Below are positions 1 through 64,000 of a stretch of DNA of 64,000 bases, one piece after another (position 1 is the first letter of the stretch; every line of letters begins with the position of its first letter). A model generated the notes under the pieces. The model was not told the DNA's origin, searched no databases, and saw nothing but the letters and a program-made list of their open reading frames with translations. The position numbers were made by a program, and so were the translations under genes. This stretch comes from Amycolatopsis japonica. GTDB taxonomy: Bacteria > Actinomycetota > Actinomycetes > Mycobacteriales > Pseudonocardiaceae. Location of the stretch: assembly GCF_000732925.1 (NCBI RefSeq), contig NZ_CP008953.1, forward strand, positions 3,348,001 through 3,412,000, read 5' to 3'.

Positions 1-1
1 C

Positions 2-559
2 CGGTATCACGGCAGCCCCACACCCGCGCTCAAGGCGCTTGACGGCACCGGAGACGCGATCTACCTCGGCACCTTCTCCAAATTCCTCTCGCCGGGCCTG
101 CGTCTGGGATACCTGGTCGGCCCGCGCGAACTGGTGCGGGAGCTGCGGGAGATCCGGCGATACGTGCTGCGGCATCCGCCTGGTCACCTCCAGCGGGCGC
201 TGGCGTTGCTCATCGACAGCGGCGAGTACCACCGTTCCCTCCGCCGGTACCGCACGAAACTGATGCGGAAATGGGAGGCGACCTGCGCCGCGGTCACCGA
301 ACACCTGCCGTGGACGCAGACGGCGTATCCGCCGGGCGGGGTCAGCCTCTGGATGACCGGACCGTCCGAACTGGACTGCCGGGCGCTGATGGAACGAGCC
401 GAGCGCGACGGCGTCCTGATCGAGCCCGGCGACATCTTCTTCGTCGGGGACGACCCGCCGAAGAACCATTTCCGGATCGGGTTCGCGGCCGTCCCCTTGC
501 GCGACATCGACCCCGGCATCCGTCTGCTCGGTGAGGCCTGCCGCGACCTGATCGGGTAA
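2..559 (+). CDS. MocR-type regulator, C-terminal aminotransferase domain (5' truncated)
   Basis: This is the last 185 residues of a gene that begins before the window. The visible part is a fold-type I PLP aminotransferase domain: a TFSK motif followed by PGLRLGY supplies the usual Schiff-base lysine and phosphate-binding region, and a NHFRIGF stretch near the end matches the C-terminal part of MocR/PdxR-like GntR regulators. In that family an N-terminal winged helix binds DNA and the aminotransferase-like domain senses PLP or an amino-compound adduct. Only the C-terminal half can be read, so a stand-alone aminotransferase cannot be excluded. The target is unknown; the next genes on the same strand start about 100 bases later. 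Confidence 0.72.
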   Translation, partial: RYHGSPTPALKALDGTGDAIYLGTFSKFLSPGLRLGYLVGPRELVRELREIRRYVLRHPPGHLQRALALLIDSGEYHRSLRRYRTKLMRKWEATCAAVTEHLPWTQTAYPPGGVSLWMTGPSELDCRALMERAERDGVLIEPGDIFFVGDDPPKNHFRIGFAAVPLRDIDPGIRLLGEACRDLIG

Positions 560-663
560 CTGGTACCACCGCGCCGGACCGTTCTGGACCTGTTCAGGCG
601 GCCAGACGTGCCGCAGTGTCTGGGGATCGCTCGTGAGCCAGGACACGTCGCCAGGAGGTCCGT

Positions 664-2310
664 GTGGTGGAGTTCGTTCGAGAAGCCGATTTCGTCGCGC
701 TCGGTGGCACCGTCCTCACCCTGGACGCGGCGGGGAGACGGGTGCGCGCGCTGGCCGCGAGCGGCGGCCGGATCACCGCGCTGGGTTCCGAACGGGACAT
801 CTCCCGGCTGATCGGCCCGGAGACCACCGTGCTCGACCTTGCCGAGCGCACGGTTATCCCCGGTTTCGTCGAATCCCACAACCATCCGGCGTTCTTCGGG
901 ATGACGCTGGCCGCGCCGGTCGACGCCGGCAGCCCGCCCAACGACACCATCGCCGACATCGGGGGCCGGGTCGCGCAGGCGGCGAAGGAGCTGGGCCCGG
1001 GGGAGTGGATCCGGGGTTTCCGGTACGACGACACGTTGCTCGCGGACGGCCGTCATCCGACCCGCGCGGACCTCGACCCCGTCTCCGGTCGCAATCCCGT
1101 GGTGCTGACCCATGTTTCCGGTCATTTCTGCACCGCGAACTCGCTCGCCCTGCGCGAGGTCGGGATCACCGCCGAGACCCCGGACCCGCCCGGCGGGCTC
1201 ATCGTGCGTGACGCCCGTGGGGAGCCGACCGGTGTGCTCGTGGAGACGGCGGCCTTCCTCGTCACGTCCCGGCTGCCCGGGCAGAGCGCGGACGAACTGG
1301 CCAACGCCCTCCTCCTGGCGGACGAGGAGTATCTCGCCAACGGCGTGACCTCCGTGCACGACACCGGGATCGGGCTCATCGGCGGAGCGGCGGAACTGGA
1401 GGCGTACGCGCTGCTGAGGCGCGCCGGGAAGCTGCGGGTCCGGGTGCGCGGCTACCTGTTCGACGGTCTGCTGCCCGGCCTCGACGAAGGCCACCCGGAA
1501 CCGCCGGAAGCCTCTGCGGACGACAAGTTCGCGATGACGGGGGTGAAGATCGTCGCGGACGGCTCGATCCAGGGCAAGACCGGCTGTCTCGCGGAGGGCT
1601 ACACCTGTGCTCCGGACGAGCACGGCATGATGCTGCTCGAATCCGCCGACCTCGGCCGCCGGATCGCCGCGCTCGACGCGGCGGGCTGGCAGGTCGCCGT
1701 GCACGGCAACGGGGACGCGGCGATCGACGCGATCATCGACGGCTACTCACGGCTGGGCTCGCCGCGGGGGACCGGCAGGCGGCACCGGATCGAGCATTGC
1801 CAGACGGTGCGCGAAGACCAGCTGGACCGGATGGCCGCCCACGATGTCCTCGCGTCGTTCTTCATCAAGCACGTCTACTACTGGGGAGACCGGCATCGCG
1901 ACGTCTTCCTCGGGCCCGAGCGGGCGCGACGGATCAGCCCGCTGGTCTCGGCTCGCTCGCGTGGAATCCATTTCGGACTGCATTCGGACACCCCGGTGAC
2001 ACCGGTGCCGCCGCTGGAGGGGATCTGGTGCGCGGTTCGCCGGATCACCAGGCAGGGCAAGGTACTCGGCCCCGAACAGGCAGTGGACGTCGACGCCGCG
2101 TTGCGCGGCTACACGATCGACGCCGCCTACCTCGCAGGCGAGGAAGACGTCAAAGGCAGCCTGGAGATCGGGAAACTCGCCGATCTCGCGGTGCTGTCCG
2201 GCGATCCCACCGCGGTCGACCCCGACCGGATCCGCGAGCTGACCGTGGACGCCACCGTCAGCGGCGGCGAGATCGTCTGGCGGCGCGAGACGACGGGAGC
2301 ACGACGATGA
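664..2310 (+). CDS. Amidohydrolase family 3 protein (YtcJ-like)
   Basis: A 548-residue metal-dependent hydrolase of the amidohydrolase superfamily (amidohydrolase_3). It has the N-terminal beta-sandwich strand, an ESHNHP metal-binding motif near residue 76, a VKIVADGSIQG segment and an HGNGDAAID segment, and ends with the usual KLADLAVL return to the sandwich domain. Length fits YtcJ-like enzymes. The start is GTG with AGGAGG about nine bases upstream; a second GTG follows directly. No signal peptide is seen, so it should act in the cytoplasm on an amide or cyclic amide. Its stop overlaps the ATG of the DUF3311 gene (ATGA), making it the first gene of a hydrolase plus sodium symporter operon. 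This suggests that the transported compound or its derivative is the substrate, which cannot be named. Confidence 0.85.
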   Translation: MVEFVREADFVALGGTVLTLDAAGRRVRALAASGGRITALGSERDISRLIGPETTVLDLAERTVIPGFVESHNHPAFFGMTLAAPVDAGSPPNDTIADIGGRVAQAAKELGPGEWIRGFRYDDTLLADGRHPTRADLDPVSGRNPVVLTHVSGHFCTANSLALREVGITAETPDPPGGLIVRDARGEPTGVLVETAAFLVTSRLPGQSADELANALLLADEEYLANGVTSVHDTGIGLIGGAAELEAYALLRRAGKLRVRVRGYLFDGLLPGLDEGHPEPPEASADDKFAMTGVKIVADGSIQGKTGCLAEGYTCAPDEHGMMLLESADLGRRIAALDAAGWQVAVHGNGDAAIDAIIDGYSRLGSPRGTGRRHRIEHCQTVREDQLDRMAAHDVLASFFIKHVYYWGDRHRDVFLGPERARRISPLVSARSRGIHFGLHSDTPVTPVPPLEGIWCAVRRITRQGKVLGPEQAVDVDAALRGYTIDAAYLAGEEDVKGSLEIGKLADLAVLSGDPTAVDPDRIRELTVDATVSGGEIVWRRETTGARR

Positions 2311-2519
2311 TCCGCAGCTGGCCGAGTGTCCTCATAGGACTATTCGTCCCCGCTTTCGCCCTGCTGGCGGGAATTCTGCTCCTGTCCGGATCGACGGCGT
2401 CGGTGCTGGGCATCCCGGTGCTGTTCTTCTGGGTGTTCTGCTGCTGCCCGCTGACCACCCTGTGCCTGTGGATCAGCTGGCGTTTCTTCGACCGCGCCCA
2501 CTACCCGGAGGACGACTGA
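2307..2519 (+). CDS. DUF3311-type small membrane protein
   Basis: A 70-residue protein with two hydrophobic segments (about residues 8-27 and 34-56) and a run of three cysteines (FCCCPLTTL). Size and layout match DUF3311 proteins, which commonly sit directly before sodium:solute symporters and are probably small accessory subunits. Its ATG overlaps the amidohydrolase stop and its TGA overlaps the symporter ATG, so all three genes are translationally coupled. The accessory role is inferred from context. Confidence 0.75.
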   Translation: MIRSWPSVLIGLFVPAFALLAGILLLSGSTASVLGIPVLFFWVFCCCPLTTLCLWISWRFFDRAHYPEDD

Positions 2520-3958
2520 TGCTGATCGCGATCGTGGCGGTGGTGATGGCGGGCTCGATCGGGCTCGCGGTGTGGGCCGGACGGTCCACGCGCGGCGGCG
2601 GGATCTCGGAATTCCTCGTCGGCGGCCGGTCCTTCCCGGCGTGGCTGGTGTACTTTCTCGCGGTCGGCGAGGTGTACAGCATCGGGACGATGATCGGGTT
2701 CCCGAGCGGGATCTACGCGCACGGCGCGAGCTACGGGATCTGGTTCCTCGGGTACATCCTGCTCGCGTACTCGCTGGGCTACTTCCTGGCCCCGCTGGTG
2801 TGGCGGGCGGCGAAACGGTACGACGCGATGACCGTGCCCGACGTGTTCGGACGGCATTTCGGCAGCAGGCGGCTCGAGCTGATCACCTGCGTGACGATGC
2901 TGATCGCGCTGGTCCCGTGGGGGCAGTACCAGTTCATCGGGCTCCAGGTGGTGCTGAGCAATCTGGGGCTGCGGCTGGATCCGGTGCGAAGCGTGGTGCT
3001 GGCGGGCATCGTGGCGTTCATCTACATCGCCGTCTCCGGCGTGCGGTCGCCCGCGTTCGTCTCGATCCTCAAGGATTTCTTCATGCTGCTCGGCGTCGTG
3101 CTCGTCGGGGTGGCGGTCGTGATCGCCGCCGGCGGTACCGCGAAGGTCAGCGGACCCGAGGTGCTCAGCGCGGCGCAGACCACGATGGGCGGCTCGGAAC
3201 TGACGTTCGCGATGACGACGATCCTGTTCCAGAGCATCGTGTTCTATCTCGGCTTCGGTGGCGCGTACGTGTTCCCGGCCCGCTCCGAACGCGCGGTGAA
3301 GAGTTCGACCGTGTGGATGCCGATGTACATGCTGATCTACCCGTTCCTGGTGCTGGCCGCGTACTACGGCGTGCGCGCACATCCGGACCTGAAGAACCCG
3401 AACACGGTGTTCATGGTGACCGCCAAGGGTTTGCTGCCCGACTGGCTGCTCGGACTCGTCGCCGCCGGCGCCGCGCTCTCCGGTGTGCTGGTGCTCGCGG
3501 CGACCGCGCTCACCATCGGCGGCATGGTCTGCCGCAACCTCGCGCCGAACGTCCCGGCCGCGGCGCAACGGCGGTGGACGGTCGTCGCGGTGGCGAGCTT
3601 CCTGGTGCTGGCGGCGGTCCTGACCCTCGTCGCGTCGACGTTGATGCTCACGATCCTGAACCTGACCTACAACCTGCTGGCCCAGGTCGTCCCCGGCTGG
3701 CTCGCGATCCTCTTCGTGCGCCGGGTGCGAACGGCCGCGGTCGCCGCCGGGATGGTCGCCGGAGTGTTGACCGCGATCGCCCTGTACGTCACCGGCGCGA
3801 CTTTCGGCGGCTTCAACGCGGGTCTGGTGTCGCTCGGGGTGAACCTGGCCGTGGTGGTGGCCTGGAGCCTGGTGAAACCGGACGTGGCGCGGACGCCGGT
3901 GGCGCGATCGGCCGAGAGTGCCCCGGCCGCCGAGGCGGTCCCGTCACTCAGCACGTGA
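2519..3958 (+). CDS. Sodium:solute symporter (SSS family)
   Basis: A 479-residue integral membrane protein of the SSS family (TC 2.A.21) with about 12-13 predicted hydrophobic helices. It begins with a membrane segment followed by the typical GGRSFPAWLVYF region of helix 2 and contains GQYQFIGLQ and SGVRSPAF segments seen in pantothenate/proline-type symporters. The ATG overlaps the DUF3311 stop (TGATG); an upstream GTG at 2462 would add 19 unlikely residues inside the previous gene. It should import an organic solute with sodium across the cytoplasmic membrane. The substrate is unknown, but coupling to an amidohydrolase points to an amide or a related nitrogen compound. Confidence 0.88.
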   Translation: MLIAIVAVVMAGSIGLAVWAGRSTRGGGISEFLVGGRSFPAWLVYFLAVGEVYSIGTMIGFPSGIYAHGASYGIWFLGYILLAYSLGYFLAPLVWRAAKRYDAMTVPDVFGRHFGSRRLELITCVTMLIALVPWGQYQFIGLQVVLSNLGLRLDPVRSVVLAGIVAFIYIAVSGVRSPAFVSILKDFFMLLGVVLVGVAVVIAAGGTAKVSGPEVLSAAQTTMGGSELTFAMTTILFQSIVFYLGFGGAYVFPARSERAVKSSTVWMPMYMLIYPFLVLAAYYGVRAHPDLKNPNTVFMVTAKGLLPDWLLGLVAAGAALSGVLVLAATALTIGGMVCRNLAPNVPAAAQRRWTVVAVASFLVLAAVLTLVASTLMLTILNLTYNLLAQVVPGWLAILFVRRVRTAAVAAGMVAGVLTAIALYVTGATFGGFNAGLVSLGVNLAVVVAWSLVKPDVARTPVARSAESAPAAEAVPSLST

Positions 3959-3965
3959 CCAGAGA

Positions 3966-4070
3966 CGGAACTCGCGTGATCGAGGATGGAACTCGCGTGA
4001 TTGGAGGCGGAACTCGCGGGTCATCCGCCCGGAATCACGCGAGATCCGGGTCCAGTCACGCGAGATCCGG
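3966..4070. repeat. 21-bp periodic CTCGCGTGAT array
   Basis: CTCGCGTGAT occurs at 3971 and 3992, a degenerate copy (CTCGCGGGTC) at 4013, and the reverse complement ATCACGCGAG at 4034 with GTCACGCGAG at 4055. All five start exactly 21 bp apart. The array fills the gap between the convergent symporter and pyruvyl transferase genes and can fold into a large imperfect hairpin centred on the third unit. A second array of the same plan lies after xsc. It could be a terminator, a protein-binding array or a dispersed repeat. Confidence 0.8.
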
Positions 4071-5309
4071 CTAGCTTGACCGGGTGCGCCATGAGCGCAG
4101 GGCGAGGCGCCGCGTCGCGGGCCGGACCTCCTCGATCACTTGACTCCCGTACACCGCCGTCGCGACCGAGCGTTTCAGGTCGCGGCACCGCCTGAGGACG
4201 TGGGGCGGGAACCCGGTACCGGTCGGCCGGTCCGGAGTTCCGCCCTCCTCGGCGTCGAACGACGTCCAGCCCGAGCCGAGGTCGATGAGGCTGCGGTGCT
4301 TGGTCGTGTAGTACCCGCGCGACACGCTGAACGCGAGACCGCTCGCGCCGGCCGCGGCGGCGACGAGATGCAGGTGGTAGCGGCTGGAGATCCAGGTCTG
4401 CCCGGGCGCCAGCGGCAGGCCGTGGCGCCAGATGTCGCGGAACGGGTGGAATTCGGCACCGGCGAGTTCGTGTTCCAGCAGTGCCGGAACGGCGCGGTCG
4501 ACGCGGGGAATCCCTTCGACGACGGCGAGTTGCTCCGGGTGGACTTCCCAAGCCCGCAACAAACCCAGCACCTGGGCGGCCAGCACGGACGGCTCGAAGG
4601 CACCGATGTCGGATTGGACGCACAGCACGAATTCGCGCGCCTGCGCGGTGGGTCTCTGCTCGGGTGGTTCCAGGAAGACGTCGTCGCACGTGCGGACGAC
4701 CCCGGGCAGCAGTGCGGCCGACGGATCGTCGCGGACGTCGACGACGTCGAAACGGTCGGCGAGCGAGCGGAGGAGATCGGTGGCTCCGGGCGGGAACGGC
4801 GTCAGGCCCTGCCCGGTCATGGCGGTGCGGGCCCCCGACCGCCGGGCGGCGGCCGCGGCGCCCGCGAGCAGCCCGATGTGCCGCGGCCACAACGCGTTGA
4901 GGTAACCGCCGCCGATCAGGTGCAGCACGTCGGTCCGGCCGAGCAGGTCGATGCCCGCGTCCCAGCGTGGCGCGAGCCCGGGGTCGTTCACCGCCGACTG
5001 CACCCAGTTCGCGACCTCCCACGGATCGTCCGACGGCGCTTCGCCGCACAGCCGCCACAAGGTGTCCGTGCATCGGAGGCGCGGGTGCAGATCGTTCAGC
5101 AGCAGTTGCGCGGGCCCCGGTGAGTGGGTGTCGAGCCAGACGTCCGCCTCCGGCTCGGTCCGTGCCAGATACCGGAGCCAGGTCGCCGCGATCAGCTCGT
5201 CGCCGAAATTCGGAAAACCGCTCGGGCCGATCAGATAGTGACAACGGCGGGGACGCGGCGCGCGGGCGGGGGATTCGCTTCCCCCGCCCGCGCTTCCGTC
5301 GAAGGTCAC
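4071..5309 (-). CDS. Polysaccharide pyruvyl transferase family protein
   Basis: A 412-residue protein of the polysaccharide pyruvyl transferase superfamily. An early GFPNFGDELI motif, an LHLIGGGYLN motif near residue 130 and a SSRYHLHLVAAAAG motif near residue 313 are the usual landmarks. Characterised members transfer pyruvate from phosphoenolpyruvate to sugars of cell-surface polymers; the acceptor here is unknown. The GTG start overlaps the TGA of the upstream OmpA-like lipoprotein gene, so the two are probably translated together, which suggests a cell-envelope role. Its 3' end runs to the edge of the 21-bp repeat array. Confidence 0.82.
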   Translation of the reverse strand: MTFDGSAGGGSESPARAPRPRRCHYLIGPSGFPNFGDELIAATWLRYLARTEPEADVWLDTHSPGPAQLLLNDLHPRLRCTDTLWRLCGEAPSDDPWEVANWVQSAVNDPGLAPRWDAGIDLLGRTDVLHLIGGGYLNALWPRHIGLLAGAAAAARRSGARTAMTGQGLTPFPPGATDLLRSLADRFDVVDVRDDPSAALLPGVVRTCDDVFLEPPEQRPTAQAREFVLCVQSDIGAFEPSVLAAQVLGLLRAWEVHPEQLAVVEGIPRVDRAVPALLEHELAGAEFHPFRDIWRHGLPLAPGQTWISSRYHLHLVAAAAGASGLAFSVSRGYYTTKHRSLIDLGSGWTSFDAEEGGTPDRPTGTGFPPHVLRRCRDLKRSVATAVYGSQVIEEVRPATRRLALRSWRTRSS

Positions 5310-5854
5310 TGCGCGACGGTGATCTGCGTGTCCAACGCCTTGTCGCCCTGCGCCTTTTCGTTGCCGGTCGCCTCGGTCTTGACGCGGTCCTTGGCCACGC
5401 CCGCTCCTTCGAGCGCGGCGGCGATCGCTTCCGCCCGCTTTTCGGAAAGAGCCTTGGACTTTTCCGCGTCGGGGTAACCCGCGTGCGTGGCAATGGCGAT
5501 CTTGACGTCGTTGCCCTGCATGGCCTTGGCGATTTCACCGAGGGCCGATTTGCTCTTTTCGGACAGTTCCGCACTTTCCGTGGTAAAGGTGATCGGTGAC
5601 TGCTGCAGCGCCTGCTGGATCGCGGCGGTTACCTTCTGGGCCGCCTCGCCGCCGGCCTGGCCCGCGTCTCCGGTTCCCGCTCCCGACGAGGCCGAGGCGT
5701 CGGCGCCGGAGGACGGCGCGCCCGCCGCACTTGAAGCGGTTCCATTCGTGCCAGAAGACCCAGCCGCACCGTTTTCGCCTTCGGAGCCGCACGCGGCCAC
5801 GAGGCCGGCCACGATCGCCACGCCCGTTACCGTTCGGGCAATTGTCCTGCGCAT
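5306..5854 (-). CDS. OmpA-family lipoprotein
   Basis: A 182-residue secreted lipoprotein. The N-terminus has two arginines, a hydrophobic stretch and the lipobox LVAAC with the lipidated cysteine at residue 22. A Ser/Gly/Ala-rich linker follows (about 25-75), and the rest resembles an OmpA-like domain, with ITFTTESAELSEKSKSAL, a THAGYPD stretch and an LSEKRAEAI helix as in peptidoglycan-binding OmpA and ArfA proteins. The ATG is chosen because it immediately precedes the signal peptide and has GGAG about nine bases upstream; an upstream start would add 19 residues. It is the first gene of a coupled pair with the pyruvyl transferase and probably sits on the outer face of the membrane. Confidence 0.83.
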   Translation of the reverse strand: MRRTIARTVTGVAIVAGLVAACGSEGENGAAGSSGTNGTASSAAGAPSSGADASASSGAGTGDAGQAGGEAAQKVTAAIQQALQQSPITFTTESAELSEKSKSALGEIAKAMQGNDVKIAIATHAGYPDAEKSKALSEKRAEAIAAALEGAGVAKDRVKTEATGNEKAQGDKALDTQITVAQ

Positions 5855-6220
5855 GAAGTTCGAACTCCCTTTGGCCGTCTCCGCATTGGCTGACGCCAGG
5901 GATACGAACACGAAAGGACTAAAAGCGCCAACCGCGAGCGAGTGTGCTCCTCGGTCGCCCTCCGTGGCCGAAGCGCGGATAAATCGCTTCGACCAGGAAA
6001 CTCGTTACAGTCATGGACCGATGAAGAGATCGGCAAGTCCACCCGAGTGAGCGACCGTGAGTGTCGTCTCTTCCCGGTCGAGGCGGATTTTCCTTACCTG
6101 GTCGAAGGAAATCGCGCCGGACTCACCCACCCGTCGTCCCCGAGTTGCCCCGCGACGCGAATGCACTTTGATGGAAGTCAGGCGCCGGATCGACGGCGTA
6201 CCGAAAAGTGAGGAGTTCTC
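5855..6220. other. Divergent intergenic region
   Basis: This 366-base gap separates the minus-strand lipoprotein gene from the plus-strand antitoxin-like gene and is less GC-rich than its neighbours, so it should hold both promoters. An imperfect stem formed by GATTTTCCTT and AAGGAAATC lies around 6085-6112. No convincing small gene or known riboswitch was seen. Confidence 0.5.
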
Positions 6221-6418
6221 ATGGGTATCGACTTCGAAGGTATGAAGGACAAGGTGAGCGGGGAGCACGTCGACAAGGCCGCCGACTTCGCGAAATCCCG
6301 CTTCGGTGAACACTCCGACAAGATCGACTCGGCCGCCGACAAGGCGAAGGACTACCTCGGTGAGTCCGGCGGCGAGCAGCAGAACGAAGGCCAGCAGGAT
6401 TCACCGCAGGGCCAGTAA
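6221..6418 (+). CDS. MT0933-type antitoxin-like small protein
   Basis: A 65-residue, highly charged protein consisting of short helical repeats rich in K, D and A (MKDKVSGEHVDKA, then SDKIDSAADKAKDYL) and a Gln/Glu/Gly-rich tail. This pattern matches the actinobacterial family annotated as MT0933-type (Rv0909-like) antitoxins. The ATG follows a GAGGAG ribosome binding site. No toxin gene is adjacent, so if the name is correct it is an orphan; the family also resembles CsbD-like stress proteins. The last 18 bases overlap the end of the convergent CobT-like gene. Confidence 0.68.
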   Translation: MGIDFEGMKDKVSGEHVDKAADFAKSRFGEHSDKIDSAADKAKDYLGESGGEQQNEGQQDSPQGQ

Positions 6419-8089
6419 TCCGAGGACGTCCCGGAACGGCGCGTACCCGGACGTGACCGAAGTGTCGAGCACTCGCGAGCGGCGGTAGAAGGGGCTGAGG
6501 TCGAGACCGACGCCGACCCCACGGATCTCGACGGTGCTTTCCTCCCGCAGCACCGTTTCCCGCAGATGCTCGTCCAGGTAATGCGGATCGTTCGCCAGGC
6601 TCGTCGCGCTGTCCATGGGGCTGCCGTCGGAGAGGACGAGCAGGATCCGGCGTGCTTCGGGTCGCGCGCGCATCCGGGCGCAGGCCCAGGCCACCGCCTC
6701 GCCGTCGATCCCTTCGCGGAACAGATCGGCTTTCAGCAGCGCGGCGAGATCGGGCCGTGCCCGGCGCCACGGCGTCTCGGCGGCCTTGAACACGAGGTGG
6801 AGTCGTTCGTTGAGCCTGCCGGGATGCCGTGGCCGTCCGGCCCGGATCCAGTCCCGCCGTGGCCTGCCCCCGTTCCAGCCGCCGGTGGTGAACCCGAGCA
6901 CTTCGCAGGTCGCCCCGGCGAGTTCGATCGAGCGCGCGAAGAGGTCGACCAGCGCGGCGACGGGTTCCGCGTGCGCGGTCATGGAACCCGAGCAGTCGAT
7001 CAGGAACGTCACGAGTGTGTCCGCCACCGGTTCGATCCGCTCGGTGCGGAAGATCCTCCGCTCCGTGGGGGAACTGATCAGCTGCGCCAGGGTCCGGCCG
7101 TCGAGGAGGCCTTCCTCCTGCGCGCCGTCCCAGCCGTCGCGCGCCGGTTCGGCGAGCACCGCCTTGAGGTCGCGTGCCAGCCGGCCCGGCCCGACGCCCT
7201 GCCTGCCGACACGCCGGTCGAGCCGCTCGCGGAGTTCGGCGAGCATCGCGGGGCGCACCAGGTCCGACACCCGTTGTTCACGGTCGTACGCGGTGGTGTG
7301 AATCCGGTACGCCGCACCGGATTCACCCAACGTCCGGCTGGTGCCCGCGGTCGCGACGGGAATCTGTTCGCCGTGACTCTTGTCGAAGTCGATCACGAGG
7401 CTGAACCGCGGGTCGGTGGGGTCACTCTCGTTCTCGGCGTCCTGCTCGGTCCCGGCGAGCAGCCCGCCGGCCGTCCGGGCGATCGCCAGCGCGTGTTCGG
7501 CGAACGCCTTCTGGTCCGTCCGGTGCCGTCGAAGCCCGGCGAGGTCGTGACCGAGCGAAGGCGCCAGCGCGAATCTGGTCGCTTCGATGAGATCCTCGGT
7601 CTCCTCGACCACCGGCTCGCCGGTGATCCGCGACCGGCAGATCTGCGCGACGGTGTACAGGAGCAGCCCGCGGGCGGTCTCCGTCAGCCCGGACCGGTGG
7701 AACTCCAGTGACCAGCGCAGATGACGCAGTCGCAGGTTCCGTCGCATGCCCGGCATGTCCGCGGGCGGGAGCGACTCGACGCGGAACTGTTCCAGTAGCT
7801 CGAAAATCCCGCGCTCGGCCGGATCGCTCGGGCTCAGGCCACGGTGCAGCGCGGCGTCCGAGACGGTGAGACGCAAGGCCATCCCGTCCGCGATCCCGCG
7901 GGACGACACCAGATCGTCGTCGGCGGACTGACGCAGATGCGGCGCGTGCAGGGGGAGCGGCTCGCGTCCCCGATGCAGCCGCCGCGCCCGGAAATGCAGG
8001 GCCGGGTCGCCGCTGAGCGCCCGGACCGCGGCCGCGCACAGTTCCTCGACCTGGTTGCGGCGCCGGATTTCCGCCTGCCCGGCGGTCAT
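6401..8089 (-). CDS. CobT-like VWA-domain protein (cobaltochelatase subunit family)
   Basis: A 562-residue protein resembling the CobT subunit of aerobic cobaltochelatase. The C-terminal third is a von Willebrand A domain with an intact MIDAS motif ([10 protein letters not shown]), and a [11 protein letters not shown] segment precedes the second metal-loop region. In CobNST, CobT and the AAA+ protein CobS form the chaperone-like complex that drives cobalt insertion by CobN. The ATG overlaps the stop of the CobS-like gene (ATGA). No CobN or other cobalamin gene is visible. The pair lies in an IclR operon facing a taurine-degradation gene, so it may instead be a MoxR/VWA-type maturation complex for another protein. 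Confidence 0.78.
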
Positions 8090-9018
8090 GCCGAGAGCAG
8101 GTGGAGCTCGTCGTCGAAGCAGCGCTGGAAGTACTCCGCCACCAGGTCGAGCTCGGCTTCGTCGCATTTGTTCACGAAGGACAGCCGGAAGGCCGTCGCC
8201 GGATCACCGAAGATCTCGATGTTCTCCGCCCAGGTGATCACCGTGCGCGGGGACATCAAAGTGGACAGATCACCGGCCTGGAAACCCTTGCGGGTCAAGG
8301 CGGCCACCGCGACCAGGGACGCCGCCAGGGATTCCGGGATGCCGGGCACCCTGGCCCGCACGATCGCGATCTCTTCGGCTGCGGGCAGGTAGTTCAGCGA
8401 CGCCACGATGTTCCAGCGGTCGATCTGCGCGTGGTTCAGCCGCTGCGCGCCGTGGTAGAGCCCGTTGAGATTGCCCAGCCCGACCGTGTTGGCGGTGGCG
8501 AACAACCGGAACGACGGATGCGGCCGCAGCACCCGGTTCTGATCGGTGAGGGTGAACTTGCCGTCGCGTTCGAGGACCCGTTGCAGCACGAACATCACGT
8601 CCGGGCGTCCCGCGTCGTACTCGTCGAGCACCAGCGCGACCGGCCGCTGCAACGCCCACGGGAGGATGCCCTCCTGGAACTCGGTGACCTGCTTGCCCTC
8701 GCGCAGCACGACCGCGTCGCGGCCGACGAGGTCGAGTCGGTTGAGGTGACCGTCCAGGTTGACCCGCACGCACGGCCAATTGAGCCGCGCGGCGACCTGT
8801 TCGATATGGGTCGACTTCCCGGTGCCGTGCAGCCCCTGCACCAGCACGCGGCGGTCGCGGGTGAACCCGGCGAGCAGCGCCAGCGTCACGTCCGGGTTGA
8901 AGCGGTACGCCTCGTCGACCTCGGGGACGTGCTCGGTGCGTTCGCGGAACGCGCCGACGACGAGATCCGAATCGATGCCGAAGACGTCACGTACCGGGAG
9001 CCGAAGCTCGGGGATCAT
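8086..9018 (-). CDS. CobS-like AAA+ ATPase
   Basis: A 310-residue MoxR/CobS-type AAA+ ATPase. The Walker A motif GLHGTGKST is at residues 62-70, a [20 protein letters not shown] segment closely resembles cobaltochelatase CobS, and Walker B ([10 protein letters not shown]) lies near 130. A sensor-type FATANT segment follows. CobS works as an oligomeric ring together with CobT. The ATG has GGAG upstream, only nine bases after the IclR stop, so iclR-cobS-cobT form one operon. Sequence alone does not decide between cobalt chelation and a general MoxR role. Confidence 0.83.
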
Positions 9019-9027
9019 GAGAACTCC

Positions 9028-9828
9028 TTACGACGGAACACTTTCCGGTTCGGACCCGCCCTCGACGTCGACGCGGCTGATCGCCTCGGCCGCGCGCTGA
9101 AGCGCAGGGAGCGTCTGCAGGGCCTTGTCCGGCGTCAGCCGCATGACCGGCGCCTGCACGGCGACGCAGAGGTTGGCGCGCCCCGGCACGAGGACCGCGA
9201 CGCACACCAGGCCGGGCAGGAACTCCTCGTCGTCGAGGGCGAACCCGTCCCGGCGGATGCGGGTGAACTCGGCCTCGAGCGCGTCGAGGTCGGTGATGGT
9301 CTTGTCGGTGTACCGCTTGAGCGGCGCGTGCGCGAGCAGCTTCCGCCGCTGCGACGGGCTCATCTGCGCGAGGATCATCTTGCCGCTGGCCGAACAGTGG
9401 ATCGGCACCCGCGAGCCCGGCCGGAGGTAGAACCGCAGCGGCTCCGGGGTTTCGACTCGGTCGAGGTACACGATCTCGTTGCCGGACAAGGTGGTCACGT
9501 TGCAGCTCTCGCCGAGTTCGTCGACGAGGTGACGCAGGACGGCGTGCCGGGCGCCGTGGTGGGTGGCGTTGAGGAGCAGGTTCTCCGCGAGCCGTCGCAG
9601 CCGGTGGCCGGTGCCGTAGTGGCGTCCGTCGGCCTGCCGGATCAGCAAGCCGGCTCCTTCCAGCTGCTGCAGCATGCGGTGCAGGGTCGGTTTCGGCAGG
9701 CCTGTCTCCTCGACGAGACCCTGCAGGGAGACCAGCTGGTCCTTGGCGGCGATCAGTTCGAGCAGGGAGAACAGCCGCATGGTCGGCGTGTCCCCGTTGA
9801 TCGGATCGGGTTCGCGAAGCAGCTCCAT
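9028..9828 (-). CDS. IclR-family transcriptional regulator
   Basis: A 266-residue IclR regulator. A winged helix lies at about residues 17-80 (SLQGLVEETGLPKPTLHRML is the recognition region) and an effector-binding domain follows, with GSRVPIHCSASGK and LPGLVCVAV as family landmarks. It is divergent from xsc and heads the operon with the CobS/CobT-like genes. The 144-base intergenic region holds a good promoter for xsc and a CCTGA-TT-TCAGG palindrome just after its -10 box, a plausible site for this protein. It probably senses a taurine-pathway intermediate, by inference from context. Confidence 0.85.
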   Translation of the reverse strand: MELLREPDPINGDTPTMRLFSLLELIAAKDQLVSLQGLVEETGLPKPTLHRMLQQLEGAGLLIRQADGRHYGTGHRLRRLAENLLLNATHHGARHAVLRHLVDELGESCNVTTLSGNEIVYLDRVETPEPLRFYLRPGSRVPIHCSASGKMILAQMSPSQRRKLLAHAPLKRYTDKTITDLDALEAEFTRIRRDGFALDDEEFLPGLVCVAVLVPGRANLCVAVQAPVMRLTPDKALQTLPALQRAAEAISRVDVEGGSEPESVPS

Positions 9829-9873
9829 GTTCCGAAAAGTAGCACACGGCGTCTCGGTTTCCAGAATCCGACG

Positions 9874-9902
9874 TTGACGCTGGACGGTTGGCGTCCTATC
9901 GT
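9874..9902 (+). promoter_or_regulatory. Predicted xsc promoter
   Basis: TTGACG at 9874-9879 and TATCGT at 9897-9902 are separated by 17 bases, close to the sigma-70-type consensus. This lies about 70 bases before the xsc ATG in the divergent iclR-xsc region. Confidence 0.55.
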
Positions 9903-9911
9903 CGGTCGCAT

Positions 9912-9923
9912 CCTGATTTCAGG
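9912..9923. promoter_or_regulatory. Palindromic operator candidate in the xsc leader
   Basis: CCTGATTTCAGG is an inverted repeat with 5-base arms and a TT centre. It starts 10 bases after the predicted -10 box, so a protein bound here could block transcription start. The divergent IclR regulator is the natural candidate; there is no direct proof. Confidence 0.4.
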
Positions 9924-9972
9924 AACGCCACGTACCGATTTTTGTAAATCTCGCCTGTCGAAGGAGCGGAAC

Positions 9973-11781
9973 ATGACGGAACGGAAGACGGGTGACGGCC
10001 GCGTGGTCGTCAGCGGCCGGAAGAAGATGACCCCGTCCGAGGCCTTCGTCGAGACGCTCGTGGCGAACGGCGTCACCGACATCTTCGGCATCATGGGGTC
10101 GGCGTTCATGGACGCGATGGACATCTTCGCGCCGGCGGGCATCCGGCTGGTACCGGTGGTGCACGAGCAGGGCGCCGGGCACATGGCCGACGGCTACGCC
10201 CGGGTGAGCGGCAGGCACGGCGTCGTCATCGGGCAGAACGGCCCGGGTATCAGCAACTGCGTGACCGCGATCGCGGCCGCGTACTGGGCGCACAGCCCGG
10301 TCGTCATCGTGACGCCGGAAGCGGGCACCATGGGCACCGGCCTCGGTGGCTTCCAGGAGGCCAACCAGCTGCCGATGTTCCAGGAGTTCACCAAGTACCA
10401 GGGGCATGTCAACAACCCGAAGCGGATGGCCGAGTACACCGGCCGCTGCTTCGACCGCGCCCATTCGGAACTCGGCCCGACGCAGCTCAACATCCCGCGC
10501 GACTTCTTCTACGGCGAGATCGAGGCTGAGATCCCGGAACCCGCCCGGCTCGACCGCGGCCCCGGCGGCGAACGGAGCCTCGACGAGGCCGCCGCGCTGC
10601 TGGCCACGGCGGAGTTCCCGGTGATCATCTCCGGCGGCGGCGTCGTGATGGCCGACGGCGTCGAAGAGTGCAAGGCGCTCGCCGAACGCCTCGGCGCGCC
10701 GGTGGTGAACAGCTACCTGCACAACGACTCGTTCCCGGCGAGCCACCCGCAGTGGTGCGGGCCGCTGGGATACCAGGGTTCCAAGGCCGCGATGAAGCTC
10801 ATCTCGCAGGCGGACGTCGTGATCGCGCTCGGTTCGCGGCTCGGCCCGTTCGGCACCCTGCCGCAGCACGGCATGGACTACTGGCCCAAGGACGCGAAGA
10901 TCATCCAGATCGACGCCGACCACAAGATGCTCGGCCTGGTCAAGAAGATCACCGTCGGCATCTGCGGTGACGCCAAGGACGCGGCGGTCGCGCTGACCAA
11001 GCGGCTGGCGGACCGGACGCTGGCCTGTGATTCCACAAAGGACGCTCGCGCGGCGAAGATCAAGGCGGAGAAGGACGCGTGGGAGGCCGAGCTCGACGCC
11101 TGGACGCACGAGACCGACCCGTTCAGCCTCGACATGATCGCGGAGCAGGACGGCGAGGAGGGCAACTGGCTGCACCCGCGGGAAGTGTTGCGGGAACTGG
11201 AGAAGGCCATGCCGCCGCGGGTGATGGTGTCGACCGACATCGGCAACATCAACTCGGTCGCGAACAGCTATCTGCGCTTCGAGGAACCGCGCAGCTTCTT
11301 CGCGCCGATGAGTTTCGGTAACTGCGGATACGCGCTGCCGACCATCATCGGCGCCAAGGCCGCGGCCCCCGACCGGCCCGCGATCTCCTACGCCGGCGAC
11401 GGCGCGTGGGGGATGAGCATGGGCGAGATCATGACCGCGGTCCGCCACGACATCCCGGTCACCGCGGTGGTGTTCCACAACCGGCAGTGGGGCGCGGAGA
11501 AGAAGAACCAGGTCGACTTCTACAACCGCCGGTTCGTCGCGGGCGAGCTGGAGAGCGAGAGCTTCGCGGGCATCGCCAAGGCGATGGGCGCGGAAGGCAT
11601 CGTCGTGGAGAAGCTCGACGAGGTCGGCCCCGCGTTACAACGCGCCGTCGAGGCGCAGATGAACGAGGGCAAGACCACCGTCGTCGAGATCATGTGCACC
11701 CGCGAGCTGGGCGACCCGTTCCGCCGCGACGCGCTGTCGAAGCCGGTGCGGTTCCTGGAGAAGTACAAGGACTACGTGTAG
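9973..11781 (+). CDS. xsc: Sulfoacetaldehyde acetyltransferase
   Basis: A 602-residue thiamine diphosphate enzyme. Xsc converts sulfoacetaldehyde and phosphate to acetyl phosphate and sulfite, the carbon-sulfur cleavage step of taurine dissimilation. The N-terminal domain has the GIMGSAFMDAMDIF motif and VVHEQGAGHMADGYAR with the catalytic glutamate; the C-terminal domain has GDGAWGMSMGEI, the ThDP-magnesium motif. AGTMGTGLGGFQEANQ and the C-terminal VRFLEKYKDYV are typical of Xsc rather than acetolactate synthase. The ATG follows AAGGAG. The genes for the step before (tpa) and after (pta) lie downstream on the same strand, which strongly supports the assignment. A strong hairpin follows the stop. 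Confidence 0.95.
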   Translation: MTERKTGDGRVVVSGRKKMTPSEAFVETLVANGVTDIFGIMGSAFMDAMDIFAPAGIRLVPVVHEQGAGHMADGYARVSGRHGVVIGQNGPGISNCVTAIAAAYWAHSPVVIVTPEAGTMGTGLGGFQEANQLPMFQEFTKYQGHVNNPKRMAEYTGRCFDRAHSELGPTQLNIPRDFFYGEIEAEIPEPARLDRGPGGERSLDEAAALLATAEFPVIISGGGVVMADGVEECKALAERLGAPVVNSYLHNDSFPASHPQWCGPLGYQGSKAAMKLISQADVVIALGSRLGPFGTLPQHGMDYWPKDAKIIQIDADHKMLGLVKKITVGICGDAKDAAVALTKRLADRTLACDSTKDARAAKIKAEKDAWEAELDAWTHETDPFSLDMIAEQDGEEGNWLHPREVLRELEKAMPPRVMVSTDIGNINSVANSYLRFEEPRSFFAPMSFGNCGYALPTIIGAKAAAPDRPAISYAGDGAWGMSMGEIMTAVRHDIPVTAVVFHNRQWGAEKKNQVDFYNRRFVAGELESESFAGIAKAMGAEGIVVEKLDEVGPALQRAVEAQMNEGKTTVVEIMCTRELGDPFRRDALSKPVRFLEKYKDYV

Positions 11782-11791
11782 GGCTCGTTTT

Positions 11792-11846
11792 GCGCGTGAA
11801 GGCCGCCTTTCCTCGGCTGAGCCGGGGGAAGGGGGCCTTCACGCGC
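11792..11846. terminator. Hairpin terminator after xsc
   Basis: GCGCGTGAAGGCC (11792-11804) pairs perfectly with GGCCTTCACGCGC (11834-11846), and the inner CCTTTCCTCGGC can pair further with GCCGGGGGAAGG. It starts 11 bases after the xsc stop. There is no T-tract, as is common in high-GC actinomycetes. The GTGAAGGCC motif recurs in other intergenic hairpins of this window. Confidence 0.6.
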
Positions 11847-11881
11847 GTCGGGGAACACAGGCGCGGCGGTGTGTGCAAAAG

Positions 11882-11981
11882 CGTGACTCGCGTGATCAGG
11901 GACGTGACTCGCGTGATTGGGGGCCGCACTCGGGGAGTTCCGTCTCTGATCACGCGAGATCCGCCTTCGATCACGTGAGTG
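11882..11981. repeat. 21-bp periodic CTCGCGTGAT array, second copy
   Basis: CTCGCGTGAT lies at 11887 and 11908, a degenerate CTCGGGGAGT at 11929, ATCACGCGAG at 11949 and ATCACGTGAG at 11970. Spacings are 21, 21, 20 and 21 bp. The plan is the same as the array at 3966-4070: two forward units, a degenerate centre and two inverted units. It lies between the xsc terminator and the MITE-like element. Confidence 0.8.
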
Positions 11982-11997
11982 CGGTGCCGAGTCTCTC

Positions 11998-12317
11998 GTC
12001 CGTGAAGGCCTCCTTGAGGGACTCTGGGTCCCTCAAGGGGGCCTTCAGTTGTGTACTTACGTCCGACCTGCGTGGGAGCGAGAGTCCGGTTGTCGTCGAG
12101 GGATGACGATGAAGGAATTGGGACGTTGAGTGTCCCGATTCCTTCATCGTCGCGGTGGCCGTCCTGGTCGTGAACCTTGATCGTGCCGGTCACGCCCCGG
12201 GGCGGACGACCGAGTGGGGAAGATCCTGGACGTTGGACGGCCGGAATCCTCCCCGCTCGGCCCCGGCCACACCAGCGGGTCAGCGAATACGGGTTCACCA
12301 AGGAGGCCTTCACGGAC
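11998..12317 (+). mobile_element. MITE-like element, copy 1 (about 320 bp)
   Basis: The element is bounded by perfect 18-bp terminal inverted repeats, GTCCGTGAAGGCCTCCTT and its reverse complement at 12300-12317. Inside are a 20-bp stem with one mismatch (12003-12047), a 20-bp stem with a GTTGAGT loop (12105-12151) and a third hairpin (about 12213-12257). A nearly identical sequence in inverted orientation lies at 50950-51373. No open reading frame or transposase is inside and no clear target duplication is seen. It ends about 120 bases before the tpa start. Confidence 0.72.
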
Positions 12318-12436
12318 TTGCGGGTCTCCACTCACGACCAACTGGACCCATCGAACGTCGCCGCTCTGGTGCTGGGCCGGTGCCAGCCGGGTTGCGAAAG
12401 TCAAAGCACAGACTCGTGTCTCGAAGGAGGTCTCCG

Positions 12437-13801
12437 GTGGACGTCACCCAGCTGCGAGCGCAGGCTCGACGGCATCTCGGCCCGCACTTCACCCGCAAGG
12501 ACACCTGGGCCTCGGATTTCCCGGTGTTCGTACGCGGCGAGGGAAGCTACCTGATCGACACCGAAGGACGCCGTCATCTCGACGGGCTCGCCGGGCTCTT
12601 CTGCGTCAACATGGGCCACGGGCGGGCCGACATCGCCGCGGCCGCCGCCGACCAGGTCGGCACCCTGGCCTACGCGAGCAACTGGGGCTCGGCACATACG
12701 CCCGCGATCGAGGCCGCCACGTTGCTGGCCGAACTGGCGCCGGGCGACCTCGGGACGACGTTCTTCGTCAACTCCGGCTCGGAGGCGGTCGAAACGGCGC
12801 TCAAATTCGCCCGGCAGTATCACCGCAGCCAGGGACAGCCCGAGCGGACGAAGATCATCAGCCGCGACATGGCCTATCACGGCACCACCATCGGCGCCCT
12901 TTCGGTGACCGGGCTCGCGAAGATCAAGGAACCGTTCGGCCCGCTCATGCCCGGCGTCCGCCACGTACCGAACACGTTGGGGCTGCGGGGAGACTGCGGT
13001 CCAGCGTCCGAATTGGACTGTGTCGCGGCGATCGAGCGGGTCATCCTCGAAGAAGGGCCGGAGACCATCGCGGCGCTGTTCGCCGAGCCGGTGCAGAACG
13101 GGCGCGGCGCTCTGGTCCCGCCGAAGGGGTACTGGCCCGCTTTGCGCGCCCTGTGCGACAAGTACGGCATCCTGCTCGTCTCGGACGAGGTCATCTGCTC
13201 GTTCGGCAGGCTCGGGCACTGGTTCGGGCACGGGATCACCGGCGTCGTGCCGGATCTGATCACCTTCGCCAAGGGATCGACGTCGGGGTACGCGCCGCTC
13301 GGCGGGGTGATCGTGCGCGAGAAGCTGGTCACCGAGCTGTACGACTCGCCGAAGGGCGGCGTCTTCACTCACGGCGCCACCTGGGGCGGGCATCCCGTCG
13401 CCACCGCCGTCGCGGTCGCGAACCTCACCGCGATGCGGGACGAGAACGTGCTCGGCAACGTCCTCACCGAGGGCCCGGAACTGTTCGCCGCGCTGAACTC
13501 CCTCAAGTCCGCGCACCGCTGCGTCAAGGACGTCCGCGGCACCGGGTTCTTCTACGCCATCGAACTGATGGCCGACCGTGACAGCGGCCGGGAGCTGACC
13601 GAGGCCGAATCGCTGAAGGTACTTCGCGAGGTGCTTCCGGAGGCGTTCCGGCGCACGGGCGTCATCCTCCGCGGCGACGATCGCGGCGCGACGATGCTGA
13701 TGATCTCCCCGCCGCTGGTCGCCGACCGCGAGGTGCTCACCGAACTGCTGCACGGCGTCGACGCGATGCTCAACGACGTCGAGAAGGCCGTCCAGCCCTG
13801 A
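12437..13801 (+). CDS. tpa: Taurine--pyruvate aminotransferase
   Basis: A 454-residue class III (omega) aminotransferase. Tpa moves the amino group of taurine to pyruvate, giving sulfoacetaldehyde and alanine. PLP-binding landmarks are [15 protein letters not shown] near residue 115, the aspartate in [12 protein letters not shown], and the Schiff-base lysine in [17 protein letters not shown]. The GTG start has AAGGAGG six bases upstream, and upstream sequence in this frame belongs to the MITE-like element. Class III enzymes are hard to tell apart by sequence alone; the assignment rests on its position between xsc and pta. It is not cotranscribed closely with xsc, because a 655-base repeat-filled gap separates them. 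Confidence 0.88.
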
Positions 13802-13871
13802 ACCAGCCCTTTTCACCCGGTGGGGGTCGCCGTCCTGCGGCGGCCCCCGCTTCGTACGTGGAGGTACTTCG

Positions 13872-14864
13872 ATGAGCTTGACCACCGTGGTCACGCCGGA
13901 CGCGACGCTCGACAGATGGCGGAAGGCCTTGCGCGGCCGGAATCTCCGCGTCGCCTTGCCGGACGGCGACGACGACCGCGCCGTCCGGGCCGCGCTGGCG
14001 CTCCGGGACGAAGGTGTCGTACGGCCGTTGCTGTTCGGCGACGGGGCGCGCCTGCGCGCGGCGGGAGCCACGGACGACTTGATCGTGGACGTCGCGGAAA
14101 CCCTTGCCGACGACCGGACCGAGGCCGCGCTGGCGGCGGGATTCGCGCGGCACCCGGAAAAGCTCGCCGCCGCCCGGCGCGATCCGGTGTTCGTGGCGGC
14201 CGCCGCCCTGCGAACAGGCAAGGTGGACGCTTGCGTCGCCGGGGCGACACGGCCGACCGCCGACGTCCTGCGCGCGGGTTTGCGGGTCGTGGGGCTCGCC
14301 CCGGGTGTGTCCACTTTGAGCAGTTGCTTCCTGTTGCTGCTGCCGGACGGGCGACGGCTGACCTTTTCGGACTGCGCGGTGGTGCCCGAGCCGGGCGCGG
14401 CGCAGCTGGCGGACATCGCCCTCGCCGCCGCGGCGACCCACCGCGGTCTGACCGGGGAGGACCCCGTCGTCGCCATGCTGTCGTTCAGCACGCAGGGGAG
14501 TGCCGACCATCAGCGGGTCGAGGTCGTCCGCGAGGCGACTTCGCTGGTGCGGCAGCGGGAACCCGGTCTTCCGGTGGACGGTGAACTGCAGTTCGACGCC
14601 GCGCTGGTGGCGTCGATCGCGGCGGCCAAGGCGCCCGGTTCCGCGGTCGCCGGCCGCGCGAACGTCCTCGTGTTCCCGAATCTGGACGCGGGCAACATCG
14701 GCTACAAGATCGCCGAACGGCTCGGCGGCGCCGTCGCGCTCGGCCCGATCCTCCAGGGCCTCGCGGCGCCGCTCAACGATCTCTCGCGCGGCTGCTCGGC
14801 GTCCGACATCGAGACGCTCGCCCTCTTGACCGCCGTCCAAGCTAGCCGAGCAGCGCGAGGGTGA
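13872..14864 (+). CDS. pta: Phosphate acetyltransferase
   Basis: A 330-residue phosphotransacetylase (short Pta type, without the N-terminal DRTGG region). It turns the acetyl phosphate made by Xsc into acetyl-CoA. Family landmarks are [43 protein letters not shown] and [20 protein letters not shown], followed by a [17 protein letters not shown] end. The ATG has GGAGGT upstream, 70 bases after tpa, so the two are likely cotranscribed. Its 3' end overlaps that of the convergent exporter gene by 23 bases. Confidence 0.93.
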
Positions 14865-15837
14865 CGTAGGCGATGGTGCCGACGAGCAGCGTGGAGAGCA
14901 GGCCGAGCAGCAGCGCCCGGCCACCGGTGCGGACCAGCGTGCCGATCCGGACCGCGCAGCCCAGCCCGAAGAGCGCTCCGGCCAGCAGCAGCGTGCAGAC
15001 GACCTTGGCGACGTCGAGCGCCACGCCGGGCAGGATCCCGGTGCTCCGCACCACCACCATCGCCAGGAAACCGAGGACGAACAGCGGGACCAGCGGGGCG
15101 CGCTTCCCGGCGGCGGACGGGCGGCGCCGCCGTTCGTGCACGCTGACCGCGGCGACCATCGGCGCCAGCAGGACGACACGGCTCAGCTTCACCACCACGG
15201 CGACCGCGACGGCGGCGGTCCCGGCCGGGGTGGCGGCCGCGACGACCTGGGCGACCTCGTGCACGCCCAATCCGGCCCAGCCGCCGATCCGCAGCGCGTC
15301 CATCCCCAGCCATCCGCCGATGAGCGGGACCGCCGCGATCGCCAGGCCGCCGTAGAAGGTGACCAGTGCGACCGCGGTCGCGACGTCGGAGTCCTCGCGT
15401 TCGACGACCCCTTCCATCGCCGCGATCGCCGACGCGCCACAGATCGAGAAACCGGTCGCGACCAGCATCGCGAGTCCCCGCGGAACACCGATCAGCCTGC
15501 CGAGCCCGATCGTGCCGAGGAACGTGAGGCCGACCGTCAGCACCACCGCGAGCAGCGTGCCGGGGCCGAGGGAAAGCACCGAAGGGAGCGCGAGTTGCAG
15601 ACCGAGAAGGACGACACCGGCACGCAGGAGCTTCTTCGTCACCTTCGCGATCGCTTGCCGGGTGCCGTCCGAGAGCACCGGCAGCGAGCCGGCGAGCACC
15701 CCGAGCACGACCGCGAGCGTGAGCGCGCTCAGCACGGGAACGGCGGTGCTCAGCAGGTACGCGACGACCACACCGAGGGCGGTGACGGCCAGACCGGTGA
15801 GGTGCGGCTTCGTTCGCCGCGCAGACGTGGTGCTCAT
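14842..15837 (-). CDS. YeiH-family putative sulfate/sulfite exporter
   Basis: A 331-residue membrane protein with about ten hydrophobic helices. It belongs to the YeiH family (conserved hypothetical 698, putative sulfate exporter), with [18 protein letters not shown] and a [12 protein letters not shown] segment as typical motifs. Taurine cleavage by Xsc releases sulfite, and sulfite or sulfate must leave the cell, so export of that ion is the likely role. It is divergent from a LysR regulator, as yeiH is from yeiE in enterobacteria. Substrate and direction are inferred. Confidence 0.8.
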
Positions 15838-15909
15838 ACCGACGAGCGTCGTCCGGAAAGGACAGCGCCGGTAGCCGGGAGAACGACGGATAGGTCATGC
15901 ACTTTGGCT

Positions 15910-16803
15910 ATGACAGCCCCGGAGCTGGACTCCTTGCGCCTGCTGGTCCTCGTCGGCGAATTGGGCAGTATCGGTCAGGCCGCCGTCGCACTCGGGATGA
16001 CGCGGCCGTCGGCGGGCAAACGACTGTCCTTTGTGGAACGAAGGCTGGGTCTGGTGCTGGTGGACCGGACCCGTCGCGGTTCCGCGCTCACCCCGGACGG
16101 CCGGGTGATCGCGAGCTGGGCGCGGCGCGTGCTCGCCGAACTCGACGGACTGCTCGATGGCGCCGAAGCCCTGCGGAACCGGCACGAGAACGGGCTCCGG
16201 ATCGCGGCGAGCATGACGCCGGCCGAGCATCTGGTCCCACGCTGGATCGGCGAACTCAACCGCGCTCACCCCGGGCTCCACCTCGGCCTGGAGGTCACGA
16301 ACTCGGATCGGGTCGCCGGACTTGCCCGCGAGGGCAAGGCCGACATCGGCTTCGTCGAATCACCGGGCCCCTTCACCGGGCTCACGTCGCGGAAGGTCGC
16401 CGTGGACCATCTCGTGGTCGTGGTCGACCGCACCCATCCTTGGGCGCGCGAACGCCGTCCCCTGACCCCGGCGGAGCTGGCGGCCACGCCGCTCGTGGTG
16501 CGGGAACGCGGCTCCGGAACCAGGGAGACCGTCGACCTCGCGTTGCGCGTGGCCGGCGTGGGACCGGTGAAACCGTTGCTGGAACTGGGTTCCGCCTCCG
16601 CCGTCCGCAGCGCCGTGGTGGCGGGCGCTGGTCCCGCGGTGATCAGCGCCCTGGACGTCGCGGACCACGATCTCGTGCCCGTCGCGGTGAACGGTGTCGA
16701 CTTCGGACGGGTGCTGCACGCGGTCTGGCCGGAGGGACGGCGCCTCACCGGTCCGGCGGCGGAACTGCTGGCCTTGGCCGGGCGACGCTCGTCCCGAGAG
16801 TGA
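15910..16803 (+). CDS. LysR-family transcriptional regulator
   Basis: A 297-residue LysR regulator. The helix-turn-helix occupies residues 1-60 (GSIGQAAVALGMTRPSAGKRL is the recognition region) and a periplasmic-binding-like effector domain fills the rest. It is divergent from the YeiH-type exporter across a 72-base gap and is probably its regulator, responding to sulfite or a related anion. The ATG gives the standard LysR N-terminus directly before the helix-turn-helix; no strong ribosome binding site is visible. A strong GC terminator is absent after the gene. Confidence 0.87.
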   Translation: MTAPELDSLRLLVLVGELGSIGQAAVALGMTRPSAGKRLSFVERRLGLVLVDRTRRGSALTPDGRVIASWARRVLAELDGLLDGAEALRNRHENGLRIAASMTPAEHLVPRWIGELNRAHPGLHLGLEVTNSDRVAGLAREGKADIGFVESPGPFTGLTSRKVAVDHLVVVVDRTHPWARERRPLTPAELAATPLVVRERGSGTRETVDLALRVAGVGPVKPLLELGSASAVRSAVVAGAGPAVISALDVADHDLVPVAVNGVDFGRVLHAVWPEGRRLTGPAAELLALAGRRSSRE

Positions 16804-16928
16804 TCTGGACCCCTTTCCCACATCGTAACTGGCACTCGCCCCTGGCCCGACTTGTTCCTACGGTGACCGGAACCACAATGGAGCTCCCAGCGCCACCGCT
16901 CCGGCGGTGCGTGCGAGAAGGAGGAGAC

Positions 16929-18368
16929 GTGACTTCAACGTCCGGTCCCGCACAGAGCAGCGGCCTGAAACCAGGGCTCAAACAGCGACATATGAACCTG
17001 ATCGCCCTCGGCGGCGTCATCGGCGCCGGGCTGTTCGTCGGCAGTGGCGTGGTCATCCAATCGGCGGGCCCGGCGGCGGTGGTCTCGTTCCTCATCGCCG
17101 GTCTGATCACCGTGCTCATCATGCGCATGCTCGCGGAGATGACGATCGCCAAACCCGCGCTCGGGTCGTTCTACGTCTACGCCAGGGAGGCGCTCGGCAA
17201 TCGAGCGGGCTTCGCCGTCGGCTGGATGTACTGGTACTTCTTCGTCATCGTCGTGGCGGTCGAAGCCGTCGCGGGCGGCCGGATCCTGCAGCTGTGGGTA
17301 CCCGACGTGCCACTGTGGGTGCTCAGTCTCGGCCTGCTGCTGATCCTCACCGGTACCAATATGGTCTCGGCGCGGTCCTACGGCGAGTTCGAGTACTGGT
17401 TCTCGTCGATCAAGGTCGTCGCGATCGTCGTGTTCCTGGTCGTCGGCGCCCTGTACCTGTTCGGTTTCTGGCCGGGTGCCAACGGCGGCCTGACGAACCT
17501 GGTGTCCCACGGCGGGTTCGCGCCACTCGGGATCGGCGCGGTACTCGCGGCGGTGGTGCCGTGCATCGGGTTCTACACCGGCGCGGAGATCGTCACCATC
17601 GCCGCCGCCGAATCCGCGGAGCCGCAGAAGGCGGTCGCGAAGGCCATGCGCTCGATCATCTTCCGCGTGGTGCTGTTCTACGTCGGTTCCGTGTTCCTCG
17701 TCGTCGCGATCAAGTCCTGGGACGATCCGGCGACGGCGGTCAGCCCGTACGCGGCGGTGCTGGAGGTGCTCGGCATCCCGGCCGTGGCGACGATCATGAA
17801 CGCGATCGTCCTGACCGCGGTGCTCTCGTGCCTGAACTCGGCCCTGTACACCTCGTCGCGGATGTTGTTCGCGCTGACCAGCAACGGCGACGCGCCGAAG
17901 GCGTTCACCCGCCTTTCCGGCAGCGGCGTGCCGAGGCGCGCGATCCTGGCCGGGACGGTCATCGGATACGTCTCCGTCATCGCCGCCTACACCTCGCCGG
18001 ACCTGATCTTCCAGTTCCTGGTCAACTCCTACGGCGCCGTCGCGCTGTTCGTGTACCTGTCTATCGCGCTCGCGCAGGTGCGGCTCCGCCGTCGGCTGGA
18101 GCGGGAGGATCCGGACAAGCTCACGCTCAAGATGTGGCTGTTCCCGTGGCTGAGCTACGCGACCATCGCGCTGATGGGCGGCGTGATCCTGGCGATGGCG
18201 CTGCTGCCGTCGACCCGGTCGCAGTTCTGGCTGAGCGCCGTGACGCTCGCGCTGATCCTCGTCGGGTTCGAAATCCGCAGGCGGCGCGGCAAGCCGGCGG
18301 TTCCGGCCGCGCCCGTCGATCCGGTCCCGGACGAACCCCAGCGTGCCCCGGCCACCGTCCGGGAGTGA
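16929..18368 (+). CDS. APC-family amino acid permease
   Basis: A 479-residue permease of the amino acid-polyamine-organocation family with 12 predicted helices. The N-terminus carries KQRHMNLIALGGVIGAGLFVGSG, the helix 1 signature of the GABA permease/lysine permease subgroup, and AKPALGSFYVYAREALG follows helix 2. It should import a neutral amino acid by proton symport. Closeness to the taurine genes makes taurine, alanine or GABA reasonable guesses, but the sequence does not identify the substrate. The GTG has AAGGAGGAG just upstream. An inverted repeat GTTCC-N10-GGAAC lies at 16854-16873 in its leader. Confidence 0.87.
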   Translation: MTSTSGPAQSSGLKPGLKQRHMNLIALGGVIGAGLFVGSGVVIQSAGPAAVVSFLIAGLITVLIMRMLAEMTIAKPALGSFYVYAREALGNRAGFAVGWMYWYFFVIVVAVEAVAGGRILQLWVPDVPLWVLSLGLLLILTGTNMVSARSYGEFEYWFSSIKVVAIVVFLVVGALYLFGFWPGANGGLTNLVSHGGFAPLGIGAVLAAVVPCIGFYTGAEIVTIAAAESAEPQKAVAKAMRSIIFRVVLFYVGSVFLVVAIKSWDDPATAVSPYAAVLEVLGIPAVATIMNAIVLTAVLSCLNSALYTSSRMLFALTSNGDAPKAFTRLSGSGVPRRAILAGTVIGYVSVIAAYTSPDLIFQFLVNSYGAVALFVYLSIALAQVRLRRRLEREDPDKLTLKMWLFPWLSYATIALMGGVILAMALLPSTRSQFWLSAVTLALILVGFEIRRRRGKPAVPAAPVDPVPDEPQRAPATVRE

Positions 18369-18382
18369 CCCTGGACGGGCTG

Positions 18383-18423
18383 AAAGCGTCCTTCGCCGCG
18401 TCTGATGCGGCGAGGGACGCTTT
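18383..18423. terminator. Bidirectional terminator
   Basis: A 17-bp stem with a single mismatch, AAAGCGTCCTTCGCCGC against GCGGCGAGGGACGCTTT, closes a 7-base loop. It fills the gap between the convergent permease and sigma-factor genes, with A-rich and T-rich ends that suit termination in both directions. Confidence 0.75.
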
Positions 18424-18424
18424 G

Positions 18425-19333
18425 TCATCGGCTCACGGCGATTTCCCTTGTCACACTTGAGAGTTTCTCGGGATTGCGGACGTGGTAGGCGCCGGTGACG
18501 TAGCCGTTTTCGACCCGCACCGCCAGCACACCGTCGATCTCGCCGCCGATCCGGATGAGCAGGCCGGGTCCGCCGTTGACCTGGACCGGTTCGACGGTCC
18601 GTTCCGCCCCGCGTTTCCACCACCCGACGGCCAGCAGCCGCGCCACTTCGTCCGCGCCGACGACCGGCCGCGGCAGGGCGTGCTTGATCCCGCCACCGTC
18701 GCTGAGGGCGACGACGTCCGGCGCGAGGATGTCGAGCAGCCCCTGCAGATCACCGGTTTCCACCGCGGCCTGGAACGCCTGGAGCGCGGCCCGGTGCTCG
18801 GCCGGGGAGCCGGTGCCGCGCGGTTTGCGCGCGGCGACGTGGGCCCGCGCCCGATGAGCGATCTGCCGCACGGCGGCGGGAGTCTTGTCGACGGCCTGGG
18901 CGATTTCGTCGTAGTCGACGGCGAAAACCTCTCGTAGCACGAAGACCGCCCGCTCGGTCGGCGCGAGGGTCTCCAGCACGAGCAGCATCGCCATCGAAAC
19001 GCTCGCGGCCAATTCGACGTCCTCGGCCACGTCCGGTGTGGTCAGCAGCGGTTCGGGCAGCCACGGCCCGACGTAGGACTCCTTGCGGCGGCCGAGCGTC
19101 CGCAGGCGTTTGAGCGCCTGCCGCGTCGTGATCCGGACCAGGAACGCGCGCCGGTCCAGCACCGTGTCGAGTTCGACGCCAGACCAGCGCAGCCAGGTCT
19201 CCTGCAGGACGTCCTCGGCGTCGGTGGCCGAACCGAGCATCTCGTAGGCCACGGTGAACAGCAGATTGCGATGGGCCACGAACGTTTCGGTCGCCGGATC
19301 CAGGACGCCGGGTGTCTCGTGCTGTTCGCTCAT
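18425..19333 (-). CDS. ECF41-type RNA polymerase sigma factor (SigJ-like)
   Basis: A 302-residue sigma factor. Residues 1-180 hold ECF regions 2 and 4 (LGSATDAEDVLQETWLRW, then ALAPTERAVFVLREVFAVDYDEIA), and the C-terminal 130 residues form a SnoaL-like domain with GGGIKHALPRPVVGADEVARLL. This layout defines the ECF41 group, in which the fused domain replaces an anti-sigma factor. The group is known for sitting next to carboxymuconolactone decarboxylase, oxidoreductase or epimerase genes, as here. The ATG is chosen because it gives the normal N-terminus; an upstream start adds 33 residues. A TGTCACA-N16-GATC promoter-like site faces the gene. Confidence 0.88.
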   Translation of the reverse strand: MSEQHETPGVLDPATETFVAHRNLLFTVAYEMLGSATDAEDVLQETWLRWSGVELDTVLDRRAFLVRITTRQALKRLRTLGRRKESYVGPWLPEPLLTTPDVAEDVELAASVSMAMLLVLETLAPTERAVFVLREVFAVDYDEIAQAVDKTPAAVRQIAHRARAHVAARKPRGTGSPAEHRAALQAFQAAVETGDLQGLLDILAPDVVALSDGGGIKHALPRPVVGADEVARLLAVGWWKRGAERTVEPVQVNGGPGLLIRIGGEIDGVLAVRVENGYVTGAYHVRNPEKLSSVTREIAVSR

Positions 19334-19365
19334 CGCTGGTTTCCCCCGTTCGTGTTTGTCCCTAC

Positions 19366-19392
19366 GATCCCGGCCGCCGCCGGTTTGTGACA
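19366..19392 (-). promoter_or_regulatory. ECF41-type promoter of the sigma gene
   Basis: On the minus strand TGTCACA (19386-19392) is followed by 16 bases and GATC (19366-19369), 33 bases before the start codon. TGTCACA is the known -35 motif of ECF41 promoters. This would give autoregulation. Confidence 0.55.
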
Positions 19393-19426
19393 CCCGGGAG
19401 TGGTGGCCTGCGCCACACGGCGGACT

Positions 19427-19453
19427 TGTCACACCGGGCCTGCCGCCGGGATC
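19427..19453 (+). promoter_or_regulatory. ECF41-type promoter of the decarboxylase operon
   Basis: TGTCACA (19427-19433), 16 bases, then GATC (19450-19453), the exact mirror of the site on the other strand. It lies 44 bases before the carboxymuconolactone decarboxylase-like gene and is the expected target of the divergent ECF41 sigma factor. Confidence 0.6.
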
Positions 19454-19497
19454 TCTTGCTCGTCACCAAGCGACAGACGAGTGAGGAAGTCCCGATC

Positions 19498-19995
19498 ATG
19501 TCCACAACTTCGGCGAAGGGTCCGCGGTCGCGGATGCCCAATCCGCTCCCGTTCGTGCCCGAGCTGGCGGAAGTCGGCGCGGGCCTGCACAAGGTCATCA
19601 AGAACGGCACCATTCCCGCGACCACGGTCAGCCTGGTGCAACTGCGTGCCGGGCAGCTGCTCGGCAGCACGTATTTCGTCGTCCGTGAAACGCGCGTGCT
19701 GCGAGAGCTCGGTGAATCCGAGGAGCGGATCGCCTCCGTGGTCACCTGGCGCGACGCGACCTGCTTCACCGATGCCGAACGGGTCGCGCTGGAGCTGGGG
19801 GAAGCCGTGTTCACCGCCAGTCCGTCGGGGGAGCGCGTTCCCGACGAGCTGTACGCCAGGGCGTCCGCGCACTACGACGACAAGGCGCTCTGGACGCTCG
19901 TCATGGTCATCGCCCACATCGGGTTCTTCGCCCCCGCCGCGCTCATCGCGAAGCCGATCCCGGGGATGCCGCCCGGCCGCAACTACACCGACTGA
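19498..19995 (+). CDS. Carboxymuconolactone decarboxylase/AhpD-like protein lacking the CxxC pair
   Basis: A 165-residue protein of the carboxymuconolactone decarboxylase/AhpD fold, the usual partner of ECF41 sigma factors. The family core normally has two cysteines (CxxC) followed by a histidine in the helix after the LR(A/V)SQ region. Here that place reads LRAGQLLGSTYFVVRE, so both cysteines are missing and peroxidase or disulfide chemistry seems impossible. The following WRDATCFTDAERVALELGEAV region is normal. The ATG has GAGGAAG upstream and an ECF41-like promoter lies just before it. It begins an operon with the NAD(P)-binding gene. Confidence 0.8.
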   Translation: MSTTSAKGPRSRMPNPLPFVPELAEVGAGLHKVIKNGTIPATTVSLVQLRAGQLLGSTYFVVRETRVLRELGESEERIASVVTWRDATCFTDAERVALELGEAVFTASPSGERVPDELYARASAHYDDKALWTLVMVIAHIGFFAPAALIAKPIPGMPPGRNYTD

Positions 19996-20023
19996 CCTTC
20001 CACCTTCACGAAAGGCCTGAAAA

Positions 20024-20770
20024 ATGAGCAAATTCGCAGTGGCGGGAGCGACCGGGCGGCTGGGACGCCACGTCGTCGACGTCCTCACCGAACGCGCGCA
20101 CGAAGTCGTCCCGATGTCCCGGGCCACCGGCGTGGACATCATCACCGGTGAAGGGCTCGCCGAGGCGCTCACCGGGGTGGACGTCATCATCGACGTCGCT
20201 TCTTGGCACGCTTCCGACCAGGAGGCGGCGACGGAGTTCTTCCGTACCTCGGCCCGCAAGCTGCACGAGGAAGGCAGGCGGGCCGGAGTCGGCCTGATCG
20301 CCGCGGCGTCCATCATCGGCGTCGACAACGCCACCACCGGTTTCCTCGCCGCCAAGAAGGAGCACGAGGAGTTCCTCTCGGCCGGGCCGCTGCCGGTCCG
20401 TCTTCTGCGGGCGGCTCAGTTCCACGAGTTCGTGCTCCAGCTGCTCGACTGGCGGCGAGACGACGTCGCTTATGTGCCGGCTGTGCCCACTCAGCTCGTG
20501 GCTTGCCGCGCGGTGGCCGAGGAGCTGGCCGATCTTGCGGCCGCTCCGGCCGCATCGGGAGCTCCGATTCCGGAGATCGCCGGGCCACGCGAGGAGATCA
20601 TGGCGGAGGCGGCCCGGCTCGCCGGTGACGCCCGGGGGATCAAAGTCGTCGGCATCGACGCGGCGGACGTGCCCGACGGCGAGATCGCCGCCAAGGGCGG
20701 GTTCCTGCCCGGCCCGCACGCCAAGCTGGCCGGCCCCACCTTCCAGGAGTGGCTCGAAACCGGTTCCTGA
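20024..20770 (+). CDS. NAD(P)-binding atypical SDR/epimerase-like protein
   Basis: A 248-residue Rossmann-fold protein of the NmrA/atypical SDR type. The N-terminal GATGRLGRHV motif (residues 8-17) binds NAD(P); IIDVASWHASDQEAATEFF and SAGPLPVRLLRAAQFHEFV are typical of the family often annotated as epimerases or NADH-flavin reductases. It starts 28 bases after the decarboxylase-like gene and belongs to the ECF41 regulon by position. The substrate is unknown. Confidence 0.82.
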   Translation: MSKFAVAGATGRLGRHVVDVLTERAHEVVPMSRATGVDIITGEGLAEALTGVDVIIDVASWHASDQEAATEFFRTSARKLHEEGRRAGVGLIAAASIIGVDNATTGFLAAKKEHEEFLSAGPLPVRLLRAAQFHEFVLQLLDWRRDDVAYVPAVPTQLVACRAVAEELADLAAAPAASGAPIPEIAGPREEIMAEAARLAGDARGIKVVGIDAADVPDGEIAAKGGFLPGPHAKLAGPTFQEWLETGS

Positions 20771-20781
20771 CCTACTTACAG

Positions 20782-20795
20782 TATGTTCAGAACAT
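20782..20795 (+). promoter_or_regulatory. -10 box and overlapping ATGTTC-A-GAACAT palindrome
   Basis: TATGTT (20782-20787) lies six bases before the ATG at 20794, the spacing expected for a leaderless actinobacterial transcript. ATGTTC-A-GAACAT (20783-20795) is a perfect inverted repeat covering both the -10 box and the start codon, so a repressor bound here would block initiation. Confidence 0.4.
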
Positions 20796-21618
20796 GGTGA
20801 AAATGAGCGAGGTGCTCCGAAAGGACGGCTACGAGCTGCGGTACGGCGATCTGGCGGGGGAGCGGCGGCCCGTCGTCTTCACCCACGGCGCCGGGATGGA
20901 TCACCGGATGTTCGACGCGCAGGCGCACGCCCTGCACGACGCCGGTCATCGGGTGATCAGCTGGGATCAACCCGCTCATGGGGAGTCGAGCCTCCTGCCG
21001 GGCACGCGGTTCAGCGCGGCTCTCGCGCTCGACTCCCTCCACTCGCTCCTCGACCACCTCGGGCTCGAACGCCCGGTCCTGATCGGACACTCACTCGGCG
21101 GGAATCTCTCCCAAGCGCTCGTCCGCCGTTTCCCGGACCGCGCTTCGGGCCTCATCGTCGTGGATTCGACGTGGAACGAAGGCCCGCTGACCGCCGCCGA
21201 ACGGCTTCTGCTGAAACTCGCCGCGCCCTCACTGGCGCTCATCCCCGCCGGGCGTTTGCCGGGACTCATGGCCCGCGCGTCCGCCGTGACCCCGGCGGGG
21301 ATCGCCGAATGCGAGGCGACGTTCGCGCGGATGCCCAAACGCGTCTTCCTCGACGTCTGGCGGGCCACGGTGTCGCTCGTCGACCCGGATCCGGGCTACC
21401 GCACGCCCGTTCCGCTCGCCCTCGTTCGTGGTGAAGACGACCGCACCGGCAACATCGCGACCGCGATGCCCCGCTGGGCGAAGGCCGAAGGCGTGGCCGA
21501 ACACGTCATCCCCGGTGCCGGGCACGTCGTCAGCGCGGACGCGGGGGAGGCGACCACCAAGATCATCGCGGCCATCGTCGAGGGCTGGAGTGCACCGGGT
21601 CCCGCGTGCCTCCCCTAG
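20794..21618 (+). CDS. Alpha/beta hydrolase
   Basis: A 274-residue alpha/beta hydrolase. The nucleophile serine is in GHSLGG (S100), the oxyanion region is THGAGMD near residue 30, a DQPAHGES motif follows, and the acid and base are the aspartate of RGEDDRT and the histidine of IPGAGHVV. The enzyme should be a cytoplasmic serine esterase, lactonase or peptidase-like hydrolase; the substrate is unknown. The ATG is chosen because a -10-like box sits six bases upstream; starts at 20749 or 20803 are also possible. It follows the ECF41 operon by 23 bases but seems to have its own promoter. Confidence 0.85.
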   Translation: MVKMSEVLRKDGYELRYGDLAGERRPVVFTHGAGMDHRMFDAQAHALHDAGHRVISWDQPAHGESSLLPGTRFSAALALDSLHSLLDHLGLERPVLIGHSLGGNLSQALVRRFPDRASGLIVVDSTWNEGPLTAAERLLLKLAAPSLALIPAGRLPGLMARASAVTPAGIAECEATFARMPKRVFLDVWRATVSLVDPDPGYRTPVPLALVRGEDDRTGNIATAMPRWAKAEGVAEHVIPGAGHVVSADAGEATTKIIAAIVEGWSAPGPACLP

Positions 21619-21627
21619 ACTTCGGCG

Positions 21628-22692
21628 GTGATCGCATCATGGGGGCTCGACGGCGCGCTCGAAATCGGGATCGCCGCGTTCTGCGCGGGCGAAGAACCGC
21701 CGAGCGACGACGTGTTCTGGGAACGGCTGACCGGCGCGGGAGTGGAGCCGTGGCTGGCCGAGCGGCTGCTCGTCTTTTTGCCGATGGCCTACGTCCGGCG
21801 ATTGCTGCCGGACGTCACGTATCCGGACACCGTGCGCGACTCCCGCGGGCAGGTCTTCCTCGCACAGGAGCCGGTCTTCGTGGCGGCGTACGAGCGTGCC
21901 CAGTACGCGACCCGTGCGGAATTCGAGCGGATCGCGTTCCGCAGCAGCACGTTCGCCGTGATCAACGAGGCGCTGAACGCCGGATCGCAGCTCGCGGACC
22001 TGGAACTCGGCGAACCCGTGTTGTTCAAGGATCTGGAACCGGTCGTCGAGGGCGACGGCGGTGTGCCTTCACCACAAGCGGTATACGAGTCTTTGCTCAG
22101 CGAGCACGGCGTCCTGCTGGGCGATGACGCTCGTGTCGATACGAAACTCGTCGTGCACCCCACCTCGGAAGGCAAGGTGATGGCTCAGGTCGACTTCGCC
22201 GTGTCGCATCCCGCGCTGGCCGAGCCGTGGCTCGTCGAGAGCTTCGCCGGGTTCGGCACCACTTGGCGTGAAGCGATCGGCCAGGCGGTGAACAAGTTCA
22301 GCCTCGGGTCGTTGCATCCGATGGTCAACGGGTTGCTGTCGCCCGGCGCCGCGGCCGATCAGGTCGACCGCGAGCGGTACGACCATCCGGACGGTCCGTT
22401 CGAACTGGTGCTGGGTGCGCAGATCACCCTGTTCGCCGAGAACGTGCCTTCCGTCGAACCGTTGCTCGACCGGTTGCTGGAAGCGTTGCGCGCGGAGAAG
22501 CTCAGCCGGAAGGTGCACGGGCTCCGGTTGTTCGTCGCGCACAACGAGGGCGCGTTGCTGAACAACGAAGTCCTGCTGGACAGCCGACCGTGGTCCGGCG
22601 GTGAAGCGGTGGTGGCGGATCATCCGGCGCTGGTCGCCGAGGGACGGGTCGCGACGCGGGTGTTCGGGTTACTCGTGCCCATCGACGCCTAG
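21628..22692 (+). CDS. Hypothetical protein, DUF6348-like
   Basis: A 354-residue soluble acidic protein with no signal peptide or membrane segment. Its C-terminal half, with TTWREAIGQAVNKF and LFVAHNEGALLNNEVLLDS, recalls the DUF6348 family. No function is known. The GTG start lies 10 bases after the hydrolase stop, so cotranscription is likely. Its TAG and the TAG of the convergent MFS gene share the sequence CTAG. Confidence 0.65.
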   Translation: MIASWGLDGALEIGIAAFCAGEEPPSDDVFWERLTGAGVEPWLAERLLVFLPMAYVRRLLPDVTYPDTVRDSRGQVFLAQEPVFVAAYERAQYATRAEFERIAFRSSTFAVINEALNAGSQLADLELGEPVLFKDLEPVVEGDGGVPSPQAVYESLLSEHGVLLGDDARVDTKLVVHPTSEGKVMAQVDFAVSHPALAEPWLVESFAGFGTTWREAIGQAVNKFSLGSLHPMVNGLLSPGAAADQVDRERYDHPDGPFELVLGAQITLFAENVPSVEPLLDRLLEALRAEKLSRKVHGLRLFVAHNEGALLNNEVLLDSRPWSGGEAVVADHPALVAEGRVATRVFGLLVPIDA

Positions 22693-24014
22693 TGCAGGTC
22701 GGCTCCACGGGTTTCGGCGCTGAGGAGCAGGGCGACGACGGTGACGGCGATCGTCCCCACGAGGTACAGCACGACCGCCGTGGGGCCCTGCTTTTCGGCC
22801 AGCCACACCGCGATGAGCGGCGCCGGCGCACCGGCGATGATCGAAGATCCTTGGAAGACCAGGGAAGCGCCGGCGAAACGGCGGCGCGTCGGGAAGAGTT
22901 CGGCGATCCAAGCCGCTTCCGGCCCGGCGAGGAGCCCGTGCAGCGCGGCGCCGACGCCGACACCGAGATACAGCAGAGGCAGCGCGTCGGCCTGGACGAT
23001 CGCGAAGAAGACCGGCGCCCAGGCCGCGAGACCGAGCGCGGGGACCAGCATCGCGGTGCGCCGCCCGACGCGGTCGGACCAATGGCCGCCGGCGAGCATC
23101 CCCGCGAATTGCAGCAGCGACCCGATGGCGACGGCGAGGAGCACGTCGGCTTTGTCGTAGCCGAAAGTCTTTGTGGCGTAAGCGACCACGAAGACGGTGT
23201 AGACGTAGAAGGCCACGTTTTCGCCCAGCCGCACGCCGAGACCGCGCAGGACGGGACCGGGGTGGGCGAGCGTTTCGAGGATGCTCGACCGCTCGCGGAC
23301 GGTCTCCGCGGAAGCCGAGGCCCGTGCCTGCGCTTCCTGGAACACCGGGGATTCGTCGATGCGGCGCCGGATCCAGAAGCCGATGGCCAGGAGCGGGATA
23401 GCGAACAGGAACCCGACTCGCCAGCCCCACTGGTCGAAGGCGTTGTCGGGGAGGATCAAGGCGATCCCGCCGACCACGGCCGTGGCCAGCACCGTGCCCA
23501 GAGGCGCTCCCGCCTGCGGCCACGCCGACCAGAACCCACGCCGTTTCGGACTCCCGTATTCGCTGACCATCAGCACCGCCGCGCCGAACTCGCCGCCGAG
23601 GGCGAATCCCTGGATCAGCCGCAGCACGACGAGCGAGATCGTCGCCCCGATCCCGACCTGCGAATAGGTGGGGAGCAGCCCGATCGCGGAGGTCGACAGC
23701 CCGAGTAGCAGGAAAGTGGTCACCAGCATGGGTTTGCGCCCGAGGCGGTCGCCGAGATGCCCGAAGACGATGCCGCCGATCGGGCGGGCGACGAAGCCGA
23801 GCCCCTGCGTCGCCAGCGCGAGCAGCAACTGGGCGAATCCGTTGCCACCGGGGAAGAACAGCGGGCCGAGCACGGTGGCCGCCAAGATCCCGTAGAGCGC
23901 GAAGTCGTACCACTCGAGCACGGCGCCCGCGGTACTGCCCGCCAGGACCCGCCGGAACGCCGACCGGCTGACACTCGAATCGGCCGTCGCGCGCGAGGCG
24001 GGCACGTTCGTCAC
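22689..24014 (-). CDS. MFS permease, metabolite:proton symporter type
   Basis: A 441-residue major facilitator with 12 predicted helices. The N-terminus has AVLEWYDFALYG, typical of the metabolite:H+ symporter subfamily (ProP, ShiA, KgtP, citrate transporters), and GHLGDRLGRKPML is the loop 2-3 signature; LRLIQGFALGGEFGAA follows. It should import a carboxylate, betaine or shikimate-like compound with protons. The GTG start has GAGGAG about six bases upstream; longer versions of the frame run into the divergent reductase gene. The substrate cannot be named. Confidence 0.87.
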   Translation of the reverse strand: MTNVPASRATADSSVSRSAFRRVLAGSTAGAVLEWYDFALYGILAATVLGPLFFPGGNGFAQLLLALATQGLGFVARPIGGIVFGHLGDRLGRKPMLVTTFLLLGLSTSAIGLLPTYSQVGIGATISLVVLRLIQGFALGGEFGAAVLMVSEYGSPKRRGFWSAWPQAGAPLGTVLATAVVGGIALILPDNAFDQWGWRVGFLFAIPLLAIGFWIRRRIDESPVFQEAQARASASAETVRERSSILETLAHPGPVLRGLGVRLGENVAFYVYTVFVVAYATKTFGYDKADVLLAVAIGSLLQFAGMLAGGHWSDRVGRRTAMLVPALGLAAWAPVFFAIVQADALPLLYLGVGVGAALHGLLAGPEAAWIAELFPTRRRFAGASLVFQGSSIIAGAPAPLIAVWLAEKQGPTAVVLYLVGTIAVTVVALLLSAETRGADLH

Positions 24015-24210
24015 TTTCGCTCCTCGTCTTCGGCCGATTCCGCCGAGGCGTCCGATAATCGGACAGCCTGAGACGCTATCCGGACACGTAGGAACATAGA
24101 CCGCGTCGGCTGGATCGCGCAATCGCCGATGTCGAGATGGCCGGGCCGGCTCCGACTCTTCGATGAACGCGCCCGGATCGCGGCGCCACGGAGACGAAGG
24201 AGGCCTTGCG

Positions 24211-24771
24211 ATGAGCAAGGTGGTGCTGGACGTATCGATGTCGCTGGACGGTTTCACCGCCGGGCCGAACGTGCGGGCCGACGAGCCGATGGGGGACGGC
24301 GGCGAACGGCTGCACGAGTGGATGGCGGGCGAGGGAGCCGACGCCCGTGCCGTCGAGGAGGTGAACGCGATCGTCGGGGCCACCGTCATCGGGCGGCGCA
24401 CCTTCGACCTCGGCCTGCGTCCGTGGGGCGGTACGCCGTGGCCCGGCGTGCCGAGTTTCGTGGTGACCCACCGGATCGAGGAAGACTTCCGCGGCGACAA
24501 CGGCGGGACGTTCTCCTTCGACGGACTGGAGGCCGCGGTCCGGCGGGCCACGGAAGCCGCGGGAGACAAGGATGTCCTGGTAATGGGCGCGGACGTCGCC
24601 GGGCAACTGCTCGGCGCGGGCCTGCTCGACGAGGTCCATCTCCACATCGCCCCGGTGCTGCTGGGGCAGGGGACCGGGCTGTTCGGCGGGCGCGCCGGCG
24701 AGTTGGTGCCGAAGGGTGAACCTGTCGCGGGGGTCGCGACTCACCTGCGATTTCGGGTCGCCGGACGTTGA
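24211..24771 (+). CDS. Dihydrofolate reductase family (RibD C-terminal-like) protein
   Basis: A 186-residue protein of the RibD C-terminal/dihydrofolate reductase-like family (SMSLDGFTAGPN at the N-terminus, VIGRRTFDLGLRPWGG, and LLDEVHLHIAPVLLGQG at the end). These proteins bind NADPH but most have no proven substrate. The ATG follows AAGGAGG. The gene is divergent from the MFS permease and convergent with an acetyltransferase, separated from it by a strong hairpin. A second member of the family lies at 61625-62224. Confidence 0.85.
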   Translation: MSKVVLDVSMSLDGFTAGPNVRADEPMGDGGERLHEWMAGEGADARAVEEVNAIVGATVIGRRTFDLGLRPWGGTPWPGVPSFVVTHRIEEDFRGDNGGTFSFDGLEAAVRRATEAAGDKDVLVMGADVAGQLLGAGLLDEVHLHIAPVLLGQGTGLFGGRAGELVPKGEPVAGVATHLRFRVAGR

Positions 24772-24798
24772 CGATCAGGTCCGTGAAGGCCTTCCCAA

Positions 24799-24853
24799 GT
24801 ACGTGAAGGCCCCCTTCACTGCGTCTAGCGCAAGGAAGGGGACCTTCACGTAC
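24799..24853. terminator. Bidirectional terminator
   Basis: A 19-bp stem with one mismatch (GTACGTGAAGGCCCCCTTC against GAAGGGGACCTTCACGTAC) closes a 17-base loop between two convergent genes. Just before it, 24779-24793 repeats the GTCCGTGAAGGCCTT found at the ends of the MITE-like elements. Confidence 0.7.
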
Positions 24854-24863
24854 AGCCGTCACC

Positions 24864-25322
24864 TCAGCGACCGCAGCGATCCACCCGTTCCCACGGCCAA
24901 TCCGAGACGAGCCAGCGTGCGACGGCGTCGGCGAGCACGGCATCCAGCTCCGCTTCGTCGGCCCGGACCCAGGACTGCACCGTGACGTCCCAGTCCTCGG
25001 AGGCCGTGGGATACAGGTAGACGCAACCGATGACGTCGCCGTCGGCCGGGCTGAGGACGGTGAACGTGAAGCCTTTGTGTCGCGCGAAGTCTTCGGCGTG
25101 GCGGCGCAGGTCGGCGAGGTTCTCGTCGAGGGTCATGCCGTCGCGCGGCGGCCAGTCGCCGTCGGGATAGCCGGGAGTGGAGCGGATGTGCTCGATACTC
25201 GACGTCCAGGCGGCATGGTCGGCCGAATTGTGTTCCGGTCCCAAGGGTTCGAGGCGGAACTCGTCGGTGACGAGCGCGGTCGGCGGGACGAAACCGGCTG
25301 GTACGAAAGCATCCGCGGGCAT
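24864..25322 (-). CDS. GNAT-family N-acetyltransferase-like protein
   Basis: A 152-residue protein with the strand and helix order of a GNAT acyltransferase: TDEFRLEPLGPEH at the N-terminus, FTFTVLSPADGDVIGCVYLYP in the middle and WDVTVQSWVRADEAEL towards the end. The usual acetyl-CoA loop (Q/RxxGxG/A) is not clear, so activity is uncertain. It is read convergently with the RibD-like gene. The start could be any of the early codons; the first ATG is taken. Confidence 0.7.
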   Translation of the reverse strand: MPADAFVPAGFVPPTALVTDEFRLEPLGPEHNSADHAAWTSSIEHIRSTPGYPDGDWPPRDGMTLDENLADLRRHAEDFARHKGFTFTVLSPADGDVIGCVYLYPTASEDWDVTVQSWVRADEAELDAVLADAVARWLVSDWPWERVDRCGR

Positions 25323-25406
25323 GGTCGGGACCGTAGTGGCAGATCAGGCCGATCGCACTCAAGTTTCGCGCTTGCCGTCGTGCCGTGGGCGGTCCAGCAT
25401 GATCGG

Positions 25407-26825
25407 GTGTCAGACGAGGGGATGGAGCAGCGCCTGCTCGACGCGGTCCGCGAAGGCGAGGTGCTCGACCTGACCGGTGGCAGAAGGGTCGACCCGGCCG
25501 AGATGCCGTCGTGGGGAAGCAGCCGCACCGTCTCCGCGGCGCTGATCCGTGACCTGGTCCGGGGCCGCCGGGACGTCGAAATGGACCCACACGGGCTGCG
25601 GCTGCGCGGGGCGCGGATCACCGGCCGCCTCGATCTGGCGAACATCGCCGGCGAGAGGCGGGTCGAGCTGGTCGACTGCTTTCTCCCCGACGGCCTGGAC
25701 CTGCGCGACGGCCGCCTGCCGGGGCTGGTGCTGGACCGGTCCCGCTTCGGGCATTCCGCGCAGGATCCGCCGGTGGACGCCGAAAGGTTCACCACTTCGG
25801 CGATGACGATGAAGGGTGTGGTCGTGAACGCCCGCACTCCGGCCGGTGCGGTCCGGTTGCGCGGGGCCCATCTCGGGGTGCTGGAATGCGATGGGGCGCG
25901 GCTGGAGAACACGTCCGGGCCCGCCCTGCAGGCCGACCGGCTGCACGTCGATCACGGCGTGTTCCTGCGCGCCGGATTCCGGGCCACCGGCGCGGTCCAA
26001 CTGGTCGACGCCCACGTCGGCTTGCTCGATTGCGATGGCGCGTGGCTGGAGAACCCGGACGGGCCCGCCTTGTACGCCGACGGTCTGAAGGTCGACCGGG
26101 CCGTGTTCCTGCGCGCCGGGTTCCGGGCCACCGGCACCGAACCCGCCGTGATCCGGTTGAACGGGGCGTCGATCGAGGGCTCGCTGTGGTTGGACACCAG
26201 CGAGGTGACCCGGTCGGATCAGGCGTCGGGGGCTCTGATCGATATCGCCGAGACGACCTACGGAGACCTTCCGGAGCAGTTCGGTTTGTCCCGGTGGCTG
26301 GAGCTGTTGCGTGCCCGTACGCCCGGCTACGCCGCCCAGCCCTATCAGCAGTTGGCCGCCGTCCACCGCGCGGCGGGCCACGACGCCGAAGTGCGGGACA
26401 TCCTGATGGCGCAACGGCGTGATCAGATCCGCCGCGGCGGGCTTCGGTGGCACGACCGGATGTGGGCCCGGTTCACCGGGCTGGCCCTCGGCTTCGGCTA
26501 TCAACCCTGGCGGGCACTGCTGCTGTTGTTCACCGTCCTCGCCGGTTCGGTCGTGCTGGCCCTCGTCCTCGGCGGGCAGGGCGGCCTGGCGCACACCGCG
26601 CGCGCGAGCGCACCGGCGACGCCATGCGCTGTCGTGGAACGGATAGGGGTGGGGCTGGATCTCGGGCTGCCACTGGTCAAGACGGGAGCGCGGGAGCTGT
26701 GCGCCCCCACCGGCACCGCCACCGGGCAGGCCCTCACCGTCGCGGGCTGGGCCCTGCAGCTGGCGGCGTGGGCGTCGGCGACCCTGTTCATCGCGGGTTT
26801 CACCGGCGCCGTCCGGAAGACCTGA
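25407..26825 (+). CDS. Beta-helix (pentapeptide-like) protein with C-terminal membrane segments
   Basis: A 472-residue protein of an actinobacterial family often labelled membrane-associated oxidoreductase without evidence. The first 270 residues form a right-handed beta-helix-like domain with repeated LRGARITGRLDL-type strips. Two 48-residue units around residues 150-245 are almost identical (VFLRAGFRATG ends each), and the 144-bp DNA repeat is visible at 25959 and 26103. The C-terminus has two hydrophobic helices (about 370-392 and 445-467), so the helix probably sits on the inner membrane face. GTG 25407 and ATG 25422 are both possible starts. Function is unknown. Confidence 0.75.
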   Translation: MSDEGMEQRLLDAVREGEVLDLTGGRRVDPAEMPSWGSSRTVSAALIRDLVRGRRDVEMDPHGLRLRGARITGRLDLANIAGERRVELVDCFLPDGLDLRDGRLPGLVLDRSRFGHSAQDPPVDAERFTTSAMTMKGVVVNARTPAGAVRLRGAHLGVLECDGARLENTSGPALQADRLHVDHGVFLRAGFRATGAVQLVDAHVGLLDCDGAWLENPDGPALYADGLKVDRAVFLRAGFRATGTEPAVIRLNGASIEGSLWLDTSEVTRSDQASGALIDIAETTYGDLPEQFGLSRWLELLRARTPGYAAQPYQQLAAVHRAAGHDAEVRDILMAQRRDQIRRGGLRWHDRMWARFTGLALGFGYQPWRALLLLFTVLAGSVVLALVLGGQGGLAHTARASAPATPCAVVERIGVGLDLGLPLVKTGARELCAPTGTATGQALTVAGWALQLAAWASATLFIAGFTGAVRKT

Positions 26826-26828
26826 CGC

Positions 26829-27269
26829 CTACTTCTCGAAAACGAGGTCGAAATCCTTGCGCCAGGTGGATCCCTGATCCTCGGACGCCTCCCAGCGGCC
26901 CGTGATCCGATCCGGCTCGACCTCCGCGACGAACCGTTGGAACATGTCGGGGTCTTCCCGGCTCAGGCTCCAGTTCGTTCCGTCGAAGGTCATGGCGAAG
27001 ACCCGGCACACACCTCGTTCGTCGTGGTACAGAGCCGTATACGCGTCGCGGGTGTCGCTGCGACCGAGAACCAGGACCATCTCGCTCGCGGCTTGCCCGT
27101 CCTCGCCGTCCATCGTCCAGCGAAGGACCACGAACGCCTCACCGAGCCACTCGATCGTCGCCGAACCCGGCACCTTTCGATCGGGCGGTTCCAGGAACCA
27201 CGCGTCGCTCAGCGTCGTCCGCCACGATCCCACCAGGACGTCCAGCCGTTCCATGGCTTCGTTGCGCAT
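26829..27269 (-). CDS. Hypothetical protein, DUF1579/THAP4-like fold
   Basis: A 146-residue soluble protein. The opening MERLDVLVGSWRTT and the later LGEAFVVLRWTMDG and FVAEVEPDRITGRWEAS segments resemble small beta-barrel proteins of the DUF1579 type, some of which bind lipids or heme. The ATG follows AGGAGG. No cofactor ligand can be assigned from sequence. It is convergent with the beta-helix gene, three bases away. Confidence 0.65.
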   Translation of the reverse strand: MRNEAMERLDVLVGSWRTTLSDAWFLEPPDRKVPGSATIEWLGEAFVVLRWTMDGEDGQAASEMVLVLGRSDTRDAYTALYHDERGVCRVFAMTFDGTNWSLSREDPDMFQRFVAEVEPDRITGRWEASEDQGSTWRKDFDLVFEK

Positions 27270-27341
27270 CGCTGCCTCCTGGCGTGGCCCGGTGATCCGC
27301 CAGCGTAGGCGCAACGCCCGACGAAGTCAGTTTCTTGCCGC

Positions 27342-27746
27342 TCAGGTTCGGCGACGGTCGTAGTCGTCGAAGGCCTCCGCCACGGCGCCGTCCAGGATCA
27401 TGGCCAGCGCGTAGGAAATGGTCCAGATCCATTCGTCGAGACGGGCAGCGTCCGCGGCGCTGATCAGCCCGTTCTGGCCCAGCATGCCATCGGGTGCGAC
27501 ACCCCAAGCTCGCGCGAAATGACACATTCCGACCACGGCCGAGACCACCTCGCGGGGAACGAAGTCGGCCTGTAGTGGTTCGGCGAGAGCCCGCAACGCC
27601 GACATCACTTCGTGGTAGTTCTCCTCGCGCAAGCCGGAGAAGGGACGCAATGACCCGATGAAACCCGTCCGCCAGCGCGGATCGTCCACATCCGGGTGTG
27701 TGCATGAGTGGAACAGGAGGGCTTCGCGGGCATCGGCGGGGGTCAT
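27342..27746 (-). CDS. Hypothetical protein
   Basis: A 134-residue acidic, mostly helical protein without signal peptide or membrane helix. It begins MTPADAREALLFHSC and contains WRTGFIGSLRPFSGL. I do not recognise the family. It is divergent from the small gene at 27848 and lies 72 bases upstream of the DUF1579-like gene on the same strand, so the two may be cotranscribed. Confidence 0.6.
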   Translation of the reverse strand: MTPADAREALLFHSCTHPDVDDPRWRTGFIGSLRPFSGLREENYHEVMSALRALAEPLQADFVPREVVSAVVGMCHFARAWGVAPDGMLGQNGLISAADAARLDEWIWTISYALAMILDGAVAEAFDDYDRRRT

Positions 27747-27847
27747 GAAGCGACGCTAGCGCGAAGGTACGACCACTCATTAGTAAGCATGTGCGTATCA
27801 TAAGCGTGGCGCAGCCATTTCGGACTGAAGCGACGTGAGGAGCGAGC

Positions 27848-28231
27848 ATGATCAGAGGTAAGTGGATGCCCGGCCATGCCGCGGACTTCTCCGGAGACGT
27901 GCTGGTCAGCGTCACCGCGTTGACGCTCGACGACTTCCGGAGCACTCCGGGTGCCTACCGGGCGGGCTACGTGCTCAGCCGCGAGTGGCCCCGGCTGCCC
28001 GGCGCGGTCGGCCAATGGCTGTGGGTGGAACCGTTGCGCCGGCGGCTGGGATCGGTTTCGGTGTGGCGCGACCACGAGGGCTTGCGTGGGTTCGTCGGCT
28101 TGCCCGCCCACGTGGCGATCATGCGGAAGTACCGCGACCTCGGCACCACCCGCGCCACCACCTGGCGCACCGCCGACCTCGATTCGCGGGCCATCTGGCG
28201 AAAAGCGGAGCAGTGGCTGAGGGAGAAGTGA
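27848..28231 (+). CDS. Hypothetical protein, dimeric alpha-beta barrel-like (DUF3291/DUF4188-like)
   Basis: A 127-residue protein that looks like a small antibiotic-monooxygenase-type barrel: LVSVTALTLDDFRSTPGAY, then SVSVWRDHEGLRGFVGLPAH with a conserved histidine, and ATTWRTADLDSRAIW at the end. Similar proteins are annotated as DUF3291 or DUF4188; substrate unknown. The ATG follows TGAGGAGCG. The upstream gap is AT-rich around 27775-27800 and probably holds its promoter. Confidence 0.6.
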   Translation: MIRGKWMPGHAADFSGDVLVSVTALTLDDFRSTPGAYRAGYVLSREWPRLPGAVGQWLWVEPLRRRLGSVSVWRDHEGLRGFVGLPAHVAIMRKYRDLGTTRATTWRTADLDSRAIWRKAEQWLREK

Positions 28232-28277
28232 GGTCACGAACCGCCGCCGGGAACTGCGCCCGGCGGCGGTTTCACGG

Positions 28278-29360
28278 TCACAACGAGGACGAGCAAACCC
28301 GTAGCGGTCCGACACGAGCACCGGCAGGGAAGTTCGTCGCGGCGAAGTTCCAACCGCCGAACGCGTTCGCGGTCGCCTCGGGGTTGTTGGACGACGGAGG
28401 GCCATAGCCCGCGTCGACCATGATCCAGCCCGACCAGGTCACCCCGCCGTCGAACGAGGAGTTGCGCGTGATGGGGCGGAACTGCGCGGGAGCCTCGTCA
28501 CCGCGGGCGAACACGACCAGTTCGCCCGAACTCGTCGCGGCCGCGCCCGGTTCGGACACCGCGCCGCCCCGTGGCGCCCCGAGGTCGAACCACGAGCCCC
28601 AGGACGAGCCGTTGTAGCTGATCCCCGCGACTCGCGAGTTGGTCGTCCGCACGAACACGTCGACCAGTCCCGGCCCCCGCGAGACGGCGATCGGGTCGAC
28701 GGCGAACCTGCCGCCGAGCCCGACCCAGTTGCTCCAGCCGGCCCCGACCCGTTCCAGGTAGTACAGGTCGTTCGCCTGGCCCCTGGTGACGACCGCGACA
28801 TGGCCCGGCCGCGAGGAGACCCCGATCGGGCTGGACGTCAGCACGCCGCCGAGGCTGGTGTGCGGGCCCCACACGCCGTTCACGTATTCGCGGTACCACA
28901 GTTGTTTGTTGGAGCCTCGATAGAAGACGATGAGATGCCCGGGCCCGGCCGAAACCGCGTGCGGGTTCCAGGTGATGACCCCGCCGAGGTTCTGCCAGCC
29001 GGACGACACCCCGTTCTCGAATTGCATGAAGTACAGCGCGTCGTCGGCGCCACGGACGAATACCGCCGAATGTCCAGGGCCCCACGAGACGGCGCCCGGC
29101 TCGGAGCGGGACACCCCGCCGAGGTTCTCGGCGCTGATCACCCCGTTCGTGCGCGGATCCACCTGAGTGCGGAAGACGTTGCCGGACGAGCTGACCTGGA
29201 AGATGTCCAGCGGCCCGTTCGGCATCGAGGCCAGACCTGGATCGATGTTGCCGCCCCGGCTGAGTTCGGCGCACCCGACGGCGGCGTTCGCCATCGCCGG
29301 GCACAGCATGGTGGCGGCCACTACGGCGACCATCGCGGAAAGCTTCCTCAATGCGCGCAA
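28278..29360 (-). CDS. Secreted PLL-type beta-propeller lectin
   Basis: A 360-residue exported protein. The signal peptide runs LRKLSAMVAVVAATMLCPAMANA with cleavage before AVGC. The mature part has five to six blades of about 45 residues, each with a pattern like PGHxxVFxRGxxxxLYY followed by GxWSxWxxLGG, as in the PLL/bangle lectins that bind fucose and related sugars. TTG is chosen as start because GGGAGG lies just upstream and the signal peptide then begins correctly; an upstream ATG at 29432 would place 24 extra residues before it. The protein probably acts outside the cell or on its surface; ligand unknown. Confidence 0.78.
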   Translation of the reverse strand: MRALRKLSAMVAVVAATMLCPAMANAAVGCAELSRGGNIDPGLASMPNGPLDIFQVSSSGNVFRTQVDPRTNGVISAENLGGVSRSEPGAVSWGPGHSAVFVRGADDALYFMQFENGVSSGWQNLGGVITWNPHAVSAGPGHLIVFYRGSNKQLWYREYVNGVWGPHTSLGGVLTSSPIGVSSRPGHVAVVTRGQANDLYYLERVGAGWSNWVGLGGRFAVDPIAVSRGPGLVDVFVRTTNSRVAGISYNGSSWGSWFDLGAPRGGAVSEPGAAATSSGELVVFARGDEAPAQFRPITRNSSFDGGVTWSGWIMVDAGYGPPSSNNPEATANAFGGWNFAATNFPAGARVGPLRVCSSSL

Positions 29361-29486
29361 GTTCCCTCCCTGCGTCGAAGAGATCGAGAGGGAATCCTGA
29401 CCGGCGGCACGACACGAGACTGTTGTGGACATGTTGTGGTGGCCCGCGGAACCGTCAGGTGCCGCGGCCTATCGTCAGCCGGACGG

Positions 29487-29879
29487 TCACGTCTTCGACA
29501 GCGGCGCGGCCCGGTCGGCCAGCGGGCCACCGGCGTGCAGAAGTGTCTCCAGCGATCGGAGCGGCTCGGGAAGGACGGTGTACCAGCTCCAGGTGCCGCG
29601 TCGTTCCCGATCGAGGATGCCTGCCGCGACCAGAACGCGGAGATGATGACTCAGTGACGGCTGCGGCATGTCGAACTCTTCGGCGAGATCGCAGAAGCAG
29701 GCTTCGCCGCCGGGTGAATGACGGACCAGCGACAGCAGCCTGATCCGGATCGGATCCGAGAGGGCCTTGAACAACTTCGCCGCCTGCTCGGCCTCGTCCT
29801 GGGCGATGACCGCCGCGGGCTCGGCCATCAGCAGGGTGATGGGCACCGGCTTCCGGCCGCGCCCGTGCTCCGTCGCCAT
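29487..29879 (-). CDS. arsR: ArsR-family arsenical repressor
   Basis: A 130-residue winged-helix repressor of the ArsR/SmtB family. The metal site is the pair C61 and C63 (EACFCDL) in the helix before the recognition helix (MPQPSLSHHLRVL), as in arsenite-sensing ArsR proteins. Binding of As(III) or Sb(III) should release the repressor from DNA. The ATG has GAGGAGG upstream; earlier codons in frame give a non-ArsR N-terminus. It is divergent from arsC, and a GAATC-TG-GATTC palindrome overlapping the arsC -10 box is a likely operator. Confidence 0.9.
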   Translation of the reverse strand: MATEHGRGRKPVPITLLMAEPAAVIAQDEAEQAAKLFKALSDPIRIRLLSLVRHSPGGEACFCDLAEEFDMPQPSLSHHLRVLVAAGILDRERRGTWSWYTVLPEPLRSLETLLHAGGPLADRAAPLSKT

Positions 29880-29928
29880 GTGTCCTCCTCGGTCGGAGTG
29901 ACCTTCGACGGCGAGCGTACCCGGTGGA

Positions 29929-29965
29929 TTGACAAATATCGATGCAAGTCCTTGAATCTGGATTC
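29929..29965 (+). promoter_or_regulatory. arsC promoter and ArsR operator candidate
   Basis: TTGACA (29929-29934), 17 bases and TTGAAT (29952-29957) form a good promoter for arsC-acr3. GAATC-TG-GATTC (29954-29965) is an inverted repeat overlapping the -10 box, so ArsR bound here would block transcription. Confidence 0.6.
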
Positions 29966-30005
29966 GTGGACTTCGATCCAGTCGAACGCCGAGAGGACTC
30001 CGCCG

Positions 30006-30410
30006 ATGACCCGCACACCCGAGGTGTTGTTCGTCTGCGTGCACAACGCCGGTCGTTCACAGATGGCCGCGGCGTTGCTGCAGCACTACTCGCTCGGCCG
30101 GATCATTGTCCGGTCCGCTGGTTCGGAGCCCGCCGCGATGGTGAACCCGGCCGCGGCCGCGGCGCTCGCGGAGTGGGGCTTGGATATCACCGCCGAGGTG
30201 CCGAGCAAGCTGTCCACCGAGGACGTCGAGGCATCCGACGTGGTGATCACCATGGGCTGTGGGGACACCTGTCCGGTGTTCCCCGGAAAGCGGTACCTGG
30301 ACTGGCCCCTTGAAGACCCGGCGGGGCAGGGCTTGGACGCCGTCCGTCCGATCCGGGACGAGATCGACCGCCGCGTCCGCGGCCTGGTCGCCGAAATCCT
30401 CGACGCCTGA
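30006..30410 (+). CDS. arsC: Arsenate reductase, low-molecular-weight phosphatase type
   Basis: A 134-residue enzyme that reduces arsenate to arsenite for export. The phosphatase-type loop is C11-V-H-N-A-G-R17-S, and further cysteines lie in MGCGDTCPVFPGKRY near residue 85. Actinobacterial enzymes of this class use mycothiol/mycoredoxin or thioredoxin as reductant; sequence alone does not say which. The ATG follows GAGAGGA. The arsenite exporter gene starts 30 bases downstream, so the two form an operon. Confidence 0.93.
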   Translation: MTRTPEVLFVCVHNAGRSQMAAALLQHYSLGRIIVRSAGSEPAAMVNPAAAAALAEWGLDITAEVPSKLSTEDVEASDVVITMGCGDTCPVFPGKRYLDWPLEDPAGQGLDAVRPIRDEIDRRVRGLVAEILDA

Positions 30411-30439
30411 ACGACTTCCCGGAGCCAGGAGGCCCCAAC

Positions 30440-31513
30440 GTGACGCTTGCCGCCGACGAGCCCGACGTCCTGCGCAAACTGTCCTTTTTGGACCGTTATC
30501 TGCCGGCTTGGATCATCGTCGCGATGGGTGCCGGGCTGCTGCTGGGCAGCGTGATCCCCGGTCTGCGGGAAGTGCTGGACGCGGTGAAGATCGGGCAGGT
30601 GTCGCTGCCGATCGCGCTCGGGCTGTTGCTGATGATGTACCCGGTGCTGGCGAAGGTCCGCTACGACCGGCTCGGCGCGGTGACCAAGGACCGGCGCACG
30701 ATGGTGCTTTCCTTGGTGTTGAACTGGATTCTCGGCCCGGCGCTGATGTTCGCGCTCGCCTGGCTGATGCTGCCGGACCTTCCCGAATACCGGACCGGCC
30801 TGATCATCGTCGGTCTCGCCCGGTGCATCGCGATGGTGATCATCTGGAACGACCTCGCCTGCGGTGATCGCGAGGCCGCGGCGGTGCTGGTCGCGGTGAA
30901 CTCGGTCTTCCAGGTGCTGATGTTCGGGGTGCTCGGCTGGTTCTACCTGGACCTGCTGCCCGGCTGGCTCGGTCTGGACACCTCGAGCGTCGACTTCTCA
31001 CCGTGGGAAATCGCGCTCAGCGTCGTCGTTTTCCTCGGCATCCCGCTCGCCGCGGGCTATCTGTCCCGCCGCGCGGGGGAGCGGAACAAGGGCCGTGAGT
31101 GGTACGAGGGCACGTTCCTGCCGAAGATCGGCCCGGTCGCGTTGTACGGCCTGTTGTTCACCATCGTGATCCTGTTCGCCCTGCAAGGGGAGACCATCAC
31201 GTCCCGGCCTCTCGACGTCGCCCGGATCGCCTTGCCGCTGCTTGCCTACTTCGCCGTCATGTGGACCAGCGGATATCTGCTGGGCAAGGCGTCCGGGCTG
31301 TCCTACGAACGCACCACGACACTGGCGTTCACCGCCGCGGGCAACAACTTCGAACTCGCGATCGCCGTCGCCATCGGCGTTTTCGGCGTGACGTCGGGCC
31401 AGGCGCTCGCCGGGGTCGTCGGACCGCTGATCGAGGTCCCGGTGCTGGTCGCCCTGGTGTACGTGAGTCTCCGGCTGCGGAAACGCTGGACCACGAAAGC
31501 CCCGGTGGGGTGA
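30440..31513 (+). CDS. acr3: Arsenite exporter Acr3
   Basis: A 357-residue ten-helix membrane protein of the Acr3 family of the bile/arsenite/riboflavin transporter superfamily. It expels arsenite with the proton gradient. The conserved functional cysteine is C129 in VGLARCIAMV, and the conserved glutamate lies in TAAGNNFELAIA. The GTG follows AGGAGG and is in an operon with arsC. The island is completed by a flavoprotein and an ArsR-GNAT fusion downstream. Confidence 0.93.
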   Translation: MTLAADEPDVLRKLSFLDRYLPAWIIVAMGAGLLLGSVIPGLREVLDAVKIGQVSLPIALGLLLMMYPVLAKVRYDRLGAVTKDRRTMVLSLVLNWILGPALMFALAWLMLPDLPEYRTGLIIVGLARCIAMVIIWNDLACGDREAAAVLVAVNSVFQVLMFGVLGWFYLDLLPGWLGLDTSSVDFSPWEIALSVVVFLGIPLAAGYLSRRAGERNKGREWYEGTFLPKIGPVALYGLLFTIVILFALQGETITSRPLDVARIALPLLAYFAVMWTSGYLLGKASGLSYERTTTLAFTAAGNNFELAIAVAIGVFGVTSGQALAGVVGPLIEVPVLVALVYVSLRLRKRWTTKAPVG

Positions 31514-31534
31514 TCGGAACCGCGCGGGCGAGGG

Positions 31535-32854
31535 TCACGACCGTGTCAGGACCTCCGTCTCCGGCGTGACGCAGCATCCACCGGACGCCGCGTCGTCAGG
31601 CTCGTCGAACAGCCCGGCGCCGCCGCATACGCCGGTTTCGGCCATGTGCAATTCGATGCGCGTCGCCGCTTCGTGGTCACCGGCGAGTTCGGCGGCGATG
31701 CTGCGGACCTGTTCGTAACCGGTCATGGCGAGGAAAGTCGGCGCTCGGCCGTAGCTCTTCATCCCGGCCAGGTAGAAGTCCTTCTCCGGGTGGGCGAGTT
31801 CCTTCGCGCCGTGCGGGTAGACGGTTCCGCAGGAATGCACGTTCGGATCGATCAGCGGCGCGAGGGCGACCGGCGCCTGCAGGGTCGGGTCCAGCTCCAG
31901 CCGGAGCTCCGACAACCAGGTCAGGTCCGGCCGGAACCCGGACAGCGTCACCACTTCGTCGACGTGCTCGATCCGCTGGCCCGCGGAGGAGATCAGCGCG
32001 AGCCTCCCCGCGTCGTCGCGTTCGAGCGCTTCTGTGCGGAATCCGGTCACGACGTCGATCAGCCCGGACTTCACGGCCTCCTGAGCCCGCAGGCCGAGCG
32101 CTCCCCGCGCCGGGAGCTGGTCGGCATCGCCGCCGCCGAAGGTGTTGCCGACCGACCCGCGGCGCAACACCCAGCTGATCCGCGTACCGGGCGCGTCTTT
32201 CGTGAGCCCGGACAACGCGACCAGTGCGGTCAGCGCCGAGTGTCCGCTCCCCGCGACCACCACGTGTCCGCCCGCGTACCGGTTCCGCACCGCCGGGTCG
32301 CCCAGATCCGGTACGCGGTAGGCGATCCGGTCCGCCGCCGCTCGTTCGCCGATGGCGGGAAGTCCTTCCCCGCCAAGGGGATTCGGCGTCGACCAGGTCC
32401 CCGAAGCGTCGATGACCGCCCGTGCCGCGATCCGCTCTTCCGAGCCGTCCCCGGCGCGGACATGCACGGTGAACGGCTCCGTGTCGCGGCCGCCGTCCAC
32501 GACCCGATCCCGGCCTCGCCGCGCGACACCGACCACCTCGGCATCGAACCGCACCCGATGGCCGAGCGCCGTCGCCAGGGGTCGCAGATAACGCTCGGCC
32601 CACTCCGAGCCCGTCGGATACGCCTCATCATCGGGTCGCGCCCAGCCGGTGTCCTCCAGCAACCGCCCGGCCGCCGGAGCCACGAGCTCGGACCAGGCCG
32701 AGAACAACCGCACGTGATTCCACTCGGCGACTCCCGCGCCCGCCCCCGCGCCGCGTTCCAGCACCAGTGGCTCGAAACCCCGCTCCACCAGCTCGGCGGC
32801 CGCCGCCAACCCCACCGGTCCCGCGCCGATCACCACGACAGGCAGCTCGTTCAT
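31535..32854 (-). CDS. ArsO-like flavin-dependent oxidoreductase
   Basis: A 439-residue flavoprotein with two dinucleotide-binding motifs: GAGPVGLAAA at residues 9-18 for FAD and AGSGHSALTALVAL near residue 215 for NAD(P)H. It is similar in size and context to ArsO, the putative flavin-binding monooxygenase of Streptomyces arsenic clusters. The C-terminal tail has a cysteine group (VCGG, then GGCCVT) that could bind arsenic. ATG codons at 32860 and 32854 are both possible; the second has AAAGG nine bases upstream. It is divergent from the ArsR-GNAT gene, which probably regulates it. Its reaction is unproven. Confidence 0.75.
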   Translation of the reverse strand: MNELPVVVIGAGPVGLAAAAELVERGFEPLVLERGAGAGAGVAEWNHVRLFSAWSELVAPAAGRLLEDTGWARPDDEAYPTGSEWAERYLRPLATALGHRVRFDAEVVGVARRGRDRVVDGGRDTEPFTVHVRAGDGSEERIAARAVIDASGTWSTPNPLGGEGLPAIGERAAADRIAYRVPDLGDPAVRNRYAGGHVVVAGSGHSALTALVALSGLTKDAPGTRISWVLRRGSVGNTFGGGDADQLPARGALGLRAQEAVKSGLIDVVTGFRTEALERDDAGRLALISSAGQRIEHVDEVVTLSGFRPDLTWLSELRLELDPTLQAPVALAPLIDPNVHSCGTVYPHGAKELAHPEKDFYLAGMKSYGRAPTFLAMTGYEQVRSIAAELAGDHEAATRIELHMAETGVCGGAGLFDEPDDAASGGCCVTPETEVLTRS

Positions 32855-32914
32855 CCCCATGCACCTTTCATCGATCTGTCTCGATTGAAGCGATGCGGGG
32901 ACTCTATCGACCGC

Positions 32915-32950
32915 GATCGATTGACGCAACCATCGATTCCGGTCGATACT
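32915..32950 (+). promoter_or_regulatory. Divergent regulatory region with ATCGAT repeats
   Basis: ATCGAT occurs at 32916-32921 and 32932-32937, and related GATCGA, TCGATT and GGTCGAT sequences surround them. TTGACG (32921-32926), 18 bases and GATACT (32945-32950) form a promoter whose start would fall at the ATG at 32958. The repeats probably bind the ArsR-GNAT protein. Confidence 0.5.
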
Positions 32951-32957
32951 GGGCGGC

Positions 32958-33764
32958 ATGACCACGGTTGTGCCCGTCCTCCTGCCCGAGCGTGAAGCCA
33001 CGACTTACGCCGGCTGGTTCGCCTGTCTCGCCGAGCCCATGCGGGTCAAACTCCTGCACGCGGTCGCGACCTCGCCACGTGGCCTGACCGTCGGCGCGCT
33101 CACGGAGATCCTCGGAACCAGCCAGTCGACGTGCTCCCACCACGTCCGAAAACTGGCCGAGGTCGGCTTCCTGCACCTGCGCAAGGAAGGCACGGCCACG
33201 GTCGTGACGATCAACCAGGCCTGCTGCAGCGGGCTGCCGCACGCCGCCGACGCCGTGATGGGCCTCCTCGCCCCGCGTCCGTGCTGTCCGGAGAACCTGC
33301 CGGAAGACGTCGTCGTCCGCGCGCTGCGCGACGGCGACCGGGACTCGGTCCGCCGGATCCATGGTGAAGGAATCGCCACCTTCAAAGCCGAGGTTCCCAG
33401 TCGCGAAACCTTTGGCCACCGATGGGTCGCCGAGATCGGCGGCGAGGTCGTCGGCTGGGCGGTCGCAGTTCCGGTTTCGGAACACGAGTGCTATCGGGGA
33501 GTCGCCGAGACATCCGTCCATGTCGCTGAAAGTCACCGTGGCCGCGGCGTGGGTAAAGCCTTGATGCACAAGCAAGTCACGGAGGCCGACGCGGCCGGGC
33601 TCTGGACACTGCAGACCTCGGTCTTCACCGATGACCGCGCCTCCATCGCCCTGCATCAGAGTGCCGGCTATCGCACCGTCGGCATCCGCGAGCGCATCGT
33701 CCGACGCGACGGCGCTTGGCAGGACGCCGTCTTCCTGGAACGCCGCGGCCCGGTCACCGCCTAG
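32958..33764 (+). CDS. ArsR-GNAT fusion protein (arsenic regulator with ArsN-like acetyltransferase)
   Basis: A 268-residue two-domain protein. Residues 15-85 are an ArsR winged helix (TSQSTCSHHVRKLAEVGFL is the recognition region), followed by two cysteine pairs (QACCSG and PRPCCPEN) that could bind As(III). Residues 115-265 are a GNAT acetyltransferase with the acetyl-CoA loop RGRGVGKAL and SVFTDDRASIALHQSAGYR, close in pattern to phosphinothricin/ArsN-type acetyltransferases. ArsN1 inactivates the arsenical antibiotic arsinothricin, so this fusion may sense and detoxify an organoarsenical. The transcript is probably leaderless, with a -10 box seven bases upstream. The combined role is inference. 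Confidence 0.82.
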   Translation: MTTVVPVLLPEREATTYAGWFACLAEPMRVKLLHAVATSPRGLTVGALTEILGTSQSTCSHHVRKLAEVGFLHLRKEGTATVVTINQACCSGLPHAADAVMGLLAPRPCCPENLPEDVVVRALRDGDRDSVRRIHGEGIATFKAEVPSRETFGHRWVAEIGGEVVGWAVAVPVSEHECYRGVAETSVHVAESHRGRGVGKALMHKQVTEADAAGLWTLQTSVFTDDRASIALHQSAGYRTVGIRERIVRRDGAWQDAVFLERRGPVTA

Positions 33765-33773
33765 AGTGGGTTC

Positions 33774-34010
33774 ATGAGTGACCCGGAGCAGCTGGCCCGT
33801 GCGTTGCGGACCACGGCCAGGAACGCCGCGACCACCGCCCTGCGCGAGGGGCTCGAAGACATCGAAGAGCGCCACAGCCGGCGCGTCGCCGACGACGTCG
33901 CCGGCCTGATCGACGTCGACGGCGTTTTCACCGGGCTGCGGGAAACCGAGATCCCGCGGCGAAGCGATGACGACGAGCCGTGGGAGTTCAAACGGGAGTC
34001 CTTGACCTGA
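33774..34010 (+). CDS. Small hypothetical protein
   Basis: A 78-residue charged protein with no membrane segment, beginning MSDPEQLARALRTTARNAATTAL, a likely amphipathic helix. It starts nine bases after the ArsR-GNAT stop and may be cotranscribed with it. I do not recognise a family. Its stop lies six bases from the convergent DUF4474-like gene. Confidence 0.55.
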   Translation: MSDPEQLARALRTTARNAATTALREGLEDIEERHSRRVADDVAGLIDVDGVFTGLRETEIPRRSDDDEPWEFKRESLT

Positions 34011-34016
34011 GCGGGG

Positions 34017-35336
34017 TCACTTTTCCCAGGTGTAGCTCAGGGCCGGTGGGACGTCGGTCGTCTTGGTGACGGTGAGGTGCTGGTCGGGGTGCGCGGCGGC
34101 CCACCGGGTCATCTCGTCGTAGAGCTGGTCGCGCAGGCCTGCGTCCCGCACCTCGATCGTGGCGCGCTGGGCCAGTTGGCTCGGATCGACGTTCGGGTCG
34201 GTGCGGATCCCCAGGTTCCAGAAGTGCTTCTTGTCGCTGCCGTCGGCGCCTTGGCCGTCGTTGGTGAAGTAGACCTCGTCGGTGGTCTTGTCGTAGATCG
34301 TCTGGGTCACCTTGATCTGGTCGTCGCCCTGGGCGGCGTTGAAGTAGCCGGACGGGTCCGAGGAGCCCGGTTCGCGGGTGTAGAACCCGACTTCGCCGCC
34401 GAACGCGCCGCCGAATCCGTAACCGCCCTTCCACAGCTCCAGCCGGTATTGCTTTCCGGTCTTCGGGTCGGTGAACTCCATGTTGTCGCCGTCGTCGCCG
34501 GTCTTGTCGAGGTTCGCGCCGATGAGCTTTTCGAGCTTGTCGTACAAGTCGTGCCAGCCGAGGAAACTCTGTACCGAGTGTTCGCCGGTGGTGTAGTAGT
34601 CGCCGTCCGCGACGTATTTGAAGCCGAGGTAGTCGTAGATCTTCTGCGCGATCTCGCGGTTCTGCAGGAGCAGTTCCCAGTTACCGGTCAGCAGGGCGGC
34701 CTTGAGTCTCGGATCGTTCTTCACCAGCTCGGCGAAACCCGGGATCTCACGCAGCATGATCGCGGCGATCTCGGCGAGGTTCCGCTTTCCCGAGCCCGCG
34801 AGTTCCCATATCTGGCCCGTTTTGTTCCGCAGCTTCAGGCCTTCGGCGAGCAGGACCGCGTCGTAGCCGAGGATGACCCTCTCCAAGTCGGCGAGTACGA
34901 CGAGTGCCCGCGCTTTGATCGCCTTGTCCTGTGCCCAGGCGAAGACGATGTTGCCCTTTCCGTGCGAGAGGTCGTTCCAGACGCCGTCCAGCTTCTGCCG
35001 CAGGGATTCGGCGTCCGCGAGGTGACTGCGGGCGTCGCCCTGTGCCTTGGCCAGCGCGTCGCGGACCACCTCGAACGACTTCGCGGACTCTTCGAGATCC
35101 TGGGCCTGGTCGTCACGGTTCTTCTTGAAGTCCGCGAGCGAGGCGAGCGCCGACTCACCGGCTCCGCCTTGCCATCCTTCGGCCAGCTGAACGCGGACTG
35201 CTTCGACCAGCGATTTGGCGTCCAGCACGGCTTCCTTGGTGGCCCGGCACGCCCGCGCCCGGTCGTCGAGGTCGGTCGTGCTGCCTTTGGCGACCTGGTC
35301 GTGGAGCCGGCGGATCTTGTCGAAGACCGAGCTCAC
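34017..35336 (-). CDS. Type VII-like effector candidate with C-terminal DUF4474-like domain
   Basis: A 439-residue protein without a Sec signal. Residues 1-150 are helical and coiled-coil-like (FDKIRRLHDQVAKG, then AKSLVEAVRVQLAEGWQGGAGESAL), resembling the WXG/LXG targeting region of type VII substrates. Residues 250-360 contain FLGWHDLYDKLEKLIG and LELWKGGYGFGGAFGGEVGFYTR, which match the DUF4474 pattern found in polymorphic toxin-like and secreted proteins. The GTG overlaps the stop of the small upstream ESX-like gene (GTGA). The activity of DUF4474 is unknown, so toxin, enzyme or structural roles remain open. Confidence 0.7.
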   Translation of the reverse strand: MSSVFDKIRRLHDQVAKGSTTDLDDRARACRATKEAVLDAKSLVEAVRVQLAEGWQGGAGESALASLADFKKNRDDQAQDLEESAKSFEVVRDALAKAQGDARSHLADAESLRQKLDGVWNDLSHGKGNIVFAWAQDKAIKARALVVLADLERVILGYDAVLLAEGLKLRNKTGQIWELAGSGKRNLAEIAAIMLREIPGFAELVKNDPRLKAALLTGNWELLLQNREIAQKIYDYLGFKYVADGDYYTTGEHSVQSFLGWHDLYDKLEKLIGANLDKTGDDGDNMEFTDPKTGKQYRLELWKGGYGFGGAFGGEVGFYTREPGSSDPSGYFNAAQGDDQIKVTQTIYDKTTDEVYFTNDGQGADGSDKKHFWNLGIRTDPNVDPSQLAQRATIEVRDAGLRDQLYDEMTRWAAAHPDQHLTVTKTTDVPPALSYTWEK

Positions 35337-35641
35337 CGATCGATCCCCGCGAAGCCCTTGTCCAGCGCCTTCAGGAAAGTGTCGCGCGCGGCCGACTCTG
35401 TGCCGTCGTAGCTCTTCGCGGCGGCCTGGATGGCTTCGACCAGGCTGGTGACCTGCTGCTGCGAGGCCACCAAATCCTCCTGCCGGGTCGACAGCCAGAC
35501 GTCGTAGTCTCCCGCGAACCCGGCGGCCCGATGGGTGGCACCGACGTTCGGCGCGCCGCCGGGGGCGAGCGCCGGCGGCTTCCCCGCGGCGAGCTTGCCC
35601 GCCGCGCTGCTGATGTCCGCGACATCGACCTCGAAACCCAC
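35333..35641 (-). CDS. WXG100/ESX-like small secreted partner protein
   Basis: A 102-residue helical protein without signal peptide. Two helices flank the centre, and a YDGTE motif near residue 80 fits the YxxxD/E export signal of type VII secretion substrates; a strict WXG is not seen, DVWLS being the nearest. The GTG has GGAGG seven bases upstream. It is the first gene of a coupled pair with the DUF4474-like protein, the usual arrangement of ESX-type heterodimers. No secretion machinery genes are in the window. Confidence 0.65.
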   Translation of the reverse strand: MGFEVDVADISSAAGKLAAGKPPALAPGGAPNVGATHRAAGFAGDYDVWLSTRQEDLVASQQQVTSLVEAIQAAAKSYDGTESAARDTFLKALDKGFAGIDR

Positions 35642-36008
35642 AGCACGCCCTCCCCGACCGTGTGACACTTCGCCTAGGCAATGTAACACCCAACTTCTGG
35701 TTTGGTGCCCGGTTCACGCTTTTGGCCGCATGGAGGCGCCTGCTCGACGACGCACGCGGGGTCAGCGGCGTCCGGATGGGTGACCGTGCTGCCCTGAACG
35801 TGGAGTGTGCGGGTGGCGAATCGACGTGTCGCGTGATCACGTATTCCTCCATTGGAGTGCTTTCGGTGATCGATCCACGAAATCGGGTCCTGTAGACGCT
35901 AACGTCGATTTCCGTTCGGGGGGCGTGGGGATTTCGAAATTTGTCCATTTCATGGGTGATCGTTGGATATCCGGAAATTCGTATCAGTCGGCCATGAGGA
36001 GAATCATC
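35642..36008. other. Divergent intergenic region
   Basis: This 367-base region lies between the ESX-like operon and the secreted lectin gene. It becomes AT-rich towards the lectin. A perfect ATTTCGAAAT palindrome lies at 35931-35940 and a short CCTCC-ATT-GGAG hairpin near 35850. No coding region is supported here. Confidence 0.5.
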
Positions 36009-36479
36009 ATGACACGCAAGGGAATTCTCGTGCGAATCGCGGCGGCCGCCGCGACCACGGCATTGGCGTTCACCGCGGCACCCGGCATCGCCACCGCGGC
36101 GACGCAGGCCGAGTCGCTGTTCTGGATCAGGTTCGCGGCAGGCGTCCAGCGCTGCCTGGATTCCAATTCCGCGGGCAGCGTGTACACGCATGTTTGTCAG
36201 GATGGGAACAATCACCAGAAGTGGAACAACTACGCTCCCGGAAAGTTCAAGAACAAGGCGTCCGGACTATGTCTCGCCGCGGGAACGTCATCGGTTTTCG
36301 CCGGGTCCTGTGAGGCCAATGCCAGCGATTGGCGGACGTCGTCCACGACGAACAAGTACTTCACCAACGTGTCGACCGGGCTCTGCCTGCACAACAGCGG
36401 CGGCCAGGCGGAGGCCGTCGGGCTCCGGGTCTGCCGCGCGGGAACAGCGCTGTGGACCGTGACGAAGCTGCGGAGCTGA
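36009..36479 (+). CDS. Secreted ricin-type beta-trefoil lectin domain protein
   Basis: A 156-residue exported protein. The signal peptide (RKGILVRIAAAAATTALAF...) ends at GIATAA, followed by about 120 residues with the trefoil repeat marks RCLDSNSAG, the QxW-type HQKWNN and a second KASGLCLAAG and third STGLCLHNSG unit. Six cysteines could form disulfides. Ricin-type domains bind galactose-like sugars; no catalytic domain is attached, so it is a free lectin or inhibitor. The second ATG is chosen because GAGGAGA lies seven bases upstream; ATG 35994 would add five residues. Confidence 0.8.
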   Translation: MTRKGILVRIAAAAATTALAFTAAPGIATAATQAESLFWIRFAAGVQRCLDSNSAGSVYTHVCQDGNNHQKWNNYAPGKFKNKASGLCLAAGTSSVFAGSCEANASDWRTSSTTNKYFTNVSTGLCLHNSGGQAEAVGLRVCRAGTALWTVTKLRS

Positions 36480-36606
36480 TTCGAAGCCGCGGAGCGCCGG
36501 CGCATGGCTCGCCGACGCCGATCCCCTTTTATCGGCAAGGGATGGGTGCACGGCGAGCCGGGGGTGGGTGAGGTTCGACAAAGTGTCCGGGTTCGCGTTC
36601 CGCGCG

Positions 36607-36972
36607 TTAGGGCGCAAGCCGGCCGGTCTGAGGATCGAAGCAGACCAGTCCCAGCGCCCGAGCGTGGTCGACGGCGAACTCCGTGGCTTCCTCGTACTTG
36701 CTGTAGACAACGCCGAAGTAGAACAGCGGGCCGCTGGCGTTGTCGATCAATGGTCCGTCCGACCAAGGGATGTCGTCTTCGTCGTCCTCGGCGTCCGAGC
36801 CGAGATCGGGCCAGCGTGCCAGCAGCTGGCTGATGTACTGCTCGATCAAGGGGGACGCTCGAATCCGCCGCCGTCCTCCCAGGTACTCGGTGCGGAGGCG
36901 CGCGAACGCCGCTTGTGCCGCGTTGTCGTCGACGGGGCGTGGTCCTTCCCAGACCGCGAGGTGATAGCTCAT
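36607..36972 (-). CDS. Hypothetical protein
   Basis: A 121-residue acidic soluble protein beginning MSYHLAVWEGPRPVDDNAAQ, with a DSDAEDDEDD-like acidic stretch in the middle and LFYFGVVYSKYEEATEFAVDHARALGLVCFDPQ at the end. Actinomycetes have many paralogues of this kind, often near secreted effectors, and immunity functions have been suggested for such families. No function can be proved here. It is on the same strand as, and 29 bases downstream of, the P-loop kinase gene. Confidence 0.62.
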   Translation of the reverse strand: MSYHLAVWEGPRPVDDNAAQAAFARLRTEYLGGRRRIRASPLIEQYISQLLARWPDLGSDAEDDEDDIPWSDGPLIDNASGPLFYFGVVYSKYEEATEFAVDHARALGLVCFDPQTGRLAP

Positions 36973-37001
36973 CGGAAGACGATGTTAGCCGCTTCCGTTC
37001 A

Positions 37002-37565
37002 CTAGGTCCTTTGCTGCGTCACGTCGAGTGCGTTCAGTAAGCGCGCGTACGACTCGTCCACCCTGAAGCCGGTCGTATCGAGGCGGGTCGCGCGCGGACG
37101 TTCAGCCAGGTACTCGACGAAGTGACCGCGAATCCTGTCGACCATGTCGGAATCGGGATCTTCCAGCATCATCTGGAGTCGTGCCTCGACAGCGTTGGCC
37201 GGACGTTTCCCGCGAAGGCGTCGCAGATGTTCGTGGTCGTCGACGAGGAGGGCGACCTCGACGTAAGTGGCTCCAGCGGCGACGGCTACCGCTTCGAAGG
37301 CCGGGTCCGGGTCGCGGTCGTGAACGGTCACGAGTTGCGGGAGGATCACATCGAGTCCGTCGCGAAGATGCCGTGCGGCCATGTCCCGTCCGTGGCCGCG
37401 GGCGATTTCCAAGGCTCCGAAGAAGTTCTCCTGCCAACCGCCGATCAATCCCGTGAGCACATCCAGGTCGAGGGCGAGCGTTCCTGGATGCTCGTCGGCG
37501 TAGCGGCGGGCGAGGGTCGACTTTCCCACACGTGAGAGACCATTGAGGTGGATCAGACGCGCCAT
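37002..37565 (-). CDS. P-loop NTPase (AAA-type kinase-like protein)
   Basis: A 187-residue P-loop protein with Walker A GLSRVGKST at residues 9-17. A LDLDVLTGLIGGW segment holds the likely Walker B aspartates, and a LDTTGF segment is near the end. Size and layout fit small nucleoside or antibiotic kinases (chloramphenicol phosphotransferase-like). The substrate is unknown. The gene is divergent from another P-loop protein gene at 37624. Confidence 0.7.
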   Translation of the reverse strand: MARLIHLNGLSRVGKSTLARRYADEHPGTLALDLDVLTGLIGGWQENFFGALEIARGHGRDMAARHLRDGLDVILPQLVTVHDRDPDPAFEAVAVAAGATYVEVALLVDDHEHLRRLRGKRPANAVEARLQMMLEDPDSDMVDRIRGHFVEYLAERPRATRLDTTGFRVDESYARLLNALDVTQQRT

Positions 37566-37611
37566 GAGCCGACCCTATGTCCTGGCCCGGCCGGTGGCAG
37601 GTCAGTCGATC

Positions 37612-37617
37612 TATGAT
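37612..37617 (+). promoter_or_regulatory. -10 box for a leaderless gene
   Basis: TATGAT lies six bases before the ATG at 37624, the spacing expected when the start codon is the first transcribed base. No ribosome binding site precedes that ATG, which supports a leaderless transcript. Confidence 0.5.
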
Positions 37618-37623
37618 CGCCGC

Positions 37624-38205
37624 ATGCATGTTCTCGGGCCGACCGATCCTCTTCCGCGGCGGCCGGTCCGACGGGTCGCGGTGGCAGGTCCTGCGGGATC
37701 GGGCAAATCGACCCTCGCGCGAACGCTGTGCGAGCGCATGGGCGTGCCGTATGTCGAGTTCGAGCCCTTCTTCCACGGTCCCGGATGGACGGTCCGGGAG
37801 ACGTGGCAGTCCGACGTTTTGCGGTTCCTCGACGGGGATGTCTGGGCGATCGAGTGGCAAGGAGAACAGGTCCGGGAGCAGATGACGGCGCGGCTCGACG
37901 TGTTGGTGTGGCTCGATCATCCGCGTGCCTTGGCCACGACTCGCGTCATCGTTCGCACGCTTGAACGTCGAGTCGGGCGCGGTTCGAAGATCGCCGGGGA
38001 TAACGTCGAGGGCCCGCTGCACACGTTCTTCACCGACCCGCAGCACATCGTCAAGATCGCGTGGCGCTACCACCCGATCATGCGCGCGCGGGTCCGCAAG
38101 GTGATCGACGAGAATCGCCACCCCGATCTCGTCGTCGTCCGGCTGCGTGGCCAACGACAGGTCGATCAGTGGCTTCGCGGGCCGTTCGATCAGAGCACAG
38201 TGTGA
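37624..38205 (+). CDS. P-loop kinase-like protein (adenylate kinase/FlaR-like)
   Basis: A 193-residue P-loop protein with Walker A GPAGSGKST near residues 22-30 and a VEFEPFFHGPGW segment, as in the topology-modulation/FlaR and adenylate kinase-like families. LVWLDHPRALATTRVIVRTLERR contains the lid-like arginine-rich helix and WRYHP is conserved in the family. It is likely a small-molecule kinase of unknown substrate. The ATG is chosen because of the -10 box just upstream; 27 more codons in frame would overlap the divergent kinase gene. Confidence 0.72.
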   Translation: MHVLGPTDPLPRRPVRRVAVAGPAGSGKSTLARTLCERMGVPYVEFEPFFHGPGWTVRETWQSDVLRFLDGDVWAIEWQGEQVREQMTARLDVLVWLDHPRALATTRVIVRTLERRVGRGSKIAGDNVEGPLHTFFTDPQHIVKIAWRYHPIMRARVRKVIDENRHPDLVVVRLRGQRQVDQWLRGPFDQSTV

Positions 38206-38226
38206 ACCAGAAGATGCTCGACCCCG

Positions 38227-38667
38227 TCACCCGTTCAGCGCAGCCTCGTAGTCCTTCGCCTGATTCGGCGTCAGGAATCGCGACACCCGCACCAAGACGG
38301 GACCTTTCAGATAGTCGTATTCGCCGACCGCGGGCAGATTCTTGGCTACCGACTGGATGAAGTCCATCCGCGCTTTCGCACCGGCCTCGTCTGGGAACAC
38401 CTCTACCGAACCGCCCCGTTCCACCGAATCCGCGCCGAGATACTCGACATCGGCCGGCTTGACCCGGGAATCGCCGAACGCGGTCTTCGATGTGTAGCCG
38501 TTCGGGCGGCCGAGGAGGTGGTTCGGGTCGTCTTCGGCGGTCCTCGGAGCGGTGACCGTGGCGGATCCGATCGCCGACGGCGAGCTGCCACCGCATGCGG
38601 CCAGCGAGAGCGTGGCCAGCGTGACGGAGACGGTGGCTACGGTACGGCGGGCTGAGTTCCGGGGACT
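38227..38667 (-). pseudogene. Lipoprotein gene with no in-frame start (frameshift or sequence error)
   Basis: The frame encodes a signal-like stretch RRTVATVSVTLATLSLAAC with a good lipobox, then about 120 residues (CGGSSPSAIGS..., ending VSRFLTPNQAKDYEAALNG). No ATG, GTG or TTG lies between the upstream in-frame stop near 38697 and the lipobox; the first in-frame GTG is at 38424, after the signal. A GTG at 38674 in another frame, inside the end of the LuxR gene, would give a proper lipoprotein if one base were gained or lost near 38645-38665. This is either a recent frameshift, an assembly error or a non-standard start. The mature protein is of unknown function. Confidence 0.6.
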
Positions 38668-39902
38668 CCGGCACTCAAGGCCAAGGCCGCGGCCTCACCG
38701 CGTGAAGTGACGTTCAGCTTCTTCAAGAGGCCCGCGACGTGGAATTTGACCGTGCTTTCGGTGATGCCGAGCGCGGCGGCGATGGACTTGTTGCGTTGTC
38801 CTTGTGCCACGAGCCGGAGCACTTCGAGTTCGCGGGGATTGAGGTCCGCCAGCTGAGTCTCGTCGACCCGGCCCGAGGCAGGCTCGAACGGAAGGTCGAT
38901 GGTGACGCGACTGCCCCAGCCGGGGACGGCGTCGATCTCGACGGTGGCGCCCAGCGTTTTCGCGCGTCCGTCGAGCTGCGCTCGCAGACCCTGGACGTCG
39001 AGGTTCCCGGATTCCCGGTCCCGGACATCGAGATGCAGCGCGGTGCTGTCGCTCGACCAGGCGATCCGGAGGCGGGTCAGATCCGGCTGGCCCGTGAAGG
39101 CCAGGACCGCCGCACAAGTCATCGCCCTGGCGGCATGGGCGACCTCGCCCGGTACCGGCTGCCCGTTCTTCGCCGGGGCCGTGAACTCCAGTTCCGCGTC
39201 GTGATGGCGCAGCATCTGCCGGATTTCCCGCCGTAGCCTGCCGAACGCGGCGTGCGCGGGCTCTTCGGATTGCGCGAGATCGGTTTCCCGGGCGGATCGG
39301 AGCGCGACCAGCGCGGCCGAGGCGGAGTCGGTCGCGGCGAGCCGGGCGCGGTGGTCGTCCAGCCGGGCGGACCGCAGGGTGGTGAGGATCGTGACGAGCG
39401 CGGTTTCGTGTGCCGCGGCCATTTCGGTGATCGTCCTGGCGCGTTCGCTGGAGGCCGCGCGGGATTCGGCGAGGTAGTCGGGGCTGGCCTGGGTCACCTG
39501 CTGGCGGATCGAGGTCGCGACGATGCCGAAGACCTCGGCCAGTGGAGCGGGTCGCGGGAAGCGGGTCCGGCTCGACCGGGGGACGAGGACGAGCAGAGTG
39601 CCGATCGGATCCTGCACGGCCCAGACCGTCCGGGTGGTACCGCCGAGGGCGGCCGTCGTGGTCAGCTGATGGCCGGCGGGCACACTCGCCTTGAGTGCTT
39701 CGAGTTCGGCGATGGTGACCTTGTCGGTGATCTCCCGGGCGCCGGTGACCTTGCGAGGCCGCCCGGTGCACTCCCGGGTGAAGATGACCAGGGCCTGGTG
39801 CGGCCAGCCGTCGGCGAGGAAACGCGAGAACCGGTCGGCGATTTCGCGCAGCGGGCCCTCGATGACGTCGCGCAGTGCGGTCAGGTCGGCGGAGTCGGGC
39901 AT
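38637..39902 (-). CDS. LuxR-family response regulator-like protein with sensor and HATPase-like domains
   Basis: A 421-residue regulator. Residues 1-150 look like a GAF-type sensor, residues 150-230 are helical, residues 235-345 resemble a histidine-kinase ATPase domain (LTRLRIAWSSDSTALHLDVRD, then GSRVTIDLPFEPA), and the last 65 residues are a GerE/LuxR helix-turn-helix (LNPRELEVLRLVAQGQRNKSIAAALGITESTVKFHV). No kinase phospho-acceptor histidine is clear. The gene is divergent from the mycothiol-dependent formaldehyde dehydrogenase operon, which it may control. Confidence 0.8.
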   Translation of the reverse strand: MPDSADLTALRDVIEGPLREIADRFSRFLADGWPHQALVIFTRECTGRPRKVTGAREITDKVTIAELEALKASVPAGHQLTTTAALGGTTRTVWAVQDPIGTLLVLVPRSSRTRFPRPAPLAEVFGIVATSIRQQVTQASPDYLAESRAASSERARTITEMAAAHETALVTILTTLRSARLDDHRARLAATDSASAALVALRSARETDLAQSEEPAHAAFGRLRREIRQMLRHHDAELEFTAPAKNGQPVPGEVAHAARAMTCAAVLAFTGQPDLTRLRIAWSSDSTALHLDVRDRESGNLDVQGLRAQLDGRAKTLGATVEIDAVPGWGSRVTIDLPFEPASGRVDETQLADLNPRELEVLRLVAQGQRNKSIAAALGITESTVKFHVAGLLKKLNVTSRGEAAALALSAGVPGTQPAVP

Positions 39903-40002
39903 CGGATGAGCCTATCCGCCGGCTCGCCTGGTCGAAAGGACAGGATCCACTGGACCGATGGCCAGGTCGCTCCCGCCTGCTTCCGGCCTAGCCTCACGTG
40001 AA

Positions 40003-40022
40003 GCATGCGCTCAGGCGCATGC
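40003..40022. promoter_or_regulatory. Palindromic operator candidate upstream of mscR
   Basis: GCATGCGC-TCAG-GCGCATGC is a perfect inverted repeat with 8-base arms and a 4-base centre. It lies 31 bases before the dehydrogenase ATG and 100 bases before the LuxR start, so it could serve the divergent regulator. Confidence 0.45.
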
Positions 40023-40053
40023 CTGTGTCGTCGAACGGTGGAGGAAACAGGGA

Positions 40054-41139
40054 ATGCCACAGCAGGTGCGCGGGGTGATCGCCCGGTCCGAGAACGCTCC
40101 GGTGGAGCTGACGGAGATCGTGATCCCGGACCCCGGCCCGGGCGAGGTCGTCGTGTCGATCGCGGCCTGCGGGGTCTGCCACACGGATCTGACCTACCGC
40201 GAGGGCGGCATCAACGACGAGTTCCCGTTCCTGCTGGGGCACGAGGCCGCGGGCACCGTGGAAAGCGTTGGCGAGGGCGTGGATTCCGTGCGGCCGGGGG
40301 ATTTCGTCGTCCTCAACTGGCGCGCGGTCTGCGGACAGTGCCGGGCCTGCAAACGCGGACGTCCGCAGTACTGCTTCGACACCTTCAACGCGACACAGAA
40401 GATGACGCTGACCGACGGCACCGAACTGACGCCGGCCCTGGGCGTCGGCGCGTTCGCGGACAAGACACTCGTCCACGCCGGACAATGCACCAAGGTCGAT
40501 CCCGCCGCGGACCCGGCCGTCGCGGGCCTGCTCGGCTGCGGTGTGATGGCCGGGCTCGGCGCGGCGGTCAACACCGGCGCAGTCGGCCGTGGCGACTCGG
40601 TCGCGGTCATCGGCTGCGGGGGCGTCGGTGACGCCGCCATCGCGGGGGCCCGACTGGCGGGCGCGGGCACGATCATCGCGGTCGACCGGGACGAGCGGAA
40701 GCTCACGTGGGCCCGTGAACTCGGCGCGACCCACACCGTCGACGCGAGTGCCACCGACACGGTCGCCGCGATCCAGGAACTGACCGGCGGTTTCGGCGCC
40801 GACGTCGTCATCGACGCGGTCGGCCGCCCGGAGACGTGGAAAGCGGCCTTCTACGCCCGCGACCTGGCGGGCACCGTGGTCCTGGTCGGAGTCCCGACCC
40901 CGGACATGCGGCTGGAGATGCCGCTGATCGACTTCTTCTCGCGCGGTGGCTCGCTGAAGTCGTCCTGGTACGGCGATTGCCTGCCGGAGCGGGACTTCCC
41001 GATGCTGATCGACCTGTACCTCCAGGGCCGGTTGCCGCTGGAGCGGTTCGTGACCGAGCGGATCGCGCTCGACGGTGTCGAGAAGGCCTTCCACGCCATG
41101 CACGCCGGTGAAGTGCTGCGTTCGGTGGTGATCCTGTGA
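40054..41139 (+). CDS. mscR: S-(hydroxymethyl)mycothiol dehydrogenase
   Basis: A 361-residue zinc alcohol dehydrogenase of the mycothiol-dependent formaldehyde dehydrogenase family. It oxidises the formaldehyde-mycothiol adduct to S-formylmycothiol with NAD+, and family members also reduce S-nitrosomycothiol. Catalytic zinc ligands lie in ACGVCHTD and GHEAAGTV, structural zinc cysteines in [15 protein letters not shown], and the NAD motif is [12 protein letters not shown]. The ATG has GGAGG about nine bases upstream. The metallo-beta-lactamase gene overlaps its end, as in mycobacteria (Rv2259-Rv2260). Mycothiol marks the organism as an actinobacterium. Confidence 0.92.
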
Positions 41140-41768
41140 GCGGGAACCTGCGGATCGAGCGCGTCGTCACCGCCGGGGTCTTCGAGCTCGACGGCGGGAG
41201 CTGGGACGTCGACAACAACGTCTGGCTCGTCGGGGACGACGACGAGGTCGTGATCGTGGACGCCGCGCACGACGAGAAGACCATCGCCGAGGCCGTGGGC
41301 GGCCGCGCCGTCGTCGCCGTCGTCTGCACCCACGGGCACAACGACCATGTCACCGTCGCTCCGCAGCTCAGCGAACACCTGCACGCGCCCGCCGTTCTGC
41401 ATCCGGGGGATCGGGAGCTGTGGGAGATGACCCATCCCGGCGTCCGTTTCCGGAGCGCGGAGGACGGTGAACGGATCGCCGTCGCCGGTACGGAGCTCGA
41501 AGTCATCCACACGCCGGGACACTCGCCCGGATCGGTTTGCCTGCATCTTCCCGAGGCCAAGGCGCTCTTCTCCGGCGACACGCTCTTCTCGGGCGGACCC
41601 GGCGCGACGGGACGTTCGTTCTCCGACTTCCCGACGATCATTTCCTCGATCAGGGAACGGCTTTTCGCCTTGCCCGAGGACACCAAGGTCCACACCGGAC
41701 ACGGTGACCCCACCACGATCGGCGCCGAAGCCCCGCACCTGGCCGAATGGATCGCCCGAGGACACTGA
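41136..41768 (+). CDS. Metallo-beta-lactamase fold hydrolase, partner of MscR
   Basis: A 210-residue metallo-hydrolase of the glyoxalase II type, with the metal motif THGHNDH and further ligands in [16 protein letters not shown] and TGHGD. Its GTG overlaps the mscR stop, so the two are coupled. The same pair occurs in mycobacteria, and hydrolysis of S-formylmycothiol to formate is the likely role, although this is not firmly proven for the family. Confidence 0.85.
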
Positions 41769-41874
41769 ACCGTCCACTCATCCGAGACGGGCGCGGGCGT
41801 CGCCGAATTCCGGTGTCTGTGGCCTTGGCGACTTTTGCGCCCGGACGGAAGTCGGGGCTGCCACTGTTCGGCCA

Positions 41875-42828
41875 GTGACGGGGCGTGGTGTGATTCCGGT
41901 GGCGGGGGCGGTGACCGCCGGCGTGGGGTTGGCGGTTCAGGCCCGGTTGAACGGAGAGCTCGGTTCACGGGTAGGGGACGGGATCGCGGCGACGCTGGCG
42001 TCCACGGTCGTCGGCCTTGTCCTGTTACTGCTGGTTGTTCCGCTGCACCCGGCCGGACGGCGCGGGCTGCGGCTGATGCGCGCGGCGGTGCGCGACGGCG
42101 ATCTGCGGTGGTGGCACCTGGCCGGCGGCGTCTGTGGTGCGTTGTTCGTGGCCGGGCAAGGAATCAGCGTCGGCGCTGTCGGGGTGGCGGTGTTCACCGT
42201 GGCCGTGGTGGGTGGCTCGGCTGTCGGTGGTCTGGTCGTCGATCGGTTCGCGATCGGGCCCGGTGGGCGGCGCTGCATCACGGTGGCGCGGGCAGCGGGT
42301 GCGGTGGCCTGCGTGGTGGCGGTCGCGGTGGCCGGGCACGGCGCATGGGGTGGATCCGGGACAGTGGTGGTGGTGTTGCCGGTGCTCGCCGGTGCCGCGG
42401 TCGCGGTCCAGTCGGCGTTGAACGGGCGGCTCGGGGTGATCGCCGGATCGCCGTGGCCGGCCACTTTGGTCAACTTCGCCGTCGCGGCCACGTCGCTGGC
42501 CGGCGTGCTGACCGTGCGGGCCGTGTCCGGCTGGAGCTCACCGGTGCGCCTGCCCGCGGAGCCGCTGCTCTACCTCGCCGGGGTGATCGGCGTCGGGGTC
42601 ATCGCGGTGGCCACGATCGCCGTCCGGCATCTCGGTGTGCTGGTGTTCGGCTTGGCCGGCGTTGCAGGGCAGCTGCTCGGCGCGGTCGTGCTCGACGCGT
42701 TCACGCCGGGCCGAGAGCCGTCGGTGGCCACGTTCGCCGGCATCGTGATCACGTTCCTCGCATTGGCGCTGGCGACCCATCCACGCTTCCGGCGACCGGA
42801 ACCCGGACACGCGCCGACCGAAAGCTGA
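41875..42828 (+). CDS. DMT-superfamily permease (YdcZ/DUF606 type)
   Basis: A 317-residue membrane protein with about ten helices arranged as two homologous halves, each starting AVQARLNGELG or AVQSALNGRLG. This repeat is diagnostic of the YdcZ (DUF606) family of drug/metabolite transporters. The substrate is unknown. GTG 41875 is taken as the start; GTG 41890 is equally possible because neither has a strong ribosome binding site. The gene lies 106 bases after the MBL gene and is probably independent. Confidence 0.82.
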   Translation: MTGRGVIPVAGAVTAGVGLAVQARLNGELGSRVGDGIAATLASTVVGLVLLLLVVPLHPAGRRGLRLMRAAVRDGDLRWWHLAGGVCGALFVAGQGISVGAVGVAVFTVAVVGGSAVGGLVVDRFAIGPGGRRCITVARAAGAVACVVAVAVAGHGAWGGSGTVVVVLPVLAGAAVAVQSALNGRLGVIAGSPWPATLVNFAVAATSLAGVLTVRAVSGWSSPVRLPAEPLLYLAGVIGVGVIAVATIAVRHLGVLVFGLAGVAGQLLGAVVLDAFTPGREPSVATFAGIVITFLALALATHPRFRRPEPGHAPTES

Positions 42829-43062
42829 GCGTCCTCACAAGCCCGCCGCCTACCAGGAGTCCATCGGCGGCCGGCCCGGCACGGCCGGGAAGTGACCCGA
42901 GATCACCTCGTCGCGAACGGCACGTCTTTCTGTCGCGCGACATTGATGTTTTCTTTACGGCCGGATCGGCGTTTCTTGGCGCCGGGTCGTTAGTGTCCGC
43001 GTCGGTGTGCGGCCGCCCCGTCCGGGGGAGATGGCGTGCAGGTACGCGGGGAGGACAGGGGT

Positions 43063-45042
43063 ATGACCGAGGTGCCGGACTACGTTGTTCCGGATCGGGT
43101 GGACAGTCCGGATCGGCAGGTGGCGCCCACGGGCAAGGTCGGCCGGTGGCTGATGGAGCACCGGGTCCAGCCGGTGGGGCCGGAGAGCCACGAGGAACAC
43201 ACGACACCGCAGTCGTGGTGGAAGGTCATGTGCCTCACCGGCGTGGACTATTTCTCCACGTTGTCGTATTTGCCCGGTATCGCGGCGCTGGCGGCGGGGG
43301 CGCTGTCCCCGCTGGCGACGTTGCTGATCGTCGCGCTGACCCTGCTGGGGATGTTGCCGATGTACCGGCGGGTGGCGAAGGAGAGCCCGCACGGTCAGGG
43401 GTCGGTCGCGATGCTGGAGAACCTGCTGCCGTTCTGGCGCGGCAAGATCTTCGTGTTGGTACTGCTGGGTTTCGTCGCGACATCGTGGATCATCACGATC
43501 ACGCTCTCGTCGGCGGATGCCACGGTGCACGCGCTGGAGAACCCCATCACCCCGTCGTTCCTGCACGGGCACGAGGTGCTGATCACGGTGATCCTGCTGC
43601 TCATCCTGGGCGGGGTGTTCTTGCTCGGGTTCAGCGAGGCGGTCGGGGTCGCGATCCCGCTGGTCGCGATCTTCCTGGTGCTCAACGCCGTCGTCGTGGT
43701 CGCCGGGATCGGCGAGGTGTTCACCGAACCCGGCGCGTTCGACCGCTGGATCGACGCGCTCACCTCCGGGGGAGGCGGGTTCGGCGGTGTGGTCGGCCCG
43801 GCGATCCTGGCGTTCCCGTTGCTGGTGCTCGGATTGTCCGGTTTCGAGACCGGCGTGAGCATGATGCCACTGGTGGCGGCCAAGGGGGAGAACGCCGAAC
43901 AGAAACTGGCGAACCGGATCCGCAACACCCGCAAGCTGCTCACCGCCGCCGCGCTGATCATGTCGGTGTACCTGATCGCGACGAGTTTCGTCACCACGGT
44001 CCTGATCCCGGCCGACGCGTTCAAACCGGGTGGTGAGGCGAACGGCCGGGCGCTGGCGTACCTCGCGCACGAGCTGCTGGGCGAATGGGTCGGTACCGCC
44101 TACGACATCAGCAGCATCCTGATCCTGTGGTTCGCCGGGGCGTCGGCGATGGCCGGTCTGATCAACATCGTGCCGCGTTATCTGCCCGCGTACGGGATGG
44201 CGCCGGACTGGGCTCGCGCGGTCCGTCCGGTGGTGCTGGTCTACACCGCGATCTGCGTCCTGGTGACGATCATCTTCAACGCCGACGTCAACGCCCAGGC
44301 CGGCGCGTACGCCACCGGGATCCTCGCGATGATGGTGTCCGCGTCGGTCGCGGTGGCGATCTCGGCGGCGAAGAAGCGGCAGCGCAAGGCCGCGATCGCG
44401 TTCGCCGTGCTGACGCTGATCCTGATCTACGCGTTGGTGGAGAACGTCATCGAGAAGCCCGACGGTCTCACGATCTCCGCGTTCTTCATTCTCGGGATCA
44501 TCGTGGTGTCGCTGATCTCGCGGGTCACGCGCACCACGGAACTACGGGTGGAGCACATCGAATTCGACGAGCCCGCCCGCCGGTTCGTCACCGATTCCAT
44601 CGCCCACGACGGCGCGCTGACCATCATCGCGAACCGCCGCCAGGCCGGGGACGCCGACGAGTACCGGGCGAAGGAGGCCGAGCAGCGCGGCCTGAACCCG
44701 GTGCCGGGTGCCGCCGACGTCCTGTTCCTCGAGATCGACGTCATCGACCCGTCCGGGTTCAGCGACGTGCTGAAGGTCCGCGGTGTCGAGATCGAAGGTT
44801 TCCGTGTCCTGCGGGTGGAAAGCCCGGCCGCGCCGAACGCGATCGCGGCCGTCCTGCTCGCGTTGCGCGACGCCACCGGTGTGCGGCCGCAGTGCCATTT
44901 CGAATGGAGTGAGGGCAATCCGCTCGGGCACCTGTTCCGCTATCTGATCCTCGGCCGCGGCGACACCGCACCGGTGGTCCGCGAGATCATCCGTACCAGC
45001 GAACGCGATCCGGCACTGCGGCCGGGAATCCACGTCGGCTGA
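43063..45042 (+). CDS. APC-superfamily amino acid transporter with C-terminal cytoplasmic domain
   Basis: A 659-residue membrane protein. After a 50-residue hydrophilic start, twelve or so hydrophobic helices follow, opening with [24 protein letters not shown], and residues 490-659 are a soluble domain. The overall plan (APC core plus a cytoplasmic tail) resembles KUP/KimA-like and amino acid transporters; the substrate may be an amino acid or potassium. The ATG has AGGGG upstream. phoU follows 108 bases later. No riboswitch-like leader could be recognised in the 234-base gap upstream. Confidence 0.75.
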
Positions 45043-45150
45043 CGACAGGCGTCAACAAGAGGTCGAGGCCAGGGCGATCGGCGTACTGTTCCCGTGAAAT
45101 TCGGTCTCGTGTCACCGAGAAGGGATTCCCGTCGCACGAGGATCGGGTCC

Positions 45151-45819
45151 ATGCACGAACGATTCGACCGGCTCGTCGCCCGGCTGCTGCGGACGTCGCG
45201 GCTGGTCGCCGACATGATGGACCGGGCAGGCACGGCGTTGGTCGAAGCCGACGGCGAGCTGGCGCGCGAGGTCATCGCCGACGGCGCGACCCTGGGACGG
45301 GCCAAGGTCGAGGCGGAGGAAGACGCACACGCGATCCTGGTGTCGCAGTCGCCGGTGACGACCGATCCGCGGGTCGTGCCGGCGGCGATCCACGCCGTCG
45401 GCGACCTCGACCGGATGGGACGGCTGGCGATTCATGTCGCCGAGGCCGTCCAGCGCAGGTACCCGGCCCGGGTGGTGCCGCAGGTGCTCGTGCCGCGGTT
45501 CGTCGAAATGGGCCGCATCGCGGTGTGGCTGGCGGTGATGGCCGGGCAGGCCGTCCAGAACCGTGACGCCGTACTGGCCCGGACGCTGATCAGTGTCGAC
45601 GACGACATGGACGACCTGCACCGGACGCTCTTCGCGGTGATCGACTACCAGGACTGGGCCTACGGCACCGCGCAAGCGGTCGACGCGGCCTTGGTGAGCC
45701 GGTACTACGAACGGTTCGCCGATCACGCGGTCTCGCTGGCGGAGCGGACCACGTTCGTCGTCGATCGTCCCGGGCGGACTGATGTCGTGCCTGAACAGGG
45801 CGGTGCGCGGATCGCCTAG
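45151..45819 (+). CDS. phoU: PhoU-family phosphate signalling protein
   Basis: A 222-residue all-helical protein with two three-helix PhoU repeats. Each has the E/DxxxD metal-binding pattern; AIHAVGDLDRMGRLAIHVAEAV and SRYYERFADHAVSLAERT are clear PhoU signatures. PhoU links the Pst phosphate transporter to the PhoR/SenX3 kinase; Pst genes are not in the window. ATG 45151 gives the normal family start; a GTG 19 codons earlier is possible. It may work with the neighbouring transporter, since PhoU-like domains also regulate other carriers. Confidence 0.88.
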   Translation: MHERFDRLVARLLRTSRLVADMMDRAGTALVEADGELAREVIADGATLGRAKVEAEEDAHAILVSQSPVTTDPRVVPAAIHAVGDLDRMGRLAIHVAEAVQRRYPARVVPQVLVPRFVEMGRIAVWLAVMAGQAVQNRDAVLARTLISVDDDMDDLHRTLFAVIDYQDWAYGTAQAVDAALVSRYYERFADHAVSLAERTTFVVDRPGRTDVVPEQGGARIA

Positions 45820-45859
45820 TACCGGGGTGCCCGGGGACCGGCGTCCCCGGGCACCCCGT

Positions 45860-46687
45860 TCAGAGCCGTCGCTTGTCGAAGAGGGTCAGGCGTTCGCTGA
45901 GTGACCACAGTTTCCGAACGTCGCCGGGATCGACGGCGGCGGCCGCGGCTTTCGAGGGCAGCCGGCCGTCGTAGTAGCCGCCGTTGAGCACCTTGGCCCA
46001 GGGGGCCGCCAGCCGGGCGACAGGTTCGGCTCCTTCGGCGACCGGACGGCCGCGGTAGCTGTATCCGGGAAGCATCGCGGTGGCGATGATGCCCGGGTGC
46101 ACGCTGACGGCTTCCCGGACCTTCGGCCGGAACTCGGTCAGCGCGGTGGTCATCATGGTGAGAGCGAGTTTGGACTGCGCGTAGGCGGCACCGCGGTTGT
46201 AGCGGCGCTTCCAGTTGAGGTCGTTCCAGTTGATCCGCCCGCCGCGGTGCAGCGAGGAGGACACGTTGACCACACGGCTCACCTCGGAGCGATCGAGCGC
46301 GTCCTCGAGTAGCCGGGTCAGGAGGTACGGGGCGAGGTAGTTGACCTGGACGGTCTGTTCGTGACCGTCCTTGGTGAGTACCCGCCCGTGCGGCCCGGTG
46401 ATCCCGGCGTTGTTGACCAGGACGTCGAGGCGGGGACAGCTCTCGTCGACGGCGACGGCGACGGCGAGGTCGATGACCTGGCGCAGATCGGTGAAATCGG
46501 CGACGACCGGCTGAAGCCTTCGCACGTCGACGCCGGATTTCACCAGCCGGTCGTAGGATGCGCCGCTTTCCTCGCGGGTGCGGGCATGGGCGAGCACCGT
46601 GCATCCTTGAGCGAGGAGCAGGCGGGCGGTTTCGAAACCGATACCGTCGGATGCTCCGGTGAGCAGGACGGTGGGGCTTTCGTTCAT
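45860..46687 (-). CDS. Short-chain dehydrogenase/reductase
   Basis: A 275-residue SDR. The NAD(P) motif is TGASDGIG near residue 12, the NNAG motif follows near 91, the serine lies in VNVSSSL, and the catalytic pair is YAQSK. The protein resembles retinol dehydrogenase/WWOX-like SDRs in size and in its C-terminal region. Substrate unknown. ATG 46687 gives a normal Rossmann start; longer versions run through low-quality sequence. It is convergent with phoU. Confidence 0.85.
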   Translation of the reverse strand: MNESPTVLLTGASDGIGFETARLLLAQGCTVLAHARTREESGASYDRLVKSGVDVRRLQPVVADFTDLRQVIDLAVAVAVDESCPRLDVLVNNAGITGPHGRVLTKDGHEQTVQVNYLAPYLLTRLLEDALDRSEVSRVVNVSSSLHRGGRINWNDLNWKRRYNRGAAYAQSKLALTMMTTALTEFRPKVREAVSVHPGIIATAMLPGYSYRGRPVAEGAEPVARLAAPWAKVLNGGYYDGRLPSKAAAAAVDPGDVRKLWSLSERLTLFDKRRL

Positions 46688-46925
46688 TGGTCCATCCACA
46701 AAGGACTCGTGGGCGCGTTCGATCGCGCCTGGGGGCCGGAAGGTCAACGGCCGGCCGGGGAATCGCCGGTATCGGAGGTATCGCCGACCGGCGCCGGATG
46801 AGGTGGACGGTCGTCGTGGCGCACGGCCCACGCGTGCCCTCTGCCCATGACTCCAGCCAACCGTGGCCGTGTCCGAGGAGCAAGATCGGTCGTTCCGGTT
46901 TTACGGATTCCTTCCGTGGCAACAC

Positions 46926-48725
46926 TCACCGGGCGGCCAACCGGAAGCGCATCCGGCAGACGACGGCGTCCGAATGGCGGCGCAGGGCGCGAGCGAGCAC
47001 GCCGCCGCGCTGGTTCTGCAGGACCCGCTGCCACCAATGCTCCGGTTCGACCTCGGCGATCAGCACGAAGACGTGCCGGTCGCCGACCGTGCGGAGGTGC
47101 TCCACCAGCGGCTCGCCGAGACGGCGTCGTTCGTCGTGGAGTAGGACCAGTGCCACTTCGGGGTGCCACTTCTCCCAGGCAGCGACGAAGTCCCGTGCCG
47201 ACTGTTCGTCTTCGGGGTGGATGACGTGCACGGCCTCGACGTGGTCGCCGAGTGACAATGCGGCGGCGAGCGCGTCACGGGTCAGGCGGGAGACGGTGTG
47301 GACGGGGACGACGACGAGTGAGCGGTGTGGTCGCGGGGGAGCGGGGGTCAGGCCGAGTCCGAGCCGCTCGCCGATCCGGCGGTAGCCGCGTTCCACCCAT
47401 TCCATGGCCGCCACCAGCAGCGGCAGCGCGACGACGATCAACCAGCCGCCTTCGCCGAATTTGGTCGTCGTCACCACGATCGCCGCGGCTCCGGTGAGCA
47501 GCGCGCCGAGGCCGTTGAGCGTGGCCTTGCCCCGCCAGCCGGATGGGCGGTTCCGCCGCCAGTGCCGGACCATCCCGACCTGGGAGAGGGTGAACCCGGC
47601 GAACACCCCGATCGCGAACAGCGGGACCAGGGTGTTCATGTCGCCGTCGGTGATGACGAGCAGCAGGGCCGCGGTGATCGCGAGGAAACCGACGCCGTAG
47701 CGGTACACCTGGCGTTCCGCGCGCAAGGCGAACACATGCGGCAGCTTGTTGTGCTTGGCGAGCAACTGGGCCAGCACGGGAAGCCCGCCGAACGACGTGT
47801 TCGCGGCCAAGGCGAGCAGGACCACGGTCGAGAACTGGACCAGGTAGAAACCGAAGCCGTCGCCCAGCGCCGCGGTCGTCACCTGCGAGAGCACGGTGAC
47901 GCCGTCCACCGGATGGATGGCGAATTTCCCGATCAGCACGGCGATCCCGAGGAGCATCACGCCGAGAAGGCCGCCCAGTGCGATCTCCGCGTGTTGCGCG
48001 CGCCGGACTCGAGGCTTGCGGAACGACGGTACGGCGTTGGCGATCGCCTCGACTCCGGTCAGCGCCGCGCAGCCGTTCGCGAAGGCCTTGAGCAGCAACA
48101 GAATGCCGACCGTCTGCAGGTTCTGCGCGTGGTCCGGCGCGACGACCGCCGCGGCGGGGCCGGAACGGAACAGGCCGGCGGCGATCACGGTCAGGATCGC
48201 GCCGACGTAGATCACGGTGGGCACGACGAACATCCGGGCGCTCTCGGCGATGCCGCGCAGGTTCACGCCGGTGACCAGCGCCAGCACGCCGAGGCACAAC
48301 CACAGCGTGTACGGCAGCAGCCCGGGAAACGCCGATGTCAGCGCGGCCACCCCGGCCGCCACCGAAACCGCGACGTTGAGCACGTAGTCGACGATCAGCG
48401 ATGCCGCCGCCACCAGCGAGGCTCGGCGCCCGAGGTAGGCCCGGCTGACCCCGTAGGCGCCGCCGCCGTCGGGGAACGCGGCGATCACCTGACGGTAGGA
48501 CAACGTCAGCACGCCCAGCAGGACCGCGATCGCGAGCGTGACCGGAACGGTGAAGCCCAGCCCCGCACCACCGGCGACGGCCAGCACGATGACGATGGCC
48601 TCGGGTCCATAGGCGACCGACGCCATCGCGTCCAAGGACAGCGCGGCGAGCCCGCCGATGACGGAAAGGCGGTGACGTTCGGAGCGGTCGGTTCCGCTCT
48701 CGGGGCGGGCGAGGGTCGTGGTCAC
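46926..48725 (-). CDS. KimA-like APC potassium/amino acid transporter
   Basis: A 599-residue membrane protein with about 12 helices (residues 20-440) and a C-terminal soluble domain of about 150 residues that looks like a universal-stress-type fold (SLVVVPVHTVSRLTRDALAAAL, then HVFVLIAEVEPEHWW). This layout matches KimA (YdaO), the proton-coupled potassium importer of Bacillus. The opening LSLDAMASVAYGPEAIVIVL and FPDGGGAYGVSRAYLG are typical of the group. The GTG overlaps the stop of a small membrane-protein gene. Potassium transport is the best guess; amino acid transport is possible. Confidence 0.8.
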   Translation of the reverse strand: MTTTLARPESGTDRSERHRLSVIGGLAALSLDAMASVAYGPEAIVIVLAVAGGAGLGFTVPVTLAIAVLLGVLTLSYRQVIAAFPDGGGAYGVSRAYLGRRASLVAAASLIVDYVLNVAVSVAAGVAALTSAFPGLLPYTLWLCLGVLALVTGVNLRGIAESARMFVVPTVIYVGAILTVIAAGLFRSGPAAAVVAPDHAQNLQTVGILLLLKAFANGCAALTGVEAIANAVPSFRKPRVRRAQHAEIALGGLLGVMLLGIAVLIGKFAIHPVDGVTVLSQVTTAALGDGFGFYLVQFSTVVLLALAANTSFGGLPVLAQLLAKHNKLPHVFALRAERQVYRYGVGFLAITAALLLVITDGDMNTLVPLFAIGVFAGFTLSQVGMVRHWRRNRPSGWRGKATLNGLGALLTGAAAIVVTTTKFGEGGWLIVVALPLLVAAMEWVERGYRRIGERLGLGLTPAPPRPHRSLVVVPVHTVSRLTRDALAAALSLGDHVEAVHVIHPEDEQSARDFVAAWEKWHPEVALVLLHDERRRLGEPLVEHLRTVGDRHVFVLIAEVEPEHWWQRVLQNQRGGVLARALRRHSDAVVCRMRFRLAAR

Positions 48726-49039
48726 CTGGCGTTCCTCGACAGGGCCGCGAAACCGGTGGCGCCAAGGGAATTCAGCGCGAACACAAGGGCGTCGCGCCCG
48801 GATGGATGCCCCAGCACCAGCCAGGAATGCAGGAGCCAGCAGATCGTCGCGGTGACGAAGGCGGCCCGTGCGGTGCCGAGCAAGGCGATGGCGTCGATCA
48901 CCGCGACCATGAGCAACACCGAAACGAGCGGCTGTGGTGAGCCGCCCGCTCGTGCGAGGAAAGCCGCGGCTGGAGCACCTGCGAAACCCAGGGGATAGCT
49001 GATCGAGGCGGAGACGGTGGTCCGGCGTGCGGTGTGCAT
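48722..49039 (-). CDS. Small hypothetical membrane protein
   Basis: A 105-residue protein with about three hydrophobic segments (YPLGFAGAPAAAFLARA, LVSVLLMVAVIDAIALLG and AAFVTATICWLLHSWLVL). Its TGA overlaps the GTG of the KimA-like transporter gene, so it is probably translated with it and may be an accessory subunit. No family was recognised. Confidence 0.65.
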   Translation of the reverse strand: MHTARRTTVSASISYPLGFAGAPAAAFLARAGGSPQPLVSVLLMVAVIDAIALLGTARAAFVTATICWLLHSWLVLGHPSGRDALVFALNSLGATGFAALSRNAR

Positions 49040-49130
49040 CCCGATAGCCGAGCCTGTCTTGGACGCCGGCTGAAGAGCCGCTTACGGCCTTCGCATGCCG
49101 AACGGCCCCGTTTTGACGTCGCCACCACGC

Positions 49131-49361
49131 TCAGTCGTCCGGACCGCGCAAGGTCAGGACGACGCGGAGCACGTGTTCCACCGCGGCGGGGAACACGGCT
49201 CCGCGTAGCTCGCCCCGGCTCGCGAGGGTGAGCCCGGCGAAGTCCAGCATCCGGTCCTCACCGAGCCGCCGGACGGTCAGCGTGGCCACTTCCTCGAGGT
49301 CGAGGCCGGGATTGTCCATCCGGGTCAGCGCGAACTCGATGAGCAGTTGCTCGTCCGTCAT
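49131..49361 (-). CDS. Small hypothetical protein
   Basis: A 76-residue soluble protein beginning MTDEQLLIEFALTRMDNPGLD. The ATG has GGAGG seven bases upstream, which decides the start in a longer open frame. Short helices and strands, no cysteine and no membrane segment. Family not recognised. It follows the hydrolase gene on the same strand by 40 bases and may be cotranscribed with it. Confidence 0.62.
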   Translation of the reverse strand: MTDEQLLIEFALTRMDNPGLDLEEVATLTVRRLGEDRMLDFAGLTLASRGELRGAVFPAAVEHVLRVVLTLRGPDD

Positions 49362-49401
49362 TCCGCACCTCCGCCTCATACAGAGGATACGGCGGCCGTG
49401 A

Positions 49402-50289
49402 TCAGGACAGGACGCGTCCGAGGAAGTCCCGGATGAGGGCGGCGATCTCCGGGCCGTGCGTCTCGAGGGCGAAGTGCCCGGCGTCGAGGAGGTGCAGCTC
49501 GGCGTCAGGCAGGTCGCGGAGGAAGGCACGGGCGCCGTCGGGGCCGAAGATCTCGTCGTGCTCGCCCCAGGCGATGAGCGTCGGCGGCCGGTGCTCGCGG
49601 AAGTACTCCTGGACGGCCGGGTAGACGTCGAGGTTGAACTGGTAGTCCCAGAACAACTGCAGCTGCACCTCCTTGTTCCCGGGACGGTCGAGCAGGGCCT
49701 GGTCGAGGGTCCAGGTGTCCGGGGAGAGGCGGTCCAGCCGGTCGGCGGGGACGCCGTGGGTGTACTGCCAGCGGGTCGCCGCGGGCTCCAGGAGTTCGCG
49801 CACGGCCTCCTCGTGGGTTTCGCGGTCCTTGGCATGGGCGAACAGGACGTCCCAGAACGGCGTGAAGCCGTCGACATAGGCGTTGCCGGACTGCACCAGC
49901 AGCGCGCTGACCCGCTCCGGGTGTCTGCTCGCGATGCGGAGCCCGATGGGCGCGCCGTAATCCTGGATGTAGAGGGCGAAGCGGTCCAGGCCGAGTGCGT
50001 CGAGGAGGCCGAGGGTGATCGCGGTCAGGTTCTCGAACGAGTACTCGAACCGGTCTACGGGCGGGGCGTCGGAGTGGCCGAAGCCGATGTGGTCGGGGGC
50101 GATGACGTGATAGCGGTCGGCCAGCGCGGGGATCAGCGTGCGGAACATCTGTGACGACGTGGGGAAACCGTGCAGCAGGACCACCGTCGGCGCGGTGGGG
50201 TCGCCGGCCTCCCGGTAGAAGACGCTCCGGCCGTCGATGGTCGCGGTGCGGTGGAAGACCTCGCCGGCGGATCGGGTGACTTCGGACAT
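49402..50289 (-). CDS. Alpha/beta hydrolase of the epoxide hydrolase/haloalkane dehalogenase type
   Basis: A 295-residue alpha/beta hydrolase with an aspartate nucleophile: IQDYGAPIG places D110 at the nucleophile elbow. The oxyanion motif is LLHGFPTSS, a GFGHSD motif follows, and the acid and base are in AWGEHDEIFGPD and LDAGHFALE. Aspartate-nucleophile members cleave epoxides or carbon-halogen bonds. Which one is not decided by sequence. It is divergent from a CGNR-type regulator across a region with three phased CTAACC half-sites. Confidence 0.85.
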   Translation of the reverse strand: MSEVTRSAGEVFHRTATIDGRSVFYREAGDPTAPTVVLLHGFPTSSQMFRTLIPALADRYHVIAPDHIGFGHSDAPPVDRFEYSFENLTAITLGLLDALGLDRFALYIQDYGAPIGLRIASRHPERVSALLVQSGNAYVDGFTPFWDVLFAHAKDRETHEEAVRELLEPAATRWQYTHGVPADRLDRLSPDTWTLDQALLDRPGNKEVQLQLFWDYQFNLDVYPAVQEYFREHRPPTLIAWGEHDEIFGPDGARAFLRDLPDAELHLLDAGHFALETHGPEIAALIRDFLGRVLS

Positions 50290-50307
50290 GACAGGCGCTC
50301 CTCGGTT

Positions 50308-50361
50308 CTAACCTTCTAAGTATGTTTGAACGGTTAGACTCAAGCATGCTGCGAACTAACC
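50308..50361. promoter_or_regulatory. Phased CTAACC/GGTTAG half-sites
   Basis: CTAACC at 50308-50313, GGTTAG at 50332-50337 and CTAACC at 50356-50361 are separated by exactly 18 bases each (24-bp period). They alternate in orientation, so each adjacent pair is an inverted repeat. They fill the divergent gap between the hydrolase and the CGNR regulator and probably bind that regulator. Confidence 0.6.
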
Positions 50362-50386
50362 TGTCAAGCGGTCGACGGAGGGTAGA

Positions 50387-50917
50387 ATGACTCTCGTGCT
50401 GCAACGTCCTCTGACCGGTGAACCCCTCGCGCTGGATCTGCTGAACACCACGTGGCCCGACCGTGGTGAGTGGCGCGACGCCTTCGACGAGCCGGGGGGC
50501 GTCGATGCCTGGCTGGCCGAGCGAGGCCTGCCGGATACGCCGGGCGCGGAGGACCCCTTGCGCCACACGCGTTCCGTCCTGCGTGAAGTGCTCGAAAACC
50601 CCGGTGAGGCCGCCGAGCGCGCGCTGAACGAGGTGCTGGCGCGCGGGCGTCTACAGCCGGAACTGCGGGAGGGTGGCGTCGAAGAGGTGATCGAGGTCGA
50701 CGACGCGGCCTGGCGGCCCGCGTGGCTCGCGGCGTACGGCTACTTGAGCCTGCTTCGCACGCGTCCGGACCGGATCAAGCGATGTTCGGCGTATCCGGCG
50801 TGCACGCTGTACTTCGACGACACGACGCGGAACGGCACCCGGCGATGGTGCTCGATGGAAACCTGTGGCAACCGGGCGAAAGCCGCCCGCCACTATCGTC
50901 GCGAACAGTCGGCCTAG
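50387..50917 (+). CDS. ABATE/CGNR zinc-finger regulator
   Basis: A 176-residue protein with an N-terminal ABATE domain (LALDLLNTTWPDRGEWRDAF) and a C-terminal CGNR zinc finger: KRCSAYPACTLYF, then RRWCSMETCGNRAKAARHYRR, with four cysteines to bind zinc and the CGNR motif itself. Members are presumed stress-related transcription regulators. It is divergent from the epoxide-hydrolase-like gene, separated by phased inverted half-sites, so it likely controls that gene and itself. Confidence 0.88.
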   Translation: MTLVLQRPLTGEPLALDLLNTTWPDRGEWRDAFDEPGGVDAWLAERGLPDTPGAEDPLRHTRSVLREVLENPGEAAERALNEVLARGRLQPELREGGVEEVIEVDDAAWRPAWLAAYGYLSLLRTRPDRIKRCSAYPACTLYFDDTTRNGTRRWCSMETCGNRAKAARHYRREQSA

Positions 50918-50949
50918 CGCCGATCCGGCGGTTCTGACAGGGCGCCCCT

Positions 50950-51373
50950 GTCCGTGAAGGCCTCCTTGGTGAACCCGTATTTGCTGACCCGCTGGCGTGG
51001 CCGGGGCCGAGTGTGGAGGATTCGGGACGTTGTGCGTCCTGAATCCTCCACGGTCGACCCCGTCGGTGAGGCAGGCGGGCAGTGAAGCTCATGCCGGCTG
51101 CCGTCTTGGGCGAGCGGGGAAGATTCCAGCCGTCCAACGTCCAGGATCTTCCCCGCTCGGTCGTCCACCCCGAGGCGCGACCGGCACGATCAAGGGTTCA
51201 AGACCAGGACGGCCACCGCGACGATGAAGGAATCGGGACACTCAACGTCCCAATTCCTTCATCGTCATCCCTCGACGACAACCGGACTCTCACTCCCACG
51301 CAGATCGGACGTAAGTACACAAATGAAGGCCTCCTTGAGGGACCCAGAGTCCCTCAAGGAGGCCTTCACGGAC
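50950..51373 (-). mobile_element. MITE-like element, copy 2 (about 424 bp)
   Basis: This is the inverted copy of the element at 11998-12317, with the same perfect 18-bp terminal inverted repeats (50950-50967 and 51356-51373). The 47-base hairpin at 51220-51266 is identical to that of copy 1 read in reverse. Copy 2 has about 100 extra bases including a 17-bp stem with a TTGTG loop (51013-51051). No open frame is supported and no transposase is present. Confidence 0.72.
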
Positions 51374-51437
51374 TTGCCGATCGCCCATACGCGCTGCCGC
51401 CACGCATGGAATCCGGCAAAACGGGTAAAAGGCCGGT

Positions 51438-52361
51438 ATGACTGAGGGTCGAGTGGCGGTGTTCGCGCCGTCTCCGCAGCTGACGGTGACGGTGGAGGAA
51501 CTGGACGGGGCTCCCGACGTCCACGTCCACGCGGGTGGGCAGGGAGTGTGGCAGTCGCGGATGATCGACGCCCTCGGCGCGCGGGCGGTGGTGTGCTGCG
51601 CGCTCGGCGGGGAGACCGGGCGGGTGCTGCGGCATCTGATCGGCGTCGACGCGGAAGTCCGCGAGGTCGCGGCACGCAACGGCGCCTACGTGCACGACCG
51701 GCGCGACGGCCGACGGGACGAGATGGTGCGGATGCCCGCCGACGCGCTGACCCGGCACGAACTCGACGATCTGTACGAGCTGACCCTGGTCCAGGCCTTG
51801 CGCGCGGACGTGGCCGTACTCAGCGGGCCGGACGGTGACGACGTCCCGGTGCCGCATTCGACTTACGAACGGCTCGCCCGCGACCTGGGCACGCACGGCA
51901 CGCCGGTCGTGGTGGATCTCTCCGGGGAACGGCTCGCCAGGGCGCTCGCGGGGGAGCCGGCGGTGATCAAGGTCAGCCACGAGGAGATGGTCGAGGACGG
52001 GCTGGCGGAGTCGGATTCGCTGGCCGACCTTGCGGACGGTTGCCGTGAGCTGGCGTCGGGTGGTGCCCGGGCGGTCGTCGTGTCCCGTGCGGCCGAGGAG
52101 ACACTCGCCTGTCTGGAAGGGCGGTTCGTCCTGGTGGAGTCGCCCGATCTGACGCCGGTCGACACCCGCGGTGGCGGGGACTCGATGACCGCGGGGCTCG
52201 CGGTCGGCCTGGCGCAAGGCCGGTCGCTGGAAGACGCGGTGAAGCTCGGCGCCGCGGCAGGCGCGATCAACGTGACACGACATGGTCTCGGTTCGGGTAG
52301 TGACGGCGCGGTAAGGGAACTCACCGGACGAGTACGCCTGAAACCGTGGGAGGCCTCCTGA
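51438..52361 (+). CDS. PfkB-family sugar kinase (1-phosphofructokinase-like)
   Basis: A 307-residue ribokinase-family kinase. The N-terminal HAGGQGVWQSRM is the substrate region and the C-terminal DTRGGGDSMTAGLAVGLAQG is the catalytic signature, with GGGD in place of the more usual GAGD; the catalytic aspartate is present. It phosphorylates a sugar or sugar phosphate. Its TGA overlaps the surE ATG, so the two form an operon. It begins 64 bases after the MITE-like element. Confidence 0.82.
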   Translation: MTEGRVAVFAPSPQLTVTVEELDGAPDVHVHAGGQGVWQSRMIDALGARAVVCCALGGETGRVLRHLIGVDAEVREVAARNGAYVHDRRDGRRDEMVRMPADALTRHELDDLYELTLVQALRADVAVLSGPDGDDVPVPHSTYERLARDLGTHGTPVVVDLSGERLARALAGEPAVIKVSHEEMVEDGLAESDSLADLADGCRELASGGARAVVVSRAAEETLACLEGRFVLVESPDLTPVDTRGGGDSMTAGLAVGLAQGRSLEDAVKLGAAAGAINVTRHGLGSGSDGAVRELTGRVRLKPWEAS

Positions 52362-53101
52362 TGCGTGCCCTGATCACCAACGACGACGGTATCGACTCGC
52401 CGGGCCTGGCGGCGCTGGCCCAAGGCGCCGTGGACCACGGCTGGACCGTGGTGGTCGCCGCGCCCGCGGCGGAGGCGAGCGGGACCAGCGCGGGCCTGAC
52501 CGGTGCCGGGGGAGCGGGGCGGGTCGCGGTCGAACGACGCGAGCTGCCCGGGCTGGCCGGTGTCCCCGCGTTCGCCGTCGCCGCGCATCCCGGCCTGATC
52601 GCCCTGGCGGCGGCGCAGGGAACATTCGGCGAAGCACCGGAGATCGTCCTGTCCGGCGTGAACCACGGGGCGAACGTCGGGCGCGCGATCCTGCACTCGG
52701 GCACGGTGGGCGCGGCGCTGACGGCCTCGATCAACGGTGCCAGGGCGCTGGCGGTCTCACTCGACGTGGGACTGGATCCCGGCCCGCGCCCCCATTGGGA
52801 CACCGCGGTCGCCGTCGCCGCGACCCTGTTCGACCGGCTGACGGAACTGCCCGCCGGTACGGTTCTGAACCTCAACGTGCCCGATCGTTCCGAGGCGGGA
52901 CCGCCGAAACGCACCGGGCTGGCCGAGTTCGGCGCGGTGCGCAGTCACATCCAGAACGGCGAGGACAGCGCGTTCACCCTGACCGCGGTCACGGTCGAGG
53001 GCGAGTTGTCGCCGGGCAGCGACGCCCGCCTGCTGAGCGAAGGCCACGCGACGGTGACCGCGCTGAACTCGGTCACCGAAGATCCCCATCTGGACTGGTG
53101 A
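52361..53101 (+). CDS. surE: 5'/3'-nucleotidase SurE
   Basis: A 246-residue metal-dependent phosphatase of the SurE family, which dephosphorylates nucleoside monophosphates and short polyphosphates. The active-site motif ITNDDGIDSPGL at residues 5-16 supplies the metal-binding aspartates and asparagine, and LSGVNHGANVG near residue 100 gives the second metal-binding asparagine. The ATG overlaps the pfkB stop (TGATG). The coupling suggests shared nucleotide/sugar salvage, but this is inference. Confidence 0.9.
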   Translation: MRALITNDDGIDSPGLAALAQGAVDHGWTVVVAAPAAEASGTSAGLTGAGGAGRVAVERRELPGLAGVPAFAVAAHPGLIALAAAQGTFGEAPEIVLSGVNHGANVGRAILHSGTVGAALTASINGARALAVSLDVGLDPGPRPHWDTAVAVAATLFDRLTELPAGTVLNLNVPDRSEAGPPKRTGLAEFGAVRSHIQNGEDSAFTLTAVTVEGELSPGSDARLLSEGHATVTALNSVTEDPHLDW

Positions 53102-53113
53102 CCTCACGCGGGC

Positions 53114-53890
53114 TCACCGCCGGAACCAGCTCCGCCGCTTCACGGGGTTTTCCGGCTGCAGCCCCAGGCTTCCGGTCAGGAAGAAGGTCCCGGTCACGAT
53201 GTTGCCGCGCCCGGGCGGTCGCTCGAGCTCGGTGGTCGCGATGGCGACGTCGAGTTCGATCGCCGCGATGGTGCGGACCCGGATCCGGTGGAATGCCGTG
53301 CCGGTGACGGTGTTCACGGGGGTCTCGGCTTCGACGACCTCGCCGGCGAACAGCGCGTGGGCCGACGGCGCCCAGCCGGGTGCGGGTTCTCCTGGCGAGA
53401 AGGTGCCGGACGGGATGAAGTGGTCGGCGGCGAATTCCAGTTCACCGTCCTGCGAGGCCGAGTACGCGTCGGCGTCGGCGTGCACGGTGACTTCCTCGGC
53501 CAGTGCCGCCAGCACCAGGGAGCCGGACTCGAGCCGCCCGCCGGAGCCGGCGAGGACCGCTCGGTCTTCCAGTTCGACCGCGATGGGGCAGATCATTTCC
53601 CCGCCGACACCGTCCAGGAGGTCGAGCATCGCGGTCTCGTCGTCGACGAGGCGAATGTCGCCAACGGGGACTGCGGGCGCTTTGCCCGCCAGACAGGGCA
53701 GAAGGAACTCGATCTGACCATTGTGGACTTGCGCGACCAGCCGGGCACCGGACGGATCGGTCCAGACGTGCTCGCTGATCTTCTTGGTGATCCGCCGGGC
53801 GGTGCCCGCGCCGATCAGGGAAACGACCCGTTCCCCGAATTCTTCCTGGCTCGTGACGTCGATCCCGATCGCCCCGAAGTGGCTGGACAC
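53114..53890 (-). CDS. Hypothetical protein
   Basis: A 258-residue soluble acidic protein, likely mostly beta, with no signal peptide. It begins MSSHFGAIGIDVTSQEEFGERVV and has an RGNIVTGTFFLTGSLGLQ segment near the end. Homologues are expected in actinomycetes but I do not recognise a function. It is convergent with surE and divergent from the SMI1/KNR4 gene. Confidence 0.6.
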   Translation of the reverse strand: MSSHFGAIGIDVTSQEEFGERVVSLIGAGTARRITKKISEHVWTDPSGARLVAQVHNGQIEFLLPCLAGKAPAVPVGDIRLVDDETAMLDLLDGVGGEMICPIAVELEDRAVLAGSGGRLESGSLVLAALAEEVTVHADADAYSASQDGELEFAADHFIPSGTFSPGEPAPGWAPSAHALFAGEVVEAETPVNTVTGTAFHRIRVRTIAAIELDVAIATTELERPPGRGNIVTGTFFLTGSLGLQPENPVKRRSWFRR

Positions 53891-53985
53891 CTTGGCTCCC
53901 TCTGTTTCCCGGTTCGCCGGAGACTACTGGCCGGACCGGATCAAGGTCATCCGGATTTACCCGGACGTGGTGAATACTGGCCGTC

Positions 53986-54543
53986 ATGAACCAGACCGCC
54001 CGCGAGTTCGCCCGGTTGCGAAGCATCATCGAGCGGGAATTGCCCGACGCCGCACCGTTCCTGCCCGGCGCGTCCGAGCGGGAACTCGACCGGCTCGCCA
54101 CCGAGACCGGGCTCGTCCTGCCCACCGATCTGCGTGACCTCCTGCGCGTGTCGGCGGGCCAAGACGACCCCGACCAACTGAACGGACCGCTCAACTTCCA
54201 CCATTTCCTGACCGTCGACGAGATGATCGAGATGCACCGGATGCTCACCGACGTGGTCGGCGACCTGGCCGAACCCGTCGAGCAACCCGCTTGCCTGCGG
54301 TGGACGGTGTGGTCGGAATCCTGGTTGCCGTTCCTCGCTTTCCAGGGCGATTGCTACTTCCTGGACCTGGCTCCCGGCGAACTCGGCACCGTCGGACAGG
54401 TCGTGTCCCGCCCCAACGTGCCGGACCTCGGTGAGCCGATAGCGCCGTCGCTCGCCGCGTTCCTCGCCCGTGCGGCGGATCTCGTCGAAGCCGGACGCGT
54501 CAAGGTCGAAGAAAGCACGCTCGTCCTTCTCGACCTCCATTGA
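53986..54543 (+). CDS. SMI1/KNR4 (SUKH)-family protein
   Basis: A 185-residue protein with the SUKH landmarks: a LERLA-like helix followed by TGLVLPTDLRDLLRVSAGQ, a FHHFLTVDEMIEMHRML strip and a WLPFLAFQGDCYFLDLAPG core. In bacteria SUKH proteins are common immunity proteins against polymorphic toxins, but many have other roles. No toxin gene is adjacent. It is the last gene before the biosynthetic region. Confidence 0.75.
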   Translation: MNQTAREFARLRSIIERELPDAAPFLPGASERELDRLATETGLVLPTDLRDLLRVSAGQDDPDQLNGPLNFHHFLTVDEMIEMHRMLTDVVGDLAEPVEQPACLRWTVWSESWLPFLAFQGDCYFLDLAPGELGTVGQVVSRPNVPDLGEPIAPSLAAFLARAADLVEAGRVKVEESTLVLLDLH

Positions 54544-54743
54544 TCGGAGAAGGTCGGCGGGTCGACCTCGGCAGACCGCGCCGACCACGGGCGAGCACCA
54601 CGGCCTCTTGCATTCTGCTCTGAACTCCTTCGTGGCCGTAAAACGCCAGTTATGGATAAACACGCGGGAAACGCGGCGTTTACGATCTGCTTCAGTGCGT
54701 GTCGCGGAACCACCAAAAGCGGATGTCCACGTCGGAGACATAT

Positions 54744-55871
54744 ATGCGGATTCTCTTCACCACCGTGCCCTTGTCCGGTCACTTCTATCCGTTGGTCCCA
54801 CTCGCGTGGGCCTTCCGGGCGCGTGGCCACGAGGTGCTGGTGGCCACCTCGGAGGAATTCGTGCCGACCGTACTCCGTGCGGGTCTGCCCGCGGTTTCGT
54901 GCGGATCGGCCATGGTGTCCTTGGTCGATTTGACCGCCGGCGATTCCGGGAACGGCGAGGAGTTGCGCCGGTACGCGCACGGTCGGGTCTTCGCCGAGAT
55001 CGCCGCCCGGAACCTGCCGGGAATGACGTCGCTGATGAACGCGTGGCGGCCGGACCTCGTCGTCAGCGAACGGGCGGAGCTCAGCGGGCCGATCGCCGCC
55101 GCGGTGAGCGGCGTCCCGTGGGTGGAATTCCACTGGGGGATCGCCGAACTCGGCGAGTACCGGATGGGGGGCGCCGACATCCTCGCCGGTGAGCTCGAAG
55201 CGCGGGGACTGGACGGATTGCCTCGGCCGGGCCTGGTGGTCAATCCCTGGCCGCGCAGCCTCCGGCTGCCCTACGCGGCCGATCACCGGAGCATCCGGCA
55301 CGTGTCCTACAACGGTGACGCCAGTGTTCCGTCCTGGGCCGTGGAACGCCAGGCCGGGGGCCGGATCTGCCTGACACTGGGCACCGTGGTCCCGCACCTG
55401 GAAAAGGGACGGTTCGCCCAGCTCGCGCTGCCCATCCTGGAACAGCTGGCCCAGTTGAACGTCGAGATCGTGGTCGCCGTCGACGCCGGGGTCGCCGCAT
55501 CGTGGCCACCGCTGCCCCCCGTCATCCGTCACGTGGGCCGGATGCCGTTGTCCCAGGTCCTCGCGGCTTGCGATCTCGTCGTACACCACGGTGGCCAAGG
55601 AACCGCGTTGACCGCACTCGAAGCGGGAATTCCCCAGCTGGTGCTGCCGCAGTTCGACGATCAGTTCGAGAACGCGGGCGCGGTGGCGGAATCCGGCGCC
55701 GGCATTCGGCTGCTTCCCGCGCAGATCACGCCGCAAGCCGTGGCCAAAGGCTGCTTGGAATTGCTGGGCTCGGTGAAGTTCGGCATCGCCGCATCGGATA
55801 TCGCCGCCGAAATGGCCGCCGCGCCCTCGCCGCTCGAGATCACCGGCATATTCGAAAAGCTGATCCCCTGA
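54744..55871 (+). CDS. Glycosyltransferase of the enediyne/macrolide (GT1) type
   Basis: A 375-residue GT-B enzyme. The catalytic histidine is H13 (SGHFYP), and the nucleotide-sugar site HHGGQGT at residues 281-287 is followed by DQFENA. The size and HHGGxGT motif match antibiotic glycosyltransferases such as CalG and SgcA6-like enzymes. It would attach a dTDP-deoxyamino sugar to the aglycone. The start is taken at the ATG with GGAGA upstream; 15 more codons are open. An inverted repeat (TAAAC...GTTTA, 54657-54682) lies in the leader. It is the first gene of the putative cluster. Confidence 0.87.
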   Translation: MRILFTTVPLSGHFYPLVPLAWAFRARGHEVLVATSEEFVPTVLRAGLPAVSCGSAMVSLVDLTAGDSGNGEELRRYAHGRVFAEIAARNLPGMTSLMNAWRPDLVVSERAELSGPIAAAVSGVPWVEFHWGIAELGEYRMGGADILAGELEARGLDGLPRPGLVVNPWPRSLRLPYAADHRSIRHVSYNGDASVPSWAVERQAGGRICLTLGTVVPHLEKGRFAQLALPILEQLAQLNVEIVVAVDAGVAASWPPLPPVIRHVGRMPLSQVLAACDLVVHHGGQGTALTALEAGIPQLVLPQFDDQFENAGAVAESGAGIRLLPAQITPQAVAKGCLELLGSVKFGIAASDIAAEMAAAPSPLEITGIFEKLIP

Positions 55872-55913
55872 AGGCACCGTTGGATACCGACCGAACGTGA
55901 AGGATGACGATCG

Positions 55914-57062
55914 ATGGTGAAGAAGTCCATGTTCAGCAATCCGCTTCACGTCGGACGCCCCAACGTGGGTGACCGGGATCGGTTCCTGGAGAGGATCAAC
56001 GGCGCCCTGGATCGGCTGTGGCTGGCCAACAATGGCCCCTTGGTCCGCGAATTCGAGGCCCGGGTGGCCGAAATGGCGGGAACCGAGCATTGCGTTCCGG
56101 TGGCCAACGCGACGACCGGTATCCAGATCGCGGCCAAGGCGGCCGGGCTCCAGCCGGGCGACGAGGTCATCGTTCCCTCGTTCACCTCACCCGCGACACC
56201 GCACGCCCTTCAGTGGGTCGGCCTGGTCCCGGTCTTCTGTGACGTGGAAGCCACGACGGCGAACGCCGACCCCGAACACGTCGAACAGCTCATCGGGCCC
56301 AAGACGCGCGCCATCGTCGGAGTCCACGTGTTCGGCCGCCCCTGCGAGATCGATCAGCTCTCGAAGCTGGCCGAATGGCACGGAATTCCGGTGTTGTTCG
56401 ACGCCGCGCAGGCCGTCGGGTGCACTTACAAGGGGAAACCGGTCGGCGGGTTCGGGTCTGCGGAGATCTTCTCGTTCCACGCCACGAAGTACGTGAACAG
56501 CTTCGAAGGCGGCGCCATCGTGACGAACGACGAGCGCATCGCGTCGCAGGCGAGGGTCATGCGAAACCTCGGGCTCGACGACAATCGCGAGACCGTGGCG
56601 TGCGGGATCAACGGGCGGATGACCGAGGCCGCGGCCGCGATGGGGCTGACCTCGCTCGAGGCCATGGAAGCGTTCATGGAGATCAACCGGGAGAACCACG
56701 AGTCCTACCGCGACGGGCTCGCGGGGCTTCCCGGTGTCAAGGTCTACGAACAGGCCGACGAGGAACGCGCGAACCATCAGTACGTGGTCATCGAGGTCGA
56801 CGCGGCGACCGCGGGAATCCACCGCGACGCGGTCCAGGCTGCCCTGACCGAGCACAACGTCCTCGCCCGTCCCTATTTCCATCCGGGCTGCCACATGATC
56901 GACCCGTACCGGGGGCGTCCGGACGTCCACACTCCGCTCCCGTTGCCGCGTACCGAGGCGCTGTGCGAGCGGGTGCTTTCGCTGCCGACCGGCACCGCCG
57001 TCGGTCCGGCCGAGATCGCGGCCGTCTGTGAGATCATCCGCGACGCCTGCGCGGGAGCGTAG
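55914..57062 (+). CDS. DegT/DnrJ/EryC1-family sugar aminotransferase
   Basis: A 382-residue fold-type I aminotransferase that makes an amino group on a dTDP-keto sugar. The Schiff-base lysine is K192 in SFHATK, D163 lies in FDAAQA, and the N-terminus fits CalS13/SgcA4-like enzymes in pattern. GAAGGA precedes the ATG. It follows the glycosyltransferase on the same strand by 42 bases. The regiochemistry (3-amino or 4-amino) cannot be decided; in known enediynes the dimethylamino group is usually at C-4. Confidence 0.88.
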   Translation: MVKKSMFSNPLHVGRPNVGDRDRFLERINGALDRLWLANNGPLVREFEARVAEMAGTEHCVPVANATTGIQIAAKAAGLQPGDEVIVPSFTSPATPHALQWVGLVPVFCDVEATTANADPEHVEQLIGPKTRAIVGVHVFGRPCEIDQLSKLAEWHGIPVLFDAAQAVGCTYKGKPVGGFGSAEIFSFHATKYVNSFEGGAIVTNDERIASQARVMRNLGLDDNRETVACGINGRMTEAAAAMGLTSLEAMEAFMEINRENHESYRDGLAGLPGVKVYEQADEERANHQYVVIEVDAATAGIHRDAVQAALTEHNVLARPYFHPGCHMIDPYRGRPDVHTPLPLPRTEALCERVLSLPTGTAVGPAEIAAVCEIIRDACAGA

Positions 57063-57107
57063 GCGTCGCGGCGACCGGATCTCAGGGACGCCTTCGACGG
57101 ACGAGTG

Positions 57108-57875
57108 TCACTTTCGGACGGCGACGAACAGGCCCGGCGCGTTATGCGGGTCCGATCCGAGCGTCCACGGAATGTCCAGGAGTTCGACCGAGCAGTCGGC
57201 TCGGTCGAAAGCCGACACGTACTCCTCCTGCGTGAACAGGTTCATGAGGAAGTAGTCCGTCCATTCGCGGAGACCCGTCGATTCGCCGACCACGAACTTG
57301 ATCTCCACCCTCGCGTGATCGCCTTCCCGTACGGAATGGGTGATCCGGGAGACGACCTTGCCGTTGTCGCGCACCAGATGCCCGCCGACATAACCGTCGA
57401 TGAACATGTCGGGGAACCACCCCGGCTCCACGACCAGCACGCCGCCGGGTACCAGGTGTGAGGCGAGGTTCTTGATCGCCACCTCCATGTCCTCACGCGA
57501 CTCCAGGCAGGCGATGGCGTTTCCGAGGCACACCACCGAGTCGAACTTCCGGCCGAGGTCGAAGGTCCGCATGTCGTCGAGCTGCAGGTTGACACCAGGC
57601 AGCCGGCGGCTCGCGACACCCAGCATCGCCGGCGCGATGTCGACGCCCTCGACGTGATCGAACGAGTTCGCGAACCTGGCCAAATGAGCGCCGGTGCCAC
57701 AGGCGACGTCCGCGAGGCTGGCCGCGGCCGGGAACCTGGACTGGATCAGCCGCGTGATGTCGTCGGCCTCGGTCTCGAAATTCTTGCCCCTGCTGCGAAA
57801 GACGAGATCGTAGAGCTCGGTGTGGTCTTCTCCCCAGCGGGCGTGCGTGTCCGCCCAGTCCTGCTCGTCAGTCAT
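57108..57875 (-). CDS. Sugar N-methyltransferase (DesVI/TylM1-like)
   Basis: A 255-residue SAM-dependent methyltransferase. The SAM motif is VACGTGAHLARF near residue 58 and the whole protein follows TylM1/DesVI, including DLVFRSRGKNFETEADDI at the start, VVEPGWFPDMFIDGYV and ITHSVREGDHARVE. Those enzymes methylate the amino group of dTDP-amino sugars twice. With the aminotransferase this predicts a dimethylamino (or methylamino) sugar. The ATG has GGAG upstream. It is convergent with the aminotransferase. Confidence 0.88.
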   Translation of the reverse strand: MTDEQDWADTHARWGEDHTELYDLVFRSRGKNFETEADDITRLIQSRFPAAASLADVACGTGAHLARFANSFDHVEGVDIAPAMLGVASRRLPGVNLQLDDMRTFDLGRKFDSVVCLGNAIACLESREDMEVAIKNLASHLVPGGVLVVEPGWFPDMFIDGYVGGHLVRDNGKVVSRITHSVREGDHARVEIKFVVGESTGLREWTDYFLMNLFTQEEYVSAFDRADCSVELLDIPWTLGSDPHNAPGLFVAVRK

Positions 57876-58074
57876 GGGATCTCCGTATTCCTTCGGCCTT
57901 GCCCGGACCGGGCAGGCTTCTTCGCCGATTGTCCGGCCGGTCTCGTCACCGCGGCCACTCGCGAACTGCGGTCCGCGTGACCGGCGCGATGGCGCATTGC
58001 GGAAGTTGGTGATGGCGGAAAGCCGTAACTAGCATCGATTTCGCCGGATGATCAAGAAAACGAGGGGTGAACAC

Positions 58075-59550
58075 ATGAATCGGCTACGAATTTGGCGGCG
58101 GATCTCGGCGACGATCGCGATAACGATGAGCGCGTTGCTCATCGGCGATTCCGCTTCCGCGGGCCGCCAGGCGGTCCGGACGTCCCGGGCGACCCCGTTC
58201 ACTCAAGGCTGCGCCGGCGAGCAAACGCCGACCACTTTGTACACGAACTCCGAGGTCCAGCCGACTCTCGCGATCGACCCCGGCGATCCGCGGCACCTGG
58301 TCGGCACCTATCAGGTCGATCGCTGGCAGGACGGCGGTTCGCGTGGCGCCGTGGTCGTGACCTCGTTCGACGGTGGCCGGTCGTGGTCGCGCTCGACTCC
58401 GCCCTTGACGGAATGCGCGGGCGGCGACGAGGAGAACGGCGGCGATTTCAAGCGAATACTCGACGTGTGGAGCACGATCGGGCTCGACGGGACCGTGTAC
58501 CTGACTTCGCTCACCATCACCGGAGGCCTTTTCAGCCCCGAATCCGAACACGCGATCCAAGTGACGAAATCGGCCGACGGCGGCCGAACCTGGAGCGATC
58601 CCGAAACCATCACCCGGGAAAGCGGCATGGCGCTGAACGATTTCCCGACGATCACCGCGGACCCGACGGACTCGCGCTACGTCTACCTCGCCTGGTGCCG
58701 GATAGGAACGCGGGACGACGGGCAGTCCACCGGGCCGATGTACCTGGCGAGAAGTTCCGACGGAGGGAAGACCTGGGAGCAGCCGCGTCCGATCTTCGAC
58801 GGCGGTCTCAACACCTACGGATTCGCCGGCAGCGTCGAGGTACTGCCGAACGGGGTCCTCGTCTTCCCCTTCACCGCCATCTCCGAGGATCCGGTGACCC
58901 ATGAGCGTGGATTCCAGGCCATGGCGATCCGTTCCGCCGACAAGGGGCGCACCTGGTCACAGCCGGTGAAGATCAGCGAAATGCGCTCGGCGGGTGTCAA
59001 GGACCCGGACACGGGAACTCCCATCGCCGAGGCGGGGTACTTCATGCACAGCGCCATGGACGGACGCGGTGTGCTGTATACGGCATGGCAGGATTCCCGG
59101 TTTTCGGGCGGTGCTCGCGACGCCGTCGTCGTCGCCCGTTCGACCGATGGCGGTCTCACCTGGTCGGAACCGGTCGCGGCCAGCGGTGACCCCTCGGTGC
59201 CCGCCTTTTCGCTCTCTCTGGCCGCTCGCCGTGACGGTACCGTCGGGGTGACCTATTACGACTTCCGGCCAAATACCCCCGACCCGGTGACGTTGCCAAC
59301 CGATTTCTGGCTGGCAACGTCCACCGATGCCGGTGCGACGTGGTCGGAGCGAAAGGTGGACGGCCCGTCCGATCTGGCCGTCGTCCCCAAAGCGGACATC
59401 TTCGGTCCGACACCGTATTTGTACATGGGTGCACAGTACGGACTCGTTGCCGGGAGGAACTCTTTTGTTTCGCTTTTCGCGAAACCCAATGATGGCGATC
59501 TCGACAACCGTACTGATATCTACGCGACGAGTATCTACGGGCGCGGGTGA
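58075..59550 (+). CDS. Secreted sialidase-like BNR-repeat propeller protein
   Basis: A 491-residue exported protein. The signal peptide is RRISATIAITMSALLIGDSASA. Six Asp-box motifs (SxDxGxTW type: SFDGGRSWS, SADGGRTWS, SSDGGKTWE, SADKGRTWS, STDGGLTWS and STDAGATWS) mark a six-bladed sialidase propeller. The catalytic arginine triad and tyrosine of true sialidases could not be confirmed. It is unusual in such a cluster, and might act on glycans outside the cell or just be a neighbouring gene. ATG 58075 is chosen because the signal peptide starts there; it lies about 199 bases from the divergent methyltransferase. Confidence 0.8.
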   Translation: MNRLRIWRRISATIAITMSALLIGDSASAGRQAVRTSRATPFTQGCAGEQTPTTLYTNSEVQPTLAIDPGDPRHLVGTYQVDRWQDGGSRGAVVVTSFDGGRSWSRSTPPLTECAGGDEENGGDFKRILDVWSTIGLDGTVYLTSLTITGGLFSPESEHAIQVTKSADGGRTWSDPETITRESGMALNDFPTITADPTDSRYVYLAWCRIGTRDDGQSTGPMYLARSSDGGKTWEQPRPIFDGGLNTYGFAGSVEVLPNGVLVFPFTAISEDPVTHERGFQAMAIRSADKGRTWSQPVKISEMRSAGVKDPDTGTPIAEAGYFMHSAMDGRGVLYTAWQDSRFSGGARDAVVVARSTDGGLTWSEPVAASGDPSVPAFSLSLAARRDGTVGVTYYDFRPNTPDPVTLPTDFWLATSTDAGATWSERKVDGPSDLAVVPKADIFGPTPYLYMGAQYGLVAGRNSFVSLFAKPNDGDLDNRTDIYATSIYGRG

Positions 59551-59600
59551 ATGAATGCCCGGTGCCGGCTTTTTCGCGCGGGGCGACACCGGGCATTCAT
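59551..59600. terminator. Bidirectional terminator
   Basis: ATGAATGCCCGGTG (59551-59564) pairs perfectly with CACCGGGCATTCAT (59587-59600) across a 22-base loop. It separates the convergent sialidase-like and apoprotein genes. Confidence 0.75.
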
Positions 59601-59614
59601 GACCCGTACCACGA

Positions 59615-60052
59615 CTAGTTGAACGAGATCGTCACCTTGCCGACGCTCGAGGCGTCCGCGTTGAACACGCCGACGGCGCACTGGGTCGAGTTGCAGTCGA
59701 CGGCGACCGTGCTGCCGTCCAGCTTGTGGCCGTTGAACTGCTTGACCACCGTCAGCGGGGTGGAGAAGGAACCGCTGCCGTCCGAGGTGACCTGGAGGAC
59801 CCTGCCCGCGTCTCCGAGGCATTCCGTGCCGACCTGGCCGCACTCGCCGATCCAGAACGTCGAGTTGGCGGCGAGGCCGGAACCCGAAACCTGCACGGTC
59901 GCGCCGTCGGCGAGACCCGAGGTGGGCGTCACGGAAACGGACTCGACGGTTTCCGCGTTGGCGACGGAATACGATCCGAGTGCCAATCCGGTGGCGAACA
60001 CCGCGATAGCGCCGACCTTGGCAATGCGGGAGGTGCCGTTCTTCACGCGCAT
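59615..60052 (-). CDS. Neocarzinostatin-family enediyne apoprotein
   Basis: A 145-residue precursor with a 33-residue signal peptide (cleavage after ANA) and a 112-residue mature domain. Mature length fits neocarzinostatin (113), C-1027 (110) and kedarcidin (114) apoproteins. The opening VSVTPTSGLADGATVQVSGSGL is the family signature, and four cysteines at mature positions 38, 45, 87 and 92 would form the two disulfides of the family. These proteins bind and stabilise a chromoprotein enediyne and carry it out of the cell. The ATG has GGAG about seven bases upstream. A 13-bp direct repeat lies in the leader. Apo-like proteins without a chromophore exist, so the link to an enediyne is inferred. 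Confidence 0.88.
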   Translation of the reverse strand: MRVKNGTSRIAKVGAIAVFATGLALGSYSVANAETVESVSVTPTSGLADGATVQVSGSGLAANSTFWIGECGQVGTECLGDAGRVLQVTSDGSGSFSTPLTVVKQFNGHKLDGSTVAVDCNSTQCAVGVFNADASSVGKVTISFN

Positions 60053-60075
60053 CGAAATACTCCGATCATTTTGGG

Positions 60076-60110
60076 GTGGATTTCTCAGAGGTGATGAGTG
60101 GATTTCTCAG
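60076..60110 (-). promoter_or_regulatory. 13-bp direct repeats in the apoprotein leader
   Basis: GTGGATTTCTCAG occurs at 60076-60088 and again at 60098-60110, with a 22-bp period (two helix turns). The sites lie 24-58 bases before the apoprotein ATG, as expected for two subunits of a regulator binding on one face of the DNA, or for an mRNA-leader element. Confidence 0.5.
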
Positions 60111-60458
60111 CACTTCCTTGTGCTGTCTCAACCTCATCTGCCAATTACTTTACACAGGTCGGTCAGTGAAGAACACACAAACAGGACGGGGTGGCAATCG
60201 AGGAGAAGTCGGACATTCCACGCTTGGTTCGATCTTGGGGAGGAGTGTCCGAAGTGGACTTTTGTCACCTGCGATGATCGTGAACGGTGATCGATTCCGG
60301 CCCTCGGTGGGCCGTTTTCGCGAAGTCGTCCGTCCCGCCGATCGAGATGGCGCGGAGGGGTGTGCCGCGGTGGCTTGACGTCTCTCGACTGTCCGCCGGG
60401 GGGGCATCTCGGGTGAACCTCGGCGTTCGATGACGGCGGGATCTCTCCGAGGCACGGT

Positions 60459-60507
60459 CGTGCGTGGAGGATTTGGGACGTTGACCGTCCCAAATCCTCC
60501 ACGCACG
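60459..60507. repeat. 22-bp perfect hairpin, GGACGTTG-apex family
   Basis: CGTGCGTGGAGGATTTGGGACG (60459-60480) pairs along its whole length with 60486-60507 around a TTGAC loop. It belongs to the same family as the internal hairpins of the MITE-like elements; the stem differs in sequence but keeps pairing. Confidence 0.75.
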
Positions 60508-60568
60508 AATCGCCTGGCCGGCACAGGGTTGACTGCTCGGTGTGTCGAGGCGGCGCACGGGTCTCGGA

Positions 60569-60623
60569 CGTCGAGCGGGGAGGATTACGGACGCTCAACG
60601 TCCCGAATCCTCCCCGCTCGACG
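60569..60623. repeat. 25-bp hairpin, GGACGTTG-apex family
   Basis: A 25-bp stem (60569-60593 with 60599-60623) with two mismatches surrounds a CTCAA loop; read in reverse the apex is GGGACGTTGAGCGTCC. Adjacent to the 60459 hairpin, it gives two tandem family members in opposite orientation. Confidence 0.72.
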
Positions 60624-60662
60624 CTGCCAGCTGGTGTCCTTTGTAGACACCGGACATGACAA

Positions 60663-60702
60663 GAGGGTGCCCCATGGAACATCCGTCCCATGGGGCACCC
60701 TC
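60663..60702. terminator. Terminator of the O-methyltransferase gene
   Basis: GAGGGTGCCCCATGG (60663-60677) pairs perfectly over 15 bp with CCATGGGGCACCCTC (60688-60702) around a 10-base loop, 18 bases beyond the minus-strand stop. Confidence 0.75.
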
Positions 60703-60720
60703 ATGACACCGGGGGTCCGG

Positions 60721-61413
60721 TCAGCGCTTCCTGGCGATCGTGAGCCCGTCCGCGATGGGCAGCATCACCGTCTCGAACCGATCGTCGGCCGCGAGCCTGG
60801 CGTTGAACACGCGCAAGGTCTCCGCGCACCGGCGCGGGAGCCCCGGCTCCGCGAGTTCGGGGTCCAGGACCAGACCGTCCAGCAGTACATTGTCAGCAAC
60901 CAACAAACCACCTCGGCGCAACAGGGGGACAGCCGCCTCGTAGTACTTGAGGTAGTTCATCTTGTCGGCGTCGACGAAGACGAGATCGGCGACGGTGTCT
61001 TCGGCCAGGTTCTGGAGTGTCCGCCCGGCCGGCCCGAGCCGGAAATCGATACGGTCCGCCACGCCGGCACGCTCCCAGTGCTCCCGCGCGAGCTCGATCC
61101 ATTTGTCGGTCACGTCGCACGTGATCACCCGCCCGCCGGCGGAAAGCCCGCGAGCGAACGCCAGCGCGGAAAGACCGGTGAAGGTTCCGACGTCGACGAC
61201 GGTCGTCGCCTGCAGTAGCCCGGTCAGCATCGTCAGCAGCTGCAACTGCTCGGCGGGGACCATCATGCCCGCCGCGTCACCGACCGCTTCGGTGCGCTCG
61301 ATCAGCGCGCTCACCGCGGGATCGGGCGGTGTACAGGACTCGAGCAGGTAGTCACGCGTGGCCTGGTCGACCGAAACGTGCTTGAGCTCGGCGAACGGGG
61401 TGCTGCTACCCAT
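60721..61413 (-). CDS. SAM-dependent O-methyltransferase, family 3 type
   Basis: A 230-residue methyltransferase of the catechol/caffeoyl-CoA type (family 3). VVDVGTFTGLSALAFA is the SAM motif, VFVDADKMNYLKYYE carries the metal-binding aspartate, and LLVADNVLLDGLV follows. Such enzymes methylate catechols or aromatic hydroxyls with a divalent metal. In enediyne clusters O-methyltransferases act on the aromatic side group. The ATG has GGGAG upstream and gives the usual N-terminus; an earlier start adds 46 odd residues. Confidence 0.85.
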   Translation of the reverse strand: MGSSTPFAELKHVSVDQATRDYLLESCTPPDPAVSALIERTEAVGDAAGMMVPAEQLQLLTMLTGLLQATTVVDVGTFTGLSALAFARGLSAGGRVITCDVTDKWIELAREHWERAGVADRIDFRLGPAGRTLQNLAEDTVADLVFVDADKMNYLKYYEAAVPLLRRGGLLVADNVLLDGLVLDPELAEPGLPRRCAETLRVFNARLAADDRFETVMLPIADGLTIARKR

Positions 61414-61624
61414 CTTTGCTCCCTGGTGGTCGGTACGGGTCACCCGGGTGGGACACCGCGTTGGCCGAGCACACCGGGCCGGGCAATCGTCACCGGAGTT
61501 CGAGGGCGAGCGCGTCCTTAACCTTGCGCGACCCACGACCCGAGAGACCACGACAGGGAGCGCAGGAAGACGGCGGGCCGGGCGGATTCACCCGCCCGGC
61601 CCGCCGTCGCCCGAAAGGGAGCCG

Positions 61625-62224
61625 TTATTCGTTGGTCTCCACGGGGTAGATGAGGTGCGTGACCTTCTTGCCCTGGATGACGCGGGGTTCGCCGAATTTC
61701 CTGGGAGCGGAGCCGAGCGTGTCCACGAAACGGACTCCGTCGCCGAGCATGTACGGCACGAGGTCGAGGCGGACCTCGTCGAGCAACCCCTCGTCCAGCG
61801 CTTCACGGGCGACGATGCCCGGGCCCACGCCGACGTTCTTGTCCCCGGCGACCGCCTTGGCCTGGTCGATCGCGGCCTTGACGCCGCCCTCGGTCACGAA
61901 GACGAACTCGTCGCTTTCGGGGGCCCAGCCTTCGGGTACCGAATGGGTGACCACGAAGACCTGCACGCGCATGGGGTGCTGTCCGCCCCACCCGTCCATG
62001 CCGTCGAACTGGTTTCGCCCGACGACCAGGGCACCGTAGCCCTCGATCATGTCACGGACATAGTCGGCGGACGCCTCGGCGACCTTGTACGACCGGCCCG
62101 ACGCGGTGGGCACCTCGACATCGCCGGCACGGCACCACGCGAAAAGGTACTCAAAACCCCCGTTCTCCGGACCGGCGATGAAACCGTCCAGCGACACGGA
62201 CGCTTGAGTCGCCACCTTTGGCAT
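61625..62224 (-). CDS. Dihydrofolate reductase family (RibD C-terminal-like) protein
   Basis: A 199-residue RibD C-terminal/DHFR-like protein, with ASVSLDGFIAGPENGG at the start, ALVVGRNQFDGMDGWGG and LLDEVRLDLVPYMLGDGVRF near the end. It probably uses NADPH to reduce a small molecule. The ATG has AAGGGA upstream and 20 extra upstream codons are unlikely. It is on the minus strand with the methyltransferase, 211 bases upstream of it, and divergent from the halogenase. A paralogue is at 24211-24771. Confidence 0.83.
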   Translation of the reverse strand: MPKVATQASVSLDGFIAGPENGGFEYLFAWCRAGDVEVPTASGRSYKVAEASADYVRDMIEGYGALVVGRNQFDGMDGWGGQHPMRVQVFVVTHSVPEGWAPESDEFVFVTEGGVKAAIDQAKAVAGDKNVGVGPGIVAREALDEGLLDEVRLDLVPYMLGDGVRFVDTLGSAPRKFGEPRVIQGKKVTHLIYPVETNE

Positions 62225-62438
62225 GAGAAATCCCTTCTTGCGCGATGTATCGAGCACTTCTCGATCGCTCAACCCTGGCACCATGACCGGTCGTTGTCCA
62301 CTTCTCCCGTGCTCTCTTCGTATCGAAATGGTTTACCCCGCCGCACCCGTGGCGGGGTCACAACTCAGGAGAAGCTCCGTGCTCCGTCTCCGTGCGACGA
62401 TCCAGATCTGACCCTCGAGTTCAGGACGGAGATCTATT

Positions 62439-63941
62439 GTGAGTGCCGAGACCGCTGGGTTCGACGTCGTCGTGGTGGGTGGAGGCCCGTGCGGTTCGGC
62501 GGTGTCGACGTTGGTGGCGATGCAGGGACATCGGGTCTTGCTGCTGGAGAAGGAGAAGTTCCCGCGCTATCAGATCGGGGAATCGCTTCTCCCGGCCACG
62601 GTGCATGGAGTGTGCCGTCTGCTGGGCGTGTCGGAGGAACTCGACAAAGCGGGGTTCATGCTGAAACGCGGAGGAACGTTCCGCTGGGGCCGCAATCCGG
62701 AACCCTGGACGTTTTCTTTCGGAATTTCTTCGAAATTCGTGTCGGAGGCGTCGACGGCCTATCAGGTGGAGCGGATGCGCTTCGACCAGATTCTGCTGGA
62801 CAACGCTCGCCGTCGTGGGGTCGAGGTTCGGGAGGAGTCCTCGGTCGCCGATGTCATCGAGGATGCCGACGGCCGGGTCTGCGGCGTGCGGTACACGGAC
62901 GCCGACGGTGTCACCCACGAGGTGTCCGCACGGTTCGTCGTGGACTCCTCGGGGAACGGGAGCCGGATCCACAAAAAGGTGGGGGGACAGCGGCGCTATT
63001 CGGAGTTCTTCCGCAATCTGGCGTTGTTCGGCTATTTCGAAGGCGGCAAGCGACTGCCCGCGCCGAACGAGGGGAACATTCTCGCGGCGGCCTTCGATTC
63101 GGGCTGGTTCTGGTACATCCCGCTGACCGACACGTTGACCAGCGTCGGCGCGGTGCTCCACCCGGACGCGCTCGAACGCGCTCAAGGGGACAAGGAGCAG
63201 GCCCTGCTCGACCTGATCGCCGAATGTCCGCTGATCGCGGACTATCTCGCGGACGCGCGGCGGGTCACCAGTGGTCCCTACGGCGAGGTCCGGGTCCGCA
63301 AGGACTACTCCTACATCCAGGAGAAGTTCTGGCGGCCGGGGCTGATCCTCGCCGGCGACGCGGCCTGCTTCATCGACCCGGTGTTCTCCTCGGGCGTGCA
63401 CCTGGCGACCTACAGCGCGCTGCTCGCCGCCAGGACGATCAACACCGTGCTGGCGGGTACCGCGGGGGAGACCGAGTCCTGCGAGGAGTTCGAAGCGCGG
63501 TATCGCGCCGAGTATGCGAGGTTCCACGACTTCCTGGTGGCGTTCTACGACATGCACGAGGACGAGTCGTCGTACTTCTGGAGGGCGAAGAAGGTCACCG
63601 GGAACGCGGCCTCGGACGTCGAGTCGTTCGTGGAACTGGTCGGGGGTGGCTCGTCGGGTGAGGGAGCCCTGATCGACGCCAAGGCCTACCTGGGGAAGCG
63701 GGCACCCGCGTTCCAGGAGCTTTCCGACGCGGTGGAACGTCCGGTGCTGGTCGCGGGAGAGGACCGCGACCTGTTGAAGACCGAGCTCGCCCGCTCGGTG
63801 TCCCGTGAGGGCACCCGAATCCAGGTTCAGGCCAGCCTGGGGGCGAACGCCGACGAGCGGACCCCGGTCCGTGACGGCGGGCTGGTGCCTTCCGCCGACG
63901 GAATGCACTGGATCCGGCCTGTCCAGCAGCAGGCGAGCTGA
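62439..63941 (+). CDS. FADH2-dependent halogenase, phenol/PCP-substrate type
   Basis: A 500-residue flavin-dependent halogenase. The FAD motif is GGGPCGSA, the halogenase WxWxIP motif is W223-F-W-Y-I-P228, and the likely catalytic lysine is K76 (LKRGGTF). The N-terminus and the PVFSSGVHLATYSALLAA segment match BhaA/VhaA of glycopeptide clusters and SgcC3-like enzymes of enediyne clusters. Those enzymes chlorinate a tyrosine or beta-tyrosine tethered to a carrier protein. The GTG has AGGACGGAG upstream. The protein is divergent from the RibD-like gene and is followed 14 bases later by another open frame, so an operon continues past the window. Confidence 0.92.
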   Translation: MSAETAGFDVVVVGGGPCGSAVSTLVAMQGHRVLLLEKEKFPRYQIGESLLPATVHGVCRLLGVSEELDKAGFMLKRGGTFRWGRNPEPWTFSFGISSKFVSEASTAYQVERMRFDQILLDNARRRGVEVREESSVADVIEDADGRVCGVRYTDADGVTHEVSARFVVDSSGNGSRIHKKVGGQRRYSEFFRNLALFGYFEGGKRLPAPNEGNILAAAFDSGWFWYIPLTDTLTSVGAVLHPDALERAQGDKEQALLDLIAECPLIADYLADARRVTSGPYGEVRVRKDYSYIQEKFWRPGLILAGDAACFIDPVFSSGVHLATYSALLAARTINTVLAGTAGETESCEEFEARYRAEYARFHDFLVAFYDMHEDESSYFWRAKKVTGNAASDVESFVELVGGGSSGEGALIDAKAYLGKRAPAFQELSDAVERPVLVAGEDRDLLKTELARSVSREGTRIQVQASLGANADERTPVRDGGLVPSADGMHWIRPVQQQAS

Positions 63942-63955
63942 AGGGAATCACGGTC

Positions 63956-64000
63956 ATGTCAGTGACAGAGTCGACGGCCGGTAGCGTGCACCGGTTTCCG
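63956..64000 (+). CDS. Start of a further coding region (3' truncated)
   Basis: An ATG with GAAGGGA upstream begins 14 bases after the halogenase stop and is open to the end of the window (MSVTESTAGSVHRFP, 15 residues). It is too short to identify. Its position suggests it is cotranscribed with the halogenase and belongs to the same cluster. Confidence 0.6.
   Translation, partial: MSVTESTAGSVHRFP

Follow-up and report, generated by a model that had tools for sequence, protein, structure and literature searches.

A putative decorating locus of a chromoprotein enediyne pathway in Amycolatopsis japonica, about 3.0 Mb from the core cassette

The last part of the window (the whole stretch of Amycolatopsis japonica DNA analysed here, 64,000 nucleotides) looks, judging from its genes, like the decorating half of the pathway of a DNA-cleaving enediyne antibiotic. 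This locus runs from position 54744 to about 99170 (99.2 kb in window numbering), well past the end of the window. The sole UnbU-bearing enediyne PKS (PKSE) cassette of the genome lies on the same chromosome at a distance of ~3.0 Mb, UnbU matching only once. The explanation judged probable is a split pathway, in which the locus would decorate a chromoprotein enediyne, probably nine-membered, whose core would be made by the distant cassette. The gene content, the motifs of five proteins, the two locations, the existence of a relative in which the genes are largely contiguous and the recurrence of the arrangement are established.

Gene content of the decorating locus

The first-pass annotation had placed here the edge of a C-1027/kedarcidin-type chromoprotein enediyne cluster, counting eight genes. 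The six gene types that it named are all confirmed by Pfam matches at 54.7-63.9 kb, and its view of the region as the peripheral part of such a pathway was right in kind. The other two genes were not retained: the BNR-repeat protein has no relative among 80 named aminomutase loci and the RibD_C/DHFR-like protein a single one (40%), and both are therefore left out of the pathway. The grouping is not attributed to chance, since six genes of pathway type are clustered and more of this pathway follows over the next 35 kb. The frames of the locus are open and of ordinary length, third-position GC is high (0.79 or more), and motifs are intact in the five proteins checked.

Features of the decorating locus (window numbering) and position of the distant cassette. 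Names of g070, g075, g076 and g086 are based on sequence and BLAST; the other genes beyond 64000 were scanned with Pfam.
Feature	Position	Strand	Annotation
g055	54744..55871	+	GT1 glycosyltransferase; Pfam EryCIII-like N and C domains
g056	55914..57062	+	DegT/DnrJ/EryC1 sugar aminotransferase; PF01041 E 1.1e-106
g057	57108..57875	-	SAM methyltransferase; Pfam Methyltransf_25
BNR-repeat protein	58126-59550		open frame with Pfam match
g059	59615..60052	-	neocarzinostatin-family apoprotein; PF00960 E 3.5e-22, 78.9 bits (cut-off 25)
g060	60721..61413	-	O-methyltransferase, PF01596 family, E 3.5e-51
RibD_C/DHFR-like protein	61625-62224		open frame with Pfam match
g062	62439..63941	+	FAD halogenase; Pfam Trp_halogenase E 1e-74
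g063	63956..65311	+	stand-alone condensation enzyme; bases 63956..64000 inside window
g064	65348-66877		MFS pump
g065	67050-68279		P450
g066	68298-69377
g068	70406-71530		P450
g069	71723-72970		class III aminotransferase
g070	72996-75434		NRPS
g071	75431-77344		B12 radical SAM
g072	77334-78467		acyl-CoA dehydrogenase
g073	78604-79272		thioesterase
g075	80928-82463	-	MFS pump
g077	83532-84623		epoxide hydrolase
g078	84659-86071		GT
g079	86099-87430		FAD
g080	87549-87827	-	PCP
g081	87944-91171		NRPS
g082	91223-92854		tyrosine aminomutase
g083	93016-94590	-	hydroxylase
g086	97773-99170	-	FAD
Core cassette region	genome C1:6420194-6456829

The left end of the locus is putatively g055, a candidate aminosugar transferase that is 54-55% identical to glycosyltransferases in the enediyne-type clusters of genomes G025 and G005. 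The putative sugar N-methyltransferase g057 reaches 59-60% identity in these same clusters and 68% in G069, G041 and G047, where a homologue of g056 (74-75%) adjoins an N-methyltransferase, a glycosyltransferase and an FAD enzyme; the G005 and G025 counterparts of g056 are only 25-27% identical. Homologues of g060 (64-75%) occur in the aminomutase loci L114, L121, L127, L148, L155 and L172. The halogenase g062 carries a WFWYIP motif, its best solved match is the 3E1T halogenase (552 bits), and similar halogenases (69-79% identity) are present in 10 of the 80 named aminomutase loci. An SgcC3-like role, the chlorination of carrier-bound beta-tyrosine, is proposed for it.

By family and by its four cysteines (positions 71, 78, 120 and 125), g059 belongs with the chromoprotein apoproteins; secretion, disulfides and ligand binding are predicted. 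Its N-terminus resembles a signal peptide by eye, and its AlphaFold model is all-beta (mean pLDDT 81). It is distant from the known apoproteins, phmmer giving 64 bits for neocarzinostatin, 52 for C-1027, 42 for actinoxanthin, 35 for macromomycin and 28 for kedarcidin. Across the genus, apoprotein-family genes do not clearly track the cassette (33/68 UnbU-positive versus 2/12 UnbU-negative genomes, p 0.058), and G045 and G058 have such a gene and no UnbU. A second neocarzinostatin-family protein, at 2.233 Mb, was set aside, BLAST revealing no enediyne-type neighbours.

Beyond position 64000, the first-pass annotation had anticipated a beta-tyrosine aminomutase and an efflux gene, and both were found, as g082 and as the efflux-type genes g064 and g075. 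The best PDB match of g082 is the tyrosine aminomutase 2OHY/2RJR, with 836 bits versus 337 for the next other enzyme. The scores of g063 (385 versus 143 bits for general relatives), g083 (909 versus 639) and g077 (502/465 versus 180) follow the same pattern, and these peripheral enzymes are therefore closer to the C-1027/neocarzinostatin type than to general relatives. The solved enzymes closest to g077 and g063 are those of C-1027 and neocarzinostatin. Judged from the genes alone, the gene set of a C-1027-type beta-tyrosine branch is complete (g082, g081, g080, g062, g083 and g063); in g081, the motif of the condensation domain is degenerate.

A distant core cassette

The window was described in the first-pass annotation as devoid of a PKS, and indeed it holds no PKSE. 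The annotation had expected PKSE, E3-E5 and E10 genes just past position 64000, and had named the absence of a PKSE cassette from the adjoining 100 kb as a result that would refute it. The expectation proved wrong. Gene calling and tBLASTn, the queries of the latter being three PKSEs together with nine proteins of the core, detected neither a PKSE nor remnants of core genes in the window, in 109 kb downstream or in 100 kb upstream. The local matches, one to an unrelated PKS of 1399 aa near 3.255 Mb (31-32%) and one between two P450s at 28%, were rejected. The best reading is thus not the edge of one contiguous cluster but a split pathway whose decorating locus lies here: PKSE, E3/E4/E5 and E10 are present in the genome away from the window locus, and no contiguous cluster of core and decorating genes was found. 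Genome-wide, PF00109 has 30 matches; gene calling was extended to those at 3.21, 4.90 and 5.15 Mb, where inspection by eye revealed no neighbours of core type.

The PKSE of the distant cassette, A041, is a protein of 1939 aa with KS, AT, KR and DH domains by Pfam and with ACP and PPT-like motifs. It is accompanied by UnbV_ASPIC and DUF1702 proteins (Pfam) and by homologues of UnbU and E10. The E10 protein (A040) is closest to the ACP-polyene thioesterase 4I4J, SgcE10 (249 bits, versus 205 for CalE7 and 127 for DynE7). The second DUF1702 protein of C-1027-type loci, presumably E2 on the basis of gene order, is 61-62% identical to A023. According to PMC5181780, the nine-membered subgroup is marked by the presence of E2 and the absence of R3. 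Scanning of ten cassette proteins with NCBIfam returned no enediyne-specific names. The dN/dS values of the cassette genes against those of G025 (0.05-0.17) indicate purifying selection.

None of the genes A021 to A056 was recognised as a sugar gene or as encoding a halogenase or an epoxide hydrolase, and genome-wide searches place neither an apoprotein nor an aminomutase at the cassette. The gene sets of the two loci look complementary. A second aminomutase at 4.84 Mb belongs to a different cluster with no recognised enediyne genes. A comparison of 21 and 17 upstream regions with 77 controls gave no convincing shared promoter motif.

We infer a cooperation of the two loci, an order of steps and a product as follows. 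The distal PKSE and the E10 thioesterase would produce a linear polyene, which E2-E9 would convert into the core epoxide, and the SgcF/NcsF2-like g077 would open this epoxide to a diol. Tyrosine would be turned into beta-tyrosine by g082, loaded on the carriers g081 and g080, then chlorinated by g062, hydroxylated by g083 and probably O-methylated by g060, before the free condensation enzyme g063 would join the unit to the core. The aminotransferase g056, the N-methyltransferase g057 and the glycosyltransferases g055/g078 would finish and attach the aminosugar, and a further acyl group may be supplied by g069-g073. The product would be exported by the pumps g064/g075 and be bound and protected by the apoprotein g059.

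Recurrence in the genus and competing explanations

Among 80 congeneric genomes, 19 have a highly conserved copy of the cassette, and in all 19 decorating-type genes were seen elsewhere: 8 have them on the contig of the cassette, and in the other 11, which are drafts, the separation shows only as a difference of contigs. These genes were annotated in 15 of the genomes, and only partly or through their coordinates in the remaining 4. In G025, a similar beta-tyrosine/sugar set has no PKSE within 80 kb and the cassette lies 4.8 Mb away. Against a split speaks the linkage of aminomutase and UnbU in 36 of the 45 pairs measured. The decorating loci differ in type from species to species. The peripheral FAD gene g086 (at least 46% identity) is found in 49/68 UnbU-positive versus 0/12 UnbU-negative congeneric genomes; the epoxide hydrolase was dropped as a genus marker, 11 matches in the own genome passing E 1e-60. 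We marginally favour a more general model of one core and many decorators, in which a vertically inherited cassette, syntenic in an Amycolatopsis clade, would be served in trans by unlinked and exchangeable decorating clusters of beta-tyrosine/sugar, halogenase/apoprotein, iterative-PKS acyl or sugar-only type. An empty insertion site is not shown, because the flanking genes are rarely matched (g088 in 3/80 genomes, g053 in 16/80).

The locus could instead be the leftover of a complete cluster, formerly present at this site or acquired, that has lost its PKSE, its decorating genes being useless and the distal cassette serving another product. Related loci in Actinoalloteichus caeruleus and Micromonospora ALFpr18c are accompanied by a PKSE of their own, and the SgcJ-like gene and some sugar genes, including homologues of early NDP-sugar-like genes of G005/G025, are missing from the two own stretches. 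The peripheral genes also seem, by sequence, to be of a lineage other than that of the cassette: g062 is 75-79% identical to its counterparts in four Micromonosporaceae loci, 69-70% in three more and 58% in G025, whereas the two PKSEs from these loci that were measured over their full length share 55% identity with that of A. japonica. Such a relic is nevertheless unlikely, considering the preserved frames, base composition and motifs and the lack of any core remnant in the window, the 109 kb downstream and the 100 kb upstream; separate decay would also explain poorly the recurring decorating-type loci in a clade that keeps the cassette. The same disagreement between PKSE and halogenase speaks against a misassembly or a recent rearrangement splitting a contiguous cluster in this strain only, as do the different types of decorating loci in different species. 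Although large-scale rearrangements affecting cluster positions are reported for A. japonica in PMC5984834, this origin is highly improbable: the surroundings of the cassette are shared with G025 and G060 across more than 30 genes (76-100% protein identity), with no decorating genes recognised in the 40 kb read.

Very unlikely too, if slightly less so, is a non-enediyne beta-tyrosine glycoconjugate made by the locus alone, with the apoprotein family member and the epoxide hydrolase recruited for another ligand. The genes g070-g073 and g081 (NRPS, B12 radical SAM, acyl-CoA dehydrogenase, thioesterase) could build an independent scaffold, and some neocarzinostatin-family proteins sit outside any recognised enediyne context. 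Against this stand the affinities of g077 and g063 described above, and the presence of UnbU, an enediyne core marker, in every one of 50 genomes searched out of those with the 80 aminomutase loci, a sample biased towards UnbU by the choice of genomes carrying more of the block.

Enediyne clusters are mined through the neighbourhood of the PKSE, as was done in PMC5181780. In Amycolatopsis, such mining would see a bare cassette and miss the decorators, or dismiss the decorators because no PKSE accompanies them. If the two loci of the proposed split pathway cooperate, core and decoration evolve separately, which would explain apparently undecorated Amycolatopsis cassettes and make a natural swapping of decoration directly testable; if the general model holds, one and the same core locus would give different enediynes in related species. 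No earlier report of a split enediyne pathway was found in the literature searched, most subscription journals being outside its scope.

Comparison with known enediyne systems

Streptomyces CB02366, a C-1027 producer according to PMC5181780, and S. globisporus JCM 4378 provided the C-1027 (lidamycin) loci for comparison. The core proteins of CB02366 are related to the own ones at 53% for PKSE, 67% for UnbU, 57% for UnbV, 59% and 62% for the two DUF1702 proteins, 49% for E6, 61% for E7, 63% for E8, 78% for E9 and 79% for E10. In the periphery, the identities are 75% for the aminomutase, 73% for the hydroxylase, 49% for the PCP, 43% for the condensation enzyme and 53% for the MFS protein, and the C-1027 apoprotein is of the same family as g059. 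C-1027 is however encoded by a single cluster, with aminomutase and UnbU 30 kb apart, whereas A. japonica has two loci 3.0 Mb apart. Unlike C-1027, the A. japonica locus has an O-methyltransferase, a B12 radical SAM block and a haem peroxidase; conversely, L131, a C-1027-type locus, has SgcJ-like, 393-aa acyl-CoA-dehydrogenase-like and CoA-ligase-like (L131_16) genes without homologues among the 155 and 68 genes of the two own stretches. C-1027 proper is marked by benzoxazolinate genes, among which the CoA-ligase-like gene was the one looked for.

Kedarcidin, whose apoprotein is among the g059 matches above, and maduropeptin also combine a halogenated aromatic acid with an aminosugar, and their clusters are contiguous. 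In the same genus, amycolamycin (acm) of Amycolatopsis sp. HCa4 resembles the A. japonica system by description: a chlorinated aromatic acid, an aminosugar and an E-type core are encoded in ~76 kb of contiguous DNA, according to the review PMC8037709. The nearest whole relative of the locus is an uncharacterised enediyne-type cluster of A. caeruleus DSM 43889 (L155, L272-L276). Its stretch includes a 1752-aa PKS and SgcJ-like and 393-aa genes absent from the A. japonica stretches, and shows no match to the own epoxide hydrolase, N-methyltransferase, apoprotein or g071-g073. One stretch of 76 kb there unites a PKSE with counterparts (50-77%) of most of the peripheral genes, with identities of 77% for the P450, 74% for the aminomutase and for the hydroxylase, 72% for the halogenase and for FAD2, 71% for the class III aminotransferase, 67% for g066, 64% for the O-methyltransferase, 57% for the condensation enzyme and 54% for GT2. 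The PKSE is 61% identical to that of A. japonica, and the core genes lie in the same 76 kb.

Content and extent of the proposed decorating locus

The six gene types from which the first-pass annotation had proposed a chromoprotein enediyne cluster (neocarzinostatin-family apoprotein, halogenase, O-methyltransferase, sugar aminotransferase, N-methyltransferase and glycosyltransferase) were all recovered where it had placed them. A codon-usage script, run on the window joined to the downstream sequence of this 9.05-Mb, two-contig genome (the window is C1:3348001-3412000; window position = genome position minus 3348000), extends the decorating genes to about 99170 in window numbering, a right boundary that is a matter of judgement. 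The continuation opens with a free condensation enzyme, an MFS pump, two P450s, a class III aminotransferase and an NRPS protein. It proceeds with a B12 radical SAM enzyme, an acyl-CoA dehydrogenase, a thioesterase, an acyltransferase, a second MFS gene, an epoxide hydrolase and a second glycosyltransferase (GT), and also holds FAD enzymes, a PCP, an NRPS (C-A-PCP), an aromatic aminomutase, an HpaB-type hydroxylase and a haem peroxidase. The beta-tyrosine aminomutase and efflux genes that had been anticipated there are thus represented, the latter by the two MFS genes. Genes g070, g075, g076 and g086 were named from sequence and BLAST, the others past 64000 by Pfam; no regulator was recognised among g055-g086.

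The top PDB matches are a tyrosine aminomutase for the aminomutase (2OHY/2RJR, which we take to be SgcC4; 836 bits versus 337 for the next other enzyme), a type II condensation enzyme for g063 (4ZNM, presumably SgcC5; 385 versus 143), 4OO2 for the hydroxylase (presumably SgcC; 909 versus 639), two epoxide hydrolases for the epoxide hydrolase (5F4Z and 4I19, taken to be NcsF2 and SgcF; 502 and 465 versus 180) and a halogenase for the halogenase (3E1T, presumably CndH; 552 bits). All five proteins checked have intact motifs: the aminomutase carries ASG, g063 HHTAVDG, the halogenase WFWYIP, the PCP g080 a carrier serine and the apoprotein four cysteines. In the condensation domain of g081, by contrast, the motif is present only in degenerate form.

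Two RibD_C/DHFR-like genes lie within the locus. The g070-g073 block has 50-68% identical counterparts adjoining the aminomutase in Planotetraspora (L147) and, minus the NRPS, in Streptosporangium (L173). None of the 80 named aminomutase loci described below holds a relative of the animal-type haem peroxidase, which lies on the right side of the locus and has a Tat-like leader recognised by eye.

Features of the A. japonica genome and of related loci
Feature	Gene or locus	Position
RibD_C/DHFR-like gene		window 61625-62224
RibD_C/DHFR-like gene		window numbering 82830-83333
NRPS, B12 radical SAM, acyl-CoA dehydrogenase, thioesterase	g070-g073	window numbering 72996-79272
Haem peroxidase		window numbering 94630-96687 (L006:1630-3687)
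Neocarzinostatin-family protein, weaker	L059	C1:2233400-2233816
Five-gene PKS set		C1:3208097-3220660
Five-gene PKS set		C1:5139226-5152192
Aminomutase-like MIO enzyme	L094	C1:4840478-4842076
PKSE	A041	6.44 Mb
Flavin reductase	A039	around A041
E10-type thioesterase	A040	around A041
GMC-type oxidoreductase	A043	around A041
DUF5987	A044	around A041
P450	A045	around A041
UnbU-like	A046	around A041
UnbV	A047	around A041
DUF1702 proteins (two)	A048, A023	around A041
SARP, HxlR, AraC and LuxR-type regulators, acyl-CoA carboxylase subunit (named by eye)		around A041
YcaO/SagD-type and ThcOx-like pair		C1:6451295-6455053 (L041:11295-15053)
G060 PKSE frame	L204-L205	G060:C1:6993816-7000241
Nonomuraea apoprotein-family gene	L159	L159:14750-15178
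Nonomuraea apoprotein-family gene	L160	L160:14777-15205
Actinoalloteichus caeruleus stretch		C1:1.530-1.606 Mb

A distant PKSE cassette

The enediyne polyketide synthase (PKSE) expected next to the window is absent from the genes of the window, of 109 kb downstream and of 100 kb upstream, and tBLASTn found no remnant of one there. A PF00109 search of the whole genome gave 30 hits and pointed to a 1946-aa open frame, A041 (1939 aa), which carries KS, AT, KR and DH domains together with ACP and PPT-like motifs. A gap of 2.99 Mb separates it from the window locus, measured from the right end of the latter. The E1-E10 labels of the surrounding cassette genes are presumptive, assigned by order and recall. 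Core proteins of the Streptomyces globisporus JCM 4378 and Streptomyces CB02366 loci are 49-79% identical to those of this cassette (PKSE 53-54%; HxlR-type protein 43-46% over 105 residues). Streptomyces CB02366 is reported to be a C-1027 producer in which PKSE deletion abolishes production (PMC5181780).

Neither a halogenase nor an epoxide hydrolase nor any sugar gene was seen on reading through A021-A056, and genome-wide searches place no apoprotein or aminomutase among these genes. This complementarity of the two gene sets is the main argument for their cooperation.

Next to the cassette lie a ThcOx-like oxidase and a YcaO/SagD-type TOMM cyclodehydratase that carries a leader-binding domain, an odd RiPP-type pair beside an enediyne core; 61-69% homologues occur near the G069 cassette. 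Elsewhere in the genome, another MIO enzyme that resembles the aminomutase (65% identical) sits in a different cluster, without recognised enediyne genes around it, and has 63-66% copies in five congeneric genomes. A second neocarzinostatin-family protein (E 3.5e-8) has no enediyne-type neighbours and is surrounded by small WXG100/ESX-looking proteins (by eye). Two similar-looking five-gene sets, named by eye, each comprise two large PKS genes (~2100 and 1340-1420 aa), one for a 99-aa ACP-like protein, a hydrolase-like gene and a glycosyltransferase-like gene.

Core and decoration across genomes

One scan for related aminomutases, of which the best 80 named loci were kept, supplied 50 loci for an UnbU search, chosen for carrying more of the block and therefore leaning towards enediyne loci. 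UnbU was found in all 50 genomes searched, and within 80 kb of the aminomutase on the same contig in 36 of the 45 loci compared by position. Among the nine others, L117, L122 and L128 are close to the ends of their contigs and L134 has a second UnbU on a contig outside the comparison. The distance is at least 79 kb in L144, 88 kb in L158, 165 kb in L146, 188 kb in L141 and 426 kb in Amycolatopsis arida (L119). In A. arida (L119, L215), E6 and part of E10 adjoin the aminomutase, and a different contig holds the PKSE, UnbU and E7-E9.

Within 80 Amycolatopsis genomes (genus in the GTDB sense), UnbU is present in 68, at 95% identity or more in 19, A. japonica included. In G025 and G060, over 30 genes of the cassette region, with its ordinary flanks, match ours at 76-100%, and dN/dS of cassette genes against G025 is 0.05-0.17. 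The PKSE frame of this conserved cassette in G060 appears broken (1194 aa called plus an unrelated 480-aa frame), which looks like the result of assembly or mutation.

Decorating-type loci are annotated in 15 of the 19 genomes (A. japonica and G025 included); of the remaining four, G015 is annotated for one of two loci, and for G002, G013 and G052 the evidence is the coordinates of apoprotein, FAD2 (peripheral FAD gene g086) or epoxide hydrolase matches. In G025 a beta-tyrosine/sugar locus, which includes an epoxide hydrolase (61%) as well as a UvrA-like gene (by eye), lies 4.8 Mb from the cassette, and the 80 kb read there contain no PKSE. Loci of other kinds, likewise away from the cassette, in G060, G023, G076, G063 and G007, four of them seen as 20-kb stretches only, all have apoprotein (38-41%) and FAD2, with halogenases in G060. 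Further such loci carry apoprotein (42-44%), epoxide hydrolase (48-49%) and a 1763-aa PKS (G033, G037), epoxide hydrolase (57-58%), FAD2 and a 1746-aa PKS (G034, G042, G074), or hydroxylase (76%), epoxide hydrolase (64%), condensation enzyme (40%) and a CoA ligase 61% identical to L131_16 (G044), epoxide hydrolase matches below about 58% being unspecific; G049 and G014 are likewise annotated. Same-contig separation, as numbered along the contig, is about 0.8 to 6.4 Mb in eight of the 19 (G000, which is A. japonica, G002, G014, G025, G049, G060, G063, G076). The other 11 have the two loci on different contigs of draft assemblies, so that in any single one of them the loci may be linked. A second cassette with local FAD2 is present as well in G013, G052 and G063.

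Outside this clade, 26 of 32 FAD2-bearing genomes carry a copy at most 50 kb from UnbU; among the rest, a sugar mini-cluster (aminotransferase 74-75%, N-methyltransferase 68%) lies 3.9-4.0 Mb away in G041 and G069, and on another contig in G047. With an identity cut of at least 46%, set once the list had been seen, FAD2 occurs in 49/68 UnbU-positive versus 0/12 UnbU-negative genomes (Fisher p 2.3e-6), and at the search's own cut of E 1e-90 in 51/68 versus 1/12 (p 1.9e-5); apoprotein-family matches occur in 33/68 versus 2/12 (p 0.058). These p values are rough, since related genomes are not independent.

In a tree of 44 PKSE sequences, outgroup included, our cassette groups inside Amycolatopsis with G025, G069 and G028 (support 1.0), and Micromonospora ALFpr18c and M. 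zingiberis have PKSEs on the other main branch (55% to ours). The halogenases of these two Micromonospora are 75-79% identical to ours, versus 58% for that of G025. This disagreement points to different histories for core and decoration, the latter being probably acquired separately.

Two loci or a remnant, and contiguous relatives

We consider it likely that the window locus decorates the core made by the distal cassette in a two-locus chromoprotein enediyne pathway. That it is instead the leftover of a cluster whose PKSE cassette was lost appears improbable. This alternative gains slightly, at the expense of the two-locus pathway, from the draft contigs behind the separation in 11 of 19 genomes and from the part of the gene set lacking in A. 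caeruleus. Apoprotein-family genes without UnbU in G045 and G058 also count against two cooperating loci. The same holds for the absence of SgcJ-like, 393-aa, CoA-ligase-like and early-sugar-like genes from both A. japonica stretches, to which the search was limited, and for the lack of a promoter motif common to both loci.

No split enediyne pathway was reported in the literature searched, most subscription journals lying outside its scope. Enediyne clusters are often 80-120 kb, according to a report that also gives the E2/R3 rule (PMC5181780). Amycolamycin genes are described as contiguous in Amycolatopsis (PMC8037709), and enediyne genes are reported in Amycolatopsis BCA-696 at 3,372,806-3,960,062 (PMC11237095); the main text of PMC5984834, as far as covered, does not mention enediynes, and PMC11446937 yielded references only.

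In A. caeruleus DSM 43889, a single 76-kb stretch combines a PKSE (61%) and homologues of E10, A023, UnbV, E7, E8, E9 and UnbU with counterparts of window-locus genes: P450 g065 (77%), hydroxylase and aminomutase (74%), halogenase and FAD2 (72%), class III aminotransferase (71%), g066 (67%), O-methyltransferase (64%), P450 g068 and PCP (63%), FAD1 (62%), condensation enzyme (57%), second GT (54%), MFS (53%) and NRPS2 (50%). For our epoxide hydrolase, N-methyltransferase, apoprotein and g071-g073 this stretch gave no match, and the sugar aminotransferase there shares only 25% identity with ours. Two Nonomuraea loci have apoprotein-family genes near homologues of the aminomutase, hydroxylase, N-methyltransferase and sugar aminotransferase, with no PKSE seen within these 21-kb loci. 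In Micromonospora ALFpr18c the PKSE is local to O-methyltransferase (75%), halogenase (75%) and aminomutase (76%). Most window-locus genes are therefore part of an enediyne-type set, one that A. caeruleus and this Micromonospora keep together with a PKSE.
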